The position numbers and the translations under genes were made by a program. A stretch of 64,000 bases of DNA from a virus, in the IMG/VR virus record IMGVR_UViG_3300044644_001860, positions 1 to 64,000 of that record; one strand, given 5' to 3'. This document shows positions 1 through 64,000 of this stretch, piece by piece. Under the pieces are notes generated by a model. That model ran no database searches. It was given only the letters and a program-made list of their open reading frames with translations, and was not told the DNA's origin. How positions within the stretch are numbered: position 1 is the stretch's first letter; every line of letters begins with the position of its first letter.

Positions 1-1
1 C

Positions 2-163
2 CCGCTGGTTCATCCACCGCAGCCCGCGCTCACCGCCGATGAGTGGGAAGCCGTCTGGCTGGCAATCGGAATGTTCGCGGAAGGGCCGGAGCATATCAAG
101 CGACATGAGGAAATGGCCGACACGCTGCGCAACCTGCTGGAGCGGCTAGGAGGTGCAAAGTGA
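2..163 (+). CDS. Partial small protein of the LTDEEREAL paralogue family (5' end outside window)
   Basis: The open frame runs in from the window edge and stops at 161-163. The readable 53 residues contain LTADEWEAV and end in TLRNLLERLGGAK. The same layout closes the genes at 160-468 and 1570-1881, so this is the C-terminal part of a third member of that small family. The next gene starts at GTG 160, overlapping this stop, and its ribosome site AGGAGG lies inside this frame, which suggests coupled translation. Function is unknown; a charged helical protein is all that can be said. Confidence 0.7.
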   Translation, partial: PLVHPPQPALTADEWEAVWLAIGMFAEGPEHIKRHEEMADTLRNLLERLGGAK

Positions 164-468
164 GCGACACAAACAAGCCTGTGGCATGGGCAGTGACGCC
201 GAACGGCCGCGACGAGGAGATTGACTGCGAGTTCATCTACCCTGACGCCGCGACTGCCGGAGACGTTGCGCTGGGTTGCGATGGCGTGGTGTTGCCGCTC
301 TTTCGTCCGAAGCCACCGCCTGCCACCACGCTCACCGACGAGGAGCGGGAGGCGTTGAATCGCGGAATCGACGCGTTGTACGGCGTGGAGGACGTATCGG
401 ATGGTGCGTGCCGCAGAGACGATGCCGCAGCGAGGACGCTCCTCGCGTTACTGGAACGACTGAAGTGA
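160..468 (+). CDS. Small hypothetical protein, LTDEEREAL paralogue family
   Basis: 102 residues. GTG start chosen because AGGAGG lies 7 bases upstream (149-155 region) and the frame overlaps the previous stop. The N-terminus reads KPVAWAV and the middle PLFRPK, followed by TLTDEEREALN and a closing TLLALLERLK. The same PVAWAV...PLYR...LTDEEREAL...LLxRL order appears at 1570-1881, and the C-terminal half at 2-163, so the region carries tandem paralogues. This type of protein is common in accessory parts of phage genomes and has no assigned function. Strongly acidic centre, no membrane segment. Confidence 0.75.
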   Translation: MSDTNKPVAWAVTPNGRDEEIDCEFIYPDAATAGDVALGCDGVVLPLFRPKPPPATTLTDEEREALNRGIDALYGVEDVSDGACRRDDAAARTLLALLERLK

Positions 469-480
469 GAACGATGCGAT

Positions 481-516
481 CTGCGGCGCAGTCCCCTCAA
501 TCGCGTGGTTCTGGAG
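481..516 (+). repeat. Hairpin plus CGTGGTTCT repeat, copy A
   Basis: A small perfect hairpin CTGCG-G-CGCAG (481-491) is followed ten bases later by TCGCGTGGTTCTGG (501-514). The same arrangement recurs at 705-735 and 1221-1259. It lies between two genes and its 3' end supplies the GGAG ribosome site of the next gene. Confidence 0.55.
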
Positions 517-526
517 ACACACACAC

Positions 527-694
527 ATGACAATCACTCAAATAATCGGTGCTGCACTGATCGCATCCCCCTTTGCGGGCGTTGCGGTGTTGTGCCACAT
601 GCACGGCGGCTGGCCCGCCGTTGCTGTAGTGTTTGGGGCGAGCGGAGCCGTTGTTGCTGTTATCGCACTTGGGTGCCGACTTCTGGTTCCATAA
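527..694 (+). CDS. Small two-helix membrane protein
   Basis: 55 residues, ATG 527 with GGAG eight bases upstream. The protein is almost wholly hydrophobic: segment one (residues ~5-24, ending VAVLC) and segment two (residues ~30-49, rich in Val, Ala and Gly), separated by HMHGGW. Two short transmembrane helices in an antiparallel hairpin are likely. Such miniproteins in phages include holins and superinfection-exclusion factors, but nothing here identifies either. It sits between two copies of the hairpin/CGTGGTTCT repeat. Confidence 0.6.
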   Translation: MTITQIIGAALIASPFAGVAVLCHMHGGWPAVAVVFGASGAVVAVIALGCRLLVP

Positions 695-704
695 CGCTTG
701 CGAT

Positions 705-735
705 CTGCGGCTCGTCCGCAGCATCGCGTGGTTCT
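705..735 (+). repeat. Hairpin plus CGTGGTTCT repeat, copy B
   Basis: Hairpin CTGCGG-CTCGT-CCGCAG (705-721) runs directly into CATCGCGTGGTTCT (722-735). This is the clearest copy: stem perfect over six pairs, core identical to copies A and D. Confidence 0.6.
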
Positions 736-757
736 CTCAGGGAGTCTGGTGCGATCA

Positions 758-946
758 ATGAGATGGTTCATCTGCAAAAACCACAGCGGCGAGAAGTTTG
801 TGAAACGCTGGTACGCGATCTGGCCGGTGACGGTCAAGGGTGAGACGCGATGGTTGGAGTGGGTCGCCGTGGAATACCGGAGGGTGTTCTACGTCGGCAA
901 GGATCACATTCAGCACGGGGAGCAGGCGGTTCGGTTTGTGAGTTGA
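758..946 (+). CDS. Small hypothetical protein with N-terminal FICKNHSGEKF
   Basis: 62 residues from ATG 758; an open frame extends further upstream but would run through the repeat at 705-735, so the internal ATG with AGGGAG upstream is preferred. Sequence is rich in Trp, Tyr and Val (RWFICKNHSGEKFVKRWY..., TRWLEWVAVEYRRVFYVG), suggesting a small beta-rich fold. Not recognised as a named family. It lies between the membrane miniprotein and the zinc-binding protein at 977. Confidence 0.55.
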   Translation: MRWFICKNHSGEKFVKRWYAIWPVTVKGETRWLEWVAVEYRRVFYVGKDHIQHGEQAVRFVS

Positions 947-976
947 GAGAACACGCAGGATCAGGAGCGGCGAACA

Positions 977-1210
977 ATGAGCGATGACAACACGCAGGAC
1001 GGTGCCGAGCCGTCTCCTGCATCCGCTGGTTATCCGCAGCAAGTCGCCTGCGACGCTTGCGGTGGTTCTGGAAAGTTCTGCGTAGGGGAGACATTGGTCA
1101 GCCGCGACATGGCGATAGACGCAGAGTGTCCGTCGCTTGAGGGCACGCACTACGAGTACGAGTTCGCGCGGTGCCCGGCTTGCGGCGGCGACGGTTGGGT
1201 TCTTGGATAA
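977..1210 (+). CDS. DnaJ-type zinc-finger miniprotein
   Basis: 77 residues, ATG 977 with AGGAG nine bases upstream. Two CxxCGGxG elements are visible, CDACGGSGK (residues ~24-32) and CPACGGDGW (~67-75), the pattern used by DnaJ-like CxxCxGxG zinc fingers, here as one pair able to bind a single zinc ion. A role in protein or nucleic-acid binding is inferred. A copy of the repeat (CATCCGCTGGTTAT, 1020-1033) lies inside the coding sequence, near the start of the protein. Confidence 0.65.
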   Translation: MSDDNTQDGAEPSPASAGYPQQVACDACGGSGKFCVGETLVSRDMAIDAECPSLEGTHYEYEFARCPACGGDGWVLG

Positions 1211-1220
1211 CGACAAGGAT

Positions 1221-1259
1221 AAGCGGCGGCTTCGCCGTCCGCTTCATCCGCTGGTTCTG
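1221..1259 (+). repeat. Hairpin plus GCTGGTTCT repeat, copy C
   Basis: A longer hairpin (AAGCGG 1221-1226 with CCGCTT 1239-1244; inner GGC/GCC) is followed immediately by CATCCGCTGGTTCTG (1245-1259). Same order and spacing as copy B, with CCGC in place of CGCG in the core. Confidence 0.6.
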
Positions 1260-1277
1260 CGTCAAACGAGGTGAGAC

Positions 1278-1523
1278 ATGAGAACGCTTGAAGACGAAGA
1301 AGACCCCTTCATTCCGACTCCGTCAGAGGCTCGTCGCTTCGGGCGGCTGGACAAGATGCCGGAACATAAGCGACTGAAGGCGACAGTGCGGATGTTTTTG
1401 GATGCGATCAGGTGTGTGCCGATGCGGGCGATTGACTGCGATCAACTTCTGGTAAGTGAACTGTTGAACCGTCTGCACGATGAAACAAAACCAAACCGCA
1501 AGAAGAAGCGTCGCGCAAAGTGA
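1278..1523 (+). CDS. Small hypothetical protein with lysine-rich tail
   Basis: 81 residues, ATG 1278 preceded by GAGGTGAGAC. Acidic start (LEDEEDPF), a central amphipathic region and a strongly basic end (KPNRKKKRRAK), a composition compatible with nucleic-acid binding. No known family recognised. Confidence 0.6.
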   Translation: MRTLEDEEDPFIPTPSEARRFGRLDKMPEHKRLKATVRMFLDAIRCVPMRAIDCDQLLVSELLNRLHDETKPNRKKKRRAK

Positions 1524-1569
1524 CGCAGAACGCCAGAGATGAATGGCTGCGAACACAGGAGCATGACAC

Positions 1570-1881
1570 ATGACAGACGAAAATGAGCAGTCCATTCCAT
1601 CGCGTGGTTCTCACGGGGAGCCGTGCGCGTGGGCTGTGGTGCTTGCTGACGGCCAGCGAATCTACGATGTCTATGGCATCGAAGAAGAGGCCAAGGCGAT
1701 TGACGAGGCAGTTACTGGGAATCACGGCATCGTCCCGCTCTACCGCTCTCCCACGCTCACCGACGAGGAACGCGAGGCGCTTGCTGAAGCGATTGGAGCC
1801 TACAACGACAACGACGACGACGAGGAATGTGCTAAGATTGCGGCCACGCTTCACGGCTTACTGAAGCGGCTGGGCGGTTAA
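1570..1881 (+). CDS. Small hypothetical protein, LTDEEREAL paralogue carrying a repeat insertion
   Basis: 103 residues, ATG 1570 with AGGAG upstream. Parallel to 160-468: CAWAV near the start, IVPLYRSP in the middle, TLTDEEREALAEA and GLLKRLGG at the end. Compared with that paralogue the N-terminus holds about 11 extra residues (EQSIPSRGSHG), encoded by bases that contain the repeat core CATCGCGTGGTTCTC (1598-1612). The repeat therefore appears to have entered the coding sequence in frame. Function unknown. Confidence 0.75.
   Translation: MTDENEQSIPSRGSHGEPCAWAVVLADGQRIYDVYGIEEEAKAIDEAVTGNHGIVPLYRSPTLTDEEREALAEAIGAYNDNDDDEECAKIAATLHGLLKRLGG
1598..1612 (+). repeat. CGTGGTTCT repeat, copy D, inside a gene
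   Basis: CATCGCGTGGTTCTC is identical over 14 bases to copy B (722-735) but lacks the hairpin and is read as coding sequence (PSRGSH) in the gene at 1570. Confidence 0.6.
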
Positions 1882-1917
1882 TGTCAAGTTTTGTTGCAAA
1901 AAAACTAGGAGCAACTA

Positions 1918-2160
1918 ATGACCGACAAAGAGAAAAACCGCAGTTACATAACAGCATGTGTTTCGTGCGGCGGGCGTATTCAGGTCACAAACGGCGTCAG
2001 TGGCAGGCACGAATGCTCTAAACGGCATGACGCCGCGCAAAAAGCTGCCGACACGCGGGCCTACGATGACGTGCCAACGCGGCGAAAACAATCCCTACTG
2101 ACGCGGCTTTCAACCGGGTTTAAAATGCTGGCCGAAAAAGAAGACGACGACCCCGAGTGA
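1918..2160 (+). CDS. Zinc-ribbon-like miniprotein
   Basis: 80 residues, ATG 1918 with AGGAG 8 bases upstream. CVSCGGRI (residues ~14-21) and HECSKRH (~31-37) could supply CxxC plus C/H ligands for one zinc ion. The rest is charged and the end is strongly acidic (KEDDDPE). No named family recognised; small zinc ribbons of this kind are frequent in phage accessory regions. Confidence 0.6.
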   Translation: MTDKEKNRSYITACVSCGGRIQVTNGVSGRHECSKRHDAAQKAADTRAYDDVPTRRKQSLLTRLSTGFKMLAEKEDDDPE

Positions 2161-2162
2161 CC

Positions 2163-2200
2163 TGTCGCAAAAACGGAAAAATAGCGACAAGTTTTGGCAA
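2163..2200 (+). terminator. Possible weak terminator between small genes
   Basis: TGTCGC (2163-2168) can pair with GCGACA (2184-2189) across a 15-base A-rich loop, followed by AGTTTTGG. The stem is short and the T-run only four bases, so this is tentative. Confidence 0.3.
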
Positions 2201-2232
2201 TATGTCGCCGGTAACAACATCAGGAGGATAAC

Positions 2233-2433
2233 GTGACCGACAAAGAAATTGAGCAAAAGTTGAGTTTGTGGGGAGCCGGCCGGCCAAAGACCGCCGAGGG
2301 GCAGTTAGCCTTGCAAGCCGCAGACGTTATTTCCAAACTTCGTGCCGATCTGAAATATGAGCGCGCCCGCGCTGATTTGAATGACCACACTGAAGAATTA
2401 AGAGAACTGTACGCAAAAAATAAGGCGCAATAA
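2233..2433 (+). CDS. Small charged helical protein
   Basis: 66 residues from GTG 2233, supported by AGGAGG seven bases upstream. Begins MTDKE like the gene before it, then a mainly helical charged stretch (KLRADLKYERARADLND) ending in YAKNKAQ, probably a short coiled coil. The stop overlaps the ATG at 2433, indicating translational coupling. Function unknown. Confidence 0.6.
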   Translation: MTDKEIEQKLSLWGAGRPKTAEGQLALQAADVISKLRADLKYERARADLNDHTEELRELYAKNKAQ

Positions 2434-2831
2434 TGAGTCCAGAACTTGAACAACAACTGATCAAAAAATACCCTGCGCTATTTCAAGATACAGACAAACC
2501 GGCAACGGAAAGTCTGATGTGCTTTGGCTGCGAGTGCCGTGACGGCTGGTACAACATTATTGAGAGCGCGTGCGGAATCATTTCTCACTACATCGAGCAA
2601 CGGCGAAAAACAAACGACCTTTCGTCATTTCGCTGGATGCAGATTAAAGAAAAATTCGGCACGCTGCGGCTGTATCACTCCGGCGACGCAGACGAATACA
2701 TTTTGGGTGTAACTGACATGGCGGAAGACCTTTCCGGTTCTGTTTGTGAAGTGTGCGGAAATGTTGGCCAGCTGTGCGGTACTGGGTGGTATCAAACACT
2801 CTGCCCTGAGCACGAAAAGCTTCTTCCGTGA
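2433..2831 (+). CDS. Phage protein with FGTLRLY motif and C-terminal zinc knuckle
   Basis: 132 residues. Contains IKEKFGTLRLYHSG (residues ~70-83) and, near the end, CEVCGNVGQLCGTGWYQTLC with a following H. This order (Q/IKEKFGxLRFY, then CxxCG...W..TLC..H) is a recurring family of uncharacterised tailed-phage proteins; the cysteines and final histidine look like one zinc site. An N-terminal CFGCECRDGW adds further cysteines. Biochemical role unknown. Starts on the previous stop. Confidence 0.7.
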   Translation: MSPELEQQLIKKYPALFQDTDKPATESLMCFGCECRDGWYNIIESACGIISHYIEQRRKTNDLSSFRWMQIKEKFGTLRLYHSGDADEYILGVTDMAEDLSGSVCEVCGNVGQLCGTGWYQTLCPEHEKLLP

Positions 2832-2849
2832 TGGCGGTTATCGGCAAAA

Positions 2850-2860
2850 GCTGGTAGAAT
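2850..2860 (+). promoter_or_regulatory. Possible extended -10 promoter for the recombination/replication block
   Basis: TGGTAGAAT (TG-n-TAGAAT; -10 hexamer 2855-2860) lies in the short gap before the gene at 2880, without a good -35 at 17 bases. The extended TG can replace a -35 in sigma-70 promoters. Position in one of the few gaps supports it. Confidence 0.35.
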
Positions 2861-2879
2861 ATGCCCGAGGAATTTTGCC

Positions 2880-3461
2880 GTGTTTAGTGCCGCACACATG
2901 TCAAAAGCCGAGTTGGATTTTATTCGTTTGTACGTGCAGATCACGCACAAACGCTTTGCGGCATTGCAGGCCGTGTTGAGCTTGGCGCATCCAGACAATC
3001 TGGCGCTTTTGGACATGGTGCACGCTACAGAATTGGTAGCGCACATGGAGCGGCTACAAAACGATTTTGACGGGCAGATACAGCAACTCCAGTTAAAACA
3101 CAATATTCCGTCTAAACGTTTGCCGCCTGCCCCGCCAACAAATGAGCAACTGGCCGACATTGTTGTCATGTCATTTTTCAAAGTTGTCGGCGTAATGAAC
3201 GCGACAAACGGTTTGATGGCAAAGACAAAACAAAACGGGTGGTTTAGCGGTAAACCCAAAGAGTGGAATGATCTTTTCGACAAGCTGGCGACCGACTTAC
3301 CCGAAAACCAAATGGATTCGGCGCTGTCGCCTTATCTAAAATCTGTCGCCAAGTTTTTTCCAAAATATTATCCCCCCGGGAACTGGTCAAAGTTGTTTCC
3401 GCCTCCGCAGCAAGAATTTTACGAAGACGACGAATACGACGAAGAGTGGGACAACGAATAG
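2880..3461 (+). CDS. Hypothetical protein upstream of sbcD
   Basis: 193 residues. GTG 2880 chosen because GAGGA lies about eight bases upstream; a later ATG (2898) is possible. The sequence is largely helical, with a Pro-rich centre (PPAPPTNEQLAD), SPYLKSVAKFFPKYYPPG near residues 150-168 and a highly acidic end (EDDEYDEEWDNE). The acidic tail resembles that of proteins that interact with DNA-handling partners, but no family is recognised. It is the first gene of a run leading into sbcD/sbcC. Confidence 0.65.
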   Translation: MFSAAHMSKAELDFIRLYVQITHKRFAALQAVLSLAHPDNLALLDMVHATELVAHMERLQNDFDGQIQQLQLKHNIPSKRLPPAPPTNEQLADIVVMSFFKVVGVMNATNGLMAKTKQNGWFSGKPKEWNDLFDKLATDLPENQMDSALSPYLKSVAKFFPKYYPPGNWSKLFPPPQQEFYEDDEYDEEWDNE

Positions 3462-3469
3462 GAGGGCCT

Positions 3470-4651
3470 ATGCGGCCGTTGTTTGTTTTTTGTGCTGATT
3501 TGCATTTGGAAGATGGCGCTTGGACTTCTCGGATAAACATCTACGGCGACGCGTATTACAGTTTTAAGCAGATCGTAGACCACTGCATTGAGCACAAACT
3601 GCCGCTCATACTTGGCGGCGACGTGCTGGAAAAGAAAAGCAATGCGGCGCGTCCAATTGCAAAACTGTGCGCCGAGCTGACCCGCATGCAGGACGCCAAA
3701 CTCCCGGTGTACTACATTCAGGGTAATCACGAATATGATCGCTATGCGCCGTGGCTAAGCGTGCACCCGTGGCCGACGCACATGCATAACCTCACAGTGG
3801 TGTTCGACAACGTCAGCGTGCACGGCATCGATTGGTTACCAAAGGGAGAAATTCAAAAAGCGCTCAAAGATGTTCCGGCGACTACAGCCGTACTTGTCAC
3901 GCATCAGGTGTGGCAAGATTTTATGGGCACCGTTGGGCGAACCGAATGCGATTTGTCGGAGGTGCACTACGCACACACAGTCCTCGCCGGTGACTTTCAC
4001 GTTACAAAAGTAGCTGAAGGTACAAACGCGCAAGGAAAACCGATTCGCATGTTGTCTCCGGGTTCAACTGCTATGCAAGACATCGGCGAAGAACCCGAGA
4101 AGTTTTTCTTCGTTATTTGTGTTGACGAAGCGGGCAAAATTGTTTTCGCCCCGCATCGGCTGCAGACACGCAAATTTTTGAGTTATGTTGTTAAAACAGC
4201 GGAAGAGCTGGACGAACTGTGCGCCGGCAAACTGGCAAACGCTGTTGACCGGGTACTACAGGCGGCCCGGCTTTACGTTCCGCCAGAACTAGCAAAACCA
4301 CTGGTTCGGGTGAAATTCAACAAAAACCTTCCGGACGCTTATCTTCGAATCACGACGGCCGGCGCTGACATAGCGCATTTGTTTTGCGACGCCATTGCGG
4401 ATCGTGACGATGAGAACAAAGACCGCCCCGCCCGCCCGCGAGATGAAACAAAAAACGACTTACTGCACGCAATCGCCGAGCTGCTTGGCGACGACACAGA
4501 TGAATATCGCTTCGCGCAAGAAATACTTGCGGCTACAAATCCAAAGCGGCTCGTTGAGTCGCACCTACACGAATATGTGAAAGGGGCAGGCAATGCAGCT
4601 ATTACGGCTGGAAGTTCAGAACTGGGTGCACCACCGGAAACGGGTTTGTGA
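3470..4651 (+). CDS. sbcD: SbcD/Mre11-like exonuclease subunit
   Basis: 393 residues from ATG 3470, preceded by AGGAGG at 3460-3465; an upstream in-frame ATG (3446) would overlap the previous gene and is less likely. Calcineurin-type phosphoesterase motifs are all present: ADLHLED (D10, H12), GGDVLE (D51), GNHEYD (N86, H87), VTHQ (H145) and GDFHV (H177), the ligands for two Mn ions. The family (SbcD, T4 gp47, Mre11) forms the nuclease of the SbcCD complex, which trims DNA ends and hairpins and feeds recombination-dependent replication. The 3' end overlaps the next gene, sbcC, by 59 bases. Confidence 0.9.
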   Translation: MRPLFVFCADLHLEDGAWTSRINIYGDAYYSFKQIVDHCIEHKLPLILGGDVLEKKSNAARPIAKLCAELTRMQDAKLPVYYIQGNHEYDRYAPWLSVHPWPTHMHNLTVVFDNVSVHGIDWLPKGEIQKALKDVPATTAVLVTHQVWQDFMGTVGRTECDLSEVHYAHTVLAGDFHVTKVAEGTNAQGKPIRMLSPGSTAMQDIGEEPEKFFFVICVDEAGKIVFAPHRLQTRKFLSYVVKTAEELDELCAGKLANAVDRVLQAARLYVPPELAKPLVRVKFNKNLPDAYLRITTAGADIAHLFCDAIADRDDENKDRPARPRDETKNDLLHAIAELLGDDTDEYRFAQEILAATNPKRLVESHLHEYVKGAGNAAITAGSSELGAPPETGL

Positions 4652-6746
4652 GTTTACCCGCGGCCTTGTCGCCATCCTTGGCGAAAATGGTTCCGGCAAA
4701 AGCAGCTTGTTCGGCGCGGTCAGCTGGCTGCTTACTGGAGAAAACCCCAACTACGGCACTAAAGCCGAAAACATCTCTCAATACGCCGAAAACGACGAGC
4801 CGGCTTTTGCGCGACTTGAGTTTGAGCACAACGGCCATATCGCCGTAGTAACTCGCTGGCTTCGGCCCGAAAAAGAAACAGCCACGATGCTCGTCGACGA
4901 CGTCGAGGTGGCCAGAGGCGACAAAAGCGTCACCGCGGCTATTGAGCAGTTGCTTGGAATTGACGCCAAGTTTATTTCGCGGTTTATCATTGTTGGTCAG
5001 CTAGACATTTTTTCGTTTATTGACCAACGGCAGAGCGAAGTCGACACTTTTTTTCAGCACCTCTTCGGCACAGCAAAAGCTCAAAAATGCGCCGCTGCCG
5101 TAGGCGACGTTCTTCTGACAGCAAAGCCACCCGAGATATTGCGCACGTCGGCGGAGCTGCAGTTGGTAAGAGACGCGTTGGCTACAAAAATAAAAGACGC
5201 TCAGGACCGCGTCGACGCTATTCCGACAATTGACGCATTTTTGAAAATGCAGCAGGTAGATCAGGCTATTATCGAGCAATGGCGTTTACGTGAAAAACTT
5301 GGCGCAGAGCTTTCAGCACTTGAGCAGCGGGAAAAAGAGTACGCAAAAGAGCTGCAAATAGATGACGACCAGTTGACTCAGTACGCTGCTGATCTCGCCG
5401 CGCTTACCGAGTCCGCTGACACTCAAGACGCAGACTACACATCGGCGAAGGTTGCTTTAGCGCATTGGGGCAACTACAAGACTATTGCTAGCCAACGCCG
5501 ACAGATTGAAACACAGCGCGCGGGAATCGCTACTGCTCGAAACGAGAATATACGCCCGGAACCAGTGACGCAGTCGGTGATTGACATGGCTGCGCAAAAG
5601 TATGCGCATTTGCATCAAGAGATCACGCGGCTGCGAAATTTTGTTAGCGCTTTTTCAAAGGCCGGCACAGCCGAATGTCCGACGTGTCATACGCCGACCG
5701 CGAACTTACAGGCGCAACTCGATGAGTCGAAAAAGTTGTTGCCGATTCTGCAAGCACAGGCCGTAGACGCGCAAGAAGCCTTGACAGAGCTGCGAAAAGC
5801 CGCAGACGGTTATGCAAAGTGGGAAAAGACAGATCACGAATTATCGGTACGGGAACAGGCGCTTCAAACATCACTAGCGCAACTTACAGCCGTCTCCCCC
5901 CCGACAGATGACGAAACGATTCTGCAGCAAACTGTAATAGATTACGAGGAGTTGCAGGCGGCAAAAATCGGGCTTAATGAGCTGCTTCAAAAGCTTCGTG
6001 AGCACCGCGCCCAGCTTGCCGGAGTCGCTACCACAATCGCGGAACGGAAAAGCGAAATAGATCAATCTGTCGCGGTTATTTCTACGACTCAGGCTGACGC
6101 ACATTTGGCTTCTTTACGGTTGGAAAAACTCAAAGAGCGGTGTGCTTTGCGGCAGTCACTAGAGCGCGAATTTGAAGAACTTCGTTTTTCTGATCGACAA
6201 TTAGCCGAGCAGCAGGCAAATAGTCAAAAACTGGAGGAGGAGGCAGCCCGGCTTAAAAACTGGACAGAGCAAGCGACGCGCGTTCGGGAGGCTTTCAAGA
6301 GTGCCCCGCGGCTTGTGGCTACAAGAAATCTGCAGCGGCTGGAGACAGCCATTAACGAGCTGCTGCAAATTTTTAGCGTGAACTTTTTAGTCCGCGTCGC
6401 CACCGACGGTACCCCCACGTTTGTGGCCGAATTTTATGACGGGCGAAAACAAGTTGCGCAGCGGTTGTCCGTCGGGCAGAAAACAGTTTTGGCGCTTGCG
6501 TTTCGCGTAGCGTGTAATGCAATGTTTGCAGAAGAAATTGGTTTGCTTGCGCTCGACGAGCCTACCGCTGCTTTGGATTCTGTGCGTATTCAAGCGCTCG
6601 CTCCGGTTCTGGAAAAGCTACGAGAACTATCGACGGCAAAAGGGTTACAATGTCTATTGGTGACGCACGCGTCTTCTTTGTCGCATTTGTTTGAGTCGAC
6701 GATAGAACTCGAAGCACCGGAAACCCGCCATGTCAAAAAATTATGA
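4593..6746 (+). CDS. sbcC: SbcC/Rad50-like ATPase subunit
   Basis: 717 residues, ATG 4593 inside the end of sbcD. Walker A GENGSGKSS at residues ~30-38, a long coiled coil interrupted by a zinc hook AECPTCHTPT (CPTC near residue 361), then the ABC signature LSVGQKT (~624) and Walker B LLALDEPTAALD (~650-661). This is the full SbcC/Rad50/T4 gp46 layout, though shorter than bacterial SbcC (about 1000 residues), as usual for phages. Works with the SbcD-like protein as an ATP-driven end-processing nuclease. Overlaps the next gene by 17 bases. Confidence 0.92.
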   Translation: MQLLRLEVQNWVHHRKRVCEFTRGLVAILGENGSGKSSLFGAVSWLLTGENPNYGTKAENISQYAENDEPAFARLEFEHNGHIAVVTRWLRPEKETATMLVDDVEVARGDKSVTAAIEQLLGIDAKFISRFIIVGQLDIFSFIDQRQSEVDTFFQHLFGTAKAQKCAAAVGDVLLTAKPPEILRTSAELQLVRDALATKIKDAQDRVDAIPTIDAFLKMQQVDQAIIEQWRLREKLGAELSALEQREKEYAKELQIDDDQLTQYAADLAALTESADTQDADYTSAKVALAHWGNYKTIASQRRQIETQRAGIATARNENIRPEPVTQSVIDMAAQKYAHLHQEITRLRNFVSAFSKAGTAECPTCHTPTANLQAQLDESKKLLPILQAQAVDAQEALTELRKAADGYAKWEKTDHELSVREQALQTSLAQLTAVSPPTDDETILQQTVIDYEELQAAKIGLNELLQKLREHRAQLAGVATTIAERKSEIDQSVAVISTTQADAHLASLRLEKLKERCALRQSLEREFEELRFSDRQLAEQQANSQKLEEEAARLKNWTEQATRVREAFKSAPRLVATRNLQRLETAINELLQIFSVNFLVRVATDGTPTFVAEFYDGRKQVAQRLSVGQKTVLALAFRVACNAMFAEEIGLLALDEPTAALDSVRIQALAPVLEKLRELSTAKGLQCLLVTHASSLSHLFESTIELEAPETRHVKKL

Positions 6747-7674
6747 CGAGACTGTAATGCGGTTGCACACAGACCAAAACGGTATTGTGTGGTTTGCACG
6801 CGGCCTAGACGCGCCGACGTCTTCCGAAAAAAATACAGACACGTTTATGCTGACGCCGGTTTGTTCTGGCAAAAGCGCGGTATTTCGGTTAATTGGAGCT
6901 GCGCAAAACGCTGAACTAATTTGCGGGCTTTTTTTACGGTTGCGTCAAAAAGAAGTCTTATCTGTTGAGTTGGGCGGACCGAATATTTTTGACGACAATT
7001 TGCGACAACTTGACGCGCAGCAGGTTGTTATGCGCATGAATGGTGTTCGTTTACCGGCATCCCGTGGCGGCTGGCACTCAGCAACCTACGCCGACTACAA
7101 CATATACGGCTTGCTGGCGCGTTTAAACCGAAACGGTTTTATGCCGGATACGCCGGCTAAGATTCATTTTGGTTCGCACCCAATTGCAAAAATTCTTCAG
7201 TTTATTCCAACACTGTCAGAGTCAGACGCGGCGGTCTTTGCTGCTACCGTCATCGACCCGCGTTGGTTTTCTGATCGGCGCACAACTGATTGCACTAAAA
7301 ACGTGTTTAACTTTTTGGGGCTTACGCCGGCGTCGCAGCGCCGCGTGAGCGATCCGACTGCAATTTTAACGCGTGTTCGTGACGTACGTTGCGCTAGAGT
7401 TTTGGCCGCGTGGAAAAGCAAAGAAATTTCTCCGGACAGCGTAGACCTGAAAAACCCGGCAAATTTTTTGTACCGTATTTGGCACGCTGCCGGCGGTGGG
7501 CCAAAGGGGGACTTGCGAGCTTCGCAGGCTTTTGTACAGTATGCGGTGTCGAACTGGCTGTCAGCGCTGGAGCAGCGCGCCGGAGTCAGGGACGGGCTAT
7601 TTGCGCCTAACCTGTATTTCAAAACACCAGCCGAGCAAAAAGCTTACACGCAATACGCCGCGGCCGTTTCGTGA
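6730..7674 (+). CDS. Hypothetical protein of the recombination/replication block
   Basis: 314 residues, ATG 6730 overlapping the end of sbcC. Begins KNYDETVMRLHTDQNG. A Ser/Gly stretch, PVCSGKSAVFRLIG (residues ~41-54), superficially resembles a P-loop but lacks the spaced first glycine, so ATP binding is not claimed. C-terminal half contains PANFLYRIWHAAGGGPKGD and a mainly helical end. Position between SbcC and an SF2 helicase suggests a role in replication or recombination; the family is not recognised. Confidence 0.65.
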   Translation: MSKNYDETVMRLHTDQNGIVWFARGLDAPTSSEKNTDTFMLTPVCSGKSAVFRLIGAAQNAELICGLFLRLRQKEVLSVELGGPNIFDDNLRQLDAQQVVMRMNGVRLPASRGGWHSATYADYNIYGLLARLNRNGFMPDTPAKIHFGSHPIAKILQFIPTLSESDAAVFAATVIDPRWFSDRRTTDCTKNVFNFLGLTPASQRRVSDPTAILTRVRDVRCARVLAAWKSKEISPDSVDLKNPANFLYRIWHAAGGGPKGDLRASQAFVQYAVSNWLSALEQRAGVRDGLFAPNLYFKTPAEQKAYTQYAAAVS

Positions 7675-7677
7675 CCT

Positions 7678-8172
7678 ATGCAGGAAGTAGCAATCACTCT
7701 GCGGTTTAACCGTGTCTGTCTAGGCGCTGCCAGACGACGACGCAACGGGCAAACTATATTTTGCTTTGACCGTGATCCGGACGGCAGAGTGATGTTTATG
7801 CCCGCGGCGTGGCTGTCGTGTATGCGGTACGCTGCCAAGCTCTACAACCGATTCCATACAGACGTAAAAAACATCGATTGGTGTCCGCTTGTAATGGGTA
7901 CGCCAAAACCAGACTGGCGGCGAACAATCATTTCAAACGCCAACAAAGAAGACACCCGGGCGCATTTTGCCGTGCATGAAGCCTTCAAGCCCGGCGACAA
8001 AATCACGTTGAGCGCTGTATTGCCGCAAGAAATTGGCGTGGAAGATTTTACCTACATGTTGACAATTGTCGGCAAATACCGCGGCTTCTCGCCGTTTAAC
8101 AACAATCAAGAAAAATATGGCACATTCGAAGTCATCTCAGTCGACCCAATCGCCGGACCCGGATCGGAATAG
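7678..8172 (+). CDS. Hypothetical protein upstream of SF2 helicase
   Basis: 164 residues, ATG 7678 three bases after the previous stop. N-terminal RVCLGAARRRRNGQTIF is basic; then DRDPDGRVMFMPAAWLSCMRYAAKLYNR and IDWCPLVMGTPKPDWRRT. The C-terminal half looks like a beta-strand domain (PGDKITLSAVLP, GTFEVISVDP). No named family; location within the replication block is the only functional hint. The helicase start lies inside its 3' end. Confidence 0.65.
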   Translation: MQEVAITLRFNRVCLGAARRRRNGQTIFCFDRDPDGRVMFMPAAWLSCMRYAAKLYNRFHTDVKNIDWCPLVMGTPKPDWRRTIISNANKEDTRAHFAVHEAFKPGDKITLSAVLPQEIGVEDFTYMLTIVGKYRGFSPFNNNQEKYGTFEVISVDPIAGPGSE

Positions 8173-9709
8173 GTTTGCGGGTCTGCGTGTCGTTATCCAT
8201 AAAACGGGTAACGTGTTGCGGCTGATGGGCGAGAACAATACGCCCCTGCCGCCTGAACTAATTAAAGCTGTTACGCGCGGCCTGCAGTATTCGCACGTCG
8301 AGCAGCTTCACGGAAAGTCGCACCGTAACCCAATTACGGGGCAGCGGCTGTTTTTCCAGACACGGGAATACAAACTATACCGCGTCGAGAACGGCCAGAT
8401 TACTTTGCTTTTCGGCTACACTGCCCGAGCGCTTAAACGCCTCCGGCGGCTCGGTTGCGAAATTGCGTTTTTTGACCTAAGCCCGGCACGTGCGCGACCA
8501 AACTGTTATGTCCCGCAATGGGAGGGTCTTGCCGGCCGCATCGAGTTCCGCGCCCGGCAGGACGAGTGTTTAAATACGATTGCCCGCGTACCTTGTGGCA
8601 TCATCAAAGCAGTTACGGGCTTCGGCAAGACGACACTGATCGGAGCTGCCGCGCTGCTGTTTCCTGAGGCGCGTATTGATGTCGTCACAAAATCTGTCGA
8701 CGTCGCTGAGCGTATTGTGCGCAGTCTGCGGCGGTTCGTGCCAAAGGTCGGACTCATTGGTGACGGCTCCCGCCGCCGTGAGCGCGTCACAGTAATCACC
8801 GCCGGCAGTTTGGCGCACGCCGACGGCGACGCGGATTTTTTGTTTGCAGACGAAGTGCATCAGTTGGCCACAATCAACTTCTCGACAACGATAGCGGATC
8901 GGTACCGCAACTCACGCAACTTCGGTTTGAGCGCCACGCCGTATGCTCGGATGGACAACGCGCACGAAGTTTTGGAGCCGTTGTTCGGCCCGATGATTTT
9001 TGAGTTGACGTATCAGCAAGCGGTCGAGCTCGGGCTCGTCGTGCCTGTTCGCGTCAAATGGCTGCCTATCAGGCTCAGTCACAATCCTGCAGAACGGTTT
9101 CAGAATCGTATAGCGAGAAAACGGTACGGCATCTGGACAAACCATGAGCGGAACCGTATGATCGCCGAAGCCGTTCGCGAGTATCCAGAAGAGTCTCAAA
9201 TTCTGATACTCGTTGAGACCATTGAGCACGCTGTTTATTTGGGGGCGCAATTACCGGAGTTTACGCTGGTGTATTCCAGCATGGATAACTATGACTGCTC
9301 TAAGTACAGAAAAATGGGTTTGCTGCCAAAAGACTACAGGCCCATCTCCGACATTCAAAAGCACAATTTCCGCGACCAGTTTGAACGTGGTGAATTACGG
9401 CGCGTAATAGCCACGGATGTGTGGTCTACGGGCGTTGACTTTGAGCAGTTGAATGTACTTGTGCGTGCCGATGATCGTGACAGCGACATTGTGGACGTTC
9501 AAGGTCCCGGTCGTGTCAGCCGTATTTACACGGCTCCTGACGGCACATCAAAAGAGGTCGGCGAAGTAATAGACTGCATGGACGTATTCGATCCCACTTT
9601 TTACAAGAAAAGCGCTGGTCGTCGTGATAGCTACAAACTACTTGGATGGGAGCAGAATTGGAATGATGCTCAAAGAAACTGGCGCAATATCCCCAACCAT
9701 GAGCCGTGA
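8117..9709 (+). CDS. SF2 DNA/RNA helicase (UvsW/Rad25-like)
   Basis: About 530 residues. The frame is open from 8066, but ATG 8117 is preferred as it reduces overlap with the previous gene; no strong ribosome site decides this. Motifs: Walker A TGFGKTT (residues ~168-174), DEVH box (~245-248), SATPYAR (~272), ATDVWSTGVDFEQLN (motif V) and QGPGRVSR (motif VI, ~461). This order is that of SF2 helicases related to T4 UvsW and XPB/Rad25, which unwind branched DNA and R-loops in phage recombination and replication. The region before the P-loop is likely a damage-recognition-like domain. Flanked by replication genes. Confidence 0.88.
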   Translation: MAHSKSSQSTQSPDPDRNRFAGLRVVIHKTGNVLRLMGENNTPLPPELIKAVTRGLQYSHVEQLHGKSHRNPITGQRLFFQTREYKLYRVENGQITLLFGYTARALKRLRRLGCEIAFFDLSPARARPNCYVPQWEGLAGRIEFRARQDECLNTIARVPCGIIKAVTGFGKTTLIGAAALLFPEARIDVVTKSVDVAERIVRSLRRFVPKVGLIGDGSRRRERVTVITAGSLAHADGDADFLFADEVHQLATINFSTTIADRYRNSRNFGLSATPYARMDNAHEVLEPLFGPMIFELTYQQAVELGLVVPVRVKWLPIRLSHNPAERFQNRIARKRYGIWTNHERNRMIAEAVREYPEESQILILVETIEHAVYLGAQLPEFTLVYSSMDNYDCSKYRKMGLLPKDYRPISDIQKHNFRDQFERGELRRVIATDVWSTGVDFEQLNVLVRADDRDSDIVDVQGPGRVSRIYTAPDGTSKEVGEVIDCMDVFDPTFYKKSAGRRDSYKLLGWEQNWNDAQRNWRNIPNHEP

Positions 9710-10424
9710 TGCTGAAATTCTAAAACCAGACTGGCACACCCGGCTTACTGACAAACAACTGATGGCGTACATTCGCTATCAGTTTATTCGTTTAAAAGAG
9801 CACGTTATTGATCTTGATTCCCCGGCACACACGCACCGGCGCCCGAACTGGGACGGCGGCGAAAATAGCGCGGGTGTCACCTACAAGGCTTTGTGGCCAA
9901 AAGCCATGAACGCCATTAAGGAACGAGAAGCGCATCCCGGCGTTTGGGTGACGGCGCGGTTCTCGCCAATTGCGCTATCGTTTGATTTGTCGAACCGCAT
10001 GTCAGCCCCGCCGATTAAACCGTCGTCGCTAGCCGACCACAATGCCGCGACAATTTACGCTGAATACTGCAAGCGGTTTACCGGGTCATTTACGTTTAAT
10101 TTGAACATTGCGTTGAAGGTTGTGGCGTCGCGTTTGCGTGAGCTAGCGGCGCACCCAATGCCGGAAAACGCCCGGGTATTTTATGTTCTTTGTGACGAGG
10201 CGCATCTTTCAACGCCGGCATTTTTCCGGCACGGCATGGCCTCCGCCGCCGAGTGCGATAAAGCGGCGCTCAAGTACCTGTGGCGCGCCGCAGTCGACTA
10301 CGAGGCGCAGCAGCCGCTTTACGACGCCGCCTGCGCCGCGCAATCTGTTTCAGATTTTATTACTCCCGAATTGCAGCAGTATGTGATTAATATCCGCAAA
10401 CATTGGATGACTTACAATGACTAA
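9699..10424 (+). CDS. Hypothetical protein between SF2 helicase and DnaB-like helicase
   Basis: 241 residues from ATG 9699, which overlaps the helicase stop; the open frame reaches 9624. Predicted mainly helical, with many aromatic and charged residues (DKQLMAYIRYQFIRLKEHVID, YAEYCKRFTGSFTFN, CDKAALKYLWRAAVDYEAQ). No recognisable catalytic motif. Position suggests a replication accessory factor such as a helicase loader, but nothing in the sequence proves this. The last bases overlap the next gene by eight. Confidence 0.65.
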   Translation: MSRDAEILKPDWHTRLTDKQLMAYIRYQFIRLKEHVIDLDSPAHTHRRPNWDGGENSAGVTYKALWPKAMNAIKEREAHPGVWVTARFSPIALSFDLSNRMSAPPIKPSSLADHNAATIYAEYCKRFTGSFTFNLNIALKVVASRLRELAAHPMPENARVFYVLCDEAHLSTPAFFRHGMASAAECDKAALKYLWRAAVDYEAQQPLYDAACAAQSVSDFITPELQQYVINIRKHWMTYND

Positions 10425-12108
10425 GAATCAGTTAGAAGATGGCCCACTAAAGGCCCGTGACATCGACGTCGAGTACCCAATTACCGTTACTGACGTGCGG
10501 TTGTTGGTGAAAACGTTGCTGCGGTATCAGCAGATGCTGCAAAGCGCTATCTCTGCCGGATTGAATTTCAATCAGTTTAATGGCCCGGACGAAGCGCCTT
10601 ACGGTTACGTTATGCACGCCGCCGGCGCGCTTGTTAAGGAACATAACGCCGTAACAGAGGAAATGCTGAAAGCCGAACTTCAGGCTTGGTATTCTGGCGG
10701 GGCTATGGCGATAGCGCCGCAGCAGTTTGAAGAGTTGCTTGGCACTGAAGGGAATCCCGGATTTCTGAGCGAGGCTTTTGCCGCACCCGAGACAGACAAC
10801 AAGCGCGTTACCGCGGAGAAAGATTATGCGCAAAAGCTGCTGTACAAGTTTCTAAAAGCGCGCATGCTGACAGCAGACTTGTCGGAAATGCTTCAGGCGT
10901 CGTCGGCTGACACGTCGCCGCAACGGTTTGAAGAGCTGCTCGGTAAGTCGTATCGCAAAGCGCAGTCAATCCGATTCATCGGCACGGAACTTGACGATGA
11001 AAATGATTTCATGCCAGAGTTCGGCTCAGAAACGAATTACGCGCCCGTAGTCGCCGAGCCAACCGGTATACCGTGGATTGACCAGTACATCGGCGGATTT
11101 TGCGCCGGAGACGTAATCGGTCTTCTTGGCCCTACTGGCGGCGGCAAGAGCAACATGATGATCTCGGCTGCGGTAAGAATGGCGCAATATTATGCGGCAA
11201 ACAACCTGAACAAGTTGTCTGTCTACGTGTGCTATGAAGACGGCAATTACCGCATGAAACCGTTGTTCTGGTCCGCCGCGACGCGCATTAGCCGCGAGAC
11301 CTTTGCAAACGCTGATTTCAACTGGGCAAATATGTCTACAAGCGAGATGCCCAACGACGCTGACCGCCGTCTCCCCGAAAATCAAAATGGTGAGTTTATT
11401 CTCGGCGAGCGGGAGCGATATATTGCCGCGCAGTCTTGGATGAAGAAGCACTTCAAGTTTTTGGACTTTTCTTACAACGTTGCTACTGGCGGCCGCGGCC
11501 TTGGCGGGCTGCAGGAAATCGTATCAGTGGTTGAGCAGATTTGTGAGAAGCGTGGAATGTCGTTGGGTTTTATCGCCATTGATTATGCGGGCATACTTAT
11601 TGAGCGTTACCTTGCAGCGACGGGGCGTTTAAAATCTACAGGCCCTGACGGCGTATATCTTCCGCTAAAAACGTTTGGTGACGAAGTGCGGTATAGTCTG
11701 TCTGCTCCGTACGGGGCTGTAGCTATGGTCGCGCATCAGATTGCTGGCGCCGCCGCAAACGCAAAGCCCTTTTATCGGTATCTTACGCACTGGGACGTAC
11801 AGCACTGCAAGTCGTTCGCTGAGAATATGCAGGCTTGCATTTGCATAAATTCTGCGGACCCTGACACGCAAGCGCGGCTTATTAATTACTCAAAAATTCG
11901 ATACGGCGCGCCCGGGATGCAGCACGGCATTATCAAGATCAAGAGCGAGTACTGCAGTATTGACCTTGTGTCTGACTTTTATCAGGTCGATGAGTTTTCG
12001 AAGAAGATCGTTCCTAAAAATGAGCTTTCTTCAGCCGCCGGTCGACCAGCACGAACCCGGCCGTCTTCTGGAATGGTTCCCGGAGATAACTTTAGCAACA
12101 TGTTGTAG
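10417..12108 (+). CDS. DnaB-like replicative helicase (RecA-fold ATPase)
   Basis: 563 residues. N-terminal ~210 residues helical, then a RecA-fold core: GFCAGDVIGLLGPTGGGKSNMM gives the Walker A (GPTGGGKS, residues ~238-245), VYVCYED the next strand with acidic residue, and GFIAIDYAGIL (~384-394) the Walker B strand in the form typical of DnaB/KaiC proteins. It directly precedes a primase, the usual helicase-primase pairing. A ring helicase that drives the replication fork is the likely role; the divergent N-terminus and long insertions leave room for another RecA-fold ATPase. The stop overlaps the GTG of the primase gene. Confidence 0.72.
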   Translation: MTKNQLEDGPLKARDIDVEYPITVTDVRLLVKTLLRYQQMLQSAISAGLNFNQFNGPDEAPYGYVMHAAGALVKEHNAVTEEMLKAELQAWYSGGAMAIAPQQFEELLGTEGNPGFLSEAFAAPETDNKRVTAEKDYAQKLLYKFLKARMLTADLSEMLQASSADTSPQRFEELLGKSYRKAQSIRFIGTELDDENDFMPEFGSETNYAPVVAEPTGIPWIDQYIGGFCAGDVIGLLGPTGGGKSNMMISAAVRMAQYYAANNLNKLSVYVCYEDGNYRMKPLFWSAATRISRETFANADFNWANMSTSEMPNDADRRLPENQNGEFILGERERYIAAQSWMKKHFKFLDFSYNVATGGRGLGGLQEIVSVVEQICEKRGMSLGFIAIDYAGILIERYLAATGRLKSTGPDGVYLPLKTFGDEVRYSLSAPYGAVAMVAHQIAGAAANAKPFYRYLTHWDVQHCKSFAENMQACICINSADPDTQARLINYSKIRYGAPGMQHGIIKIKSEYCSIDLVSDFYQVDEFSKKIVPKNELSSAAGRPARTRPSSGMVPGDNFSNML

Positions 12109-13193
12109 TGAGAGGAATGGGCGCAACAGTGGACGCGGGAATAAAACCCCTGAACCCAACACTTTACGCGCTGCTGGAACACAAATTCAGCGGGAGCGTA
12201 AAGATCGCAAATCCCGGCGTGGCGGCAGCCATCGAGCGTTATCGTGATCCAGTGCACCCCGGCAGGTACGTAACCCGTAGTTCACACTGGGGCGAGTACT
12301 ACTGCGTATGCTGCCCGTTTTGCAACGACGTTGGACACAAGCTCTGGATCAATCATCGCTACGGTGCAGACGTCGACCCCGAAACGGGACGACGCTCGGA
12401 CACGTTTTTGGCCGTGTGCTATAAAAACAATTGTATCCGTACGCGGTATCAGCAGTTTGAAGATTTAGTTTTTGGTCCCGGCAAAAAACTACCAGTGCGT
12501 ATGGGTATCGCCACCGGCATCAAACCCGAAAACGCTGAATCTATTTCTCCGCCGGGCGAGATTGTTTCCTTGGTTGATCTTCCGGACTATCATCCGGCAA
12601 ACGAGTATCTACGGTCCCGAAATTTTGATCCCGCTGTTCTCGCCGAAAAATTCGGCGTCGGCGTTTGCGTAAACCCCGTGCCGGCTTACGGCATCATGCG
12701 CGGCCGAATCTACATTCCTGTGTATTCCAGCGGGCAGCTTGTTGGTTGGCAGGGACGGATCGTGACACCCCCCGACGGCAAACCGAAGTATTACACGCAA
12801 GGCAGCAAAAGCCGCGCGCTTTACAACTATGCGCAAGCGGCTCGTCAGCCGTACGTCGTTGTTGTCGAAGGCGTGCCGAGCGTGTGGCGCATTGGCGACC
12901 CTGCCGTCGCCATTTTTGGAAAAACGTTGTCGCAATGGCAGCAAAACACGATCGGCACGGCGTGGACTGGAAAACCTGTTTTTGTCGTGATAGATTTCGG
13001 CGAAGACGAGGGGCGTGCGCTTGAGCAGATTGCCATGCAGCTGTACCGGTATCCCATCCAGTTGGTTCCAGTGCAGATGCCAGACGCCCGCGACCCGGCT
13101 GATTATTCTTTGCCGGATTTTTACGAGTTGCTCCACGAGGCGGCAGCAGACATAGGCGTAGATTCATCAGTATTAAACACGAGAAACCAATGA
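12108..13193 (+). CDS. DnaG-like primase (zinc ribbon plus TOPRIM)
   Basis: 361 residues if GTG 12108 is used; ATG 12117 is an alternative. A zinc-ribbon region with CVCCPFC (residues ~66-72) and AVCYKNNC (~102-109) is followed by a catalytic region: GRIYIPVYSSGQLVGWQGR, the TOPRIM strand VVVVEGVPSVW (~249-259, catalytic Glu) and VFVVIDFGEDEG (~290). This matches short phage primases related to DnaG and the gp4 primase half. It would lay RNA primers behind the helicase encoded just upstream. Ends four bases inside the start of the polymerase gene. Confidence 0.82.
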   Translation: MRGMGATVDAGIKPLNPTLYALLEHKFSGSVKIANPGVAAAIERYRDPVHPGRYVTRSSHWGEYYCVCCPFCNDVGHKLWINHRYGADVDPETGRRSDTFLAVCYKNNCIRTRYQQFEDLVFGPGKKLPVRMGIATGIKPENAESISPPGEIVSLVDLPDYHPANEYLRSRNFDPAVLAEKFGVGVCVNPVPAYGIMRGRIYIPVYSSGQLVGWQGRIVTPPDGKPKYYTQGSKSRALYNYAQAARQPYVVVVEGVPSVWRIGDPAVAIFGKTLSQWQQNTIGTAWTGKPVFVVIDFGEDEGRALEQIAMQLYRYPIQLVPVQMPDARDPADYSLPDFYELLHEAAADIGVDSSVLNTRNQ

Positions 13194-16100
13194 GTGTAGT
13201 GTCTTTAAATCAGCGTCATACACGCTCTCTTTATGACCCTAAAAGCGCTAAGCTAACAGCAGCGCTTTTTCCGTTTTTGCCGCTCGACGCTCCGGGCATG
13301 CCGTCCGCAGGCCCGAACTTTATCGCGCATGCCAATATCTTGGGCGACACGATCGATCCGGCAAAAACGAAAAAACAAATCCCGATCGGCGAGAAGCTGA
13401 CAAACTTGTACAGAGACGCGCTGTACAACCCGCAGTTCTTTCTGCCTGTCGCTCACAAGAATGAGTTGACGGCGGTGCCGTTTCTTCCGGGACACATTCT
13501 CGGTCAAGTCGCGGACGAAAAGTTTAAATCGCTTCACGCGACTGATGACGAGTTTGGCCCTCGCCCCGCTCGCGTCATGATCGTAGGAAAGTCCCCCGGG
13601 CAGACAGAGATTCAATACCGCAACTCTTTTGGCGGTTCTGGCATGCGGCCTATGCAGCACGCTATGCAGGAGTGCGGCTTTTTGCCGGACGAGTATTTGT
13701 CGTGGTACGTAACCTTCGCCTGCAAATTTATGTCGCCGGACGCAGAGCTGACGGCTCTCCCGGCCGCGTGGCTGAAGGACTGCGCGCTGCTGCTAGAGCA
13801 AGAAATACGGCTTGTACAGCCAGACTATATTCTCTGCCTTGGCGCGGAGGCTACAAAGGCCGTGCTGCAGACAACCGGGAGCGTCACGAATCTTCTTGGC
13901 CGCGCTATAACGCGTAAGTCAAAAGATGCGGAAGGAAACGACCGCGAGATTCTTGTTGTCCCTGCCGTCAACCCGGGTTTTGTAGCGCGTAAGCCTGACG
14001 CTTACGAAGACTTTGTCGGCCAGATTCAGCGGTTTTACGACTTGGTTCACAACAAGCAGTCTGTTGAAGAAACAGTCGACCACGCCGAGATTTACACGGA
14101 AGAGACTTTACGTGAAATGGTCGATGAGATGATTGCCGACACGACGCTGAACGCGAACATCATCGCCATCGACTGCGAGTGGCACGGCGAGTTCCCCACG
14201 GAAGATGGCGCTTACTTGCGCACCATTCAGGTCTCTAACAAGGACAAGTGGGCGCGCACGATTGTCTTGCGGCATCAAGGCGGTGGAATTGCTTTTCAGC
14301 CAAATCTCGACGTAATTCGCGAACAGTTGAATCGGCTACTGAAGAGCACGCCTGATCGGCATGTCCGAGTTGGCGGGCATTTCTTTCGTGCTGACTTGCC
14401 GTGGCTTGTCCACTTCGGCGTCGATGTACGCGAGGAGTACGGTCCGGTTGATAACTCAGACGATAGAACTCGCGGGGGTTGGGACACGAGTCTGATGTAT
14501 CACGCTGTAAACGAGACGGCGCGGTATGGGTTAGACGCGTGCTCCATGCGGTTTACTTCTGCGCCTATTTACTGGGAAGAATTGGACAACTGGAACAAGA
14601 AGCGAAAAAAGAATGGCGACGCAGACGGCGGTTACGGTAATTGCCCGGGCCACATTTTGCATCCGTACGCCTCGTACGACGCCGACGTCACGCGACGGAT
14701 TATGTTGCGTTTTTACGGCACCAACGGCCGAGACGGCTTGTTAGCCAGCGACGCAAACGGCGTTGACTGCTGGTTACCGTACTGGACCGCGCATATCGCG
14801 TCGCTGGCGTTTCTGGAAATGGAAATGACCGGTCTCGTAATTGACCGCGACCGCGCTGACGAGCTGACAACCGTGTTTATGAATACGCAAGACCAGCTTT
14901 TGGACGAAATTAGGGCGGAACTGAACTGGCCTGAATTCAATCCAAAATCGCAGCCGCAACTATCTGTCGCGTTGTTCGGCGCCGACTTTGGCGCGCGGTA
15001 TGTCAACCCACCCGAGCCGCCGGCAGACGCTTCGTTATTGAGCCTGACGCCAGTCAAGACAACCGGCAAACGCCCGACCTTGTGGGCGGAACTAGGCATG
15101 CGCGGCCTTGACGCAGCTACTGCGGTGCCCAGCACCGATAAAGAAAGTCTGGGTATTCTTGGGCATCAAAACGCCACAGCTGCCAAGATTCGCGATTACA
15201 AGTTTGTGAGTCAGGTCCTGCAGTCTGTTTTACGTAAACCAGCAAAAGACGACACCGGAGAATACGAAGCCGATGAAAACGGAAATTTCGTCTATGAGAA
15301 GGGGCTGGTGGGCTGCGTTCATTCCGACGGCCGTGTTCGCACACACTTTTTTCAGACGAAAGAAACCGGCCGCGCGTCAAGCTCTCGACCGCCTTTGCAA
15401 AACCTCAGCTCCCGCCGCGAGGACGACTATCGACGTATCCTCGGCGCATCTTATCACCACCCAGTCCGGTCAGTCCTGCGGGTGCCAGAAGGGTACGTCG
15501 GGCTTGAAACGGACCTCACTGGTGCGGAACTGGCGGTCCTCGCGTGGTTGTCGCAAGATAAAAACATGATCGAACATGTTCGGCGTAATCTTCTCCCAGA
15601 GAGTCACACCGACCATTACGACATCCACTCGCGACAGGCGTGCAAGGCGTTTAATCTCCACAACATCGAACCTACAAAAACTGGCCTCGTAAAGGCCGGG
15701 AAAAAGGGTTTGCGTGTTGCCGCTAAAAACGTGAATTTCGGTATCCCATATGGCCGCGGGGCAGAAGCTATCGCGCGGCAATGCAAAGAAGAGGGTGTCG
15801 AGGTTACGCCAGCCGAGTGTCAGGCGATGATCGACGCGTACTTTGACTCGTATCCCGGCACAGCTGATTTTTTAGCGGAGTGCCGCGCACGGTCTCAAAA
15901 CCCCGGTTGGCTCGTTGGCCCATACGGCCGCTTGCGGCGCTTTTCATCTGCCGAGTTCAATCGTTCTTCTAACAGCAAGGGTACAAAAGCATACGCCGTT
16001 GTTGGAGAACAGGAACGGCAAGCGCAGAACTTCCCGATTCAAGGCGGCGTGGCTGATGCGGTGTCAATGGCATTGGCGAACTTTTACGAGTATCGCACAA

Positions 16101-16384
16101 ACCACTCTGACATTGATTACAAGATCGCGCTCCAGATTCACGACGCGATTGTTTTGTTGGTTCCCATTGAACACTCTGAACGCGTGTATAAGGAGGTTAT
16201 TCCTAAATGCATGATTGATGATGTGCCGTTTTGGCCTCGCCGATTAGATGGCAGTTCCATCCTTGTTCCCGAGCCGTATCGGTTCGGCTGCTCCCGAGAC
16301 GTCTTTGTGCACTGGGGCGAGAACATAACCCCCGAGCAAATCAGGGCTTACGGCATGGACTGGCTTTTTGATTGCAAGGACTAG
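13190..16384 (+). CDS. Uracil-DNA-glycosylase-like domain fused to family A DNA polymerase
   Basis: 1064 residues. N-terminal part (to ~290) resembles family 4/5 UDG: VGKSPGQTE keeps the PGxxE motif, and PDYILCLGAEATKAV and AVNPGFV occupy later motif positions, but the usual His is Asn and no N-terminal CxxC is present for an iron-sulfur cluster, so activity is uncertain. Next comes a 3'-5' exonuclease: AIDCEWHG (D-x-E, ~326), FFRADLPWL and YASYDAD (YxxxD). The polymerase part has motif A ETDLTGAELAVLAWLS (~774), motif B RVAAKNVNFGIPYG (~840) and motif C QIHDAIVLL (~983), where the usual HDE is HDA. UDG-polymerase fusions are known in some large phages. This is the replicative polymerase. Confidence 0.9.
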   Translation: MSVVSLNQRHTRSLYDPKSAKLTAALFPFLPLDAPGMPSAGPNFIAHANILGDTIDPAKTKKQIPIGEKLTNLYRDALYNPQFFLPVAHKNELTAVPFLPGHILGQVADEKFKSLHATDDEFGPRPARVMIVGKSPGQTEIQYRNSFGGSGMRPMQHAMQECGFLPDEYLSWYVTFACKFMSPDAELTALPAAWLKDCALLLEQEIRLVQPDYILCLGAEATKAVLQTTGSVTNLLGRAITRKSKDAEGNDREILVVPAVNPGFVARKPDAYEDFVGQIQRFYDLVHNKQSVEETVDHAEIYTEETLREMVDEMIADTTLNANIIAIDCEWHGEFPTEDGAYLRTIQVSNKDKWARTIVLRHQGGGIAFQPNLDVIREQLNRLLKSTPDRHVRVGGHFFRADLPWLVHFGVDVREEYGPVDNSDDRTRGGWDTSLMYHAVNETARYGLDACSMRFTSAPIYWEELDNWNKKRKKNGDADGGYGNCPGHILHPYASYDADVTRRIMLRFYGTNGRDGLLASDANGVDCWLPYWTAHIASLAFLEMEMTGLVIDRDRADELTTVFMNTQDQLLDEIRAELNWPEFNPKSQPQLSVALFGADFGARYVNPPEPPADASLLSLTPVKTTGKRPTLWAELGMRGLDAATAVPSTDKESLGILGHQNATAAKIRDYKFVSQVLQSVLRKPAKDDTGEYEADENGNFVYEKGLVGCVHSDGRVRTHFFQTKETGRASSSRPPLQNLSSRREDDYRRILGASYHHPVRSVLRVPEGYVGLETDLTGAELAVLAWLSQDKNMIEHVRRNLLPESHTDHYDIHSRQACKAFNLHNIEPTKTGLVKAGKKGLRVAAKNVNFGIPYGRGAEAIARQCKEEGVEVTPAECQAMIDAYFDSYPGTADFLAECRARSQNPGWLVGPYGRLRRFSSAEFNRSSNSKGTKAYAVVGEQERQAQNFPIQGGVADAVSMALANFYEYRTNHSDIDYKIALQIHDAIVLLVPIEHSERVYKEVIPKCMIDDVPFWPRRLDGSSILVPEPYRFGCSRDVFVHWGENITPEQIRAYGMDWLFDCKD

Positions 16385-16409
16385 ACATCTTCGGCGGCCG
16401 AGGTATAAT
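16382..16409 (+). promoter_or_regulatory. Sigma-70-like promoter TAGACA-N16-TATAAT
   Basis: TAGACA (16382-16387) and a perfect TATAAT (16404-16409) are separated by 16 bases, the -35 overlapping the polymerase stop codon. It lies in the only gap over 70 bases in this part and would drive a transcript with an untranslated leader of about 70 bases into the gene at 16486. Confidence 0.7.
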
Positions 16410-16485
16410 GCGGCTACCGTTGAAAGCAGGTACAACGCCCTGCACTTTTTGATTCCTAACTACTTAACAAAGAAAGAGCATAACA

Positions 16486-17862
16486 ATGCCTCGTTATCCC
16501 GGTCAGAATCTTGCTTCCGTTAACCCTGAATACCGAAAAGAACACAAGATTGATGACGGCTCAGGTAAGACAAGCCGCTACACTTTCGGTAAAAACGTAG
16601 TCATCGCCGCCGGTGACAAAATTCTTTCTGGCGGTTTCTGCATGCGCCTGCTCCCACTTGTGGATCAGGCCGGCTCTGCGCGGGCAAACAAGCCCGAATT
16701 TATCTCGTTCCGCGAAGGTCGCGATCAGGCGGCCATCGGCGACTGGTGCCGGATTATGACGGTCGCGTACTGGGTTGGTAACCCGGGCGTGTGCTTCATT
16801 ATTCATGACGGCAACCCGGAATTGGACATCAAGCAGAGTCCGTATTTTCTGCTGCGTGACGCCGCCCGCGCTAACACAGAAACTCCGGGCATTGGCCGGC
16901 TGTTTGCTGAGTTGACGCAAAATCGCGTGATGAACTCGCATATCGGTTCGCTCTCGCAACCCGAGAAGATGCTGTTCGTTTCCGCGACGGCCGTGTATGT
17001 AGACGAGCGCGGGCAGGTAACTCTGGGCGCTTTCAGCGAAGACCCAAAGCGCAATGCGCGGGTCATCGGTCTGAAGTACAGCGCTACTCAGAGTCTGTAT
17101 TCTGTGCTCAACGCCCGCGACCCGCAGACGGGTGAGTTTTACGTAAACGATATGTTGTCGTTTGGTCCGTCGCAACTTCTGTCGATTGTGCCTGAATCGT
17201 TTCAGGCAGGTCCGCAAAAGCAGATCGGCGTCGGCGAACACGGCCCGGATGTGTTTCACTGCCCGGCGTATGCCCGCAACAACGACCCGAACGCCAAGTT
17301 TGTGATCGGTCGTCCGGGAAAGCCGAGCTCGTATACGCACTACTGCATCGTGCACGACACGTTCCGCGGTCAGCCGATTTCGCTCGAAGCGTACGAAGAT
17401 CGCATTACCAGCGAGAATCGTACGATGGACGACATGCTGTACGTGCCGAGCTACGAAGAGCAGGCCGAGCTGCTGTCGCGAGCGTTCCCGCAGGAAGTGC
17501 TTGAATTTGCGTGGCAGGATTATCCTGAGTATCGCAAGCATCTCCGCGGACGGACGACGACTGTTGAGACATCGCCGCAGCGCACTCCGACTCCGGCAGC
17601 TGATTCTAGCTGGATGGATCGCGCTGCTCCGACCGCAGTTGCCAAGGCTGCTCCGAAGCCAGCGGCTAATTACGATGATGTCCCGTTCGACGGCGAGATT
17701 TCCGAAGAGGATACCGCCAGCGTCGTGGACATGTTCTCCGAAGCGCCGCTCCCAGCCGGCGCGTCCGTTCCGCCTCCTCCGCCGCCCCGCGCTACTCCGG
17801 CCCGCTCTACGCCGGCTGAAATCATGAGTCGCGTGCGTAAGTCGTCGCGTAAGGACGGCTGA
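16486..17862 (+). CDS. Candidate single-stranded DNA-binding protein
   Basis: 458 residues, ATG 16486, with its own promoter 80-100 bases upstream. The N-terminal two-thirds has alternating strand-like segments (RYTFGKNVVIAAGDKIL, WCRIMTVAYWVGNPGVCFIIHDG); the last ~100 residues are Pro/Ala-rich and flexible with an acidic patch (DGEISEEDTASVVDMFSE) and a basic end. A structured core plus disordered acidic tail, strong promoter and position between polymerase and recombinase are what a phage single-stranded DNA-binding protein would show. This is inference from context and layout; no diagnostic motif is seen. Confidence 0.5.
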   Translation: MPRYPGQNLASVNPEYRKEHKIDDGSGKTSRYTFGKNVVIAAGDKILSGGFCMRLLPLVDQAGSARANKPEFISFREGRDQAAIGDWCRIMTVAYWVGNPGVCFIIHDGNPELDIKQSPYFLLRDAARANTETPGIGRLFAELTQNRVMNSHIGSLSQPEKMLFVSATAVYVDERGQVTLGAFSEDPKRNARVIGLKYSATQSLYSVLNARDPQTGEFYVNDMLSFGPSQLLSIVPESFQAGPQKQIGVGEHGPDVFHCPAYARNNDPNAKFVIGRPGKPSSYTHYCIVHDTFRGQPISLEAYEDRITSENRTMDDMLYVPSYEEQAELLSRAFPQEVLEFAWQDYPEYRKHLRGRTTTVETSPQRTPTPAADSSWMDRAAPTAVAKAAPKPAANYDDVPFDGEISEEDTASVVDMFSEAPLPAGASVPPPPPPRATPARSTPAEIMSRVRKSSRKDG

Positions 17863-17885
17863 GTTCAACGGTAAAGTCCGCATTT

Positions 17886-17912
17886 GGCGTGACACATATG
17901 AATGTGCACGCC
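17886..17912 (+). other. Stem-loop between candidate SSB and RecA-like genes
   Basis: GGCGTGACACAT (17886-17897) can pair with ATGTGCACGCC (17902-17912) with one bulged base, leaving a 4-base loop. No T-run follows, so it is not a standard terminator; it could be an attenuator, an mRNA stabiliser or an operator in DNA. It precedes the strong ribosome site at 17933-17938. Confidence 0.55.
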
Positions 17913-17942
17913 ATTTGCGGTGCTTTATTTCTGGAGGTTTTC

Positions 17943-18005
17943 ATGTCTGCAGATCGCTTACAAATTAACAATAGGACACGCACATGGCCCGCAAGAAAAA
18001 AGTAG
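17943..18005 (+). CDS. 20-codon leader ORF overlapping the recombinase start
   Basis: ATG 17943 has the strongest ribosome site here (CTGGAGG, spacing about 6) and opens a 20-residue frame (MSADRLQINNRTRTWPARKK) that stops at 18003-18005, 22 bases inside the recombinase gene, whose own start (ATG 17984, weak AGGA) lies in another frame. Such an arrangement can set recombinase translation through coupling or attenuation. Whether the peptide is made or matters is unknown. Confidence 0.45.
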   Translation: MSADRLQINNRTRTWPARKK

Positions 18006-19360
18006 ATGCTCGTGACGTCGGTCTGCCTCACAGCTACGACGGCGAGCATCCAGTAATCACAGAAATCCTGAAGGCCACCGCGGAGGATCAGGACCCGCTT
18101 ATTGGGTTACCGCTCCCGACGTTGGCCGCGCGGTACTTGTTGCAATCAAACATCTTCCCGCTGTCTCGGTTTACGCAACTCCGAGGCGAATTCAGCGCCG
18201 GCAAGTCTGCGCTGTTAACCGAGATCATGCGGTGGTTTCATGTTTATGGCGGCGGCGGAATCCTTATCGACACTGAGAACAAGGGTTCCCCGACAATGCT
18301 GGCCGGCATGTTCGGCCACAATCAGCAGTACATGGCCCGCACGAAAGTCACGACCGCGGCCAGTGTCGAAGAGTGGCAGAGCAAGTACATGGGTTTCTGC
18401 AAAGCTGTGCATGCGCAAATCGATGCCGCTGGAGCGCCAGAACGCGTAATCCCTATCTGCATTGGTGTTGACTCTATTTCTGCCGTCGAGGTCGACCGCC
18501 GTGTAGAGAAGGTTGCCGAGGAGGGACATGCTGCCGCCGGTCACCCGTATCTGGCCCGAAACCTCTCTGACTTTATGCGGACCGCTTTAGTGCCGACATT
18601 GCGGCACTATCCAATCGCGTTTGTGGCGACAAATCATCTCAAGGAGGAAATTAACTCTATGGGATTCGGCCCGCCAAAGAAGTATGCTCCCGGCGGCGCT
18701 AGCCTCGACTATTACCCGACCCTGATTATCGACATGTCGCGCGTCAGTCGAAACAATATTCAAGTCGGCCGCGCAGAAGGGCAGGCGGTCCGATTGATAG
18801 CGACCAAGAATAACCTTGGTGCTCCCGGTCGCCGATTAGTTGTAAATCTTATGTGGTACAACGACATCGTAACCGGCAAAGACGCTAACGGAAACGAAAC
18901 GTATCGCAATCAGCAGTATCACTATTGGGACTGGCACACGGCCACGACGCGGTTACTCATCGAGTTGCAGGATGCCACTAAAAAGCTTCCGCCCGGCATG
19001 GACCCGAAACTTCCCGGGCTGATCAAGCAGGTCTGCGATATCGAGTATAAGCACGGCACGAAGAATGCCGATGTGCCGTTGGTGTTCTCTTCGGCTATGG
19101 GCATCACGAAGCAGGAAGCGGTGTCTGAAGTCGAGTTTTCAATGGCGCTTGAAGAAAACAAAAAGGTGCTGGGTGTTCTAAATGGTTTACTCGGGGTCAA
19201 CGAGTACATCATCTGCGACCCGGCACGAAAGTATCGCGAACAGATTATGGAACAGCTGCGTGAAAAGCAGATGACGGACGTTCCTGAACTTATGGCCGCT
19301 TCTAGCATGGCCGCAAGCATGTTACCCGAAGACTTTGATCCCCTAGGACAGGTGGAGTAA
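17984..19360 (+). CDS. UvsX/RecA-like recombinase
   Basis: 458 residues. Walker A GEFSAGKS (residues 68-75), LIDTENKGSP corresponding to the RecA DTE strand, Walker B-like PICIGVDSIS (~158-168), then FVATNHLKEEINSMGF and PGGASLDYYPTLIIDMSR, the RecA/UvsX core order including the L2-like region. The length fits phage UvsX-type proteins more than bacterial RecA (about 350). It would form filaments on single-stranded DNA for strand exchange, together with SbcCD, the SF2 helicase and the candidate SSB upstream. Next gene starts directly after the stop. Confidence 0.85.
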   Translation: MARKKKVDARDVGLPHSYDGEHPVITEILKATAEDQDPLIGLPLPTLAARYLLQSNIFPLSRFTQLRGEFSAGKSALLTEIMRWFHVYGGGGILIDTENKGSPTMLAGMFGHNQQYMARTKVTTAASVEEWQSKYMGFCKAVHAQIDAAGAPERVIPICIGVDSISAVEVDRRVEKVAEEGHAAAGHPYLARNLSDFMRTALVPTLRHYPIAFVATNHLKEEINSMGFGPPKKYAPGGASLDYYPTLIIDMSRVSRNNIQVGRAEGQAVRLIATKNNLGAPGRRLVVNLMWYNDIVTGKDANGNETYRNQQYHYWDWHTATTRLLIELQDATKKLPPGMDPKLPGLIKQVCDIEYKHGTKNADVPLVFSSAMGITKQEAVSEVEFSMALEENKKVLGVLNGLLGVNEYIICDPARKYREQIMEQLREKQMTDVPELMAASSMAASMLPEDFDPLGQVE

Positions 19361-19672
19361 ATGGCTGTTTTACAAGTTGAATGTTTCGGTGGCCCGATCG
19401 ATGGACAGACGATGCCGATTCCGGATGAAGCTGAGCTCGCGTGCGGTGTGGCGGTAGACAAAGAAACCGGCGAACCGCATTTCTATGTGCTGGCAAAAAA
19501 GTGGAGCTTCGAAAAGCTTGGTGAAAATTGCGTGTTTGAGTATTTTGGCAACAATCCCGAGCGGGTCGTTGCGCGGCTGCGGGACATGAACTCGCCGCTC
19601 GCCGACCAGATTGAAGCAGATTTGTATGGCCGCAGCGATGACGGCCCGGAGTTTGAAAACGACGATGACTGA
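19361..19672 (+). CDS. Small hypothetical protein following the recombinase
   Basis: 103 residues, ATG 19361 immediately after the recombinase stop, with GGTGGAG just upstream. Begins AVLQVECFGGPIDGQTMPIPDE and ends acidic (GPEFENDDD). The N-terminal VECFGGPIDGxxMxxP resembles a recurrent short motif in small phage/actinobacterial hypothetical proteins of unknown function. Overlaps the next gene by eight bases. Confidence 0.65.
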   Translation: MAVLQVECFGGPIDGQTMPIPDEAELACGVAVDKETGEPHFYVLAKKWSFEKLGENCVFEYFGNNPERVVARLRDMNSPLADQIEADLYGRSDDGPEFENDDD

Positions 19673-20279
19673 CGGCGACAATCGCGATAGTTTTTTCAAC
19701 GAGCTATTCGACGACAATAGTCGACAAGCTGGCGCTAATCGGGAGCAGCGCCAAATATCGTATGAGTCTCGGTTGGTCCGCCGAGTGTTTAGCGAATGCC
19801 GCGTGCCGCGTGTGAGCATGGGGCAACTTGTTAATCACTGCAAAGGCGCTACCGGCAACCACGAGCTCACGTTTGAGTGGTTTAATTTTACGTTTCCTGA
19901 ATTCCCAGCACGCCTTATGGGTCGGCGAATCGGATACTGCGCTCGGCGTAAACAAGCAGACGGAACGTCGGTACCGTTGTCGTTATATCAGTTACAGTTC
20001 GCCGATATTTTCCGACCAAAAAACAATCTTGTTCTGCGGTCAGTATCCCGGGCATTAGCTGATTACGAACAGGAACTCACCGACCCCTACGTGTTTATTT
20101 TTCCTATAGTGCGCAAAATGTTTTGTGCGCACAATTTGGAGTTGCCCGGCAATCCCGGTATTGACGAACCGCGAATTCAGTGGATAATGCAAGCCCAGTC
20201 GGGCGTACGGATGACCATTGAACCGACGACGTCATTGTTTGCCGCCGTTGGGCCGGATTGGTTTCAACCGCCAGAATAG
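19665..20279 (+). CDS. Hypothetical protein
   Basis: 204 residues from ATG 19665 (frame open from 19611, but the ATG at the overlap with the previous stop is more likely). N-terminal acidic stretch DGDNRDSFFNELFDDNSR, then mixed helix/strand sequence with basic patches (RRVFSECRVPRVSM). No recognised domain. Position just after the recombinase suggests DNA metabolism but this is only context. Confidence 0.6.
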   Translation: MTDGDNRDSFFNELFDDNSRQAGANREQRQISYESRLVRRVFSECRVPRVSMGQLVNHCKGATGNHELTFEWFNFTFPEFPARLMGRRIGYCARRKQADGTSVPLSLYQLQFADIFRPKNNLVLRSVSRALADYEQELTDPYVFIFPIVRKMFCAHNLELPGNPGIDEPRIQWIMQAQSGVRMTIEPTTSLFAAVGPDWFQPPE

Positions 20280-20286
20280 CGGCACC

Positions 20287-21426
20287 ATGGATTCTATCGC
20301 GCAGCAGACGCGCAGCGTATTTGCACCCGTTATTGCGCTGAATTTTAACTCAGCGCAATTCGACGAGTGCAAAACATTCTTAGAGTCACGAGTAGCCGAC
20401 ACAGAGCGGCTGCCCGTTGTCGACCCGCGCCAACTTGTTATGACGGCCGACGGCCGGTTGGCTGAAACTGGCTATCGGTTTAACGCTATTGGTTTTGCTG
20501 CCGTCGCGAACGCTTTAATGTCTGGGCTCGTCGGCGTGTTTAACGACCTGTCAGGCGAATCGAGAAACAGGTTCAACGCTAGTAGTGAAAGTGGTGAACT
20601 CGCCGCGGCTGTCAGCATTTACAACACGGCTTTGCGGTCCCGGTTTGATGTCATGCGTGAGCGCACGTTATTGGCAGACCACCGATCCCGCACGATTGAG
20701 GGCTGCCTTGGCATTGAACATAAGCTGCTCGACAACGCCGTGTTTTTTAACACCATTGCCGAAGAGCTAGAGGCCGCACAACCTAACGCCGAGTTCTACC
20801 GGGCCGAGGTCATAGGTCGTGAGTTGCGTGTGTATTACATGGATGTACGTTCTCGGCGAACAGACGTCTACCGTGATCCGCGCCACACGTTTGCTGCCGG
20901 TTGGTACTTCTCAAATCGCGAAGACGCCGGACTGGCAATGCGGGCGACGAACTGCTTATTCACCAAATTTGGTCCCGCTGTGGACGGTCGCAGCCGGCAC
21001 ACGAATCTTCGGCATGTCGGCGCAGATTTCTTTGGTCGAGCTACTTTGCTGATCCGTAAAGCCGCCGGCAATAGCCTCGACATGGCCACTGTAAGCAAAG
21101 CTATTTCGCGTCTGAACTCGGTACCCCTTAATTTTTCAGAAGATCGCGCGGTATTTAATTCTGCGCTGGCTCAATGGATGGGTTATCTTGGGCAGTTCAA
21201 AATCGGTCGCGAGTTCGCTAAGCACATCGCCCGTAACGCCGCGGTAATAGGCTCTGACATGTCACCGCGAAATCCCTTGGAGGCTTACAACGATGAAATA
21301 CTGACAAATCGCAACATGTACGACTTGTTTTGCGCTACGTTACGTTATTCAAAAAATCAGTACCATACTGTTCGTGATCTTTTACAGTCGGCCGCAATGC
21401 AGATGCTGCTTCCGACCAAACAATAG
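20287..21426 (+). CDS. Hypothetical protein, possibly DUF932-like
   Basis: 379 residues from ATG 20287, eight bases after the previous stop; the frame is open further upstream. The central part (VYYMDVRSRRTDVYRDPRH, FAAGWYFSNREDAGLAMRA, NCLFTKFG, HVGADFFGRA) has the strand-rich, internally paired look of DUF932 phage/plasmid proteins, where a SNSE-like segment precedes a cysteine-containing strand. The resemblance is partial and no catalytic residues are known for that family. C-terminal part helical. Treat the family name as a suggestion. Confidence 0.55.
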   Translation: MDSIAQQTRSVFAPVIALNFNSAQFDECKTFLESRVADTERLPVVDPRQLVMTADGRLAETGYRFNAIGFAAVANALMSGLVGVFNDLSGESRNRFNASSESGELAAAVSIYNTALRSRFDVMRERTLLADHRSRTIEGCLGIEHKLLDNAVFFNTIAEELEAAQPNAEFYRAEVIGRELRVYYMDVRSRRTDVYRDPRHTFAAGWYFSNREDAGLAMRATNCLFTKFGPAVDGRSRHTNLRHVGADFFGRATLLIRKAAGNSLDMATVSKAISRLNSVPLNFSEDRAVFNSALAQWMGYLGQFKIGREFAKHIARNAAVIGSDMSPRNPLEAYNDEILTNRNMYDLFCATLRYSKNQYHTVRDLLQSAAMQMLLPTKQ

Positions 21427-21435
21427 GAGTTAATC

Positions 21436-22296
21436 ATGCCCGCAACGAATGCGATTGTTGAAAAGAATCCCGCCCCGGCTGAACTCGTGCCGGTTGTAAA
21501 TGTGGATACCTGCACAGCTGAGTTGCAGGACGTTGTTATCGAAATTGATCAAATTTTTAGTGACGCTCAGGTCGCTGGCTTAACAGCTTTTTGGCGTATC
21601 GGGCAGCTGATTACTCGGGTCAAGAATGAACCCGAGGTGTACCTGACTCCCGAGCAACGCTCGGCTCATGTGGACGGAGCCTCGCTGCTTATTTCTATTT
21701 TTGCTCCGGTGTACACGGCCGACCAGCTTCGGAGCGCCGTAAACTTTTTTGAAAAGTACCCGACGGAGAGCGAAATTCACCGATTGCTCGCAATGCGTTG
21801 CCCGGAGCGCCCGCGGTGGCGTATGACGCTGTCGCACGTACAGCTTTTGGCGCAGGTCGCCGACGAGGACACGCGGAATACGCTTGAGAGCACTTGCGCC
21901 ACGGAGGCGTATACTGCGCGCGCCTTGGCGATGGAGCTGCAAGAGATGCGCGGCAAGGGCGCTAACACCGGTCGGCCTCACGCCGCGCCAAAGGGCCTCA
22001 AGCAGCAGCTACAGGATTTGCTGCTTCATCAGAAGCGGTTTATCGCGCGATCTGAGCAAATCTGGCTGAACGACGACGTCGAGAATGTCTACGATACGCT
22101 AGCGAACACGGCGCCCGAAAAGGTTGACGAGAACATGCGGGCGTATTTCACAGAAATTTGCGGCAATTTTACGATCATGTCCGACATGCTCGGCGACCAT
22201 ATGGCGACCTGCAATCGGCTGGCCGAGTTGCTTCAAGGGACTGAGGGTGACGCGGAGACCGTGACACCTAAAACCGAATCAACGATTGTGCGGTGA
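21436..22296 (+). CDS. Hypothetical helical protein, faintly DUF1016-N-like
   Basis: 286 residues, ATG 21436 with AGGAG nearby. The order AFWRIGQLITRVKN, then LRSAVNFFEKYP, TLSHVQLLAQVADEDTRNTLE, and ARALAMELQEM parallels the WxIGxxI...LR...F...LSWSHxxxLL...Y...A...W..R.L pattern of DUF1016 N-terminal (YhcG) regions, without the nuclease half. The second half is a helical region with acidic tail. The similarity is by pattern only. Function unknown. Confidence 0.55.
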   Translation: MPATNAIVEKNPAPAELVPVVNVDTCTAELQDVVIEIDQIFSDAQVAGLTAFWRIGQLITRVKNEPEVYLTPEQRSAHVDGASLLISIFAPVYTADQLRSAVNFFEKYPTESEIHRLLAMRCPERPRWRMTLSHVQLLAQVADEDTRNTLESTCATEAYTARALAMELQEMRGKGANTGRPHAAPKGLKQQLQDLLLHQKRFIARSEQIWLNDDVENVYDTLANTAPEKVDENMRAYFTEICGNFTIMSDMLGDHMATCNRLAELLQGTEGDAETVTPKTESTIVR

Positions 22297-22298
22297 CT

Positions 22299-22832
22299 AT
22301 GACAAACGAAATGATCATTCGAAATGTACCAATTGTTGTTGAGCCCGGCGTAAACGTAATTGAAGCAACTGTAGAAGTTGCTGAGAATGCCGGCACTCGA
22401 GAATTTCCTGTACAGCTATTTCGGTTATTTGTCGACCGCAAGGTTCTAAAGCGTTTGCCGTTTGTGCCGTCCACCACGACGCCGCACGTGTTCTCGCCTG
22501 TATCCAGCATCCGTGACTCGCCCATACTTATCGTTTATGATCACACGGGCAGGCTCGCGATGTTATACAAACGAGCACGCCGCGACACGTGGGATCGGTA
22601 TGATTTGTTTGACGAGGTTGTCGGCCGCTGCGTAATTAGTCCGTCGGTACGCTTTCGCTTTACTAACGAGAAAACGCGGGATAAGTTTTTGCGTTTAGCG
22701 GAACAGTTAATTGAGCAAAGTCGCGGTAGCGTTGTAAACTATGACGACGTGCAGGAGTTCGTCAAAATCATGGGGCGGATGCGCTCGCCGCCCGTGCTGG
22801 TTCCTGTCGCGGTTGTAAATCCTGTAGTGTAG
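22299..22832 (+). CDS. Hypothetical beta-rich protein
   Basis: 178 residues from ATG 22299; GTG 22293, overlapping the previous stop, is the alternative. The N-terminal half is rich in Val/Ile strands (NVPIVVEPGVNVIEATVEVAEN), then FSPVSSIRDSPILIVYDHTGRLAMLYKRAR; C-terminal part helical and basic. No motif recognised. Confidence 0.6.
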   Translation: MTNEMIIRNVPIVVEPGVNVIEATVEVAENAGTREFPVQLFRLFVDRKVLKRLPFVPSTTTPHVFSPVSSIRDSPILIVYDHTGRLAMLYKRARRDTWDRYDLFDEVVGRCVISPSVRFRFTNEKTRDKFLRLAEQLIEQSRGSVVNYDDVQEFVKIMGRMRSPPVLVPVAVVNPVV

Positions 22833-22852
22833 CGCAAGGATGCGATAGCTAT

Positions 22853-23527
22853 ATGGCGGAAGGACCCGCAAGTACGTGCATATGTGTTTTCTTTCGGGAC
22901 ACGCCTGAATGCGTATCGGACGTGGCTACAGCAGCCACGGGCCCGATTACCCGACTACTCTCGTTGGGTTGCCGTATTCGGTTTGTTTGCGCTGTCGCGC
23001 CCGAAAAAAGATCGGCTATTTTTAGTCGCGTAATGGCTGAACAACCGGCCATTCAATTTATCTTTTTACCGGATACGGCAAGCAAAGCCGACGCGATGTA
23101 TTTTGCGCTTAACAGCCCCACCCCAGAACAATACTTTGCGTGGTTCGATAATCCTACGACACTGCAGGCAAAAACAGATTCCCGCGGTTGGCTTTTTCGG
23201 GCTGTCCGGCAATTGCGTGTTTCTGAGCTTGTAGGCGCTGTGTACCGCGCGCCTGTAGAGTCTCGGCACTGTTCTTGGTTGCAGCGGCAACTGCTTGATT
23301 TCGAATTTCATTGCCCTAAGTACGTGAATTGTGTGACGAGCAATTGGTTGCTAGCGCAGCGCTCTGATCTGCTCAACTGGTCGTGGCCTAAACCGGACAT
23401 GACAGAAACCGACATGGATGTTTTTCTCGGGCTGTGGCTGCACGCTAAAAAAATGCGCGTCAACCATTTCCGGGATGACGTTCAAACAACCGCAAACAAT
23501 TGCGGCATAGAAAAAGCATTATGTTGA
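22853..23527 (+). CDS. Glycosyltransferase-like protein (GT-A fold, tentative)
   Basis: 224 residues, ATG 22853. An N-terminal Rossmann-like strand (STCICVFFRD), the segment FLPDTASKADAMYFALNS and YFAWFDNPTTL (~residue 98) follow the pattern of GT-A transferases, where 'K..AxN.a' precedes the metal-binding DxD strand; here the DxD position reads FDNP, so only one acidic ligand is evident. Could be a divergent or inactive sugar transferase. Three clearer glycosyltransferases occur in the window (31456, 50207, 59861). Overlaps the next gene. Confidence 0.4.
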   Translation: MAEGPASTCICVFFRDTPECVSDVATAATGPITRLLSLGCRIRFVCAVAPEKRSAIFSRVMAEQPAIQFIFLPDTASKADAMYFALNSPTPEQYFAWFDNPTTLQAKTDSRGWLFRAVRQLRVSELVGAVYRAPVESRHCSWLQRQLLDFEFHCPKYVNCVTSNWLLAQRSDLLNWSWPKPDMTETDMDVFLGLWLHAKKMRVNHFRDDVQTTANNCGIEKALC

Positions 23528-24363
23528 AGACAAGATTCAGCTATGTTCAAACAATTAAACGCCGTAACGAACTATACGCAAATGTCTTCGGGCCGCGTAT
23601 TGGTACGCTCATTGACGGCGACGCGTTAATCGCGTTGACGCAGGCGGTAATGTTGTATTTGCCGCAGACAACGTCACGAAACGCCGTATACGAATCTTTG
23701 CGTGCTTACGCCGGTACGCAGATCAGTCAGAAAAACGCCGCTGAAATAGCGTGGCGTCTTGCCGGGAATGTTTTGCGGCTGATCGACGGGACACCTATTT
23801 TACCGTGGGTGCAGCAAACTCAGGACGAGATGCTGCCTGTCATGGTTGAGCGTGTTGTCTCCGGCGACCGAAAAGGTAAACCCGGATATTATTTCACATT
23901 GCGCTGCGTAGGCGGCTCGGCGTGTACCCTGCAATTTACGCATTTTATGTCTCGCGTGGCGATTAAAATTCTTGCGCGTGCAGTCGGGTTTTCTACAACT
24001 AAATGGGGTAAATATCCGTTTGCCGGCCGCGCCCAGCACTTTGTCGGGCTCCTATTTTTTGCTCACGTGGAAGCCGAGCGTAGCGGCGACCGGCCGTACT
24101 TCCACGAAATCAGCGCGTCTACGAGCATGTTGAAACATAACAAAGCCTTGCTGGAGGTCCGTTGCCGTGCCGCACCGTGCCCTGAAAACTATCAACATCA
24201 CTGTGTTGACTGCCCTGTAGGCACCGACCAGTGTCGTTACAGTACGCATCCGCACACATACGACGTTCGCTTTTGCGCGGCCTGTCAAAAAGAAGCCTTT
24301 TTCGATTCGCGAATGCCGGCTATGATGTGCTTGCGTTGCCAACGAGCGGCACGAAGTAATTAA
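23521..24363 (+). CDS. Hypothetical protein with C-terminal cysteine/histidine cluster
   Basis: 280 residues from ATG 23521 (frame open from 23500). The first ~180 residues are mixed; the C-terminal ~75 carry about nine Cys and several His: CRAAPCPENYQHHC, CPVGTDQCRYSTHPH, VRFCAACQK and MCLRCQRA. The spacing suggests two zinc sites, the last being a CxxC...CxxC ribbon. Probably a nucleic-acid-associated or structural zinc protein. The family is not recognised, although the HHCVDCPVG segment is distinctive enough to search with. Confidence 0.65.
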   Translation: MLKTRFSYVQTIKRRNELYANVFGPRIGTLIDGDALIALTQAVMLYLPQTTSRNAVYESLRAYAGTQISQKNAAEIAWRLAGNVLRLIDGTPILPWVQQTQDEMLPVMVERVVSGDRKGKPGYYFTLRCVGGSACTLQFTHFMSRVAIKILARAVGFSTTKWGKYPFAGRAQHFVGLLFFAHVEAERSGDRPYFHEISASTSMLKHNKALLEVRCRAAPCPENYQHHCVDCPVGTDQCRYSTHPHTYDVRFCAACQKEAFFDSRMPAMMCLRCQRAARSN

Positions 24364-24374
24364 AGGATTAATGC

Positions 24375-25037
24375 ATGTCAGGCATAGGTTTTAAACCTCG
24401 CGGCGCCAACGGCCCGATGTACAACCCAGAGCGGGATTATGCGTACATCACCCCGACGCTGATGAGTTACGCAATCGAGAACATGGTTCGCTACGAGCCT
24501 GAAGAGCTAAAGCGCTGGAAGGCGGCCAACGAAGTTACTGCGTTTGAGATTGAACGTGTCGCAGAGGCGCTTGCTAGGGCGCAACGTGATTTTGTAAATG
24601 CAAATGATCCGGTCGCTACGCTTGAGCAGGCGTTAAGTCGACACGAGTTTTACAATCATCGGCATTGCGTACGGCAACTGTTGTTCGCCAGCATCGGCGA
24701 GGTCTTTTGCGCGGCATGGTTCAAAGCCGTTCGCGAGGTATCCATTGTCGGCGAAGAGTCGCCGGCGCAGGCCGACATGGCGCGCTTTGTCGCGACCGTA
24801 AGAGATTTCGCTGTCGCGAGCGCCGTACCCACGTACAACCCAGACCATCGCGCCGAGCTCTTGCAGTTCCAAAATGATGTGCTACAAACGCGCATCAACG
24901 AGCTGGGGCAGAGCCTGCAAAAAATGCGTGCCGAGCTAGAGGCCGCACGAGCTACACCCGCCCCAGCCGAAATCCCCGAACCAAAAGCCTCTCGCGGCTG
25001 GCGGCATTTTTTTTCTTGGTGGAGTGACCATGCCTAA
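24375..25037 (+). CDS. Hypothetical protein with C-terminal coiled coil
   Basis: 220 residues, ATG 24375 shortly after AAGGA. Mostly helical; LLQFQNDVLQTRINELGQ and SLQKMRAELEAARA (~163-195) form a likely coiled coil, then a Pro-rich linker (TPAPAEIPEPKA) and an aromatic, basic end (RGWRHFFSWW). The end could touch membrane or a partner protein. Overlaps the RuvC-like gene start by eight bases. Confidence 0.6.
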   Translation: MSGIGFKPRGANGPMYNPERDYAYITPTLMSYAIENMVRYEPEELKRWKAANEVTAFEIERVAEALARAQRDFVNANDPVATLEQALSRHEFYNHRHCVRQLLFASIGEVFCAAWFKAVREVSIVGEESPAQADMARFVATVRDFAVASAVPTYNPDHRAELLQFQNDVLQTRINELGQSLQKMRAELEAARATPAPAEIPEPKASRGWRHFFSWWSDHA

Positions 25038-25668
25038 GTACAGGATGTACAAGGACCCGCAAGAGTTCAAAAAGAAGATACCGAAAAAACCTTCTGACGC
25101 GCTGCGCCTGTTGGGATTGGATTTGGGTAACAACTGCGGCGTCGCGATTTACGACTATTTGCCGAAAAAACAGATGTTCAAGGAAAACCTTCATCTGTTT
25201 CAATGGGACTTATCGCCGCAGGGGCTTGAATCTAGCGTAGCCCGGTACGTCCGCCTGCGCGAATTTTTAAATGTTACGTCTCCTGACGCTATCGCGTACG
25301 AAGACGTCAAGTACTCGCCGCCCAAAGAGTTTTTTGTAAACAAGAAGTTCGGTATTCCGGCGATCCTTTCGCGGGTATCTACTGCGGCTGAAGTTCTTGG
25401 CGGAATGAAAGTAACCGTGGCGACATGGGCTGAAGAGGCCGGATTGTTGAGCAACGGTTACGCCATCAGCACAATTAAAAAGTACGCTACTGGCAGCGGC
25501 AAAGCGAGTAAAGACGACATGATTGCTGCGCTCAACAAACTGCTGGGCGCCTCCTTCGACCAAACCAAGTACAAGTCGACGGGAATCGATAACGTAGTAG
25601 ACGCGGCTTACGTGTTGTTGCTCATGTCAATGCACGTGCAAGCGTCTGCAGAACACAGCAAACTCTAG
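25030..25668 (+). CDS. RuvC-like Holliday junction resolvase (RNase H fold)
   Basis: 212 residues from ATG 25030, with GGTGGAG five to six bases upstream. First strand LRLLGLDLGNNCGVAIYD carries the catalytic Asp (D31); the second acidic position is AYEDVKYSPP (Glu ~93), and the third IDNVVDAAYVLLL (~182-186). This D...E...D layout with GxDxGxxxxG is that of RuvC-type resolvases, often used by phages to resolve recombination or packaging intermediates. STIKKYATGSGKASKDDM matches the RuvC region that precedes the last helix. Good fit in length. Confidence 0.8.
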   Translation: MPKYRMYKDPQEFKKKIPKKPSDALRLLGLDLGNNCGVAIYDYLPKKQMFKENLHLFQWDLSPQGLESSVARYVRLREFLNVTSPDAIAYEDVKYSPPKEFFVNKKFGIPAILSRVSTAAEVLGGMKVTVATWAEEAGLLSNGYAISTIKKYATGSGKASKDDMIAALNKLLGASFDQTKYKSTGIDNVVDAAYVLLLMSMHVQASAEHSKL

Positions 25669-25670
25669 CG

Positions 25671-26306
25671 ATGGCCAAAGCAATCCTTCATGAGCTGTTG
25701 CCAGTCACAGGCGCCGACGATATTGTGACGCTGTCGTGCGCTGACATGCTCAGCAGGCGAGAACGCCCGGTCTCCCTTTTTACTCCGGGATTGCTGATCA
25801 CGCACGGGCACCTCGACCGCGACCCCGTGCAAGAGTTTAACGCGTTGTACCCGGCACCGTCGGACGACTTGAAACCCTTCGCTTTTGATCTGCGAAAAGA
25901 CAGTGAGCGGTTTTTCGAAGGTCTTGGCGCGGCGATGATTCCGGGGAAACCGCGGCCCATAAACTTCGACAAACGTCTTTACGCCATCGACAACGAGCGC
26001 GCTGACGAGTGTTTTGAGTTTTTATCGGGCATATCTTTCTCTGATCCGCGGACCGGTTTTTTTGCGCAGACATGTTCGTACGACCTGATTACGCCCGACC
26101 CGACATCTAAATTGCAGCAGATGTTGACCGTCCGCGTTTTCGGGGTTGTTGCCAATGATTTTGTGGCGCTCTTGCAGGCGCGACCGTATCTGCCGGCAAA
26201 GGCTATCAAGATCGGCCTGACCGGCGATAACAAATCGTTGTTTTTGCAGAGCCACGGAATTACGGGTATTTTTGACGGAATTGATCCTCTGCAGCATAGG
26301 GAGTAA
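25671..26306 (+). CDS. Hypothetical protein
   Basis: 211 residues, ATG 25671 two bases after the resolvase stop. Contains LFTPGLLITHGHLDRDPVQEF and FDKRLYAIDNERADECFEFL; the HGHLDRD stretch superficially recalls metallo-hydrolase HxHxDH motifs but the spacing is not right and no second motif is seen. Ends in IFDGIDPLQHRE. Unrecognised. Confidence 0.6.
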   Translation: MAKAILHELLPVTGADDIVTLSCADMLSRRERPVSLFTPGLLITHGHLDRDPVQEFNALYPAPSDDLKPFAFDLRKDSERFFEGLGAAMIPGKPRPINFDKRLYAIDNERADECFEFLSGISFSDPRTGFFAQTCSYDLITPDPTSKLQQMLTVRVFGVVANDFVALLQARPYLPAKAIKIGLTGDNKSLFLQSHGITGIFDGIDPLQHRE

Positions 26307-26308
26307 TC

Positions 26309-26719
26309 ATGGCAGAGAAGAAAGAATCTGAGGCGTGCGGCGTTGTTATCCTGACGCCAGACGGAGAATTCAAAACTGAAGTATTCGCCACCCTCGACGA
26401 ACTCACCGCCCGGCTCACCGAGCTTATTGACAAGGACGTATCAGTCTCTTGTTTTGCCGGAATACCCTTACCGATATCAAAACCGCCTTTTAGGCATTTG
26501 ATGACGCCGCACGGCAACAAGCCTCTTTTTGCTGCACCCACCGCCGAACTGGAAGCCGACGAGACAGGCTATTTAGGCGTCGATCCGATCCACGTGTTTC
26601 CGCCGTCGTCTATACAGGCGCCGGTGAAAGCACGTCCGGCGGAAGACGAATTTTTCGATGACGAAGTCAGCGATACGATTGATGTTTTTAATCGCATGCT
26701 CCCTGACCCGGACAGCTAA
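26309..26719 (+). CDS. Small hypothetical protein
   Basis: 136 residues, ATG 26309 with AGGGAG upstream. N-terminal beta strands (ACGVVILTPDGEFKTEVFATLDELTARLTELI), then proline-rich middle and acidic end (FFDDEVSDTIDVFNRMLPDPDS), suggesting a small folded domain with a flexible tail. Last gene before the terminator at 26761. Confidence 0.6.
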   Translation: MAEKKESEACGVVILTPDGEFKTEVFATLDELTARLTELIDKDVSVSCFAGIPLPISKPPFRHLMTPHGNKPLFAAPTAELEADETGYLGVDPIHVFPPSSIQAPVKARPAEDEFFDDEVSDTIDVFNRMLPDPDS

Positions 26720-26740
26720 ATTTGTTCGCATAACACGGCA

Positions 26741-26746
26741 TATTAT
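26741..26746 (+). promoter_or_regulatory. Possible -10 element TATTAT ahead of a terminator
   Basis: TATTAT lies 15 bases before the hairpin at 26761; no convincing -35 at 16-18 bases. If used, most transcripts would end as a very short RNA at the terminator, with read-through reaching the gene at 26827. Confidence 0.25.
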
Positions 26747-26760
26747 CTGCGTCTCTGTTG

Positions 26761-26791
26761 CGCGCTATTCAAAGTAGCGCGTATTTTTTTT
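26761..26791 (+). terminator. Rho-independent terminator
   Basis: CGCGCTA (26761-26767) pairs perfectly with TAGCGCG (26775-26781) over a 7-base loop and is followed by TATTTTTTTT. A canonical intrinsic terminator ending the 19-26.7 kb run. Confidence 0.8.
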
Positions 26792-26826
26792 ATCCACCAG
26801 CGAGAAAATTAAGATGAGTAGCACCA

Positions 26827-27015
26827 ATGCGCGTAGTCATGTTTCAGGGAAAAGCTGTAAAACGCCAGCGGAGGATCGGGGACGATAAGATCATGGTCAC
26901 CTTCTACAATAATCACGCGTCGGTTGTCGTAAGTGCAGCCGCGTGGGAGAATGGAAGGACAGACAAGTACACGGATGGAACGGTTCCGCGAAAGATGGTT
27001 GTTAGAAGCCTCTAG
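26827..27015 (+). CDS. Small hypothetical protein
   Basis: 62 residues, ATG 26827. Beta-strand pattern with basic start (FQGKAVKRQRRIGDDKIMVTFYNN, ASVVVSAAAWENG). Ribosome site weak. Its stop (TAG) is part of TCTAGGAG, the likely ribosome site of the next gene, which supports the frame. Other starts such as ATG 26815 give only a very short frame. Function unknown. Confidence 0.5.
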   Translation: MRVVMFQGKAVKRQRRIGDDKIMVTFYNNHASVVVSAAAWENGRTDKYTDGTVPRKMVVRSL

Positions 27016-27031
27016 GAGTAAATAGGCTGTG

Positions 27032-28054
27032 ATGCGTACTTCTGTAAAAACTCGCGCGCAAGTATCGACACTAATCACCGAGCACCGAAAACTGCTCCGG
27101 CGATTCAACCGTGTGTCGCACTATATCTCCGGCATTTGTGCCGGACTGTATCTACCCGGTGTGCATCAGACGTTCGACGTTCCGATGCGCAAGATCACCG
27201 GCAAGCGGCCAGTATTTGTGACGCTCGAAGCGTCAGGACCGAGCCTATCGTTTGTCGGCGCCATTAGCCGACTAAAGGCAGGAAAGCTGAATTGGCAGTC
27301 GATCTTCAATTACGACTTAGCTATTCCCATGACGCCCCGAGGTGGCGGCCGAGTGGTGAGTGCCAAGAACGTCGTGATAGCTCGGCGTGGTTTAGAGCTG
27401 CTTTCTGAGCTGGTGGAATACGGTGAAGCCGCAGCCGCTAACGAGCACGCGCCGTTAGAGCCCGCGACGTTTCCAACCGTGGTTTACGGGTACGGCCGAA
27501 TCACGGGTGAAGATTATTCCGCGGTGCTGGGTTTTGCAGTTCCTAACCCCGCAGATGGTCTTGAGTCTGTTACGGCGCGCAGGTACAGCGCGGCGGAAAA
27601 GGTTTTGTCTCGTCGTGGACTAGAAAAGCTGGAGGACATCGCTGAGGAAATGTGGCCAGTACTGATGGCCGAATTCCGCGCCGAGTACCCCGACTTCCAA
27701 ATCGCCGGCGAGGTGGTATTGGACGCGCTTAAAACGCGCGCTGATTTTGTGAATATTCCGCTCCCCGCCGATGAGGCGTTGGCGGTCGATCCCGACGCAG
27801 TCGTGCAGGCAATGCGCGATAAGCTGTCTGGCCGGTTCCGTTACGAAGCGTCCTACAAGGATTTGCTTCTTGCGGCGGCTAATCCCGGCAAACCGCTGCG
27901 GATCAGTCGGCTTTCCGCGCTGCAACTGTTTCCTGTGGAAACAGCGCAGGACTTGCCGGAGTGCTACACGGGTTCGGTGTTGTCGCCGGTGAAGCTGTCG
28001 GAAGCCGCCGCCGCGGTTTCCCCCGGAGACCCGACACCGGTAGAGGGTAATTGA
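27032..28054 (+). CDS. Hypothetical protein
   Basis: 340 residues from ATG 27032 (GTG 27029 also possible). N-terminal helix-rich region (RAQVSTLITEHRKLLRRFNR), a central strand-rich part, then helical stretches (AEKVLSRRGLEKLEDIAEEMWPVLMAEF) and a Pro/Ala-rich end. No known motif. It starts the transcription unit after the terminator at 26761 and precedes another small unknown gene, in the interval before the portal-like gene. Confidence 0.65.
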   Translation: MRTSVKTRAQVSTLITEHRKLLRRFNRVSHYISGICAGLYLPGVHQTFDVPMRKITGKRPVFVTLEASGPSLSFVGAISRLKAGKLNWQSIFNYDLAIPMTPRGGGRVVSAKNVVIARRGLELLSELVEYGEAAAANEHAPLEPATFPTVVYGYGRITGEDYSAVLGFAVPNPADGLESVTARRYSAAEKVLSRRGLEKLEDIAEEMWPVLMAEFRAEYPDFQIAGEVVLDALKTRADFVNIPLPADEALAVDPDAVVQAMRDKLSGRFRYEASYKDLLLAAANPGKPLRISRLSALQLFPVETAQDLPECYTGSVLSPVKLSEAAAAVSPGDPTPVEGN

Positions 28055-28336
28055 ATGTCGCGCTATTTTCTAAACCACGACTGTTCGTTGGACTGGTTAT
28101 TGCGGCAAGATAGTCGACCTGACATTTTGCCGAAATTCCCGGACGACGATAGTTTTGGTTTGGTTGTAGCGTACCTTGCGTCAGGGCGCATGGTGTCTGA
28201 AGTTATTCCCACGCCGCAGCAGTTCCCCGAAATCTGCGGCGTCGGTCTTCCGTTGGGCAGGCTGTATTTCCATATTTCCAAAAATCGGTTATACAGTGTG
28301 TGCGAGGGATTAACTCCAGAAGCATTTAACAACTAA
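28055..28336 (+). CDS. Small hypothetical protein
   Basis: 93 residues, ATG 28055 directly after the previous stop. Mixed strand/helix content (FGLVVAYLASGRMVSEVIP, LPLGRLYFHISKNRLYSVC). No motif. Followed by the strongest terminator in the window. Confidence 0.6.
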   Translation: MSRYFLNHDCSLDWLLRQDSRPDILPKFPDDDSFGLVVAYLASGRMVSEVIPTPQQFPEICGVGLPLGRLYFHISKNRLYSVCEGLTPEAFNN

Positions 28337-28368
28337 ACGAGCGCTAGGCAGTGCGCGTTTTGAAGGAA

Positions 28369-28424
28369 CCGGGCGGCAGATGAAAGCTAGTAATCTGCCG
28401 CCCGGCCTTCCCTTTCTTTTTTTT
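28369..28424 (+). terminator. Strong rho-independent terminator
   Basis: CCGGGCGGCAGAT (28369-28381) pairs perfectly with ATCTGCCGCCCGG (28393-28405), 13 pairs with an 11-base loop; flanking GGAA/TTCC can extend it. A T-rich run CTTTCTTTTTTTT follows (28412-28424). It separates the early/middle unknown genes from the portal-containing unit. Confidence 0.9.
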
Positions 28425-28440
28425 AGCTATTGAGGGAAAC

Positions 28441-29346
28441 ATGGCGCAGCGATACGGCGACCCACGCTCCGAGCGGCTGTCTAACGGACGAAGTTTGGCC
28501 GATGTAATGCCGGGCCGCACCAGAGGCATTCAAGGCGTTATTGTTGCCCCCTCAACTAAAGGCGGCGTACCTATTAACTACAACCCGCACGACATATCAA
28601 ACATGTCAATTACCGTAGACCCCGACGGAGAAGGTAAGACGGTATTAAACATTGGTCGGTGCAGCGCCGACGAGATACACACTGCAAATGACGAGGCTAG
28701 AAAAAAGTTTCCGGGGCAAGACATAGAGTCACAGCGTGAACGCGCGTTATACGCTTTTCAGTTGCTGGCAAAACCGGCAGTAAAAACCGCTGTAGCCCCA
28801 CAACCTGTTTTGTCGCGTGAGGACGTGCTAGCAGACGAGGAAAGTGAAGAAGCAGAATTAATCCGGCAGCTTGCAGACGACGCCGGCATTTCTCTGCCTG
28901 CTACTCCCCCCATCGAACAAATTGATCGGAGCTACAGCCCGATGACGGCCTTTGGTTTAAAGAAAAAGGTAGGGCTTTCAGCGCCACCCACGGCTGCGCC
29001 CAGTAGCGCTAAAATCGGCCCACCGCAAAAACTGGTGTATTTTGAGAAAGAGGGTATAGGGACTGTCCCCGCTTTTTTTCATGACATTATTACGGCCGTG
29101 ACATACGCCGACGATACGAGCACAGAAGAAAGCGGCTTCATGGTGTTAATATACGACATTCGTTTTGAGCAGAGCGCCGCGCGGTGGTTTCCTCCAGCTA
29201 ACGACCCGTATAACCGACCGTGGGCTGTTCAAATTAACGGCGCCAACAAGCTGTATCTTGTGCATACAACTGGTTTCCAGTATGTTTATGACAGCCACGA
29301 ATACTGTATTCTGTTGGTTGAGAAGGCTGTTACCGTGCAGGAATGA
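28441..29346 (+). CDS. Hypothetical protein upstream of portal
   Basis: 301 residues, ATG 28441 preceded by TGAGGGAAAC. N-terminal ~110 residues basic and Gly/Pro rich (PRSERLSNGRSLADVMPGR); middle disordered and acidic (ADEESEEAELIRQLADDAG); C-terminal ~110 residues a beta domain (LVYFEKEGIGTVPAFFH, WAVQINGANKLYLVHTTG, EYCILLVEKAV). First gene after the terminator and close to the portal gene, so a head-related role is possible. Not recognised. Confidence 0.6.
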   Translation: MAQRYGDPRSERLSNGRSLADVMPGRTRGIQGVIVAPSTKGGVPINYNPHDISNMSITVDPDGEGKTVLNIGRCSADEIHTANDEARKKFPGQDIESQRERALYAFQLLAKPAVKTAVAPQPVLSREDVLADEESEEAELIRQLADDAGISLPATPPIEQIDRSYSPMTAFGLKKKVGLSAPPTAAPSSAKIGPPQKLVYFEKEGIGTVPAFFHDIITAVTYADDTSTEESGFMVLIYDIRFEQSAARWFPPANDPYNRPWAVQINGANKLYLVHTTGFQYVYDSHEYCILLVEKAVTVQE

Positions 29347-29350
29347 GAAA

Positions 29351-29506
29351 ATGGAAAAAATGGCCGTGATTCGCCCCGGGCTTACACCTCCCGAAAACGG
29401 CGTCGAATCTGGTAAAATTGAAGAGAAAACCGCCGCGGTAGAAAACCTCGACAGCGATTTTCGAAAAAAAGCTGCGGAAGCCGCGGCAAAAATTCCTCAA
29501 AAATAG
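29351..29506 (+). CDS. Small charged protein before portal gene
   Basis: 51 residues from ATG 29351, four bases after the previous stop. Charged and probably disordered/helical: GLTPPENGVESGKIEEKT, then DFRKKAAEAAAKIPQK. Second ATG at 29363 possible. Lies between the 301-residue protein and the portal-like gene with minimal gaps, which favours a real gene. Confidence 0.5.
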   Translation: MEKMAVIRPGLTPPENGVESGKIEEKTAAVENLDSDFRKKAAEAAAKIPQK

Positions 29507-29518
29507 CGAGAAATTGCC

Positions 29519-31450
29519 GTGGTTTTAACGCCATCTGGGCAGGGCGGTTACGGCTCTATGGGCCGTGGCACAATGGCCGACGAACGGTTTCCCGACCCGT
29601 TCTGCGACATGGCCAGCCTATCCATGCCGGAAAGCATTCAGACCGCCTTGCGGTGGACTGAATACATCATGAATGCCAACGGTGTATACCGGCAGGCTAT
29701 TGATCGCGTTGTGTCTTATTTTATTACAGACGTAGAAATTTACGACATCGGCGAGAATACGACTGGCAGAGAAGAAAAAGAAAAGTATCAGGTTTTCCTT
29801 GAAGATACGCTGAAGATTCGCAACGTGCTGCATACGATTGCCATGGATTACATGACATATGGCAATTCGTTTACCAGTCTTCTGTTGCCATTTCGCCGCT
29901 ATTTAATGTGCAAACGTTGCGGCTTTGAGATGCCGTTTGACAAAGTTTACAACTCACCGCAATGCGCGTTTAAATGGCAGAATTTCGAGTTCCACGCGAC
30001 ATGCCCTAAGTGCAAATACTCTGGCGTCTGGCGGCACATCGACCGGCGCTCGGGCGACTCAGAAAATATGCACGTTAAACGCTGGAGCCCACATGAGATC
30101 GACATTTTGTGGGACCCGTACACCGATGAGTGCTCGTATGTTTGGAAGATTCCGCAAGACTATCGGACACTGATTAAAGAAGGGCATTTACATCATTTAG
30201 AGCGCGCTAGTTGGGAGATAATTCAGGCTATCAAAAATGAGCAGAACCTCATGTTTGATAAGGGCATGATCTATCACTTGAAAGAAGACGCGCTCGCCGG
30301 CATGCGCAATCGTGGCTGGGGCATCTCGCGCATTTTGGCTAATTTCCGACAAGCGTGGTACGTGCAGATTCTCCACCGCTACAACGAGGCCATTGCGCTG
30401 GACTATGTCGTGCCATTCCGCGTCATTACTCCGGCACCCCGCGGCGGCGATGGGCAGTCATCTGACCCTGTGCATACAATTAACCTTTCAAATTTTGCGT
30501 CGCGTGTACAGTCTATGTTACGCGCCAGACGAACAGACCCGGCCCGCTGGAACGTGCTGCCGTTTCCCGTGCAGTATCAAGCCCTCGGCGGCGACGCCAC
30601 GCAGCTGGCGCCCAAAGACTTAATTGATCAGGGGCTAGATACGCTTTTAAAGTGTATCGGTATGCCCGTCGAACTGTTTAACGGCACGCTGCAGTTGCAG
30701 GCAGCACCGGCAGCTTTACGTTTATTTGAGGCGAACTGGAGCCATCTGCCGCTGAACCTCAATACGTTCATGGCCGAATTAGTAACGCAAATTGCGCGCT
30801 TTATGTCGTGGGAACCTGTCGGCGCCAAGCTTGTTCGCGTCACACACGCTGATGACCTGAATCGTCAGATGGCGAAACTGCAGCTTATGCAGGCGCAACA
30901 GATCAGCAAGGGTACTGGACTTAAGAGCGTTGGGCTTGACTACGAAGAAGAAATCAAACGCATGCTCGACGAAGAAAAGATTTACGCTGAAGAGCAACAG
31001 CGCATGCAAAAGGAAATGGAGCAGTCGCAGCAGATGCAGGACCTGAGCCAGCAGGCCCAGATGATGGGCGGAGTTGGCAATGCGGGTGCTGGCGCAACCG
31101 GCATGCCGCAAGGCGGCGCTCCGGCGCCTGCTGGCGGTGGTGGCGCACCTCCTCCGGGAACGCTGCCCGGCGCGGCCCCATCGTCTGTCGACCAGTTCAT
31201 TATGCAGCGACAGAACTCCCCAAATGTTCCGCGCACGCCGGAAGACTTACAGCAGCAAGCCCAGCTCATTGCGAACGACTTGCTGTCTAAGCCTGAGTCC
31301 ATAAAGGATTCGGAGCTAATTAAGTTGAAGCGCAGCGATCAAACGATGCACGCGCTTGTAACAAGCATTATGGACGATATTCGTCAGCAAGCCCGGTCGC
31401 AGGGCGGCGCTATGGTTATGCAACAACAGTTCGGCCAACCTGCGGGTTAA
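29519..31450 (+). CDS. Portal-like protein
   Basis: 643 residues from GTG 29519. The order of segments fits phage portal proteins: NGVYRQAIDRVVSYFITDV near the start, YMTYGNSFTSLLLPFRRYL (the conserved 'YGNsf' region), a zinc-ribbon-like insertion (CKRCGFEMPF ... CPKCKYSG), a central helix-rich core with MPVELFNGTLQLQAAPAALRLFEANW, and a Gln/Met-rich then Gly/Pro-rich C-terminus. Portals form the dodecameric ring through which DNA enters the head. The zinc-ribbon insertion at ~130-175 is unusual. Terminase and capsid genes are not next to it. Confidence 0.72.
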   Translation: MVLTPSGQGGYGSMGRGTMADERFPDPFCDMASLSMPESIQTALRWTEYIMNANGVYRQAIDRVVSYFITDVEIYDIGENTTGREEKEKYQVFLEDTLKIRNVLHTIAMDYMTYGNSFTSLLLPFRRYLMCKRCGFEMPFDKVYNSPQCAFKWQNFEFHATCPKCKYSGVWRHIDRRSGDSENMHVKRWSPHEIDILWDPYTDECSYVWKIPQDYRTLIKEGHLHHLERASWEIIQAIKNEQNLMFDKGMIYHLKEDALAGMRNRGWGISRILANFRQAWYVQILHRYNEAIALDYVVPFRVITPAPRGGDGQSSDPVHTINLSNFASRVQSMLRARRTDPARWNVLPFPVQYQALGGDATQLAPKDLIDQGLDTLLKCIGMPVELFNGTLQLQAAPAALRLFEANWSHLPLNLNTFMAELVTQIARFMSWEPVGAKLVRVTHADDLNRQMAKLQLMQAQQISKGTGLKSVGLDYEEEIKRMLDEEKIYAEEQQRMQKEMEQSQQMQDLSQQAQMMGGVGNAGAGATGMPQGGAPAPAGGGGAPPPGTLPGAAPSSVDQFIMQRQNSPNVPRTPEDLQQQAQLIANDLLSKPESIKDSELIKLKRSDQTMHALVTSIMDDIRQQARSQGGAMVMQQQFGQPAG

Positions 31451-31455
31451 ACTGC

Positions 31456-32499
31456 ATGCGCATCGGAATATGTACTCATTACGCACATTGCGATCAGGCG
31501 TACCTAGCGATTCGGCTCGCGGATTTTTTGCGTGAGCAGGGCGTCGAGGCGTCTCTGTATGCGCACGACAAACCCGGTAAACTCGGCGCTGCGTACGACA
31601 ATAAAATAATTCATCGCGGTCGCGCCCGGTTTACGGCGTGGGCGAAAAGTTGTCGTTCGATTATCTGGACGCATGTTCCGTCTATTGAGCAGTTAAATTA
31701 CGTAAAACGTCAAAACGTACAAACCGTAATTGTGCCCATGTGGCAAGACCTGCGGACGCCGTTTCGCAAGACGATCCGCGCTGCTGACCATGTGGTCGCG
31801 ATGTCCGCTGAATGTCGGGAACTTTTTCACAGCGTCTACAAGTTTAAAAATACGACGCTTGTGCCTTTTGACACAGGGTTGCCTCCTACACGCAAAACGG
31901 TGAATGTGAACCAGCGTCGGATACGGCTGTTGTTGCCGTGGTTTGACCGAAATGCGCGCTGCGCTCACCAGCTATTTTTGACAAATCTGCAACTGCTGCT
32001 TACCCGGATGCCGGAGGCAAATTTAACGGTTGCAATTACGTCTAGTCAGTTTTCCCCGGCGATAGCGAAGTTTTTTACGCGGCTTGGCGAAAAACTCGAC
32101 AAACGTGTAAATGTTATCCGGCGTGTGCGTTACGCCGACCGACCGAAGTTGTTCTTGAATCACGATTTAACGCTATACCCTGCAGAGTGTGACAACTACG
32201 GTTTTTGCGGTCTGACGTCTATTGCTTGCGGCACGCCAATATTAACATTTGCCGTACCGCCGCAAATTGATTTTGCATATCCGGACACAAACGCAGTGGT
32301 AGTAAAAACAAAAGTGAATTATGATGAGTACGGCGTCGCTCATGCTGACCCTGATTACGAGCGATACTTTTCGGCGCTGCAAACGCTGATTGCCGAACCT
32401 TGGCATATTGATGCCATGAACAAACGAATCAACTACAACTTAAACTCTCGACGCAAATCTTTTGAAACGGGGTGGCAAGCTATTTTGCGTCTTGTGTAG
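31456..32499 (+). CDS. GT4-family glycosyltransferase
   Basis: 347 residues, ATG 31456 five bases after the portal stop. N-terminal Rossmann strand MRIGICTHYAHCDQAYLAIRLADFL, a mid segment IRLLLPWFDRNARCAHQLFL and the GT-B donor site LYPAECDNYGFCGLTSIACGTPIL (~238-262), in which E..NYG...E-position is replaced by E..N.GF; the A-CG-P-I ending is typical of GT4. Expected to move a nucleotide-sugar residue onto an acceptor in the cytoplasm. Placement inside the structural region suggests virion or host-envelope modification. Confidence 0.72.
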   Translation: MRIGICTHYAHCDQAYLAIRLADFLREQGVEASLYAHDKPGKLGAAYDNKIIHRGRARFTAWAKSCRSIIWTHVPSIEQLNYVKRQNVQTVIVPMWQDLRTPFRKTIRAADHVVAMSAECRELFHSVYKFKNTTLVPFDTGLPPTRKTVNVNQRRIRLLLPWFDRNARCAHQLFLTNLQLLLTRMPEANLTVAITSSQFSPAIAKFFTRLGEKLDKRVNVIRRVRYADRPKLFLNHDLTLYPAECDNYGFCGLTSIACGTPILTFAVPPQIDFAYPDTNAVVVKTKVNYDEYGVAHADPDYERYFSALQTLIAEPWHIDAMNKRINYNLNSRRKSFETGWQAILRLV

Positions 32500-32515
32500 C
32501 GCATGGAGGCGCCGC

Positions 32516-33277
32516 ATGAAAAAAACTCACGAGCTATCGTTTGATAAAACAATCGAATTTTCGCGGCGGTATTACAAAGATCACACTACTTTGCTCGGAG
32601 AGTCGTTATCGGCGCACTGCCAACAAGTAGCGCGTCAAGCTGAAACGATTGCCGGTCGGTTGTACAAAGATGTGCGCCCAGACTATTTTCAAGACTCCAG
32701 CAAAGACGGCATTGCGGCGATTATCCACGGCGCCCTACTCCACGACATTTTCAACGTCGGCGCCTGCCCGTTTGAGCACGTAGCTGAGGCCACGACCGTT
32801 CAGATTGCGGCCAGCGTCGCCGACATTAGCCGCGACTTTCGTTTAGTAGAGACAAAGCGCGATATGGAGTTCCGCGGCCGGCTAAGTCAAAGCCCTGTCT
32901 CGTCGCAAGTAATCGCCGCGGCAGACATTATTTGTACTGCCAACGACGCGCTTAAATTTCTAACCGCTTCCGGCCACTCAGCGATACCAAAGGTTAAGAA
33001 GATTCTTACCCAGCTTGACGGTGACTTGCTAGCAATACATGCAGCCAACAAGTACTACTCTCTGCGCCTGTACGTTCACGCCGCTAGAAACCTCTTGACA
33101 ACTATTAGTCAAGAGATTAAAACCTGCAAGAATCGCGTCAAAATGGCTAGAATTGCAGCGGCGTCAACAGAGTCGCTGCGGGAAAAAATAGCCGCACGCG
33201 AAAAAGAAACAGCAGTTCCGGTAGAAACAAAAGGACGAAAAAATGCCGGCAAAAAATCTCGTACGTCAAATTCTTGA
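32516..33277 (+). CDS. HD-domain protein
   Basis: 253 residues from ATG 32516, GGAGG six bases upstream; the frame is open from 32462 inside the GT gene. HD-superfamily signature: SAHCQQVARQAETIA (His ~34), IIHGALLHDIFNVG (H71, H76-D77) and later SVADISRDFRL, plus AADIICTANDALKF. These would bind one or two metals for phosphohydrolysis of nucleotides. C-terminal ~40 residues are lysine-rich and disordered (KGRKNAGKKSR). Possible roles include nucleotide breakdown near the thymidylate kinase gene. The exact substrate cannot be read. Confidence 0.65.
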   Translation: MKKTHELSFDKTIEFSRRYYKDHTTLLGESLSAHCQQVARQAETIAGRLYKDVRPDYFQDSSKDGIAAIIHGALLHDIFNVGACPFEHVAEATTVQIAASVADISRDFRLVETKRDMEFRGRLSQSPVSSQVIAAADIICTANDALKFLTASGHSAIPKVKKILTQLDGDLLAIHAANKYYSLRLYVHAARNLLTTISQEIKTCKNRVKMARIAAASTESLREKIAAREKETAVPVETKGRKNAGKKSRTSNS

Positions 33278-33578
33278 TCAGTACAAGACGGCTAATCCTA
33301 ACCACACCGAACCAGAGACAAAGCTGCTCAACGGTTTCGGCGAGTTCGCTGAACAATGGTTGCGTACGATAAAGATTATCGGCGTGGGGTATACGGTTAA
33401 CGGCATGGTGCTTCGTACGGCCGCGGGGGAAGAGTTGGTCTTGGATGACTCGTCCGCCACGCCCCCGACAAACATTCCGGGATACAACGCGGTCGGTATT
33501 ACTGGCAACGCCGCCCCGATGTCCGTGACCACACCGATGCGGCCATCGGACTTCTCTATTACCGGGGGGGCTGGCTAG
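33243..33578 (+). CDS. Small hypothetical protein, head/tail region
   Basis: 111 residues, ATG 33243 with AAGGA seven bases upstream, overlapping the HD gene by 35 bases. N-terminal helix (NLVRQILDQYKTANPNHT), a strand-rich centre (IIGVGYTVNGMVLRTAAGEELVLDD) and a flexible end. No motif. Next gene starts two bases after the stop. Confidence 0.6.
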   Translation: MPAKNLVRQILDQYKTANPNHTEPETKLLNGFGEFAEQWLRTIKIIGVGYTVNGMVLRTAAGEELVLDDSSATPPTNIPGYNAVGITGNAAPMSVTTPMRPSDFSITGGAG

Positions 33579-33580
33579 GC

Positions 33581-34249
33581 GTGTTTATTTGTTTTGAGGG
33601 CATTGACGGCGCTGGTAAAACAACTCAAGCGCGCATGCTGCATCAACGTCTGTGTGCCGAAGGACTATCGCCTGAACTAGTCCACGATCCCGGCACGACA
33701 AAAATCGGTACGGCTATTCGGCAGATTCTTCTGCACAACGACGCCCCGATCTCTGCGCACGCGCAAATGCTTCTTTTCTCGGCCGCGCGGGCTGAACTAG
33801 CAGTGCACATTCGCGCGGTGCTTGATGCCGGCGGCCACGCCATTTGTGACAGATGGTTGCTTTCCACGTTGGTTTATCAGGGCGAAATAAACGGCATCAG
33901 CGAAAAACTAATTACGACAATTTTTCAGGAAACCTCGCGCGTTGAGCCTGACCTCTGCTTTCTTCTAGACCTCGACCCTGAAGATGCGGGGGCTCGGATG
34001 ACAAAAAGGTCCGGCAGCCAAAAAATGGACCGATACGAGCGGCGTTGCGTCAGTGACCGAATCCGTATGCGCGATGCTTATCTCCGCTACGCCGACGAGC
34101 CGCCCCACAACAAAAACATGTATGTTGTCTCTGCCGCTGAAAGCCCAGAGGAAACACACGAGTTGGTGTACGATGCCGTCATGACTGTCTTTTCTAGAAT
34201 GGAGTCTAAAAATGACAATGGCCGTAAGCGTTTGCTTGAAAAATCGTGA
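33581..34249 (+). CDS. tmk: Thymidylate kinase
   Basis: 222 residues from GTG 33581. P-loop FEGIDGAGKTTQA (residues ~6-17), the DRW motif ICDRWLLSTLVYQG (~89-102), LCFLLDLDPEDAGARMTKR with the lid arginines, and FSRM-type C-terminus. These are the marks of Tmk, which phosphorylates dTMP to dTDP with ATP. Length normal (about 205-215 in bacteria). With the thymidine kinase at 58560 it would complete dTTP salvage during infection. The stop overlaps the next gene by 38 bases. Confidence 0.88.
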   Translation: MFICFEGIDGAGKTTQARMLHQRLCAEGLSPELVHDPGTTKIGTAIRQILLHNDAPISAHAQMLLFSAARAELAVHIRAVLDAGGHAICDRWLLSTLVYQGEINGISEKLITTIFQETSRVEPDLCFLLDLDPEDAGARMTKRSGSQKMDRYERRCVSDRIRMRDAYLRYADEPPHNKNMYVVSAAESPEETHELVYDAVMTVFSRMESKNDNGRKRLLEKS

Positions 34250-34724
34250 ACGTTCCGCTGCCTTATTGCAAGCCCGGCAACAAGCGCAGCAGCTAGAAAA
34301 AAAGCTGTTGCTGTCGCCACAAAACAGAACAGCTGTTGTGGCTATGCGTACGGTATGTTATTTGTTGATTCAGTTAGTGCAAAAATACGTTACACGGTCC
34401 CCGAAGGCTTATCAGGACTACGAGCAGCTTATGCACTGCACTCGCATATTGCGCGAGCTTGGATTTAAACCACCAAGCGCTACAGAAACCACCGCTGACG
34501 AAACTACGTATAACGCGGACGCTGTAATTAATTCGCAGGACTACCGGTATCTGCGTAACCGCGCGATTGCGTGTTTAGCCACTATTGCTGATCTCACTGA
34601 AAAACCTACGGCTGTCGGAACACCCGAGTTTCAAAGCGGTATGCGTGAGGGTTACCGGCGCGCTAGCGATATTGCGGCGGCTTTTTTAACTGACTTTGGC
34701 GCAGGAGTTTCTGACGATGAATAG
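34212..34724 (+). CDS. Hypothetical helical protein
   Basis: 170 residues, ATG 34212 preceded by ATGGAGTC, starting inside the thymidylate kinase gene. Mainly helical: RSAALLQARQQAQQLEKKLLL then VAMRTVCYLLIQLVQKYV, and a C-terminal GYRRASDIAAAFLTDFG. The first part may form a coiled coil. No known family. Confidence 0.6.
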   Translation: MTMAVSVCLKNRERSAALLQARQQAQQLEKKLLLSPQNRTAVVAMRTVCYLLIQLVQKYVTRSPKAYQDYEQLMHCTRILRELGFKPPSATETTADETTYNADAVINSQDYRYLRNRAIACLATIADLTEKPTAVGTPEFQSGMREGYRRASDIAAAFLTDFGAGVSDDE

Positions 34725-34977
34725 CACTTTGATCGAACTACGGGATTTGAATCCCGAGGCTCTTTTGTTAGATAATATGGACGAGGCGCTTGTTGGCGTC
34801 GGTCAGGTTGGCCTTGCTGACCCGGTCGCTGTCTATAGCCAAGCTTTGATTTTTGCAAAATTGTCGCGCGATGGTTTTTCCCCAGAGGAAGCCGCCGCGT
34901 ATTTTCAAGAAAAAATGACTGAGATGGCCAACGCAACCTATGCTCCGGTAATTTTACGGGACGTCATCGAGGAATAA
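34717..34977 (+). CDS. Small helical hypothetical protein
   Basis: 86 residues from ATG 34717, AGGAG ten bases upstream and an 8-base overlap with the previous stop. LRDLNPEALLLDNMDEALVGVGQ and LIFAKLSRDGFSPEEAAAYFQEKM suggest a small all-helical protein of the type often found near neck genes. Function unknown. Confidence 0.6.
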   Translation: MNSTLIELRDLNPEALLLDNMDEALVGVGQVGLADPVAVYSQALIFAKLSRDGFSPEEAAAYFQEKMTEMANATYAPVILRDVIEE

Positions 34978-34982
34978 TTTTC

Positions 34983-35297
34983 GTGGCCACCATAGTTCTT
35001 AATTCTGCAGACACGATTCAATTTGTTAACATTAGTGTCCGTGATAAACAGTCTGCCCCAACAATGCTCATGCAGGCCGGTGATTGGCAAAACGAGTCTG
35101 GCGTAGAAACCGGTATAACGGTTGACGTCACCGGCGCCGAAGTGCCAATCTTAACTGCCGACAATGCCCGAAAGCTGGCCAAATGGTTACAACGCGCCGC
35201 CGACAGCTTAGACGGCGTAAAATCGCCCGCTAAAAAACGCCACAAATTTACGTACGAAGAAGACGACGATAACGACGATTTTTCGCGGCGGTATTGA
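34983..35297 (+). CDS. Small hypothetical protein with acidic/basic tail
   Basis: 104 residues from GTG 34983. Strand-rich first half (TIVLNSADTIQFVNISVRDKQ, GITVDVTGAEVPILTADNARKLAKWLQRAADSL), then a lysine stretch and an acidic end (EEDDDNDDFSRRY). No recognised motif. Last gene before the fibre block. Confidence 0.6.
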   Translation: MATIVLNSADTIQFVNISVRDKQSAPTMLMQAGDWQNESGVETGITVDVTGAEVPILTADNARKLAKWLQRAADSLDGVKSPAKKRHKFTYEEDDDNDDFSRRY

Positions 35298-35309
35298 CGT
35301 GTGCGTGTG

Positions 35310-37019
<1,710 letters not shown>

Positions 37020-37036
37020 TGGGGTGTTGTTGAGCC

Positions 37037-40000
37037 ATGACTCTCGCACCTCCAAAAATTCTTCAGATACGTATATTAAGCGTAACCGAGTTGCCGGATC
37101 GGCTATCCGGAAACTATTGGTCTAGCAGCGCTTATCGGTGGACAGCCACGTTAGCGGTTAATCCGCAAACTCACGGCGACCCGGCGTCTTCAACAGGCTT
37201 TTACTACACAGCCCGCGACATCAAAATCGGCGACTATGTCGTAACCAGCGGCCGTGGTTTAATTCTTAAAGTAATTGCTGTAAATGCCGGTTCGGTTACA
37301 GACACGTCTATCCAGTGCACGCTTGAAGACGAAAATCAATACAACGCGTTTCTAAGCGAAAACTCAGACGGTGACGGTTTAATTCCGTCAAACAATACAG
37401 AAGGCGTACTGTTTGAAACAAAAAACGGCTGGCCTATTTTGCATCCTTTACCGGACGCGTTGGCTGGTACGTTGCCGCCCTATTTTTCAGCTGACATTAT
37501 TTCTCGGTTTATGTACACCCGGCCCGCCGACTCTGGCGGCAGTGGGTCTGCAGGCCCTACAGGTGCTGCTGGTCCTACTGGTGTTGCAGGCCCAACCGGC
37601 GTTGCTGGAGCTACTGGTCCAACTGGCGCTGCTGGGCTAAACGGAGCTACTGGTCCAACCGGTGTTGCTGGAGCTACTGGTGTTGCTGGTCCAACTGGCG
37701 TTGCTGGGTTAGATGGCGCTACTGGTCCAACTGGGGCTGCGGGCGCTACTGGCGTCGCAGGCCCGACTGGCGTTGCTGGAGCTACCGGTGTTGCTGGGTT
37801 AGATGGCGCTACTGGTCCAACTGGGGCTGCTGGCCCAACTGGCGCTGCGGGCGCTACTGGCGCCGCAGGCCCGACTGGCGTTGCTGGAGCTACCGGTGTT
37901 GCTGGGTTAGACGGAGCGACGGGCCCAACCGGCGCTGCTGGGCTAAACGGAGCTACTGGTCCAACCGGTGTTGCTGGGCTAGATGGCGCTACTGGTCCAA
38001 CTGGGGCTGCTGGTCCAACTGGCGTCGCGGGTGTTGTTGGGGCTACGGGCGTTATTGGCCCAATTGGCCCCGCTGGCGTCACCGGTCCAACTGGTCCTGT
38101 TGGAGCTACTGGTCCAACTGGGGCTGCTGGGTCGCAAGGTATAGACGGAGCGACGGGCCCAACCGGCGCTGCTGGGCTAAACGGAGCTACTGGTCCAACC
38201 GGTGTTGCTGGAGCTACTGGTGTTGCTGGTGTTGCTGGATTAGACGGAGCTACTGGTCCAACCGGTGTTGCTGGTCCAACTGGTGTTACAGGCCCTACAG
38301 GTCCTGCTGGTCAGCAAGGTGTTGCTGGTCCTACTGGTGTTACAGGTCCTACAGGTCCTGCTGGTGTTGCTGGGCCGCAAGGTATAGACGGAGCTACTGG
38401 ACCTACAGGCCCCGCCGGGGTTGCTGGTCAGCAAGGTGTTGCTGGTCCAACTGGTGTCGCCGGGCCGCAAGGTATAGACGGAGCTACTGGACCTACAGGT
38501 CCTGCTGGTCAGCAAGGTGTTGCTGGTCCAACTGGTGTCGCCGGGCCACAAGGTATAGACGGAGCTACTGGACCTACAGGTCCTGCTGGTCAGCAAGGTG
38601 TTGCTGGTCCAACCGGTGTTGCTGGCGCTACAGGTGTTACAGGTCCTACAGGGCCTGCTGGTGTTGCCGGTGTTGCTGGTCCAACCGGTGTTGCTGGCGC
38701 TACGGGTGTTACAGGTCCTACAGGGCCTGCTGGTCAGCAAGGTGTTGCTGGTCCAACTGGTGTTGCTGGGCCGCAAGGTATAAATGGCGCTACCGGGCCT
38801 ACAGGGCCTGCTGGTCAGCAAGGTGTTGCTGGACCAACTGGTGTTGCTGGCGCTACAGGTGTTACAGGTCCGCAAGGCTCGTCTTTAAATATTCGCGGGC
38901 AGCTTGTAGAGTGGCCGCCGTCGTGGCTGCCCGAGTTTGGCGATATGTGGGTGGCCGTCGATCCCGTGCCGCTTGACACGCCAGTTTATTTGAGCGTGCA
39001 ACCCGGCGACGGCATCGCGTGGGTCGAGTCGGGCGATGGCGGAGATTGGTTAAATGTCGGGCCTTTCAGAGGACCTATTGGTCCGCAAGGTTTATTGGGC
39101 CCTAGCGGCCCAACGGGCGCACAGGGTATTCAAGGCATTCGCGGCGCGACCGGCGTACAGGGTCCGTCTGGCCTCGTCGGCGCAACAGGCCCGCAAGGAC
39201 CGGCGGCAAGCAATATTGTGCTCAGCGTTAACTCTCAGACAGGGGTGGTTGTGTTGCAGTCTGACGACATCACGCTCGACACAGAATTTACGGTTTTAGC
39301 AGTCGACCAAGGCGACCTTGCAAATAATACAGTCATAGCAGCCGGTACGTCGTTGACGACGATTATCCGGCGCATGCTTCAAAAGCGCGTTCCGGCGACG
39401 TACTTAACGCCGACGCTCGTTATTGGTAGTACGACCGCCACGGCCACAATTGAATACGGCTCTACTATAAATACGACGTTGTCATTGACGTGGACAAAAA
39501 GGGACGGCGGCGACCCAACACAGTTTAGATACCGGCAAAACAATCAAACTATAAACACAATTTCAGGGGCCACGGCCGCCGATTTTACGGTCCCGACATT
39601 TAATTTAACCAGCACAGCGACATTCAACGCTGTTGCGGACTACGCCGCGGGACCAGCAAAACCAGACAACTTTGGCGACGCTACGTTGCCGTCTTTGCCG
39701 GCAAGTACTGCTTCGTCTGGCAACGTGGTCCTAACGCCGGCGCATAAACGGTATTATGGTTGCACAGGCGCAGACACGCTAGACAACGATCTTGTGCTAG
39801 GGCTGCCGAATAGCGACTTACCAGCAAACAACGCCGTTTCGCCGCCGATCGGTTCCGGATCGGACTTTACAAATTCGCGTAGCATTGCTAGAAAATTTAA
39901 TCCAGATGGGCAGTACATTTACTTTGCGTGGCCTAACTCGTTAGAGGGCAGCACCGCCCCGGTCTTCACCGTAGGCGGATTATCGACTAGCGGGGGGGTA

Positions 40001-40126
40001 AAAACGACGGTACAGTTACGAAACGAACAAATAACAGCGAAATTATCAATTGCTGCGACTACCTACGCCGTGTACCGTAGTCCAAACAAAATTAACGGCA
40101 CCGATGTTAATGTTCAGGTGACGTGA
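37037..40126 (+). CDS. Collagen-like tail-fibre protein 2 (large)
   Basis: 1029 residues, ATG 37037. N-terminal ~165 residues form a globular domain ([41 protein letters not shown]) different from the KISEL anchor of the other two. From ~170 to ~615 an unbroken Gly-X-Y region, again Thr-rich. Then the [18 protein letters not shown] ... GDGIAW ... GPFRGP module seen in collagen-like protein 1, more triplets, and a C-terminal ~310-residue beta-rich region ([49 protein letters not shown]). A trimeric fibre with adhesive tip is likely. Overlaps the next gene's start by one base. Confidence 0.83.
37545..38880 (+). repeat. Gly-X-Y tandem repeats of collagen-like gene 2
   Basis: Nine-base triplet repeats with nested longer units. 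Between about 38370 and 38590 an 81-base unit (27 residues, beginning [16 protein letters not shown]) recurs nearly unchanged at nucleotide level, and GTTGCTGGTCCAACTGG appears many times. Recent tandem expansion is the simplest explanation. Confidence 0.85.
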
Positions 40127-40416
40127 TGAGTAATCTACCCGGAACAAACATAATCGCGGCTATTGTTCCGTTTACAGAGCTCGACCAGTACGCTACCCAT
40201 GACGCCAAATACGGTAAAGGCGGGTATCGGTCTGTAACGAATGTTACCGCCCGCAACAATATTCCGCCTGACAGGCGCAGTATCGGCATGACAGTTCGGA
40301 CAACTGATGATAATATAGTGTGGATTTTAACGTCAGATGACGGCACTTTGAATTGTGTAAACTGCGTGTGGGTTAAAGAAGTCGATACGCTATCCATGGA
40401 TGGCGGTGAGTTTTAA
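40126..40416 (+). CDS. Small tail-fibre-associated protein (YATHDAKYGKGGYRSV family)
   Basis: 96 residues from ATG 40126, overlapping the collagen-gene stop in the ATGA form. Contains PFTELDQYATHDAKYGKGGYRSV and IPPDRRSIGMTVRTTDDN, a recurring motif in phage tail/baseplate proteins where 'ThdakygkGGyrsv...iP..RR..GM.V' forms a small beta domain repeated along adhesins. Likely a fibre accessory or tip domain carried as its own gene. Confidence 0.7.
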   Translation: MSNLPGTNIIAAIVPFTELDQYATHDAKYGKGGYRSVTNVTARNNIPPDRRSIGMTVRTTDDNIVWILTSDDGTLNCVNCVWVKEVDTLSMDGGEF

Positions 40417-40424
40417 TCGTTTTT

Positions 40425-40470
40425 TTCGGTCGCTAGTTTTTTCTGGGTATACTGTACTCGGCGGTATCCC
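40425..40470 (+). promoter_or_regulatory. Putative promoter with inverted repeat before giant fibre gene
   Basis: A weak -35 TTCGGT (40425-40430), 17 bases and TATACT (40448-40453). GGGTATAC around the -10 can pair with GTATCCC (40464-40470) with one bulged base. Lies in the 71-base gap before the 5.5 kb fibre gene. Confidence 0.5.
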
Positions 40471-40487
40471 TTACTTGGAGTAGTCTC

Positions 40488-43400
40488 ATGCCTAATGTTA
40501 TTCGGATTAAGCGTCGTCTTGTTGGTGCTGCGCTCGGCACAGCGGTTCCCACGCAGTTACGCAATGCCGAACTAGCGTTCAACGAGATCAACAATACGCT
40601 GTACATCGGGCGCCAAGGCGACACGACCGGAGCGACGGAAAACGCCGCCGCCGTGGCGCTTGCCGGCGATGGCGTGGTGTGGACTGGTACCGCAACGTTT
40701 GGCAACGTTAAGACTACTGGATATTTCGCGGCCGGTGACGAAGCCTACGCATACACAAATACTTTTCCGCCGTCGGTTGATAGCGCGCAAGGCGGCAAGT
40801 TGCTGGCTAGCACTGAATATGTCGACAGCGCGCTGGCGCGGGGCACTGGAAGCGGTATGTCGCTTTTCCCTGTTGCCGCTGACGTCGCAACAACTGTGCC
40901 GATTGTTGCCGGCAGTTACTACGACAATCTTCAAGGGCTGGGCAGTGTAAGAGTCGCTATCCCGCAACCGTCGTCGGCTTCAGCGGGTCTGGCGCTATAC
41001 GAGTTGAAGGGTACGCCGACAGTGCAAGGCGTTAACCTTGTCGCCAACGACCGCGTTTTAATCATGGGTCACTTGGACCCGACGAACATCGGCATTTGGA
41101 CGATTCCGGCTGGCGCCGGTTCTTCCACGCCGTGGGTCCGCGAAACTGCTTTGAACGTCGCGCAGTCGTACACGTACGGCGCGCGTGTTTTTGTAACCGC
41201 TGGCGACTATGCAAATAAAACGTTTGCCGTAGCGAGTGACCCGCTAAATCCGACAAAGGATGTCGGCGGACCTAACTTCAATACGCTTAGTTTTATTCAG
41301 CATAGTTCTGGTGCGACAACAGTACCGGCTGGTGCCAGCATAAAGTTCAAGCGCGTTGTCCGCGCCAAGAGCGACTATTACCAGATCATCAACGGTAAAG
41401 TCGTTGTTGACGGTTTTGTGCTGAATCAAAACGACCGATTTATTTGGACGCCTAAAAACGAGAATCCCGGCGGGCATAACATAATCGGCAGCACCTACAC
41501 CCCCGGCTCGGTGCCCGGCGACGGCACCGGCGACGAATCCGGCGGTTACGACAGTTCGCGCGCTGGTATCTATCGCGTCAATTACGACAAAACACTGACT
41601 ACGAACATTACGACGGGGTTACCGGATTTTTACAGCGTTGTATCGCGCGCTGGTGATTTCAATGAAGACGCAGAAGCCGTCGCCGCGCACAACACTAAAG
41701 TGCTCGTTCGCGAAGGGCAGAACAACGCAAACAAAATATTCACTATTACCACGAACGCGTCGAGTTTTATTCTTGCCGACGAGTTTCCCGGTGAAGTTGC
41801 GCTGTTTACATACGACTCAAATTGGAGCGGCGCGGGCGGGGCATTGTCTGGCACACCGATGATCGACGGCGTGCAAACTGTTTTCGAAGACCTTACCGCC
41901 AATCCGCCGCGTCTTGGCAGCGTTGTGCTGGTTAAAAACGAAGTCGATAAAACAACAAACGGCCTGTACTACATCAAAACAAATAGCACGTGGATTCGTC
42001 ACCCGGCCGCTAACGAAACAGGTGAACTAACTTACGGAAGTTATATCCGCGTGAAATACGGCGCGATTAACAAGAACAGCGGCTTTGTGCAGGTTTCGAA
42101 TTTTGATCCGCTTATTATCGGCACGAACCCCATTGTTTTTGAGTCGCCGCAGGCATTGCTGGACTTCCGCGCTGGTGTTGGCTTAGGGCGCGACGGGCGA
42201 TCTTTTTACGTCAAAACAGCAGACGCTTCACGCATCAACGTCACAGAAGTCGGCGTCGACCTCGGGCTTGTTCCCAATGTCGAAACGACTCCCGCGACGC
42301 TTACTACGGCGTACATCAAAGTCCACGCTGACAAATATGGCCGCGTCACTGCAGATAGCCGCGAAACTATCACGGCCAGCGAATTGCGTGACTCCATTTA
42401 TTCGGGAGTTACGCCAGACACTACTGGTACGAGTTATCTCGTGTTCTCCGAGAGCCCTGCCCTCACCGGCGTGCCGACAGCGCCAACTGCTACTGCTGGT
42501 GACAATTCAACGCAGATTGCCACTACAGCATATGTGCTGGCTAACGGTGGCAGCAGTATTTTAGGGACTAACAACGCGTTTACCGGCGCAAACACGTTTA
42601 CCAACGCTACTGGGCAGACGTTCCGTACAGCCGAAACCGCTGACGCCATTATTGTTAAAGGTGGTGGCAATACAAACAGCCGGTCTATCACGCTGATTAC
42701 AGATACGCTGAGCGCGAGCAGGACTGTCACGTTCCCCGACCATACGGGTGACTACACGTTAGTCGGCGCTGGGACTACGCAAACGCTGACGAACAAGACG
42801 CTCACAGCGCCGAAGATGACCGGCACCTACATTGCTGACACAAATAACAATGAGTTGATCAAGTTTCCAGCGGTCGTGGCCGGCGCTACGAACGAGATTA
42901 CTGTAACCAATGCGAGTAACGGTTTGGCCCCTGAAATCTCGGCTACTGGCTCGGCCGACGCTAACATCGACCTCAAGTTAACTGCAAAGGGCACTGGCGC
43001 CGTTAATTCGACGAGCAACTTTACGGTGTCATCCGGTAAATCGCTTAATCTATCCAACACTATTGTAACCGCAGGCACGAATGCGCAGGGGCAAGGAGCA
43101 CTCACTAACGATATTAACATTGTTACGTCCGCGGCCACTGCACCGTCCGGCGTAACGCTCCCAACAGGTACGGCTGGTCGTGTTGTGGTTATTGTTAATC
43201 GCAGCAGTCAAGCAAATACGGTAAACGTATACCCGGCTTCTGGCGGTACAATTAACGCCCTCTCCGCAAATGCTTTTTTTGCTGTTGCGGCAAATTCTAC
43301 TGCTATTTTTCGCGCCTCCAGCGCCACCCAGTGGTATTCCGAAATAGTCGATCTTGTTAACGGCACGACCGGCACATTGGCTGTCGGCAGCGGCGGTACT

Positions 43401-46007
43401 GGCGCGACAACGTTTACTAACGGTGCAATTTTAAAGGGAGCCGGTACGAACGCGATAACGACGGCTACTTCCGGAACTGATTACGCGCCTGCAACACCGA
43501 ACGGTACGGCTATTCTCAAGGCTAACAACTCTGGCGGATTTTCCAGCGCCGCCGCCGGAACTGATTACGCTCCCGCAACACCGTCCGGTACGGCTATTCT
43601 CAAGGCTAACAACTCTGGCGGATTTTCCAACGCCACCGCCGGAACTGACTACGTTGTTGGCGGCACGGCCACTTCCGGCAAGATTGTCACCCAAGCGGCG
43701 ACGGCTACTAGCGGCACCTCGTCATTGTTAATTACCGCGTCTACGGGCACGCCTACGGCCGGACTTGTCTCCGGCGACCTCTGGAACACCTCTGGCGTTC
43801 TTAAGTTCTACAACGGCAGTGCCACTAAGGACATTGCGTTTACTGATAGCGCGATGTCGGGTAACACAAGCGGCACGGCTGCTGGTTTGTCGGCCACGCT
43901 TGTTGCCACGTCTGGTGGCACGGGGCAGTCAGCGTACAGCACGGGTGACTTTCTTTACGCTGGCAGCACGAACCCATCGTCTCTAACCAAACTCGCGAAA
44001 GCAAGTAGCGGCACAGTCGGCGCGTTAATTCAAGACGGCACCACTGGCGTGCCATCGTGGCAGACTGTTACAGGCACCGGTAACGTCGTCCGCGCCACGT
44101 CGCCGCAACTCACGACAAGTCTTACGACTGATTCAGGCACGTTTGCGCTGCTCGACACAACGGCGACAACTATTAATGCGTTCCGCGCCGCAACTGCCAT
44201 CACAATCGGCTCGGCGACGTCGGCTACAACTACTATTCAAAGCACACAGGCGTCGTCAAATTCGACTACTGGGGCGCTGGTCGTATCCGGTGGTCTTGGT
44301 GTGGCTAGCGCCTCTTTCTTTGGCGGCAATCTCACGGTCGCGAGCAACGGATCAATTGGCGGAGATTTAACCGTCACGGGCAACCTGACGATCAACGGTA
44401 CAACGACTACTGTTAATACTAACACGTTAAGCGTTGAAGATAAAAATATTGAAATCGGCAACGCTGCTGTGCTTTCAAACGTCAGCGGCACGTGCGGTTC
44501 CGGCGTGCCTCAGATATCGGTCTCAAGCACAAACGGCATGATGGCCGGACAGGCTTTAACATATGTGTCCGGTTCAGGGAATTTTGCTGCAGGCACGCGC
44601 ATCGCGTCTGTAGACAACGCGACCCAAATTACTTTAAACACTAATCCAACGGCCGCCGGGCCGATTGTGTTTAACGTAGGCGGGGCTACCAATTTTACGG
44701 CTATCGGTGGCGGCGTTACGATTAAGGGTACTGTAGATAAAACGTTTCAAATCACAACCAGCAACGTACTCGACTCTAGTTTATTCAACTTTACCAGTAG
44801 CGAACATATTAATGTTGTGACTGGTAAAACGTACAAAATCAACGACACATTAGTTCTTTCGGCCACAACGCTTGGTAGCGGCGTTACAGCCTCTAGTCTT
44901 ACAAGCGTCGGCACGATTGGAACTGGCACGTGGCAGGGCACGGCTGTTGCGGTGGCCTATGGCGGCACCGGCGCCGCGAACGCTGCTGATGCCCGTACAA
45001 ATCTTGGCCTCGTTATCGGAACGAACGTGCAGGCCTACGATGCTGAACTTGCGGCTATTGCCGGATTAACAAGTGCGGCTGACCGTCTGCCGTACTTCAC
45101 GGGTTCAGGTACAGCGTCGCTTGCGACGTTCACGACGTTTGGGCGTAGCCTCGTCGACGACGCCGACGCGTCTGCTGCGCGGACAACCCTCGGACTCGTT
45201 ATCGGAACGAACGTGCAGGCCTACGACGCTGAACTTGCGGCTATTGCCGGTTTAACAAGTGCGTCTGATAAACTGCCGTACTTTACCGGTGCTGGCACCG
45301 CTTCAGTGGCTGACTTCACAACGTTTGGTCGTAGTCTCGTTGACGATGCCGACGCGGCTGCTGCGCGGACAACCCTCGGACTCGTTATCGGAACGAACGT
45401 TCAGGCGTACAACGCCACCCTCGGGCACGTCGCGGCCGGCACGTACTCAGGCGATGATAGCATCACGACGGTTGGTACTCTTGCAAGCGGCGCGCTCGGC
45501 ACGGGTTTTACGGCAGTCAACGTGGCGCAAGGCGGCACAGGTGCAACAACTCTTACCGGGCTTGTAAAAGGAAACGGCGCTTCTGCCTTCACAGCCGCCA
45601 CTGCGGGTTCAGACTATGTTGTCGCCGGAACAGCAACTGTTGGCGGTTTGCTTCTTTCTACGACAACCGGGATATCGGCCGCCGGTACGGTTCAAGCAGA
45701 CGCGACTGCTCTTACAAACGATATTAACGTAGTAACTACGACGGCAAGTAATACGGGTGTTCGCCTGCCCGTGCCCGCTGCTGGTCGCGTTATCGCTGTA
45801 GTTAATCGCGGTGCAAACGCGCTCAAAGTTTATCCGGCCACTTCGACCGCTATTAATGCGCTCGCTAACAATGCGGCGTTTTCGGTGGCCGCTAACGCTA
45901 CGTTAACGTTGCGCGGAAGCAGTGCAACTCAGTGGTATGCAGAACTAACCGCGGAAAGCCCGTGCGCCCTTGTCGCGGACTGCACCCTCGACGGCGGCAC
46001 GTTCTAA
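40488..46007 (+). CDS. Giant tail-fibre protein
   Basis: 1839 residues, ATG 40488 with TTGGAG upstream. N-terminal [20 protein letters not shown] and [21 protein letters not shown] are the fibre-attachment signature common to phage fibres. The body is a Thr/Ser/Ala/Gly-rich chain of beta-helical repeats: TYSGV-type and [16 protein letters not shown] (as in phage side-tail fibres), and two near-identical ~62-residue repeats ([22 protein letters not shown]...LPYFTG..TAS). Other duplicates include [19 protein letters not shown] and GxRLPxPAAGRVI/[10 protein letters not shown] segments. Expected to form a long trimeric host-binding fibre. Confidence 0.83.
44990..45420 (+). repeat. Tandem ~186-base repeats in giant fibre gene
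   Basis: Two adjacent units of about 62 codons, starting at the [16 protein letters not shown] segments near 45003 and 45189, are almost identical at DNA level, and a third start ([16 protein letters not shown], ~45375) begins but diverges. This indicates recent duplication. Confidence 0.75.
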
Positions 46008-46017
46008 GGAATTAACA

Positions 46018-46176
46018 ATGCAATTTAACGTGTCCGTACAGGGCAGGCCGTATAAGACCATTGAAGCTCCCAATACCGGGGTTGCTTTATCTATGGTGGC
46101 GGAAGACATCGCGGCCGGGTTAGTCCCCGACCTCGACCCTGACGCCGATCAGAATATTGCCATTGTTCCGGCCTAA
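46018..46176 (+). CDS. Small protein after giant fibre gene
   Basis: 52 residues from ATG 46018, TAAGGA ribosome site eight bases upstream. MQFNVSVQGRPYKTIEAPNTGVALSMVAEDIAAG: strand-helix start, short acidic middle (DLDPDADQN). Small proteins of this type commonly follow phage fibre genes. Function unknown, possibly a fibre-assembly chaperone, but unsupported. Confidence 0.55.
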   Translation: MQFNVSVQGRPYKTIEAPNTGVALSMVAEDIAAGLVPDLDPDADQNIAIVPA

Positions 46177-46182
46177 TCTGAC

Positions 46183-46238
46183 TTGTCAGGTTTTTAGCCC
46201 GGGTGTAGTATAGCGGCGTCTATTCCGCTATACGGGCT
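46183..46238 (+). promoter_or_regulatory. Sigma-70-like promoter TTGTCA-N17-TAGTAT with palindrome
   Basis: TTGTCA (46183-46188), exactly 17 bases, TAGTAT (46206-46211). A perfect 9-base palindrome GTATAGCGG (46208-46216) / CCGCTATAC (46225-46233) covers the -10 and the expected start; AGCCC/GGGCT (46196-46200/46234-46238) extends it. This looks like an operator over a promoter, or a leader hairpin if read through. It precedes the gene at 46244. Confidence 0.65.
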
Positions 46239-46243
46239 TTATC

Positions 46244-46750
46244 ATGCCTAACACGATTCTTCTCAAAAAAAGCAGCACCGCAGCTGCCACGCCTACTGCC
46301 GGGCAACTTTCACCGGGCGAACTGGCTATCAATACAGCCGACGGCCGGTTGTTCGCCAAGAACTCTGCCAACGCTGTGGTGAATCTCCCGGTGTCGAGCA
46401 TTAGCGGGCAGGCTATTACGCCGTCTTCTGTCGGGGCTACCGGTAATGTTTCAGGCAGCACTTTAACTTCCACCGTGGCAACAGGCACTGCGCCGCTCAG
46501 TGTGACATCGACGACTGCCGTTACGAACTTAAATGCTGATACCGTAGACGGCCAGCACGCGAGTGCATTTGCCACATCGGCCCATACGCACGGCAGCGTT
46601 ACCAGCGACGGTAAAATCGGTTCGACCACCGGGCAGGTAATTACAACGGGCGCGGCCGGTGTGCTGCAAGCCTCTGCGACCATACCAGCCGCAAACCTGC
46701 CCGCTCCGCAGCGGCTCTCTTCTTATTGCTCTGGCCTTTTCTTTGGGTAA
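46244..46750 (+). CDS. Short tail-fibre protein with N-terminal attachment motif
   Basis: 168 residues, ATG 46244. N-terminus NTILLKKSSTAAATPTAGQLSPGELAINTADGRLFAKN matches the widespread phage-fibre start (MxNTIxLKRSS...GELAxNTxDGxLF). The rest contains DTVDGQHASAFATSAHTHG, a known fibre repeat (the VDGxHA...HxH element), and ends IPAANLPAPQRLSSYCSG. Being short, it is likely a fibre base segment followed by separately encoded tip proteins (next two genes). Confidence 0.75.
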   Translation: MPNTILLKKSSTAAATPTAGQLSPGELAINTADGRLFAKNSANAVVNLPVSSISGQAITPSSVGATGNVSGSTLTSTVATGTAPLSVTSTTAVTNLNADTVDGQHASAFATSAHTHGSVTSDGKIGSTTGQVITTGAAGVLQASATIPAANLPAPQRLSSYCSGLFFG

Positions 46751-46753
46751 ACA

Positions 46754-47125
46754 ATGGCTGCACCAAATCTACAGGCTCCGACAACAGTCACTGGCAAAAC
46801 GACGTATTTGTCTTTGTCCGCAACAACTGAAACGACGCTGCTGTCAAACGCGGCGGCAAGTAACAAAGCGTTGCGTATCGCTAACTTAACAGTGGCGAAT
46901 AAATCTACTACCACAAGCGCGTCAATTGCAGCAAAAATCTACACGGCTGCGAGCGCCGGTACGGGCTATTCTTTAGCCGCTACGGTGACTGTACCTGTAG
47001 GCGCTGTTGTTATCTTAATCGGCAAAGAAAATCCGGTGTGGCTGGAAGAAGACAAGCGCATCACAGTTACAGCCGGCACAGCAAATATTCTTGACGTTGT
47101 TTGCTCGTATGAAGAGGTTGCATAA
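46754..47125 (+). CDS. Beta-sandwich-like fibre accessory protein, MAAPN family, copy 1
   Basis: 123 residues, ATG 46754 three bases after the previous stop. It is a clear paralogue of 53719-54078: both begin MAAPN, continue with a Thr-rich strand, carry ...NPVWLEEDKRI / NPLWLEEGDSI and end CSYEE/CSYEI. The predicted fold is all-beta. Each copy directly precedes a LamG-type adhesin gene, implying a structural pairing with it. Function inferred as a small virion surface protein. Confidence 0.7.
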   Translation: MAAPNLQAPTTVTGKTTYLSLSATTETTLLSNAAASNKALRIANLTVANKSTTTSASIAAKIYTAASAGTGYSLAATVTVPVGAVVILIGKENPVWLEEDKRITVTAGTANILDVVCSYEEVA

Positions 47126-49104
47126 TGCCCCGCCCGTCTGGTGGTTATGCTGCTGGGTACGTGACGCCCGTACTGAGTTCTAATGCGGCTGTGGGAGTGT
47201 GGACGCCGCGCGATGTATACGCCAATCGAGCCGCCGGTACGTGGCCTGTTGAGGGCACGGCTACGCCAGCGTTCTCGACTGTTGGCTACACGCGACTGTG
47301 GGGTTTAACCACAAAATCTTCTGGGCTGGTCACGGGTACGGCCGCAACCGACACCGGTCGGTATAACGTGAAATGGTGGGACAACACTATTACAAACCAT
47401 CTTTCCGGCGGCACATTTAGCAAAGCAGCCGCGGGTGGCTATCGCGCGTTTGAGATTTATCCGGTGCGGCAAACACTCACTTCCGCGTCTAGCAATGCGG
47501 TTTTAGCCTACAAAAACGGCTATAACGTCACTATCGACACCGGGCAGAGTAAGTTCGGCGGCGCAAGCGCTTCTTTTGGCGGCAACGGCGACTATCTCAG
47601 GACATCTGTTGCGTTTAACTACTCATCAAACTTCACGATAGAGTTTTGGTTTCGGCGATATGCCTCGGGCAGCGGTCAGGCCCCTACGTTTTACGAAGCC
47701 GGTGATATTCAAGGCGGTCAGGGCGGCTTGCATATTTATTATTTAAACGGTCAGATGCAGGTTAGCGACGGAATCGCCCCGGGCATCTCTGGCGGGTCAA
47801 TTCCGGCGTTAAACACGTGGGTACATATTGCCCTAGTGCGGAACAACGGCACAAATACGTTGTACGTTGACGGCACCAGTGTTGGAACGAGCACGCAAGA
47901 TTACGCGGCGCAGATAACAAATAACATCATCTCAATCGGCGGCGCCCCAAACTACAGTTTTTATATCCACGGCTGGATCGACGATTTTCGGCAAACGCAA
48001 GCCGCTGTTTACACAGCCAATTTTACGCCGCCTACGGCAGCCCTCACCGCGATTACTAACACAGCGCTCCTGTACAACTTTAATACAGACTTTGACTCTA
48101 TACCGTTCGGACAGTTTGACGGCTTTGACGTGTCGTCTAACAACATCACCAAGTTGCGAGGAGAAAGCCTCATAATCGACCGCGGACCGGGCTTCAATCA
48201 GTCGGTATACATGTATATCGGGTATCCGCATTATGGTTATGGGTATGTGCCACAGTGGGTTCCCGGTCCAGCAGAATTTGCAAGTTTGAAAAACAATGAT
48301 CTTGCAGCCGCTGATTTGGACCAGTTCTACACAGACCTCGGCGCCAGCAACGCCGGTGTTTTGAGCGTGCAGGGCAACCCCGGCATATCAGCCGACACGC
48401 CATCTATAGCCACAGCGAAAGGCTATACGGTGTTTGGCAGCGTGCCTCCGGCTACGACATTGCTTTTAAATTGCGAGGGGGCAAATAACGGAACCACGAT
48501 TACAGACTCTAGCGTAACAGCGCAGACTATTCGCCGCCTCCACACCGGCAGCACTGCTCCCGTTACCAGCACAACGCAGTTTAAGTATGGTTCGTCTTCG
48601 GTTCTTTTTAACGGCAACAACTGGCTGGACAACTTAAACGGCAATTCGGCTAATGTCTTGGGTACCGATAATTTTACTGTAGAAATGTGGGTGTACTTAG
48701 CGTCTCGGGGAACGGTGACGCCAATCTTTGAGTTAGACCAATACACTGCTGGTATTTTGTGGCGCGTAGGCAGCAGCGTAGATAGTCTTTGGATCAAAAA
48801 CAACCAATACAACTGGTCGCCGGCTACGCACGTTCCTTTAACGACATGGACGCACGTGGCGCTTGTCAGAGAGAACGATAATGTGCGCGTATACGCAGGT
48901 GGGGTGCAGCGGCTGTCTGTCAACTTACCTGCAAACACGTTAGTTGGCACAGCGGGCAAAATAGTTATCGGCGCGTCTACGCATGATAATTACACTACCC
49001 GTATGACCGCCAACAGTTATCTTGACGACATCCGGCTGACACGCGGACTTGCTCTTTACACGGGCACCTTCACGCCGCCGACGGCGCAACTTACGGCACT
49101 ATAA
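47125..49104 (+). CDS. Adhesin with two LamG-like (concanavalin-fold) domains
   Basis: 659 residues; start overlaps the previous stop. After an N-terminal ~110-residue region (PRPSGGYAAGYVTPVLSSNAAVG), two LamG_3-type domains are visible: one (~125-305) with TIEFWFRRYASGSG, WVHIALVRNNGTNTLYVDGT and IDDFRQTQAAVYTANFTPP; one (~440-658) with FTVEMWVYLASRG, WTHVALVRENDNVRVYAGG and LDDIRLTRGLALYTGTFTPP. Such domains bind glycans or proteins. Likely a receptor-binding tip. The last base overlaps the sulfotransferase gene start. Confidence 0.82.
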   Translation: MPRPSGGYAAGYVTPVLSSNAAVGVWTPRDVYANRAAGTWPVEGTATPAFSTVGYTRLWGLTTKSSGLVTGTAATDTGRYNVKWWDNTITNHLSGGTFSKAAAGGYRAFEIYPVRQTLTSASSNAVLAYKNGYNVTIDTGQSKFGGASASFGGNGDYLRTSVAFNYSSNFTIEFWFRRYASGSGQAPTFYEAGDIQGGQGGLHIYYLNGQMQVSDGIAPGISGGSIPALNTWVHIALVRNNGTNTLYVDGTSVGTSTQDYAAQITNNIISIGGAPNYSFYIHGWIDDFRQTQAAVYTANFTPPTAALTAITNTALLYNFNTDFDSIPFGQFDGFDVSSNNITKLRGESLIIDRGPGFNQSVYMYIGYPHYGYGYVPQWVPGPAEFASLKNNDLAAADLDQFYTDLGASNAGVLSVQGNPGISADTPSIATAKGYTVFGSVPPATTLLLNCEGANNGTTITDSSVTAQTIRRLHTGSTAPVTSTTQFKYGSSSVLFNGNNWLDNLNGNSANVLGTDNFTVEMWVYLASRGTVTPIFELDQYTAGILWRVGSSVDSLWIKNNQYNWSPATHVPLTTWTHVALVRENDNVRVYAGGVQRLSVNLPANTLVGTAGKIVIGASTHDNYTTRMTANSYLDDIRLTRGLALYTGTFTPPTAQLTAL

Positions 49105-49838
49105 TGATTTTCTATTACGGCACGCCAAAGTACTCTGTCGCGCTGAACGCTAAAGTCGGCTCAAGCAGTATGGCGCGGGCGATTATTGAGCAGTTTTATC
49201 CGCGGCAAGATTGGTTGATACGTACCGCGGCGTACCCAGAAGGCAAATCTCCTGAAACTGAACAGTGGCATTGGCTGTGCGGCGGCTCGCCCACGCCGCC
49301 AAAGCCTGTAGTGCTACTCGTGCGTGACCCGGTTGCTCGTTTTGTGTCCGCGTGCCAGCAAGTAAACATTAAACCCAGCAATGTCCAAAACGCTATAGAC
49401 TCAATTATCGATGACGTCCAATGTCATCGCGTCAGGCCAGAAAATTTATCCGACGAGCAGTGGCGCAAACAGTTGGACTACGCGACACGCCAAAATACGC
49501 GGATGGGGCAGCAGATGATGGCTCAAGGAAAAAAGCCGCCTCGCCTTGGCTTCCTGCGCGACAACGTGCACTTTCTTCATCAGCACGAATACGCCGTAGG
49601 CCCGACGACTTGTTTTCGGTTTCCTCGGGATATGAAGGCCGCTTGGGAGTTTCTTGAGATCGCGGCGCCAATACCGGAAGCAAACAAAGCCCGGCGAAAA
49701 AAAGCCGTGTTAACAGAAGAACAAGAAACTGCTGTGCGGCTGTACTACTCGGCAGACCAGCAATTATTTGATAGCATTACTGCGCCGGGTTATGTGTTTA
49801 CTCCGGACACGACGCCGGCAACAACCGCTGATCTTTGA
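49104..49838 (+). CDS. Sulfotransferase-like protein
   Basis: 244 residues, ATG 49104 on the previous stop. The PAPS-binding signatures are present: NAKVGSSSMARA (residues ~15-26; the 5'-phosphosulfate loop, usually K-G-T/S-S) and VVLLVRDPVARFVSACQQ (~69-86; the 3'-phosphate-binding RDPxxRxxS). YAVGPTTCFRFPRDM and WEFLEIAAPIP follow the family's order. It would transfer sulfate from PAPS to a hydroxyl on a sugar or Tyr; the target is unknown. Placement within the fibre gene block suggests virion or host glycan sulfation. Confidence 0.72.
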   Translation: MIFYYGTPKYSVALNAKVGSSSMARAIIEQFYPRQDWLIRTAAYPEGKSPETEQWHWLCGGSPTPPKPVVLLVRDPVARFVSACQQVNIKPSNVQNAIDSIIDDVQCHRVRPENLSDEQWRKQLDYATRQNTRMGQQMMAQGKKPPRLGFLRDNVHFLHQHEYAVGPTTCFRFPRDMKAAWEFLEIAAPIPEANKARRKKAVLTEEQETAVRLYYSADQQLFDSITAPGYVFTPDTTPATTADL

Positions 49839-49868
49839 TTTACGCTATTTTTAAACAAAGGACTAACC

Positions 49869-50207
49869 ATGAGCGTTCTTGACCCAGAAACATCCCCGAT
49901 TTTAGACCCGGCGACCCGCATTGCGAACCAACTTAAACAAAACGCCCGCAATATATTTCGCAACATTACCGGTTCTTTTGCACAAAACGCCAAACTTTTT
50001 TGGCAGAACCCGCAAGCGACGCCGCAGGAAATCGCCGCGGCACTAGGCACCGACGGCGTTGAACTTTTTCAGTTGCACGCCAAACTAGGCGAATTGCTGT
50101 ACTCGATAAAACCCGAAGTCACTACTGCCACTATGGCTATCGTGGGCGACTCTACGTACAACGAGGACGGCTCTGTGACTATTCCGACCACGCCGCCCGC
50201 TGAGTGA
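49869..50207 (+). CDS. Small helical structural-region protein
   Basis: 112 residues, ATG 49869 with AAAGGA upstream. Helical centre NQLKQNARNIFRNITGSF then FWQNPQATPQEIAAALGTDGVELFQLHAKLGELL, a layout seen in many tail-region hypothetical proteins of phages with collagen-like fibres. Function unknown; possibly a virion component. Overlaps the next start (ATG 50207) in ATGA form. Confidence 0.62.
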   Translation: MSVLDPETSPILDPATRIANQLKQNARNIFRNITGSFAQNAKLFWQNPQATPQEIAAALGTDGVELFQLHAKLGELLYSIKPEVTTATMAIVGDSTYNEDGSVTIPTTPPAE

Positions 50208-50848
50208 TGTCGGCTAAGCCCCGCGTCCTCGGCGCGTTGTTTACAAAAGGTCTGCAACCAGACTCGCCGCCCCACCACGACCGTATGACACCAGAGATGG
50301 GGCGCGCGTGGGCGGAATCAGTAAACGACCACGGCTACGAAGCAATTCTGTTCACCGACGTTGACTGCAGTTTTTTACCGGTGACTGAAGTGCGAATTCC
50401 GTGCCGCGGTTTTCCGCACACGTATCGCTTTATCGCGATAGCCGATTATGTAAAAAAGCAAAACTTACGCGGCGAAATCTGGTGTACGGACGTGCGTGAC
50501 GTAATCATGATCAACCGCCCGCGGCCACAACCCGGGTTTTTGTATGTCGGGTCTGAGCCTGATGGCCCCCGCTCGTGGCGTTGGATGTCGAGTGTGCAGG
50601 CTGGTTGCCCTTTTTGGACGTACACAAATTATCCGGGTATAAACTACAATTGCGGAATTGTAGGCGGCATTGATATTGGTGATTTTTTGCAGACGCTCGG
50701 TAAGTTAAATAAAATGTGCCGCGGCCTACATGACATGCACTCTTTTATTTATGCCCTGCAGTCGCAAAAAAACATTGTAACCGGCCCTTTGGTGCACAGT
50801 GTTTTTACGGCTAATACTCCTACTGACGCTTGGTTTGCGCACAAGTAA
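50207..50848 (+). CDS. Glycosyltransferase-like protein (GT-A fold)
   Basis: 213 residues from ATG 50207. Begins RVLGALFTKGLQPDSPPHH; the central YRFIAIADYVKKQNLRGEIWCTDVRDVIMINRP carries TDxRD, the metal-binding position of nucleotide-diphospho-sugar transferases, and INYNCGIVGGIDIGDFL corresponds to the acceptor-side N-G-G segment. The protein is small, lacking an extra domain. Next to the sulfotransferase-like gene, so the two may act on one product, as inference. Confidence 0.6.
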   Translation: MSAKPRVLGALFTKGLQPDSPPHHDRMTPEMGRAWAESVNDHGYEAILFTDVDCSFLPVTEVRIPCRGFPHTYRFIAIADYVKKQNLRGEIWCTDVRDVIMINRPRPQPGFLYVGSEPDGPRSWRWMSSVQAGCPFWTYTNYPGINYNCGIVGGIDIGDFLQTLGKLNKMCRGLHDMHSFIYALQSQKNIVTGPLVHSVFTANTPTDAWFAHK

Positions 50849-50892
50849 TCCCGTTGCCATTTTTGCGCGACGGCATTACATTACGTTAAAGC

Positions 50893-50941
50893 GCGCTAGC
50901 GTAAACCCGTTTTTGCGCTACAACGTAAACATTGCTTATTC
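50893..50941 (+). promoter_or_regulatory. Direct repeats and possible promoter in 107-base gap
   Basis: GCGCTAGCGTAAAC (50893-50906) and GCGCTACAACGTAAAC (50915-50930) are near-direct repeats 22 bases apart, about two helical turns. TTGCGC (50913-50918), 17 bases and TTATTC (50936-50941) could form a promoter inside them. The pair may be an operator site. Confidence 0.4.
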
Positions 50942-50955
50942 ATCGGAGCATTACC

Positions 50956-51522
50956 ATGGCTGACCCGCAGATCATCGACGCCGTTTCAGAGCCGACCGAT
51001 ACCGCGCAAGTATCTCTTGATACGTCGGCGCTATCGAAAGCCATTCAGAACATTATCGCTAACAACACGCCAGTTGAGACGCGCACGGTTAACCCGGCTG
51101 AATACATTAACCGTGCTGGCAAGTCTATGGTGGAGCTCTATGACTCCTACACCAAGCTGCGCACGATCGGCACACACCTAAACGGCAAACTTGTATCAGA
51201 CCCCATCCCCGATACGCTGCGGATTGAAAACATCTCTATTCGTTTCCGCTCTGTTGAGAACGGGCAAGAATCCGAAGCGCAGACTGTAGAGCTAAAAAAT
51301 CTGCAGTCAGTCGGAGACATATCGAATATTCTTTCTACGGAAATTGGCGCCGTCATCGTGCTGCTTCAGCAGGAAACAGCCGGCATCCTCGACATCGCCA
51401 CCAAGACCAAAGAGCTTTGCGACAAGTCTCGGAAGGCGTGGGAAGAGTCGAACAAGGACAAGAAAATTCAAGAAATTGACGCGGACGGAAACGCCGTCAC
51501 AGAAGAATCGACCCCCGAGTAA
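50956..51522 (+). CDS. Hypothetical structural-region protein
   Basis: 188 residues from ATG 50956 (CGGAG seven bases upstream). Helical sequence with AGKSMVELYDSYTKLRTIGTHLNG, strand-like RIENISIRFRSVENGQ, then ETAGILDIATKTKELCDKSRKAWEE and an acidic end. Not recognised. It has its own regulatory gap and precedes the third collagen-like gene. Confidence 0.6.
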   Translation: MADPQIIDAVSEPTDTAQVSLDTSALSKAIQNIIANNTPVETRTVNPAEYINRAGKSMVELYDSYTKLRTIGTHLNGKLVSDPIPDTLRIENISIRFRSVENGQESEAQTVELKNLQSVGDISNILSTEIGAVIVLLQQETAGILDIATKTKELCDKSRKAWEESNKDKKIQEIDADGNAVTEESTPE

Positions 51523-51567
51523 GTTAACATTAACGTCGGCAATACCGCAAAGAAAAATACCCGCTGG

Positions 51568-53716
<2,149 letters not shown>

Positions 53717-53718
53717 TT

Positions 53719-54078
53719 ATGGCTGCACCAAACATTGCTGCAACGACAAACATTATCGGCAAGCTTGACACTGCGGCAGTGACAACGTCTATGCAGGTTA
53801 TGGTGTCTAATCCGGCATCTAGCGGCAAAGTCTACAAAATAAACACGCTCTTTGCTGTGAACGTTACGGGCGCTACCGCGACGGACATGCACATATCGTT
53901 ATTCAGAGGCAGCAGCGAAGTTCCGATTATTCGGTTTACAGCGGTGCCTGCCGATGCCACACTGGTTGTCATCAGCAAAGACAACCCGCTCTGGTTAGAA
54001 GAAGGCGACTCGATTAAGGCGCAAGCCGGTGCAAATGGTCGAACCGTAATTCTCTGCTCGTACGAGATTATTTCTTAA
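53719..54078 (+). CDS. Beta-sandwich-like fibre accessory protein, MAAPN family, copy 2
   Basis: 119 residues, ATG 53719 with GGAGG upstream, two bases after the collagen gene. Paralogue of 46754-47125: MAAPN start, central Thr-rich strands, NPLWLEEGDSI and CSYEI end. As with copy 1, the following gene is a long beta-rich adhesin. This points to a duplicated fibre / MAAPN / adhesin module in the genome. Confidence 0.7.
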   Translation: MAAPNIAATTNIIGKLDTAAVTTSMQVMVSNPASSGKVYKINTLFAVNVTGATATDMHISLFRGSSEVPIIRFTAVPADATLVVISKDNPLWLEEGDSIKAQAGANGRTVILCSYEIIS

Positions 54079-54088
54079 GGATTGCGTC

Positions 54089-55711
54089 ATGGGTAATCGA
54101 TACTTCGGCGGTTGGTGGCCGGAAAATTTACCTGTCTTTCCGTCATCGGGCGAGACGTCAATTCCCGGCGTGTGGCACATTGACGATGTGCATATGCTGC
54201 TTGGAGAAGGCATGACGTCGGAGATAGACCCGACCGTATACATTTACAAACGTAGCCGCGGCGGTAGCTACCCTTACATAAGCTGGCCGCGCGCCACATT
54301 CACAGTTGGCGACATTGATGACGTCACTCTCGGATGTAAATCATCTGTTGATTTTTTAGCCAGCGCAACAAAAGGCTCTTCGGCCAACTTTGGGCACGAG
54401 TTTAAATTTTATTGGGAAAAAAAAGCGCCGGGTAGCAGTACGTGGGAGCCGTACTCAAGCCCACTTGATCTGATCACAAACAAAATCAAGCTCGGTCAAG
54501 AAGTGTTTACGACCGACACTAATGTTTTTCGCGGGTACATGGCGAATTTTCGTTACAGCTCGACTGCCCGGTATATGACCGGTTCAAACGACACGACGAT
54601 CACCGTAGTGGCGGACCCGGTGTTTGACGGCAATACGCTTGCCCTGCTGAAATTTAATACGAGTTCTACAACGCCGAGTGTTCCGTGGACGTCATTAGAC
54701 CCGGCCCCAACACCATTTGTGCAAAGTTTTTCAACGGTCACAGACGGTGATTTACCGGGGCAGCAGTACGCGGCTTACACATACGCCGGTTTATACACGC
54801 TGTCACATAATACGGGCTTTACACGAAACGACGGCGACTTTTGTGTTGAGTTGTATTTCAGGACTATAGACAACTTAAACTGGGCTTACTCGAACGATCA
54901 ATACGCCACGCTCGTTGACATGCGTGCTGGAAATACCACAACCGGACCGATCAACGTCAACGCAATAGCTATAACATTATCAAAGCTAAACAAAGTGCAG
55001 GTCCGCCGCGGTGATGCGGTTATTATTGAAAGTGACACGTCGGTCGCAAGCAACACAATCAACCTTGAAAACTCGTGGTATCACGTAATTCTCAACAGCA
55101 AAGATGGCGTCTTGCGCTTATACCTGCGGCCAATTAGCGACCCAAATCGGGCCGCTACGCTTGTCGGCGAGCCGTACGCCGGCGAACATATTAAAAGACT
55201 TCGTTTAACTGACCTCACAAGCGCCGACGACGATACGCAGTTTCGTGTGCGGGTTACATACGGCGCGCTACGAGAAGCGTACAGCGAGCCAGCAACGCTA
55301 TCAGCGAATGCCCCCGACATTACGTGGAACGATCCGGATGGCGGCCCGGCACCGTACTTTACTGTATCGGGAAATTATTTTCCGCATCTGCTTGGTGCAA
55401 ACGCGCTTCCAAACCCCGGAAATTTTACAATAAGCTCGGGTGTCGATCCCGGACCCGGGTTTGCCAATAATCAGTTAGATTTCAGGTGGGAATTCGCTAC
55501 CGAGCGGCTTGACGGGACAGCCATCGAGTTCGACGACGCCGCAACGATACTGGCGTGGAACACGTTTGCCGGTGAAACAGACACAAGTTTTTCTTACAAC
55601 CTTGTTTGGGCTGGCTCGGGTAACTACTTTGCTTTGCGCGCAGTAGCTATTTGCGGACAGGTCGCCACTGTGTATAGCCCCGTGGCATTTATCGAAAGAG
55701 CCGAAACCTGA
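54089..55711 (+). CDS. Beta-rich virion adhesin, partly LamG-like
   Basis: 540 residues, ATG 54089 with AAGGA upstream. After an N-terminal ~115-residue part, the middle (~185-335) has LamG-like features: NTLALLKFNTSST, DFCVELYFRTIDNLNW and SWYHVILNSKDGVLRLYLRP. The C-terminal ~170 residues look like Ig- or fibronectin-type strands (TWNDPDGGPAPYFTVSGNYF, FSYNLVWAGSGNYFALRAVAICG). An exposed tail or head adhesin is likely. It parallels the LamG gene at 47125 in position after a MAAPN gene. Confidence 0.68.
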   Translation: MGNRYFGGWWPENLPVFPSSGETSIPGVWHIDDVHMLLGEGMTSEIDPTVYIYKRSRGGSYPYISWPRATFTVGDIDDVTLGCKSSVDFLASATKGSSANFGHEFKFYWEKKAPGSSTWEPYSSPLDLITNKIKLGQEVFTTDTNVFRGYMANFRYSSTARYMTGSNDTTITVVADPVFDGNTLALLKFNTSSTTPSVPWTSLDPAPTPFVQSFSTVTDGDLPGQQYAAYTYAGLYTLSHNTGFTRNDGDFCVELYFRTIDNLNWAYSNDQYATLVDMRAGNTTTGPINVNAIAITLSKLNKVQVRRGDAVIIESDTSVASNTINLENSWYHVILNSKDGVLRLYLRPISDPNRAATLVGEPYAGEHIKRLRLTDLTSADDDTQFRVRVTYGALREAYSEPATLSANAPDITWNDPDGGPAPYFTVSGNYFPHLLGANALPNPGNFTISSGVDPGPGFANNQLDFRWEFATERLDGTAIEFDDAATILAWNTFAGETDTSFSYNLVWAGSGNYFALRAVAICGQVATVYSPVAFIERAET

Positions 55712-55713
55712 TC

Positions 55714-56244
55714 ATGCGCGTACCCATCAATCAGTTAACGCTACCCGAACAAGCAGCGGCGTACAATCCAGAATTTAAACGCGAGTGCATGCGTACCGGG
55801 AATCCCGTGTACGACAAAAATCGAAACATCGTCGCTTTAGACATTGACCGCATTCCGCTGCAGCGGGCATTTCACAAATGCATGATGCGGCACATGGGCT
55901 ACACCGGCGCAAAGATACCCCCGATGTCAATTGAAATGCCGCTGCCCAAAGAAATGCCGCCTCCACCTGTAGGCGCGTTAGACGCCGTCAAAAAAACAGG
56001 TGTCGGGACAGAGTTAAAAACTGTGTTAAATCAATACGGCTTTGTGCTCTCTCCAATTTACGACATTCTCATGTACAAGTTAAATGACAAGTCGATAACC
56101 GACTGCGCACAAAATATTGAAGGCATGCTAGACGTACTGGAAGACGAAGCATATCGCAACAAGGTAACCTTCGACCGGGACAAGACTGAGATCATGATCC
56201 GGCTCGCAATTCGTAACGCACGGAAAAATTCAAATGGCAGCTAG
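55714..56244 (+). CDS. Hypothetical protein before Trp/Gly-rich gene
   Basis: 176 residues, ATG 55714 two bases after the previous stop. N-terminal RVPINQLTLPEQAAAYNPEFKRECMRTG, a proline-methionine linker (PMSIEMPLPKEMPPPPVG) and a helical C-terminus (IEGMLDVLEDEAYRNKVTF, IMIRLAIRNARKN). No family recognised. Overlaps the next gene start by eleven bases. Confidence 0.6.
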   Translation: MRVPINQLTLPEQAAAYNPEFKRECMRTGNPVYDKNRNIVALDIDRIPLQRAFHKCMMRHMGYTGAKIPPMSIEMPLPKEMPPPPVGALDAVKKTGVGTELKTVLNQYGFVLSPIYDILMYKLNDKSITDCAQNIEGMLDVLEDEAYRNKVTFDRDKTEIMIRLAIRNARKNSNGS

Positions 56245-57625
56245 TGGCGCGTCTGGACCATCTTCTGGTTTGCTCACGAAGGGCAGCGCTTTGTTTTTGA
56301 CAAACTGCCGCGACAAAAAACCTATTTTCGGCCCCAAGGACGATCCTTGCAGTAAAACAGTCAACGAAGATTGTTGCGGCTGCGGCAAGAACCAGTGCGA
56401 GTGCGCGAACCCCACGTGCATGTTTAGTTATCCGGGAAACTCCTACACCGAGTGGGAAGACACCGAAACTTATCAGCAGCTATTTCTGTGCGATGCTGAG
56501 AACACCAGCGGCTACGGCATGACGGTTTTTTCTGGCGGCGTTAACAGCTGGTGGGGCTACTACGGCGGCTGGTGGGGCGGCTACGGATGGAACTGGTGGT
56601 GGGGCGGCGGATATTGGGGCGGCTGGGGTTGGGGCTGGGGTTGGGGCTGGGGCGGCGGATGGTATTGGGGTTGGGGAGGCCTTGCCCCTAACGAAGAAAA
56701 CAAATCGTGCACGCCGGTAATTCGCTGGAAAGAAGATTTTTACCGCAAATGGTTTTGCGGCTCAGAGTGTTATGTCTACATGTCGTGGGCCTACGATAGC
56801 TGCTCGACACCGTGGGGCGAGTATGAGGTCGTGGAAGCAGGCGAGGCGTGCAACAACAGATTTCGTGGTTGCTGCGCTAGCGCGCCTTCTAATCCGTGCG
56901 ACTGCGTGTCTAATTGTTATGGCTGCGGTCCCTGCGGCGGCTCGTGGTACGGCTGGGGCTGGGGCGGCGGCTATTGGGGCGGCGGATGGTGGGGTTGGGG
57001 TGGTAATACTTTTGGCTGTCATTGTTACGAAAACACGGGCGAAAAAGAAGAAGGGCGCTGGGTGGATTGTTCGTCAGGTTGCGGCAGCGGGTGTCCTCCG
57101 TGCTGGTATGGGTACGTGGGCGGTTATGACATTTGGCAGGCTAAATACGGTTCGTGCTACAAGGGCAGCACAAATTCAAGTGTAGCGCGGCTGATCATGT
57201 GGGACTGCGAGTCGGGCACATGGAAAAACGTCACAGAAGAAGCGTATGAAATTGTGCCCGGCACCGCCGCGGGCCCGGGTCAGTGGATAGGTTTTTTCAA
57301 AACAACCACCGGCCCTGACGATGAAGGCTTTTACACCTGCGAAATGGCGCCGGAAGAAGAATGGGGCGGGCGCTGGAAAATGGAAATTGCCGACGGAGGT
57401 ATTAAAACCTCGAATCAATATCGCCCGGGCTACTATACATGCGAGCAATGCGGCTCTAACCCAGATTGTAATCCGTACTGGGGCGACAATCCGTGCGGCT
57501 ACTGTTGCGGAGACTGCCAGCCTATTACGTACTGCGCGTGGCCTGCAGAGTGTTCGCCGCGGGTCAAAGAAATTTCCGAATATCCTGTTACGTGCCCCGA
57601 AGAACCAAGCGGCCCTGATTGTTAG
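56234..57625 (+). CDS. Trp/Gly-rich and Cys-rich protein of unknown type
   Basis: 463 residues, ATG 56234. Three features alternate. Cysteine-rich stretches such as EDCCGCGKNQCECANPTC (~46-62) and CDCVSNCYGCGPC (~222-234). Two Gly/Trp/Tyr blocks, residues ~103-149 and ~235-257, in which nearly every residue is G, W or Y, with WGWGWGWGWG near 131-140. A C-terminal half of ordinary composition with more cysteines (CEQCGSNPDC, CGYCCGDC). About 40 cysteines in all suggest heavy disulfide or metal binding. Possibly a virion surface or adhesive protein given its position in the fibre block. No known family fits. Confidence 0.7.
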   Translation: MAASGASGPSSGLLTKGSALFLTNCRDKKPIFGPKDDPCSKTVNEDCCGCGKNQCECANPTCMFSYPGNSYTEWEDTETYQQLFLCDAENTSGYGMTVFSGGVNSWWGYYGGWWGGYGWNWWWGGGYWGGWGWGWGWGWGGGWYWGWGGLAPNEENKSCTPVIRWKEDFYRKWFCGSECYVYMSWAYDSCSTPWGEYEVVEAGEACNNRFRGCCASAPSNPCDCVSNCYGCGPCGGSWYGWGWGGGYWGGGWWGWGGNTFGCHCYENTGEKEEGRWVDCSSGCGSGCPPCWYGYVGGYDIWQAKYGSCYKGSTNSSVARLIMWDCESGTWKNVTEEAYEIVPGTAAGPGQWIGFFKTTTGPDDEGFYTCEMAPEEEWGGRWKMEIADGGIKTSNQYRPGYYTCEQCGSNPDCNPYWGDNPCGYCCGDCQPITYCAWPAECSPRVKEISEYPVTCPEEPSGPDC

Positions 57626-57634
57626 TGTGCAACT

Positions 57635-58495
57635 ATGCCTGACTGCAACTATTCAGCGTGCAATCCCTGTGGCCCGATGCCGTCGTGGAAAGACCCGCCA
57701 GCAGACAAAAGCGTTGACTGCGAAGATTTAACAGAAGAAGATACGGGCGAAGAGCCTGAGCTAGAGTACGACAACTACGTGACTGATCCGGAAGATTGCC
57801 ACATTGAAGGTAGCGTCACACCAGAGGTCACTGAATCATACGGCCCGTGTGGCGGTCAAATCATCAAAATTTGGAAGTTCGAAGAAGACTGCGCAAAGGC
57901 CACCAATCCAAACGACCGGAAAATGGAGCATGTGCAAATCATTACGGTTAATTACTCAGATAATCCTGAGTGGGTAGAGCCCCCAGCAGATTTGGAACTT
58001 GGGTGTGTTGCTGGGCTGGAGTACATTGAAGACGGTCCGCAAGAATTGTCGTATGAGAACCACGCGGAGGGCGATGTAGACGGTTGTCGGGTATCTGGCA
58101 CGGCGACTGGCTACATTTGCGCGGCTGTCGGGTACTGCTCCGGCATGATCACTCAAACGTGGACTGCCGACGACGAGTGCCGGCGTGTAATTGATCATAC
58201 GCAAATTGTTACGACGACGGCTGCCACGCAAGCTTCGTGGGTAAACCCGCCGCCTTCTCAGGGCATGACGTGCACGCAGGCGTATTTAACAACGCTGCAG
58301 CCATTGTCGGCGTTTCGGTTGCAGTACAAAAACAACTTGCGCGGGCCGTGCAAAATCGAAGGCTACATGGAGCCAAGAATCGAGGTAAATGTGCAGAATT
58401 GTACGGGAACTATTACGCGGACATGGGAATTTACCGACCTTTGCCTGCGGACAATTACGCATGTGCAGGTGCTGACCGTCACTCCCGACGTTTGA
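57635..58495 (+). CDS. Adhesin-like protein with three HYR-like repeats
   Basis: 286 residues, ATG 57635. After a Cys-rich start (CNYSACNPCG) three repeats of ~75 residues follow, each with Y-x-N, a C...G pair, a C-x-G-x-I segment ending in a W (IIKIWKFEEDC, MITQTWTADDEC, TITRTWEFTDLC) and a closing Q-I/V-x-T-V strand. This is the pattern of HYR-type immunoglobulin-like repeats of bacterial surface adhesins, with conserved cysteines probably paired. It belongs with the preceding Cys-rich protein, ten bases away, and would be exposed on the virion. Confidence 0.7.
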   Translation: MPDCNYSACNPCGPMPSWKDPPADKSVDCEDLTEEDTGEEPELEYDNYVTDPEDCHIEGSVTPEVTESYGPCGGQIIKIWKFEEDCAKATNPNDRKMEHVQIITVNYSDNPEWVEPPADLELGCVAGLEYIEDGPQELSYENHAEGDVDGCRVSGTATGYICAAVGYCSGMITQTWTADDECRRVIDHTQIVTTTAATQASWVNPPPSQGMTCTQAYLTTLQPLSAFRLQYKNNLRGPCKIEGYMEPRIEVNVQNCTGTITRTWEFTDLCLRTITHVQVLTVTPDV

Positions 58496-58505
58496 TTTTG
58501 ATTGC

Positions 58506-58534
58506 TTGATGCTGCACTTGCTGTCGGCTATGAT
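58506..58534 (+). promoter_or_regulatory. Sigma-70-like promoter TTGATG-N17-TATGAT
   Basis: TTGATG (58506-58511), 17 bases, TATGAT (58529-58534). Expected start near 58541, a short leader before the ribosome site GGAG and GTG 58560 of the thymidine kinase gene. It begins a unit after the fibre block. Confidence 0.65.
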
Positions 58535-58559
58535 GCCCGCGAACAAGCGGAGCGCAAGC

Positions 58560-59204
58560 GTGGCAAAACTCTATTTCCGGCACGGCACTGTAGGCAGCGC
58601 AAAGACGTTAAATCTTCTTGCTGTAGCGCACAACTACCGACAGCAAGGCAAACAAGTTCTGCTGCTCAAGCCGGAGTTTGACACGCGCTTCGGCGTTGGG
58701 GTGATTCAGACCCGGGCTGGTATTTCTATGCCGGCTGACGTCATTGTGGGTGACACGCTTAAAGTGCCAGATTTGACACATATCGTGTGTATTCTGGTGG
58801 ATGAGTGCCAGTTCTTGCACCATACGCATATCGACCGTCTGCGGGAGATTACGAACACTCACGATATCCCTGTCATCTGCTACGGCCTGCGCACAGACTT
58901 CCGCACGAACCTGTTTCCAGCCGCCCGACGCTTATTTGAACTGGCTGATAGCATTGAAGAGGTCAAAACCACGTGCAATTACTGCTTGCGAAAAGCCATC
59001 TTCAACCTTAAACTACTCGACGGTAAGCCAACCCTCAGCGGGCCATCTGCAGAATTAGGCTGTGAAGAAAAATACCTTCCTGTCTGTGCGGACTGTTTTG
59101 ATGAACACCATCTTAATGCCGGCAATGTTAGTAGCTGGAACTCTACTGTTAGCCGACGCAGCGCCTGTAACTGCGGAAGCGGCAGTTGCTGCTGTAAAAA
59201 GTGA
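58560..59204 (+). CDS. tdk: Thymidine kinase
   Basis: 214 residues from GTG 58560 (GGAG eight bases upstream; the frame is open further but enters the promoter). P-loop LYFRHGTVGSAKTLNLL (residues ~4-20), Walker B VDECQFLHH, catalytic-lasso region CYGLRTDFRTNLFPAARRLFELAD and a zinc site with CNYC...CADC. This matches type II thymidine kinases, which phosphorylate thymidine with ATP. The P-loop reads GSAK rather than GSGK, a variant to note. An extended Cys-rich end (CNCGSGSCCCKK) is unusual. With Tmk it completes the thymidine to dTDP route. Confidence 0.85.
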   Translation: MAKLYFRHGTVGSAKTLNLLAVAHNYRQQGKQVLLLKPEFDTRFGVGVIQTRAGISMPADVIVGDTLKVPDLTHIVCILVDECQFLHHTHIDRLREITNTHDIPVICYGLRTDFRTNLFPAARRLFELADSIEEVKTTCNYCLRKAIFNLKLLDGKPTLSGPSAELGCEEKYLPVCADCFDEHHLNAGNVSSWNSTVSRRSACNCGSGSCCCKK

Positions 59205-59652
59205 TCCGTCGGCGTCCCTGTGTTTTGCGATTACGTTTAGCGTGTGCGCCGCGATGCTCGCTATTGTTTTTGGCTTTATGACATTTGATGAAATAGCCAA
59301 GGTCCGCGCGCTAAAAAAGAAAAACGCGGATATCGAAGAACGCTATCGCCAAGTGCGCGCAGATATGTTGCAAGAGCTCGACCGCCGGCACCAAGCGGAG
59401 CAGGTTATTCGCGCTGCTATGCCCGCGGCTACAACGACGACTGCCTCAGCGGCTTTTCCTGTGACGTATGCTGTTAGCTCTACTTTTCCGCCGGGCACGT
59501 CAAGTAACGTTTTTCCATTACCGTTGACCAACATCGGCAACATCACGCTCCGTGCTTCAGATAGTCAATCAGCGGCTCCCACACCACCGCCGCACGACCA
59601 GAATCATTTTGAACGTATTGCCGTGCCCCGCCGTTTTATACGCCTTGACTGA
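59101..59652 (+). CDS. Membrane protein with two helices, coiled coil and Pro/Thr tail
   Basis: 183 residues from ATG 59101; GTG 59062 would lengthen it, but either start overlaps the kinase gene by more than 100 bases. The N-terminus ILMPAMLVAGTLLLADA looks like a signal or first membrane helix, followed by SLCFAITFSVCAAMLAIVFGFMTF as a second, then a charged coiled coil (KVRALKKKNADIEERYRQVR) and a Pro/Ser/Thr tail. Two membrane helices plus a coiled coil could suit a spanin- or holin-like protein, but no lysis motif is evident. Confidence 0.5.
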   Translation: MNTILMPAMLVAGTLLLADAAPVTAEAAVAAVKSDPSASLCFAITFSVCAAMLAIVFGFMTFDEIAKVRALKKKNADIEERYRQVRADMLQELDRRHQAEQVIRAAMPAATTTTASAAFPVTYAVSSTFPPGTSSNVFPLPLTNIGNITLRASDSQSAAPTPPPHDQNHFERIAVPRRFIRLD

Positions 59653-59661
59653 GGAGATTTC

Positions 59662-59847
59662 ATGGCAGGTCAGTATGTCACTGTTTCTTTTGGACCAGAA
59701 GAAAAGTATTCGTTATTTATTCCCGTCACAGCAGAAAACCAAGAACAGCTTGCGACGCAGTTAAAAAAAGCTGCGGTGACAGTTAAAACGATAGCTGCGG
59801 CATCCGCGGCGCCGCAGCAACGCGTGTTCGATTTTTGCACTAAGTAA
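59662..59847 (+). CDS. Small hypothetical protein
   Basis: 61 residues, ATG 59662 with GAGGAG upstream. Strand-like start AGQYVTVSFGPEEKYSLFIPV then a helical lysine/alanine segment. Function unknown. Clear ribosome site and fit between genes support it. Confidence 0.6.
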   Translation: MAGQYVTVSFGPEEKYSLFIPVTAENQEQLATQLKKAAVTVKTIAAASAAPQQRVFDFCTK

Positions 59848-59860
59848 TTAGGTATTTCGC

Positions 59861-60976
59861 ATGGACGCCAAACCTACGCTGCACCTTATTGGTATCTTTC
59901 ACACGATTCACAATCAGGAGTATTCGCATTGCGCGTTTACTGGTAAAGCGCTGCGTTTCTCCAAGATGATGCGGGCCTATGGCTACAACGTCATTGAGTA
60001 TGCCAACGAGGGCAGCGAAAGCGAAGCCAATGAAAAAGTCGTCATGCTGCGCTCTGACGAATTTCAAACAATGCTGGGCCGCACATCCAAAACAGCGTTC
60101 CACGGTGACCACGCGTCTACAGGGACTAAGCATCACAGTAAGTTTGAAGAGCGCTTAATCCCCGAATTAAAGAAACGCGTTCAGCCAAGAGACATTATTT
60201 GCCACCCGTTTGGCCACTCTCACGCGTCTGCCTGCAATGAGTTCCAGAAACATCTGCATTGCGAGACCGGCATCGGGTATCCTACGACCATGCCGGGAAC
60301 AATGAAGATTTTCGAGAGCTACGCGTGGCGGCACTTTCATTGCGGCAAAGATAATCGGCAGGGCACAAACTACGAGTGGGTAATCCCGAACTACTTTGAA
60401 ATTGACGACTGGGACCCGCAGTACGAACCCGGCAAATACATTGCGTTTATGGGGCGCATCACAGAGTCCAAGGGCCTGCCCACGATTAGCGAGCTCGCCA
60501 AGTATGTAGATAAAAAAATCATCCTGTGCGGGCAGGGCGACCATAAGACCTACATGCGCCCGAACATCGAATACTGGGGCCCGCTTGAAGGCCGGCAGCG
60601 CAGTATGTTTATTGGTAATGCAATCTGTTCGCTTATGCCCACGACGTTTATTGAGCCCTTCGGTGGTTCTGGGGTTGAAGGCATGCTATGTGGCACGCCG
60701 TTGATTGCGTCGGATTACGGCGCGTTTACAGAGACCGTGCTGGAGGGTGTGACCGGATATAGATGCAAAACCTTGTGGGATTGGATAGAAGCTATCGAAC
60801 GCGTCGGCGAGCTAGACCGCAAAGTTATTGCTGATCGTGCCCGCGCGACATATAGCCTGCAGGCGTGCGGCAAGAAGTATGACAAAGCTTTTACGCAAAT
60901 GTCGCAACTACACGATGACGGCTGGTACACGTTGCCCCCAAAATACCGAAAAGAACAGCTCCAAAAAAGCGCCTGA
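59861..60976 (+). CDS. GT4-family glycosyltransferase
   Basis: 371 residues, ATG 59861. N-terminal Rossmann-type strand (LHLIGIFHTIHNQEYSHC), a His-rich region (HSHASACNEFQKH), acceptor-side PNYFEIDDWDPQ, and the donor domain KYIAFMGRITESKGLP (~187-202), then EPFGGSGVEGMLCGTPLIASDYGAFTETV (~258-286) with E..FG...E.M..G.P, the canonical GT-B donor site. It fits GT4 transferases better than the 31456 enzyme. Likely modifies host or virion glycans. Confidence 0.85.
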   Translation: MDAKPTLHLIGIFHTIHNQEYSHCAFTGKALRFSKMMRAYGYNVIEYANEGSESEANEKVVMLRSDEFQTMLGRTSKTAFHGDHASTGTKHHSKFEERLIPELKKRVQPRDIICHPFGHSHASACNEFQKHLHCETGIGYPTTMPGTMKIFESYAWRHFHCGKDNRQGTNYEWVIPNYFEIDDWDPQYEPGKYIAFMGRITESKGLPTISELAKYVDKKIILCGQGDHKTYMRPNIEYWGPLEGRQRSMFIGNAICSLMPTTFIEPFGGSGVEGMLCGTPLIASDYGAFTETVLEGVTGYRCKTLWDWIEAIERVGELDRKVIADRARATYSLQACGKKYDKAFTQMSQLHDDGWYTLPPKYRKEQLQKSA

Positions 60977-61019
60977 TAATAGCTAAATTGCTGTTAAATA
61001 CAGGGCATATTCATTGGCC

Positions 61020-61044
61020 CCCGCAGTAGCGTATTGCGGGTTTT
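61020..61044 (+). terminator. Rho-independent terminator after GT4 gene
   Basis: CCCGCA (61020-61025) pairs with TGCGGG (61035-61040) over a 9-base loop, followed by TTTTC. A short but standard terminator. Confidence 0.6.
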
Positions 61045-61072
61045 CGCCACCGCGTATTGGGAGGAAACTACT

Positions 61073-61252
61073 ATGTCCCCGCGGAGAATCATTGGTGAAT
61101 GCGCGTTAGTGGTCGGCGTGCTCGGCGGAACGGTTGTCGGCTTTTTAGCCGGCAGTCATTTCGTCGAACCGCAGATACAACTCGTGTTCGCTTTTATCGG
61201 CATGGCTCTTGGTGGAGCTTTTGTCGATATATGCTTAAGAGGAGGACAGTGA
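61073..61252 (+). CDS. Small two-helix membrane protein
   Basis: 59 residues from ATG 61073, preceded by GGGAGG with eight bases spacing; the frame is open from 61034. Two hydrophobic segments, CALVVGVLGGTVVGFLAG and QLVFAFIGMALGGAFVDI, separated by SHFVEPQ. This is the layout of a holin-like hairpin, or of a phage membrane anchor. Its stop overlaps the next start, ATGA form, and the next gene encodes a secreted protein. Confidence 0.6.
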   Translation: MSPRRIIGECALVVGVLGGTVVGFLAGSHFVEPQIQLVFAFIGMALGGAFVDICLRGGQ

Positions 61253-61884
61253 TGTTTGCAAAGCTGTTGTTGATTGTCGTGTGCCTGACTGCCGTAGCTC
61301 ACGGACAGAACCAGCCCACGCAGAAGGATATCGACCAGATGCGTGATTCGCTGGTCGCAAACTTCGACGCCCAGTCTCGCGAGGACGTCGATGCGATGAT
61401 TGCGACGATCAGTCCGAAGGGTCAGCAGATGGCTGGCCCCACCGAGATGGCCGAGCTTCGGGAAGAATCCTTGAAACTCTTCGAGGAAACAAACCTGAAG
61501 CTACGGTTGGTCAGCCTGCACGTGTACGACTACTCGCCACCCAGCGTCAGCGGCTGCGCGTACGCCGACGTCGTGCAGCTCACGCTGCCGTCGGAGCATT
61601 CGTACGCGGACTTGGAGGAGTACCCGGCCGACATGAGCTCGCTCTGGCGGCACCACTCGGGGGCCTTGCCCACATCGCAGCTGGTGAAGTATGTTCTTCG
61701 GTTCGACTACGACCCGAAGGACCGCACGTGGAAACCGACGCGGATCGTGGAGCCGCCGAAGCCCGTGAGCAACTGGCCTGAGAACACTCAGGAAGTGATG
61801 CACGGCAAAGTGGCGGACCCGACAAGTCGGACCGGGGTGTGTTCAAACGGCAGATGTTCGAACAGGCTTACCAACAACCGGTAA
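61252..61884 (+). CDS. Secreted/periplasmic hypothetical protein
   Basis: 210 residues from ATG 61252 with GAGGAGG upstream. N-terminal signal peptide FAKLLLIVVCLTAVAHGQ, cleavage likely near AHG/Q (residue ~18). The body is a charged globular domain with MRDSLVANFDAQSREDVDAMIATISPKGQ, a pattern akin to secreted nuclear-transport-factor-like folds, without catalytic residues seen. Base composition is more G/C rich than the neighbours around 61.5-61.8 kb, so it may have been acquired. Exported protein of unknown role. Confidence 0.65.
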   Translation: MFAKLLLIVVCLTAVAHGQNQPTQKDIDQMRDSLVANFDAQSREDVDAMIATISPKGQQMAGPTEMAELREESLKLFEETNLKLRLVSLHVYDYSPPSVSGCAYADVVQLTLPSEHSYADLEEYPADMSSLWRHHSGALPTSQLVKYVLRFDYDPKDRTWKPTRIVEPPKPVSNWPENTQEVMHGKVADPTSRTGVCSNGRCSNRLTNNR

Positions 61885-61928
61885 GCGGTCGACTGGGCGA
61901 CCTAAAATAGGACTTAAGCCTAGTGCGT

Positions 61929-62066
61929 GGGGAGCGCTAATCCGCTCCCCGATGTCTGCGTTCATAGTCGTTCATGATTGGCTGTGGCGTGGGTTATTGA
62001 CACTCCTCGGCCTGCGTATGCCAACAGCCCTGCAAGGCTGCAAAAATACGTAGGCAGGCACGCCTG
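61929..62066 (+). other. Intergenic region 61885-62144 with successive hairpins
   Basis: No gene is evident in these 260 bases. Hairpins: GGGGAGCG/CGCTCCCC (61929-61936/61943-61950); GCCTGCGTAT (62010-62019) with ATACGTAGGC (62046-62055, one G-U), enclosing CAGCC/GGCTG; and CAGGC/GCCTG (62055-62059/62062-62066). The first could terminate transcription, though its T-run is poor. A TTGACA hexamer at 61997-62002 has no proper -10. The structures precede tRNA-Lys. Confidence 0.5.
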
Positions 62067-62144
62067 TGGTTGCAGCCGCAGTTTGGAAAGTCGCGCGCGT
62101 TATCGGGTTTCTCGGTGACGAAGTGTGGCGGCAGTGTCAGTCTC

Positions 62145-62218
62145 GCCCCTTTAGCTCAGTTGGTTAGAGCATCGGACTTTTAATCCGTTGGTCCTAGGTT
62201 CGAATCCTAGAAGGGGCA
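62145..62218 (+). tRNA. tRNA-Lys (anticodon TTT)
   Basis: Acceptor stem GCCCCTT (62145-62151) pairs fully with AAGGGGC (62211-62217), discriminator A 62218. D-arm GCTCAGTTGGTTAGAGC, anticodon loop CTTTTAA giving TTT, T-arm CTAGGTTCGAATCCTAG. CCA is not encoded. Confidence 0.95.
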
Positions 62219-62256
62219 ATGGTTCAGTTGTTTTTTCACATCAAGGAGGGCGTGAA

Positions 62257-62466
62257 ATGAACTGGTTAATTATGTTGCTGATGTCGATCGTTGTGCCGGT
62301 CGTCCAGCCTGTCGTTCAGCAAGGAGTGCAGAACGTTCAGGTCCGCGTTGCGCAACGCATGCAACAACAGGCGGTCAAGCCCGTACAGCCCGCGGTCGTT
62401 TTTCATAACGGTCAGTGGTGGAAGTACGAGCAGGGCCAATGGTGGGTGTGGCAGGAACGCAGATGA
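62257..62466 (+). CDS. Small membrane-anchored protein
   Basis: 69 residues from ATG 62257, with AAGGAGGG six bases upstream; longer frames would cover the tRNA. N-terminal hydrophobic helix NWLIMLLMSIVVPVVQPVVQ then a Gln-rich segment and HNGQWWKYEQGQWWVWQERR, a Trp-rich end. A membrane anchor with a short exposed tail. Function unknown. Stop overlaps the next ATG. Confidence 0.65.
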   Translation: MNWLIMLLMSIVVPVVQPVVQQGVQNVQVRVAQRMQQQAVKPVQPAVVFHNGQWWKYEQGQWWVWQERR

Positions 62467-62747
62467 CGAACTTTGAGTATCCGGTGGAAGAGTGGTTCAC
62501 CGGACAGTACGCAGACATCCCAATCCATATGCAGGAGACGATCAAACGGTACGTGATTGAAAAAGTCAGGCCGGGTGATTTTCTTTCTGCTATCATCACG
62601 AACGATCTCCGCGGCGCCGTTAACTACGCGGACGCCGACAACCTAGCCCGGATCAAGTTGTATGTGCAGTGGTTTTACAACCGCGCGCCAGCAATTTGCT
62701 CGGGTAGCAAGGAAGCGATGACCAACTGGCTTTCGGGTAACGCGTAA
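62463..62747 (+). CDS. Small hypothetical protein (phage accessory)
   Basis: 94 residues from ATG 62463, overlapping the previous stop in ATGA form. IPIHMQETIKRYVIEKVRPGDFLSAIITNDLRGAVNYADADN and a C-terminal CSGSKEAMTNWL recall a recurrent phage family with helix-rich layout whose members follow the pattern 'ETI.RYV..G..PGDFL.AvL.NDL..a...AD'. No biochemical function is known. Confidence 0.65.
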   Translation: MTNFEYPVEEWFTGQYADIPIHMQETIKRYVIEKVRPGDFLSAIITNDLRGAVNYADADNLARIKLYVQWFYNRAPAICSGSKEAMTNWLSGNA

Positions 62748-62754
62748 ACCCGTC

Positions 62755-62839
62755 GGGGTTGTGGCGAAATGGCAGACGCAGCGGACTTAAAATCCGCTGG
62801 GAAGTAATTCCCGTGTGGGTTCGAGTCCCACCTCCCCCA
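62755..62839 (+). tRNA. tRNA-Leu (anticodon TAA), imperfect acceptor stem
   Basis: D-arm GGCGAAATGGCAGACGC, anticodon stem GCGGA/TCCGC with loop CTTAAAA giving TAA, long variable arm GGGAAGTAATTCCC, T-arm GTGGGTTCGAGTCCCAC. The acceptor stem GGGGTTG (62755-62761) against CTCCCCC (62832-62838) pairs at five positions and mismatches at two (T-C, T-T). It may be functional or decaying. Discriminator A 62839; no CCA. Confidence 0.85.
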
Positions 62840-62860
62840 ATGATGATGACGATACACCGA

Positions 62861-62945
62861 AGTCGCCGGTCTTGTGTTCTGCAGTTTACTTCCTGACCTG
62901 CGGAACACGAGCGTACGTTGCGCTCGCCGGCGATTTCTTTTTTCT
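62861..62945 (+). ncRNA. Three-way-junction RNA element / terminator after tRNA-Leu
   Basis: Closing stem TCGCCGG (62863-62869) with CCGGCGA (62927-62933); second stem GTGTTCTGCAG (62874-62884) with CTGCGGAACAC (62898-62908, one G-U); third stem GAGCG (62909-62913) with CGCTC (62921-62925). TTTCTTTTTTCT follows. It may simply end the tRNA transcript, or be a small structured RNA. Adjacent bases can extend the closing stem. Confidence 0.55.
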
Positions 62946-62957
62946 ATTGGAGCTCCC

Positions 62958-63212
62958 ATGAACAAGTGTCCGGAATGCAATGCCAGCCTCGACGGCGGCG
63001 GGATTTTTGAGACCTTGCGACCACAAGACTGGTGCGCACACATGGACGACGACGAATTGCGCAAATATGTGGAAGACCACTACGGCGCCGTCGATGCGCG
63101 ATTCAGCCGGGTTATTGGTGTCGAGTACCGCGGGCGTTACGACGGTGTGTGGGAATGGCGTTGCCCTGACTGTGCGGCAACGTGGCCTAGATTCGCGGAA
63201 GGGAAACGATGA
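62958..63212 (+). CDS. Zinc-ribbon miniprotein
   Basis: 84 residues from ATG 62958 (TTGGAG upstream). NKCPECNASL at the start and WRCPDCAATW near the end give CxxC...CxxC. Between them EYRGRYDGVWEW. A small zinc ribbon, possibly DNA or protein binding. ATGA overlap with the next gene. Confidence 0.65.
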   Translation: MNKCPECNASLDGGGIFETLRPQDWCAHMDDDELRKYVEDHYGAVDARFSRVIGVEYRGRYDGVWEWRCPDCAATWPRFAEGKR

Positions 63213-63508
63213 GTTTTTTACACCAGAAATACGCGTTTCGAGAAGGGTGCTGTACGACCACGCTGGTCGACGCAGAAACTACGCGCAACACGCTGCGTGT
63301 TGATGGCCCGTGTTTTTACTGCAAAGAGCCGCAATCTGTCACGGTTCCGGCGGAAGCGCTTATTCGGTTTGGGCAGGGCGATTTCGCTCAAAACTGTTTT
63401 CCAAACCTAACCCCGGGACAGCGCGAGTTCTTGATATCCGGGATTTGTGACCCGTGCTGGGATCAGATGTTTGGAGCCGATGAAGAAGATGAGGAACCTG
63501 ACGCCTAG
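63209..63508 (+). CDS. Small zinc-binding hypothetical protein
   Basis: 99 residues, ATG 63209 overlapping the previous stop. GPCFYCKEPQSVTVP and GICDPCWDQMF give two CxxC pairs for one zinc; the segment NLTPGQREFLISGICDPCWD is a recurrent phage motif. Acidic tail. Function unknown. Confidence 0.65.
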   Translation: MSFLHQKYAFREGCCTTTLVDAETTRNTLRVDGPCFYCKEPQSVTVPAEALIRFGQGDFAQNCFPNLTPGQREFLISGICDPCWDQMFGADEEDEEPDA

Positions 63509-63517
63509 GAGATCGAC

Positions 63518-63895
63518 ATGGCAGAGGAAGAAACAGTTGATCGGTTTGGATGGCGCAATTCCCACAAAGACTCGCCTGCAATGGGGCAGGAAGTCTACTA
63601 TTTCGGTCCCAACATAGGGATCGGAATCGGTCGGTACTCATACGAGGAAAACCGGTCATTTCGGCCGTATTCTTACGATGAAGCCGGCGTAAAAGTATAT
63701 GACGACAAAGAGGTCGGGCTTTGTCCGCACATATTTACCAACAATAAATGGGGCGTGGTGGACGCGTGCGACGCCCCGCGATGGCAACCGTATGACCCAG
63801 AACGCGCCAAAAGCTGGTCGCCTATGCCGCCAGTCGGATATATCCGTCAAATCGTGCACGATCTCGACGCAATAACATATGTCGACGAGAAGTAA
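63518..63895 (+). CDS. Small hypothetical protein
   Basis: 125 residues from ATG 63518 (GGAG upstream). SPAMGQEVYYFGPNIGIGIGRYSYEEN and NNKWGVVDACDAPRWQPYD resemble phage proteins of the 'GVVDxxDAPxWxP' type, of unknown role. Probably a small beta-rich fold. Confidence 0.6.
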   Translation: MAEEETVDRFGWRNSHKDSPAMGQEVYYFGPNIGIGIGRYSYEENRSFRPYSYDEAGVKVYDDKEVGLCPHIFTNNKWGVVDACDAPRWQPYDPERAKSWSPMPPVGYIRQIVHDLDAITYVDEK

Positions 63896-63913
63896 CAACA
63901 GAAAGAAGGTAAG

Positions 63914-64000
63914 ATGCCAGAAAATGTTTTTCTTTTTCAGCTGTTAACAGCGGCTGAAAAAAATATGCGCGAGGCTCTGGAGCCTTTGCAGAGTTTCGAG
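63914..64000 (+). CDS. Partial hypothetical protein (3' end outside window)
   Basis: ATG 63914 with GAAGGT upstream; 29 codons remain open to the window edge (PENVFLFQLLTAAEKNM...). Helical, unrecognised. Confidence 0.5.
   Translation, partial: MPENVFLFQLLTAAEKNMREALEPLQSFE

Follow-up and report, generated by a model that had tools for sequence, protein, structure and literature searches.

The window analysed here (64,000 nucleotides, positions 1 to 64,000 of IMG/VR virus record IMGVR_UViG_3300044644_001860) contains, at the end of a variable fibre cassette and before a thymidine kinase gene, an ORF (start ATG, stop TAG) for a 463-residue protein that we call the Trp/Gly protein; these genes lie on the same strand with tight spacing (Table 1). 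The product has 39 Trp, 80 Gly and 32 Tyr together with 41 Cys and a single His, and its C-terminus is PSGPDC. A sequence-only reading of this DNA had described stretches made almost only of Gly, Trp and Tyr with a WG alternation, and two such blocks are indeed present: residues 104–149 (block 1; 43 of 46, comprising 21 G, 17 W, 5 Y and 3 others) and residues 235–258 (block 2; 22 of 24, comprising 13 G, 7 W, 2 Y and 2 others), which have the peptide WGGGYWGG in common. The roughly 40 clustered cysteines of that reading proved to be 41, with CC spacings occurring three times, CxC four times and CxxC seven times.

Table 1 Features of the fibre cassette and its right-hand edge (window coordinates).
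Feature	Position	Strand	Details
Collagen-like tail fibre protein, 696 aa	51626..53716	+	Pfam Collagen E 2.7e-81; PHROG tail fibre
119-aa protein	53719..54078	+	About one third identical to window ORF 46754-47125
540-aa protein	54089..55711	+	Laminin-G-like by eye only; no library match
GTELK-family protein, 176 aa	55714..56244	+	Overlaps Trp/Gly gene by 11 bases; lacks the family CxC
Trp/Gly/Cys protein, 463 aa, 41 Cys	56234..57625	+	ORF call, codon usage, identical second contig
Block 1, residues 104-149	56543..56680	+	43/46 are G, W or Y; includes WGWGWGWGWG
G-quadruplex motif inside block 1	56616..56646	+ (coding strand)	Single one found in the 64-kb window, both strands scanned
Perfect 12-base tandem repeat in block 1	56621-56652		2.7 copies
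Block 2, residues 235-258	56936..57007	+	22/24 are G, W or Y
HYR-like protein, 286 aa	57635..58495	+	Three repeats, four aligned Cys in each
Thymidine kinase	58506..59204	+	Conserved right-hand edge of the variable cassette

Codon usage scored 0.109 per codon for the whole ORF versus -0.083 or lower in the five other frames, and 0.162 versus -0.047 or lower for block 1 alone, which rules out a wrong reading frame. Pure G/W/Y runs reach 29 residues, whereas 10,000 shuffles of this sequence gave a mean of 5.1 and never more than 13, so that a chance origin of this composition is also ruled out. Six-frame translation of the 64-kb window yields three G/W/Y runs of at least eight residues, all inside this ORF, and of the 970 ORFs of at least 100 aa from the window and the gathered phage loci, no other reaches 5% for both Cys and Trp. 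Alignment of the protein against itself revealed internal repeats at chance level only, and a structure model from the single sequence (pLDDT 34) was meaningless and was not used.

The Trp/Gly ORF and the next one downstream, named as close neighbours in the sequence-only reading, are separated by nine bases from stop to ATG. The downstream product had been described as three HYR-like repeats with conserved cysteines; all three repeats do carry the four cysteines per domain of HYR_4C (PF23237), but when scanned singly only one of the three matches that profile (E 2e-5), and with 24.6 bits (E 2.9e-5) the full-length product stays below the cut-off of 27, making "HYR-like" a fair but borderline name. 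Its gene was absent from all 14 related records tested and the protein found no relative among the gathered ORFs.

Upstream lie the collagen-like fibre gene, the laminin-G-like gene and further tail/fibre/baseplate-type matches, a fibre-cassette location that supports part of the sequence-only reading; its proposals that the blocks adhere or bind sugars, that the cysteines pair in disulfides and that the Trp/Gly and HYR-like proteins build a single structure are conjectural. The one-third identity given for the 119-aa protein comes from a relative's protein identical to the product of the ORF at 46754, which matches it at 32.5% (E 7e-16).

The virus and its genome

The window encodes a family A DNA polymerase fused to a uracil-DNA-glycosylase domain, a DnaB-type helicase, a primase and a UvsX-like recombinase. 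These replication genes are followed by a module that is kept in relatives and has no PHROG matches, presumably the structural genes, and then by the fibre/baseplate-type genes; genes at 20–34 kb are conserved in relatives and the region at 35–58.5 kb is mosaic. A profile of the DNA polymerase recovered 35 loci in viral contigs, of which two are the same virus, one is 23% identical (L218, excluded from the relatives) and the rest are 58–70% identical. All 1622 matching records of isolate phages fall below 60% identity to this polymerase, the best 20 of the isolate-phage places listed being 23–26% identical, and hence there is no close isolate; the same profile gave no match in the GTDB scan.

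A second contig, IMGVR_UViG_3300043468_001166, equals the window base for base over 13,389 bases across the Trp/Gly gene (100% identical), which makes a misassembly of this gene unlikely. A third contig of the same virus, IMGVR_UViG_3300042317_001568 (205,010 bases), has both of its ends inside block 1, where they overlap by about 15 bases; the DNA at the break reads GGGGTTGGGGCTGGGGTTGGGG, and the broken end carries poly-G substitutions that are errors. This arrangement suggests a genome of about 205 kb, circular or circularly permuted, that the assembler broke at the G-rich block 1. Four relatives with contigs of 203–205 kb agree with this form.

Distribution of the Trp/Gly protein

The sequence-only reading knew of no family for the Trp/Gly protein, and searches of Pfam, PHROGs, NCBIfam and PDB sequences were likewise empty. 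No match was found in isolate phages, plasmids or the GTDB scan, and in viral contigs the protein occurs only in copies of the same virus; the viral-contig and GTDB searches used six peptide patterns, which reach close relatives only. Compared with phmmer, whole or masked, against 1129 gathered ORFs, it found no relative. In the literature searched, with subscription journals and preprints mostly outside it, we recognised no paper describing the protein or the cassette.

The gene is absent from all 32 related virus records, 14 that were left after removing two same-virus records and 18 more; the 18-record search contained no positive genome, though the identical query did give a signal in the first search, and nine of the 32 records exceed 190 kb while many others are fragments. 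Conservation in relatives, which the sequence-only reading had named among its tests, is thus lacking for the protein itself, but because the slot it occupies and a neighbouring gene are partly conserved, its proposal is narrowed and not overturned.

Richness in G and W does not by itself set the protein apart. A WG-alternation pattern returned at least 120 stretches in viral contigs, with 119 open frames holding at least four WG, and among the listed frames of at least 80 aa most appear, by eye, to be out of frame or anti-sense. A second G/W pattern returned 34 stretches: three loci of the same virus, short motifs and one G/W-rich segment. Short WGGGYWG motifs occur in several other viral ORFs that look fibre-like by eye, and a protein that lacks Cys clusters, encoded on a 225-kb phage contig, includes a G/W-rich segment of 75 residues (40 G, 10 W). 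It is the combination with 41 Cys that is unique among the 970 ORFs examined.

An exchangeable slot beside thymidine kinase

Thymidine kinase is present in eight of the 14 and six of the 18 related records, and we viewed the region upstream of it in 12 of these 14 relatives (G027 and G028 were left out). None of the 12 has the Trp/Gly gene there. In six, a gene no more than two away from thymidine kinase encodes a different protein that exceeds 5% Cys: G002 and G016 encode a protein of 1738 or 1740 aa (235 or 241 Cys) followed by a homologue of ORF 55714 and then thymidine kinase, and G003, G015, G013 and G009 have proteins of 150–218 aa with 10–14 Cys at the slot. The other half have no protein above 5% Cys beside thymidine kinase: the small proteins there carry just 7 Cys in G006 and 5 in G020, a Cys-rich gene on the same strand is missing directly at the slot in G004 and G026, and in G024 and G029 the thymidine kinase site lacks a fibre cassette altogether. 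In G029 thymidine kinase lies at 29 kb and the GTELK/Cys-rich cassette far off (GTELK at 111 kb). Because the contents of the slot differ in this way among the 12 relatives viewed, the cassette's right end is a site of exchange, and in half of them one for Cys-rich proteins.

By eye, the Trp/Gly protein and the large Cys proteins of G002 and G016 share the patterns VT.EA and P[VI]TC. Homology of its C-terminal part with the latter was rejected; alignments stayed at chance level with Cys masked or unmasked.

The GTELK gene and its Cys-rich neighbours

The most informative neighbour, overlooked in the sequence-only reading, is the ORF at 55714–56244. Its family, for which we coin the name GTELK, is recognised by the C-terminal domain GPGTELKKLL ... 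CSCNARA ... WC ... GWLREEAxKRxLPF. A DNA pattern for the best-conserved piece returned at least 120 stretches in viral contigs, and the domain was recognised in 71 of these by ORF caller and motif. The window copy is divergent: it is 17–27% identical to the other 45 of the 46 rows in the family profile, and it has SPIYDI where all 71 of the pattern-found members listed have the CxC motif. The profile matches the same-virus copy with E 3.6e-29, its own sequence being one of the rows; the window sequence alone as query matched three of 14 relatives (E 2.7e-8 to 8.6e-5). A structure model (mean pLDDT 75) predicts a helical C-terminal domain; it had no match in the PDB at E <= 0.001, and its best viral match was an uncharacterised protein of an uncultured phage (E 0.055).

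In environmental phages, Cys-rich genes are strongly associated with the position upstream of GTELK. Dereplication at 75% identity left 35 loci among the matches listed, eight of them without a qualifying gene directly upstream; in 19 of the other 27 the nearest upstream gene exceeds 5% Cys, versus 8 of 181 other ORFs (Fisher p 9e-15, with ORFs treated as independent). Directly downstream the figure is 0 of the 16 dereplicated loci with a qualifying gene among the matches listed. In one locus (L347) the Cys-rich protein and GTELK are fused in a single ORF of 474 aa. A fresh test came from 34 records of the window's virus group, six of which match the GTELK profile. One is the same virus and two of the remaining five had already contributed sequences to the profile; both of the new ones, G029 and G030, have Cys-rich genes upstream of GTELK. 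Those of G029 encode 962, 667 and 830 aa with 54, 38 and 65 Cys, with one 203-aa gene between the last of them and GTELK, and that of G030 encodes 124 aa with 9 Cys and ends in NPLP.

These Cys-rich slot proteins are hypervariable. Many start with a module like MSPLYxNNGKLLxxNGxLAxxxxCCCG, and a C-terminal NPLP or NPFP, which is not obligatory, is found in 10 of 49 versus 2 of 342 other ORFs. As for tail context, a scan of 10 neighbour proteins gave two matches of tail type: a tape-measure gene, two same-strand genes ahead of the Cys-rich gene in L277, and a tail-fibre-like gene farther downstream in L241. The other eight proteins had no tail match.

The Trp/Gly protein resembles these proteins in exceeding 5% Cys (41 of 463). 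We do not file it with them because its gene lies directly downstream of GTELK, the reverse of the usual order, the GTELK copy beside it has no CxC, and the protein has neither the N-terminal module nor the NPLP/NPFP ending. Membership in the NGKLL family is also rejected by an NGKLL...CCC profile, built from 25 segments of which a few are noise, which did not return the protein at E <= 1000. It nevertheless probably stands in a comparable place and does a comparable job.

Discussion

Several lines of evidence lead us to consider it somewhat probable that the Trp/Gly protein is a component of the virion, one that occupies an exchangeable place at the distal end of the tail-fibre cassette and is made together with the GTELK and HYR-like proteins. 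Its presence in the particle is suggested by the position of its gene in the cassette, and since relatives often keep fast-changing Cys-rich proteins in this slot, it is probably tail equipment that touches the host. The protein would be produced by a tailed phage of about 205 kb along with the GTELK-family protein from upstream, to whose gene it is coupled by the 11-base overlap, and the HYR-like protein from downstream, at a site that relatives often fill with other Cys-rich proteins, unrelated to it and with a presumed role in host contact. Its cysteine clusters may lock small domains, either by disulfides formed after release or as metal sites, and the G/W/Y blocks may form an extended aromatic-glycine segment. 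If the alternating WG adopts a beta-strand, Trp would lie on one face and Gly on the other, and the resulting Trp strip would be suited to stacking on glycans, on another protein or on another such strip. The GTELK protein could act as an assembly partner.

The blocks might instead be mere spacer without a binding role: low-complexity sequence that replication slippage of a G-rich 12-base unit produced and that a structural protein can tolerate. The tandem repeat and the window's single G-quadruplex motif both sit in block 1, other Cys-rich cassette proteins have poly-Gly (31 G in L326) or poly-Ser runs instead, and the 75-residue G/W-rich segment of the 225-kb contig sits in a protein without Cys clusters, all of which speak for this view. 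Yet WGGGYWGG recurs in two separate blocks with mixed Gly and Tyr codons, so that a simple recent DNA expansion does not account for most of the composition; moreover, Trp is costly and poly-Gly would serve as a spacer. We regard this explanation as rather unlikely.

The chemistry of the cysteines bears on a second alternative, in which the clusters are zinc or iron-sulfur sites and the protein is an intracellular assembly scaffold instead of a disulfide-locked surface. Phage tails assemble in the reducing cytosol, no signal peptide is evident by eye, and the CC, CxC and CxxC spacings would suit metal binding. However, with its 41 Cys and one His the protein has no hit to a Pfam metal domain. 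A thioredoxin-type match encoded by the virus lies just above the cut-off (25.3 versus 23.5 bits) and hints at thiol handling but fits either redox direction; a search for sulfhydryl oxidase gave no signal, nor did the control genomes. On balance such a scaffold appears improbable. That the protein is an effector, produced with the late genes and then secreted or released instead of built into the virion, is very unlikely: the particle location is deduced from gene position and the adjoining thymidine kinase is non-structural, but the gene is on the same strand as the fibre cassette and tightly spaced with it, and the comparable Cys-rich gene in L277 comes after the tape-measure gene.

Returning to a host-contacting virion protein, we can extend the idea, speculatively and with considerable doubt, to an undescribed two-gene device shared by environmental tailed phages. 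It would consist of a hypervariable, heavily cross-linked Cys-rich host-contact protein and a small GTELK partner that folds, loads or caps it, and the window virus would have rebuilt it as a disulfide-set aromatic adhesive, with the Trp/Gly-Cys and HYR-like proteins in place of the usual Cys-rich gene. Were this true, bacterial viruses would have, in this device, a counterpart of the matrix proteins of hair or eggshell, and the Trp/Gly-Cys protein would be a new genetically encoded aromatic/disulfide material. The GTELK/Cys-rich pair is perhaps a wider and more useful finding than the Trp/Gly protein itself. In uncultivated phages the parts that bind receptors evolve faster than homology searches can follow, which makes them hard to spot; if GTELK marks their position, one profile could pick many host-contact proteins from metagenomes.

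Comparison with known systems

One comparison is with the Cys-rich slot proteins that precede GTELK. The Trp/Gly protein is likewise Cys-rich and adjoins GTELK, but it follows that gene, lacks their characteristic start and end, and its Trp/Gly blocks have no counterpart in any of those gathered. HYR_4C proteins compare with the neighbour at 57635–58495, not with the Trp/Gly protein: that neighbour has three four-Cys repeats, one matching the profile, but falls below the cut-off as a whole.

Among described adhesins, gp38 of T-even-type phages such as S16 and PP01 is a distal adhesin that combines glycine-rich motifs with hypervariable receptor loops (PMC12892980). The likeness to the Trp/Gly protein lies in the glycine-rich motifs and the proposed distal place, and we do not claim homology; gp38 uses poly-glycine II helices, whereas Gly in the window protein alternates with Trp and Tyr and is accompanied by 41 Cys. 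The Trp/Gly protein has no sequence match to any PDB chain.

The other comparison is with hair. Keratin-associated proteins have a cross-linking role. They are mammalian and use Tyr instead of Trp, and they form two separate groups, one high in cysteine and one high in glycine and tyrosine. What they have in common with the Trp/Gly protein, by analogy and not by homology, is a building material both Cys-rich and rich in glycine and aromatic residues (PMC2528016).

Cys-rich proteins encoded before GTELK genes

Among the matches listed, all from environmental phages, the usual immediate upstream neighbour of genes for GTELK proteins (a name of our own for a small, conserved family) is a hypervariable Cys-rich gene. 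In one viral contig locus, L347, a Cys-rich protein with the N-terminal NGKLL module and a GTELK domain are naturally fused. Searches of INPHARED and PLSDB with one GTELK member returned no matches, and Pfam, PHROGs and NCBIfam gave nothing convincing for the members tested.

The motif NPLP recurs at the C-terminus of Cys-rich proteins encoded upstream of GTELK genes (loci L250, L253, L272, L278, L335, L351 and others). Among the matches listed, an NPLP or NPFP ending was present in 10 of 49 such proteins versus 2 of 342 other ORFs. The C-terminal NPLP could serve as a recognition tag. It also ends two repeat-built Cys-rich proteins, the larger of which was without match in Pfam and PHROG searches.

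Features of the Cys-rich and GTELK loci
Feature	Position	Strand	Remarks
GTELK family protein	window 55714-56244		small, conserved, environmental phages; further members in L232-L351
Cys-rich phage protein	L178:1948-7167	(-)	1740 aa, 241 Cys; repeat-built, C-terminal NPLP
Cys-rich phage protein	L171:2059-7272	(-)	1738 aa, 235 Cys; repeat-built, C-terminal NPLP
G-quadruplex motif	window 56616-56646	coding	sole one found in window
Cys-rich NGKLL protein + GTELK domain	L347:431-1855 (reading orientation)		natural fusion; single ORF, 474 aa

A sister assembly is broken at the window G-quadruplex site, with poly-G errors. Another large phage (L364, contig IMGVR_UViG_3300020473_000013, 225 kb) encodes a protein in which one stretch of 75 residues is rich in G and W, with 40 G and 10 W; the locus stops inside this ORF.

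Tail-gene exchange and position of the fibre cassette

Two neighbouring fibre-region proteins of the window (46754-49104) share 100% identity with their counterparts in a relative (L175:4011-6361), yet its collagen-like and later genes are quite unlike the window's, pointing to a recent exchange of tail genes. Elsewhere, window positions 13190-16384 encode a family A DNA polymerase fused to a uracil-DNA-glycosylase domain.

In two relatives the thymidine kinase gene directly follows the core genes, with the fibre cassette absent between them (L226:17793-18380; L228, reverse, 17853-18434); one of these, G029, carries a Cys-rich/GTELK cassette elsewhere in the genome.
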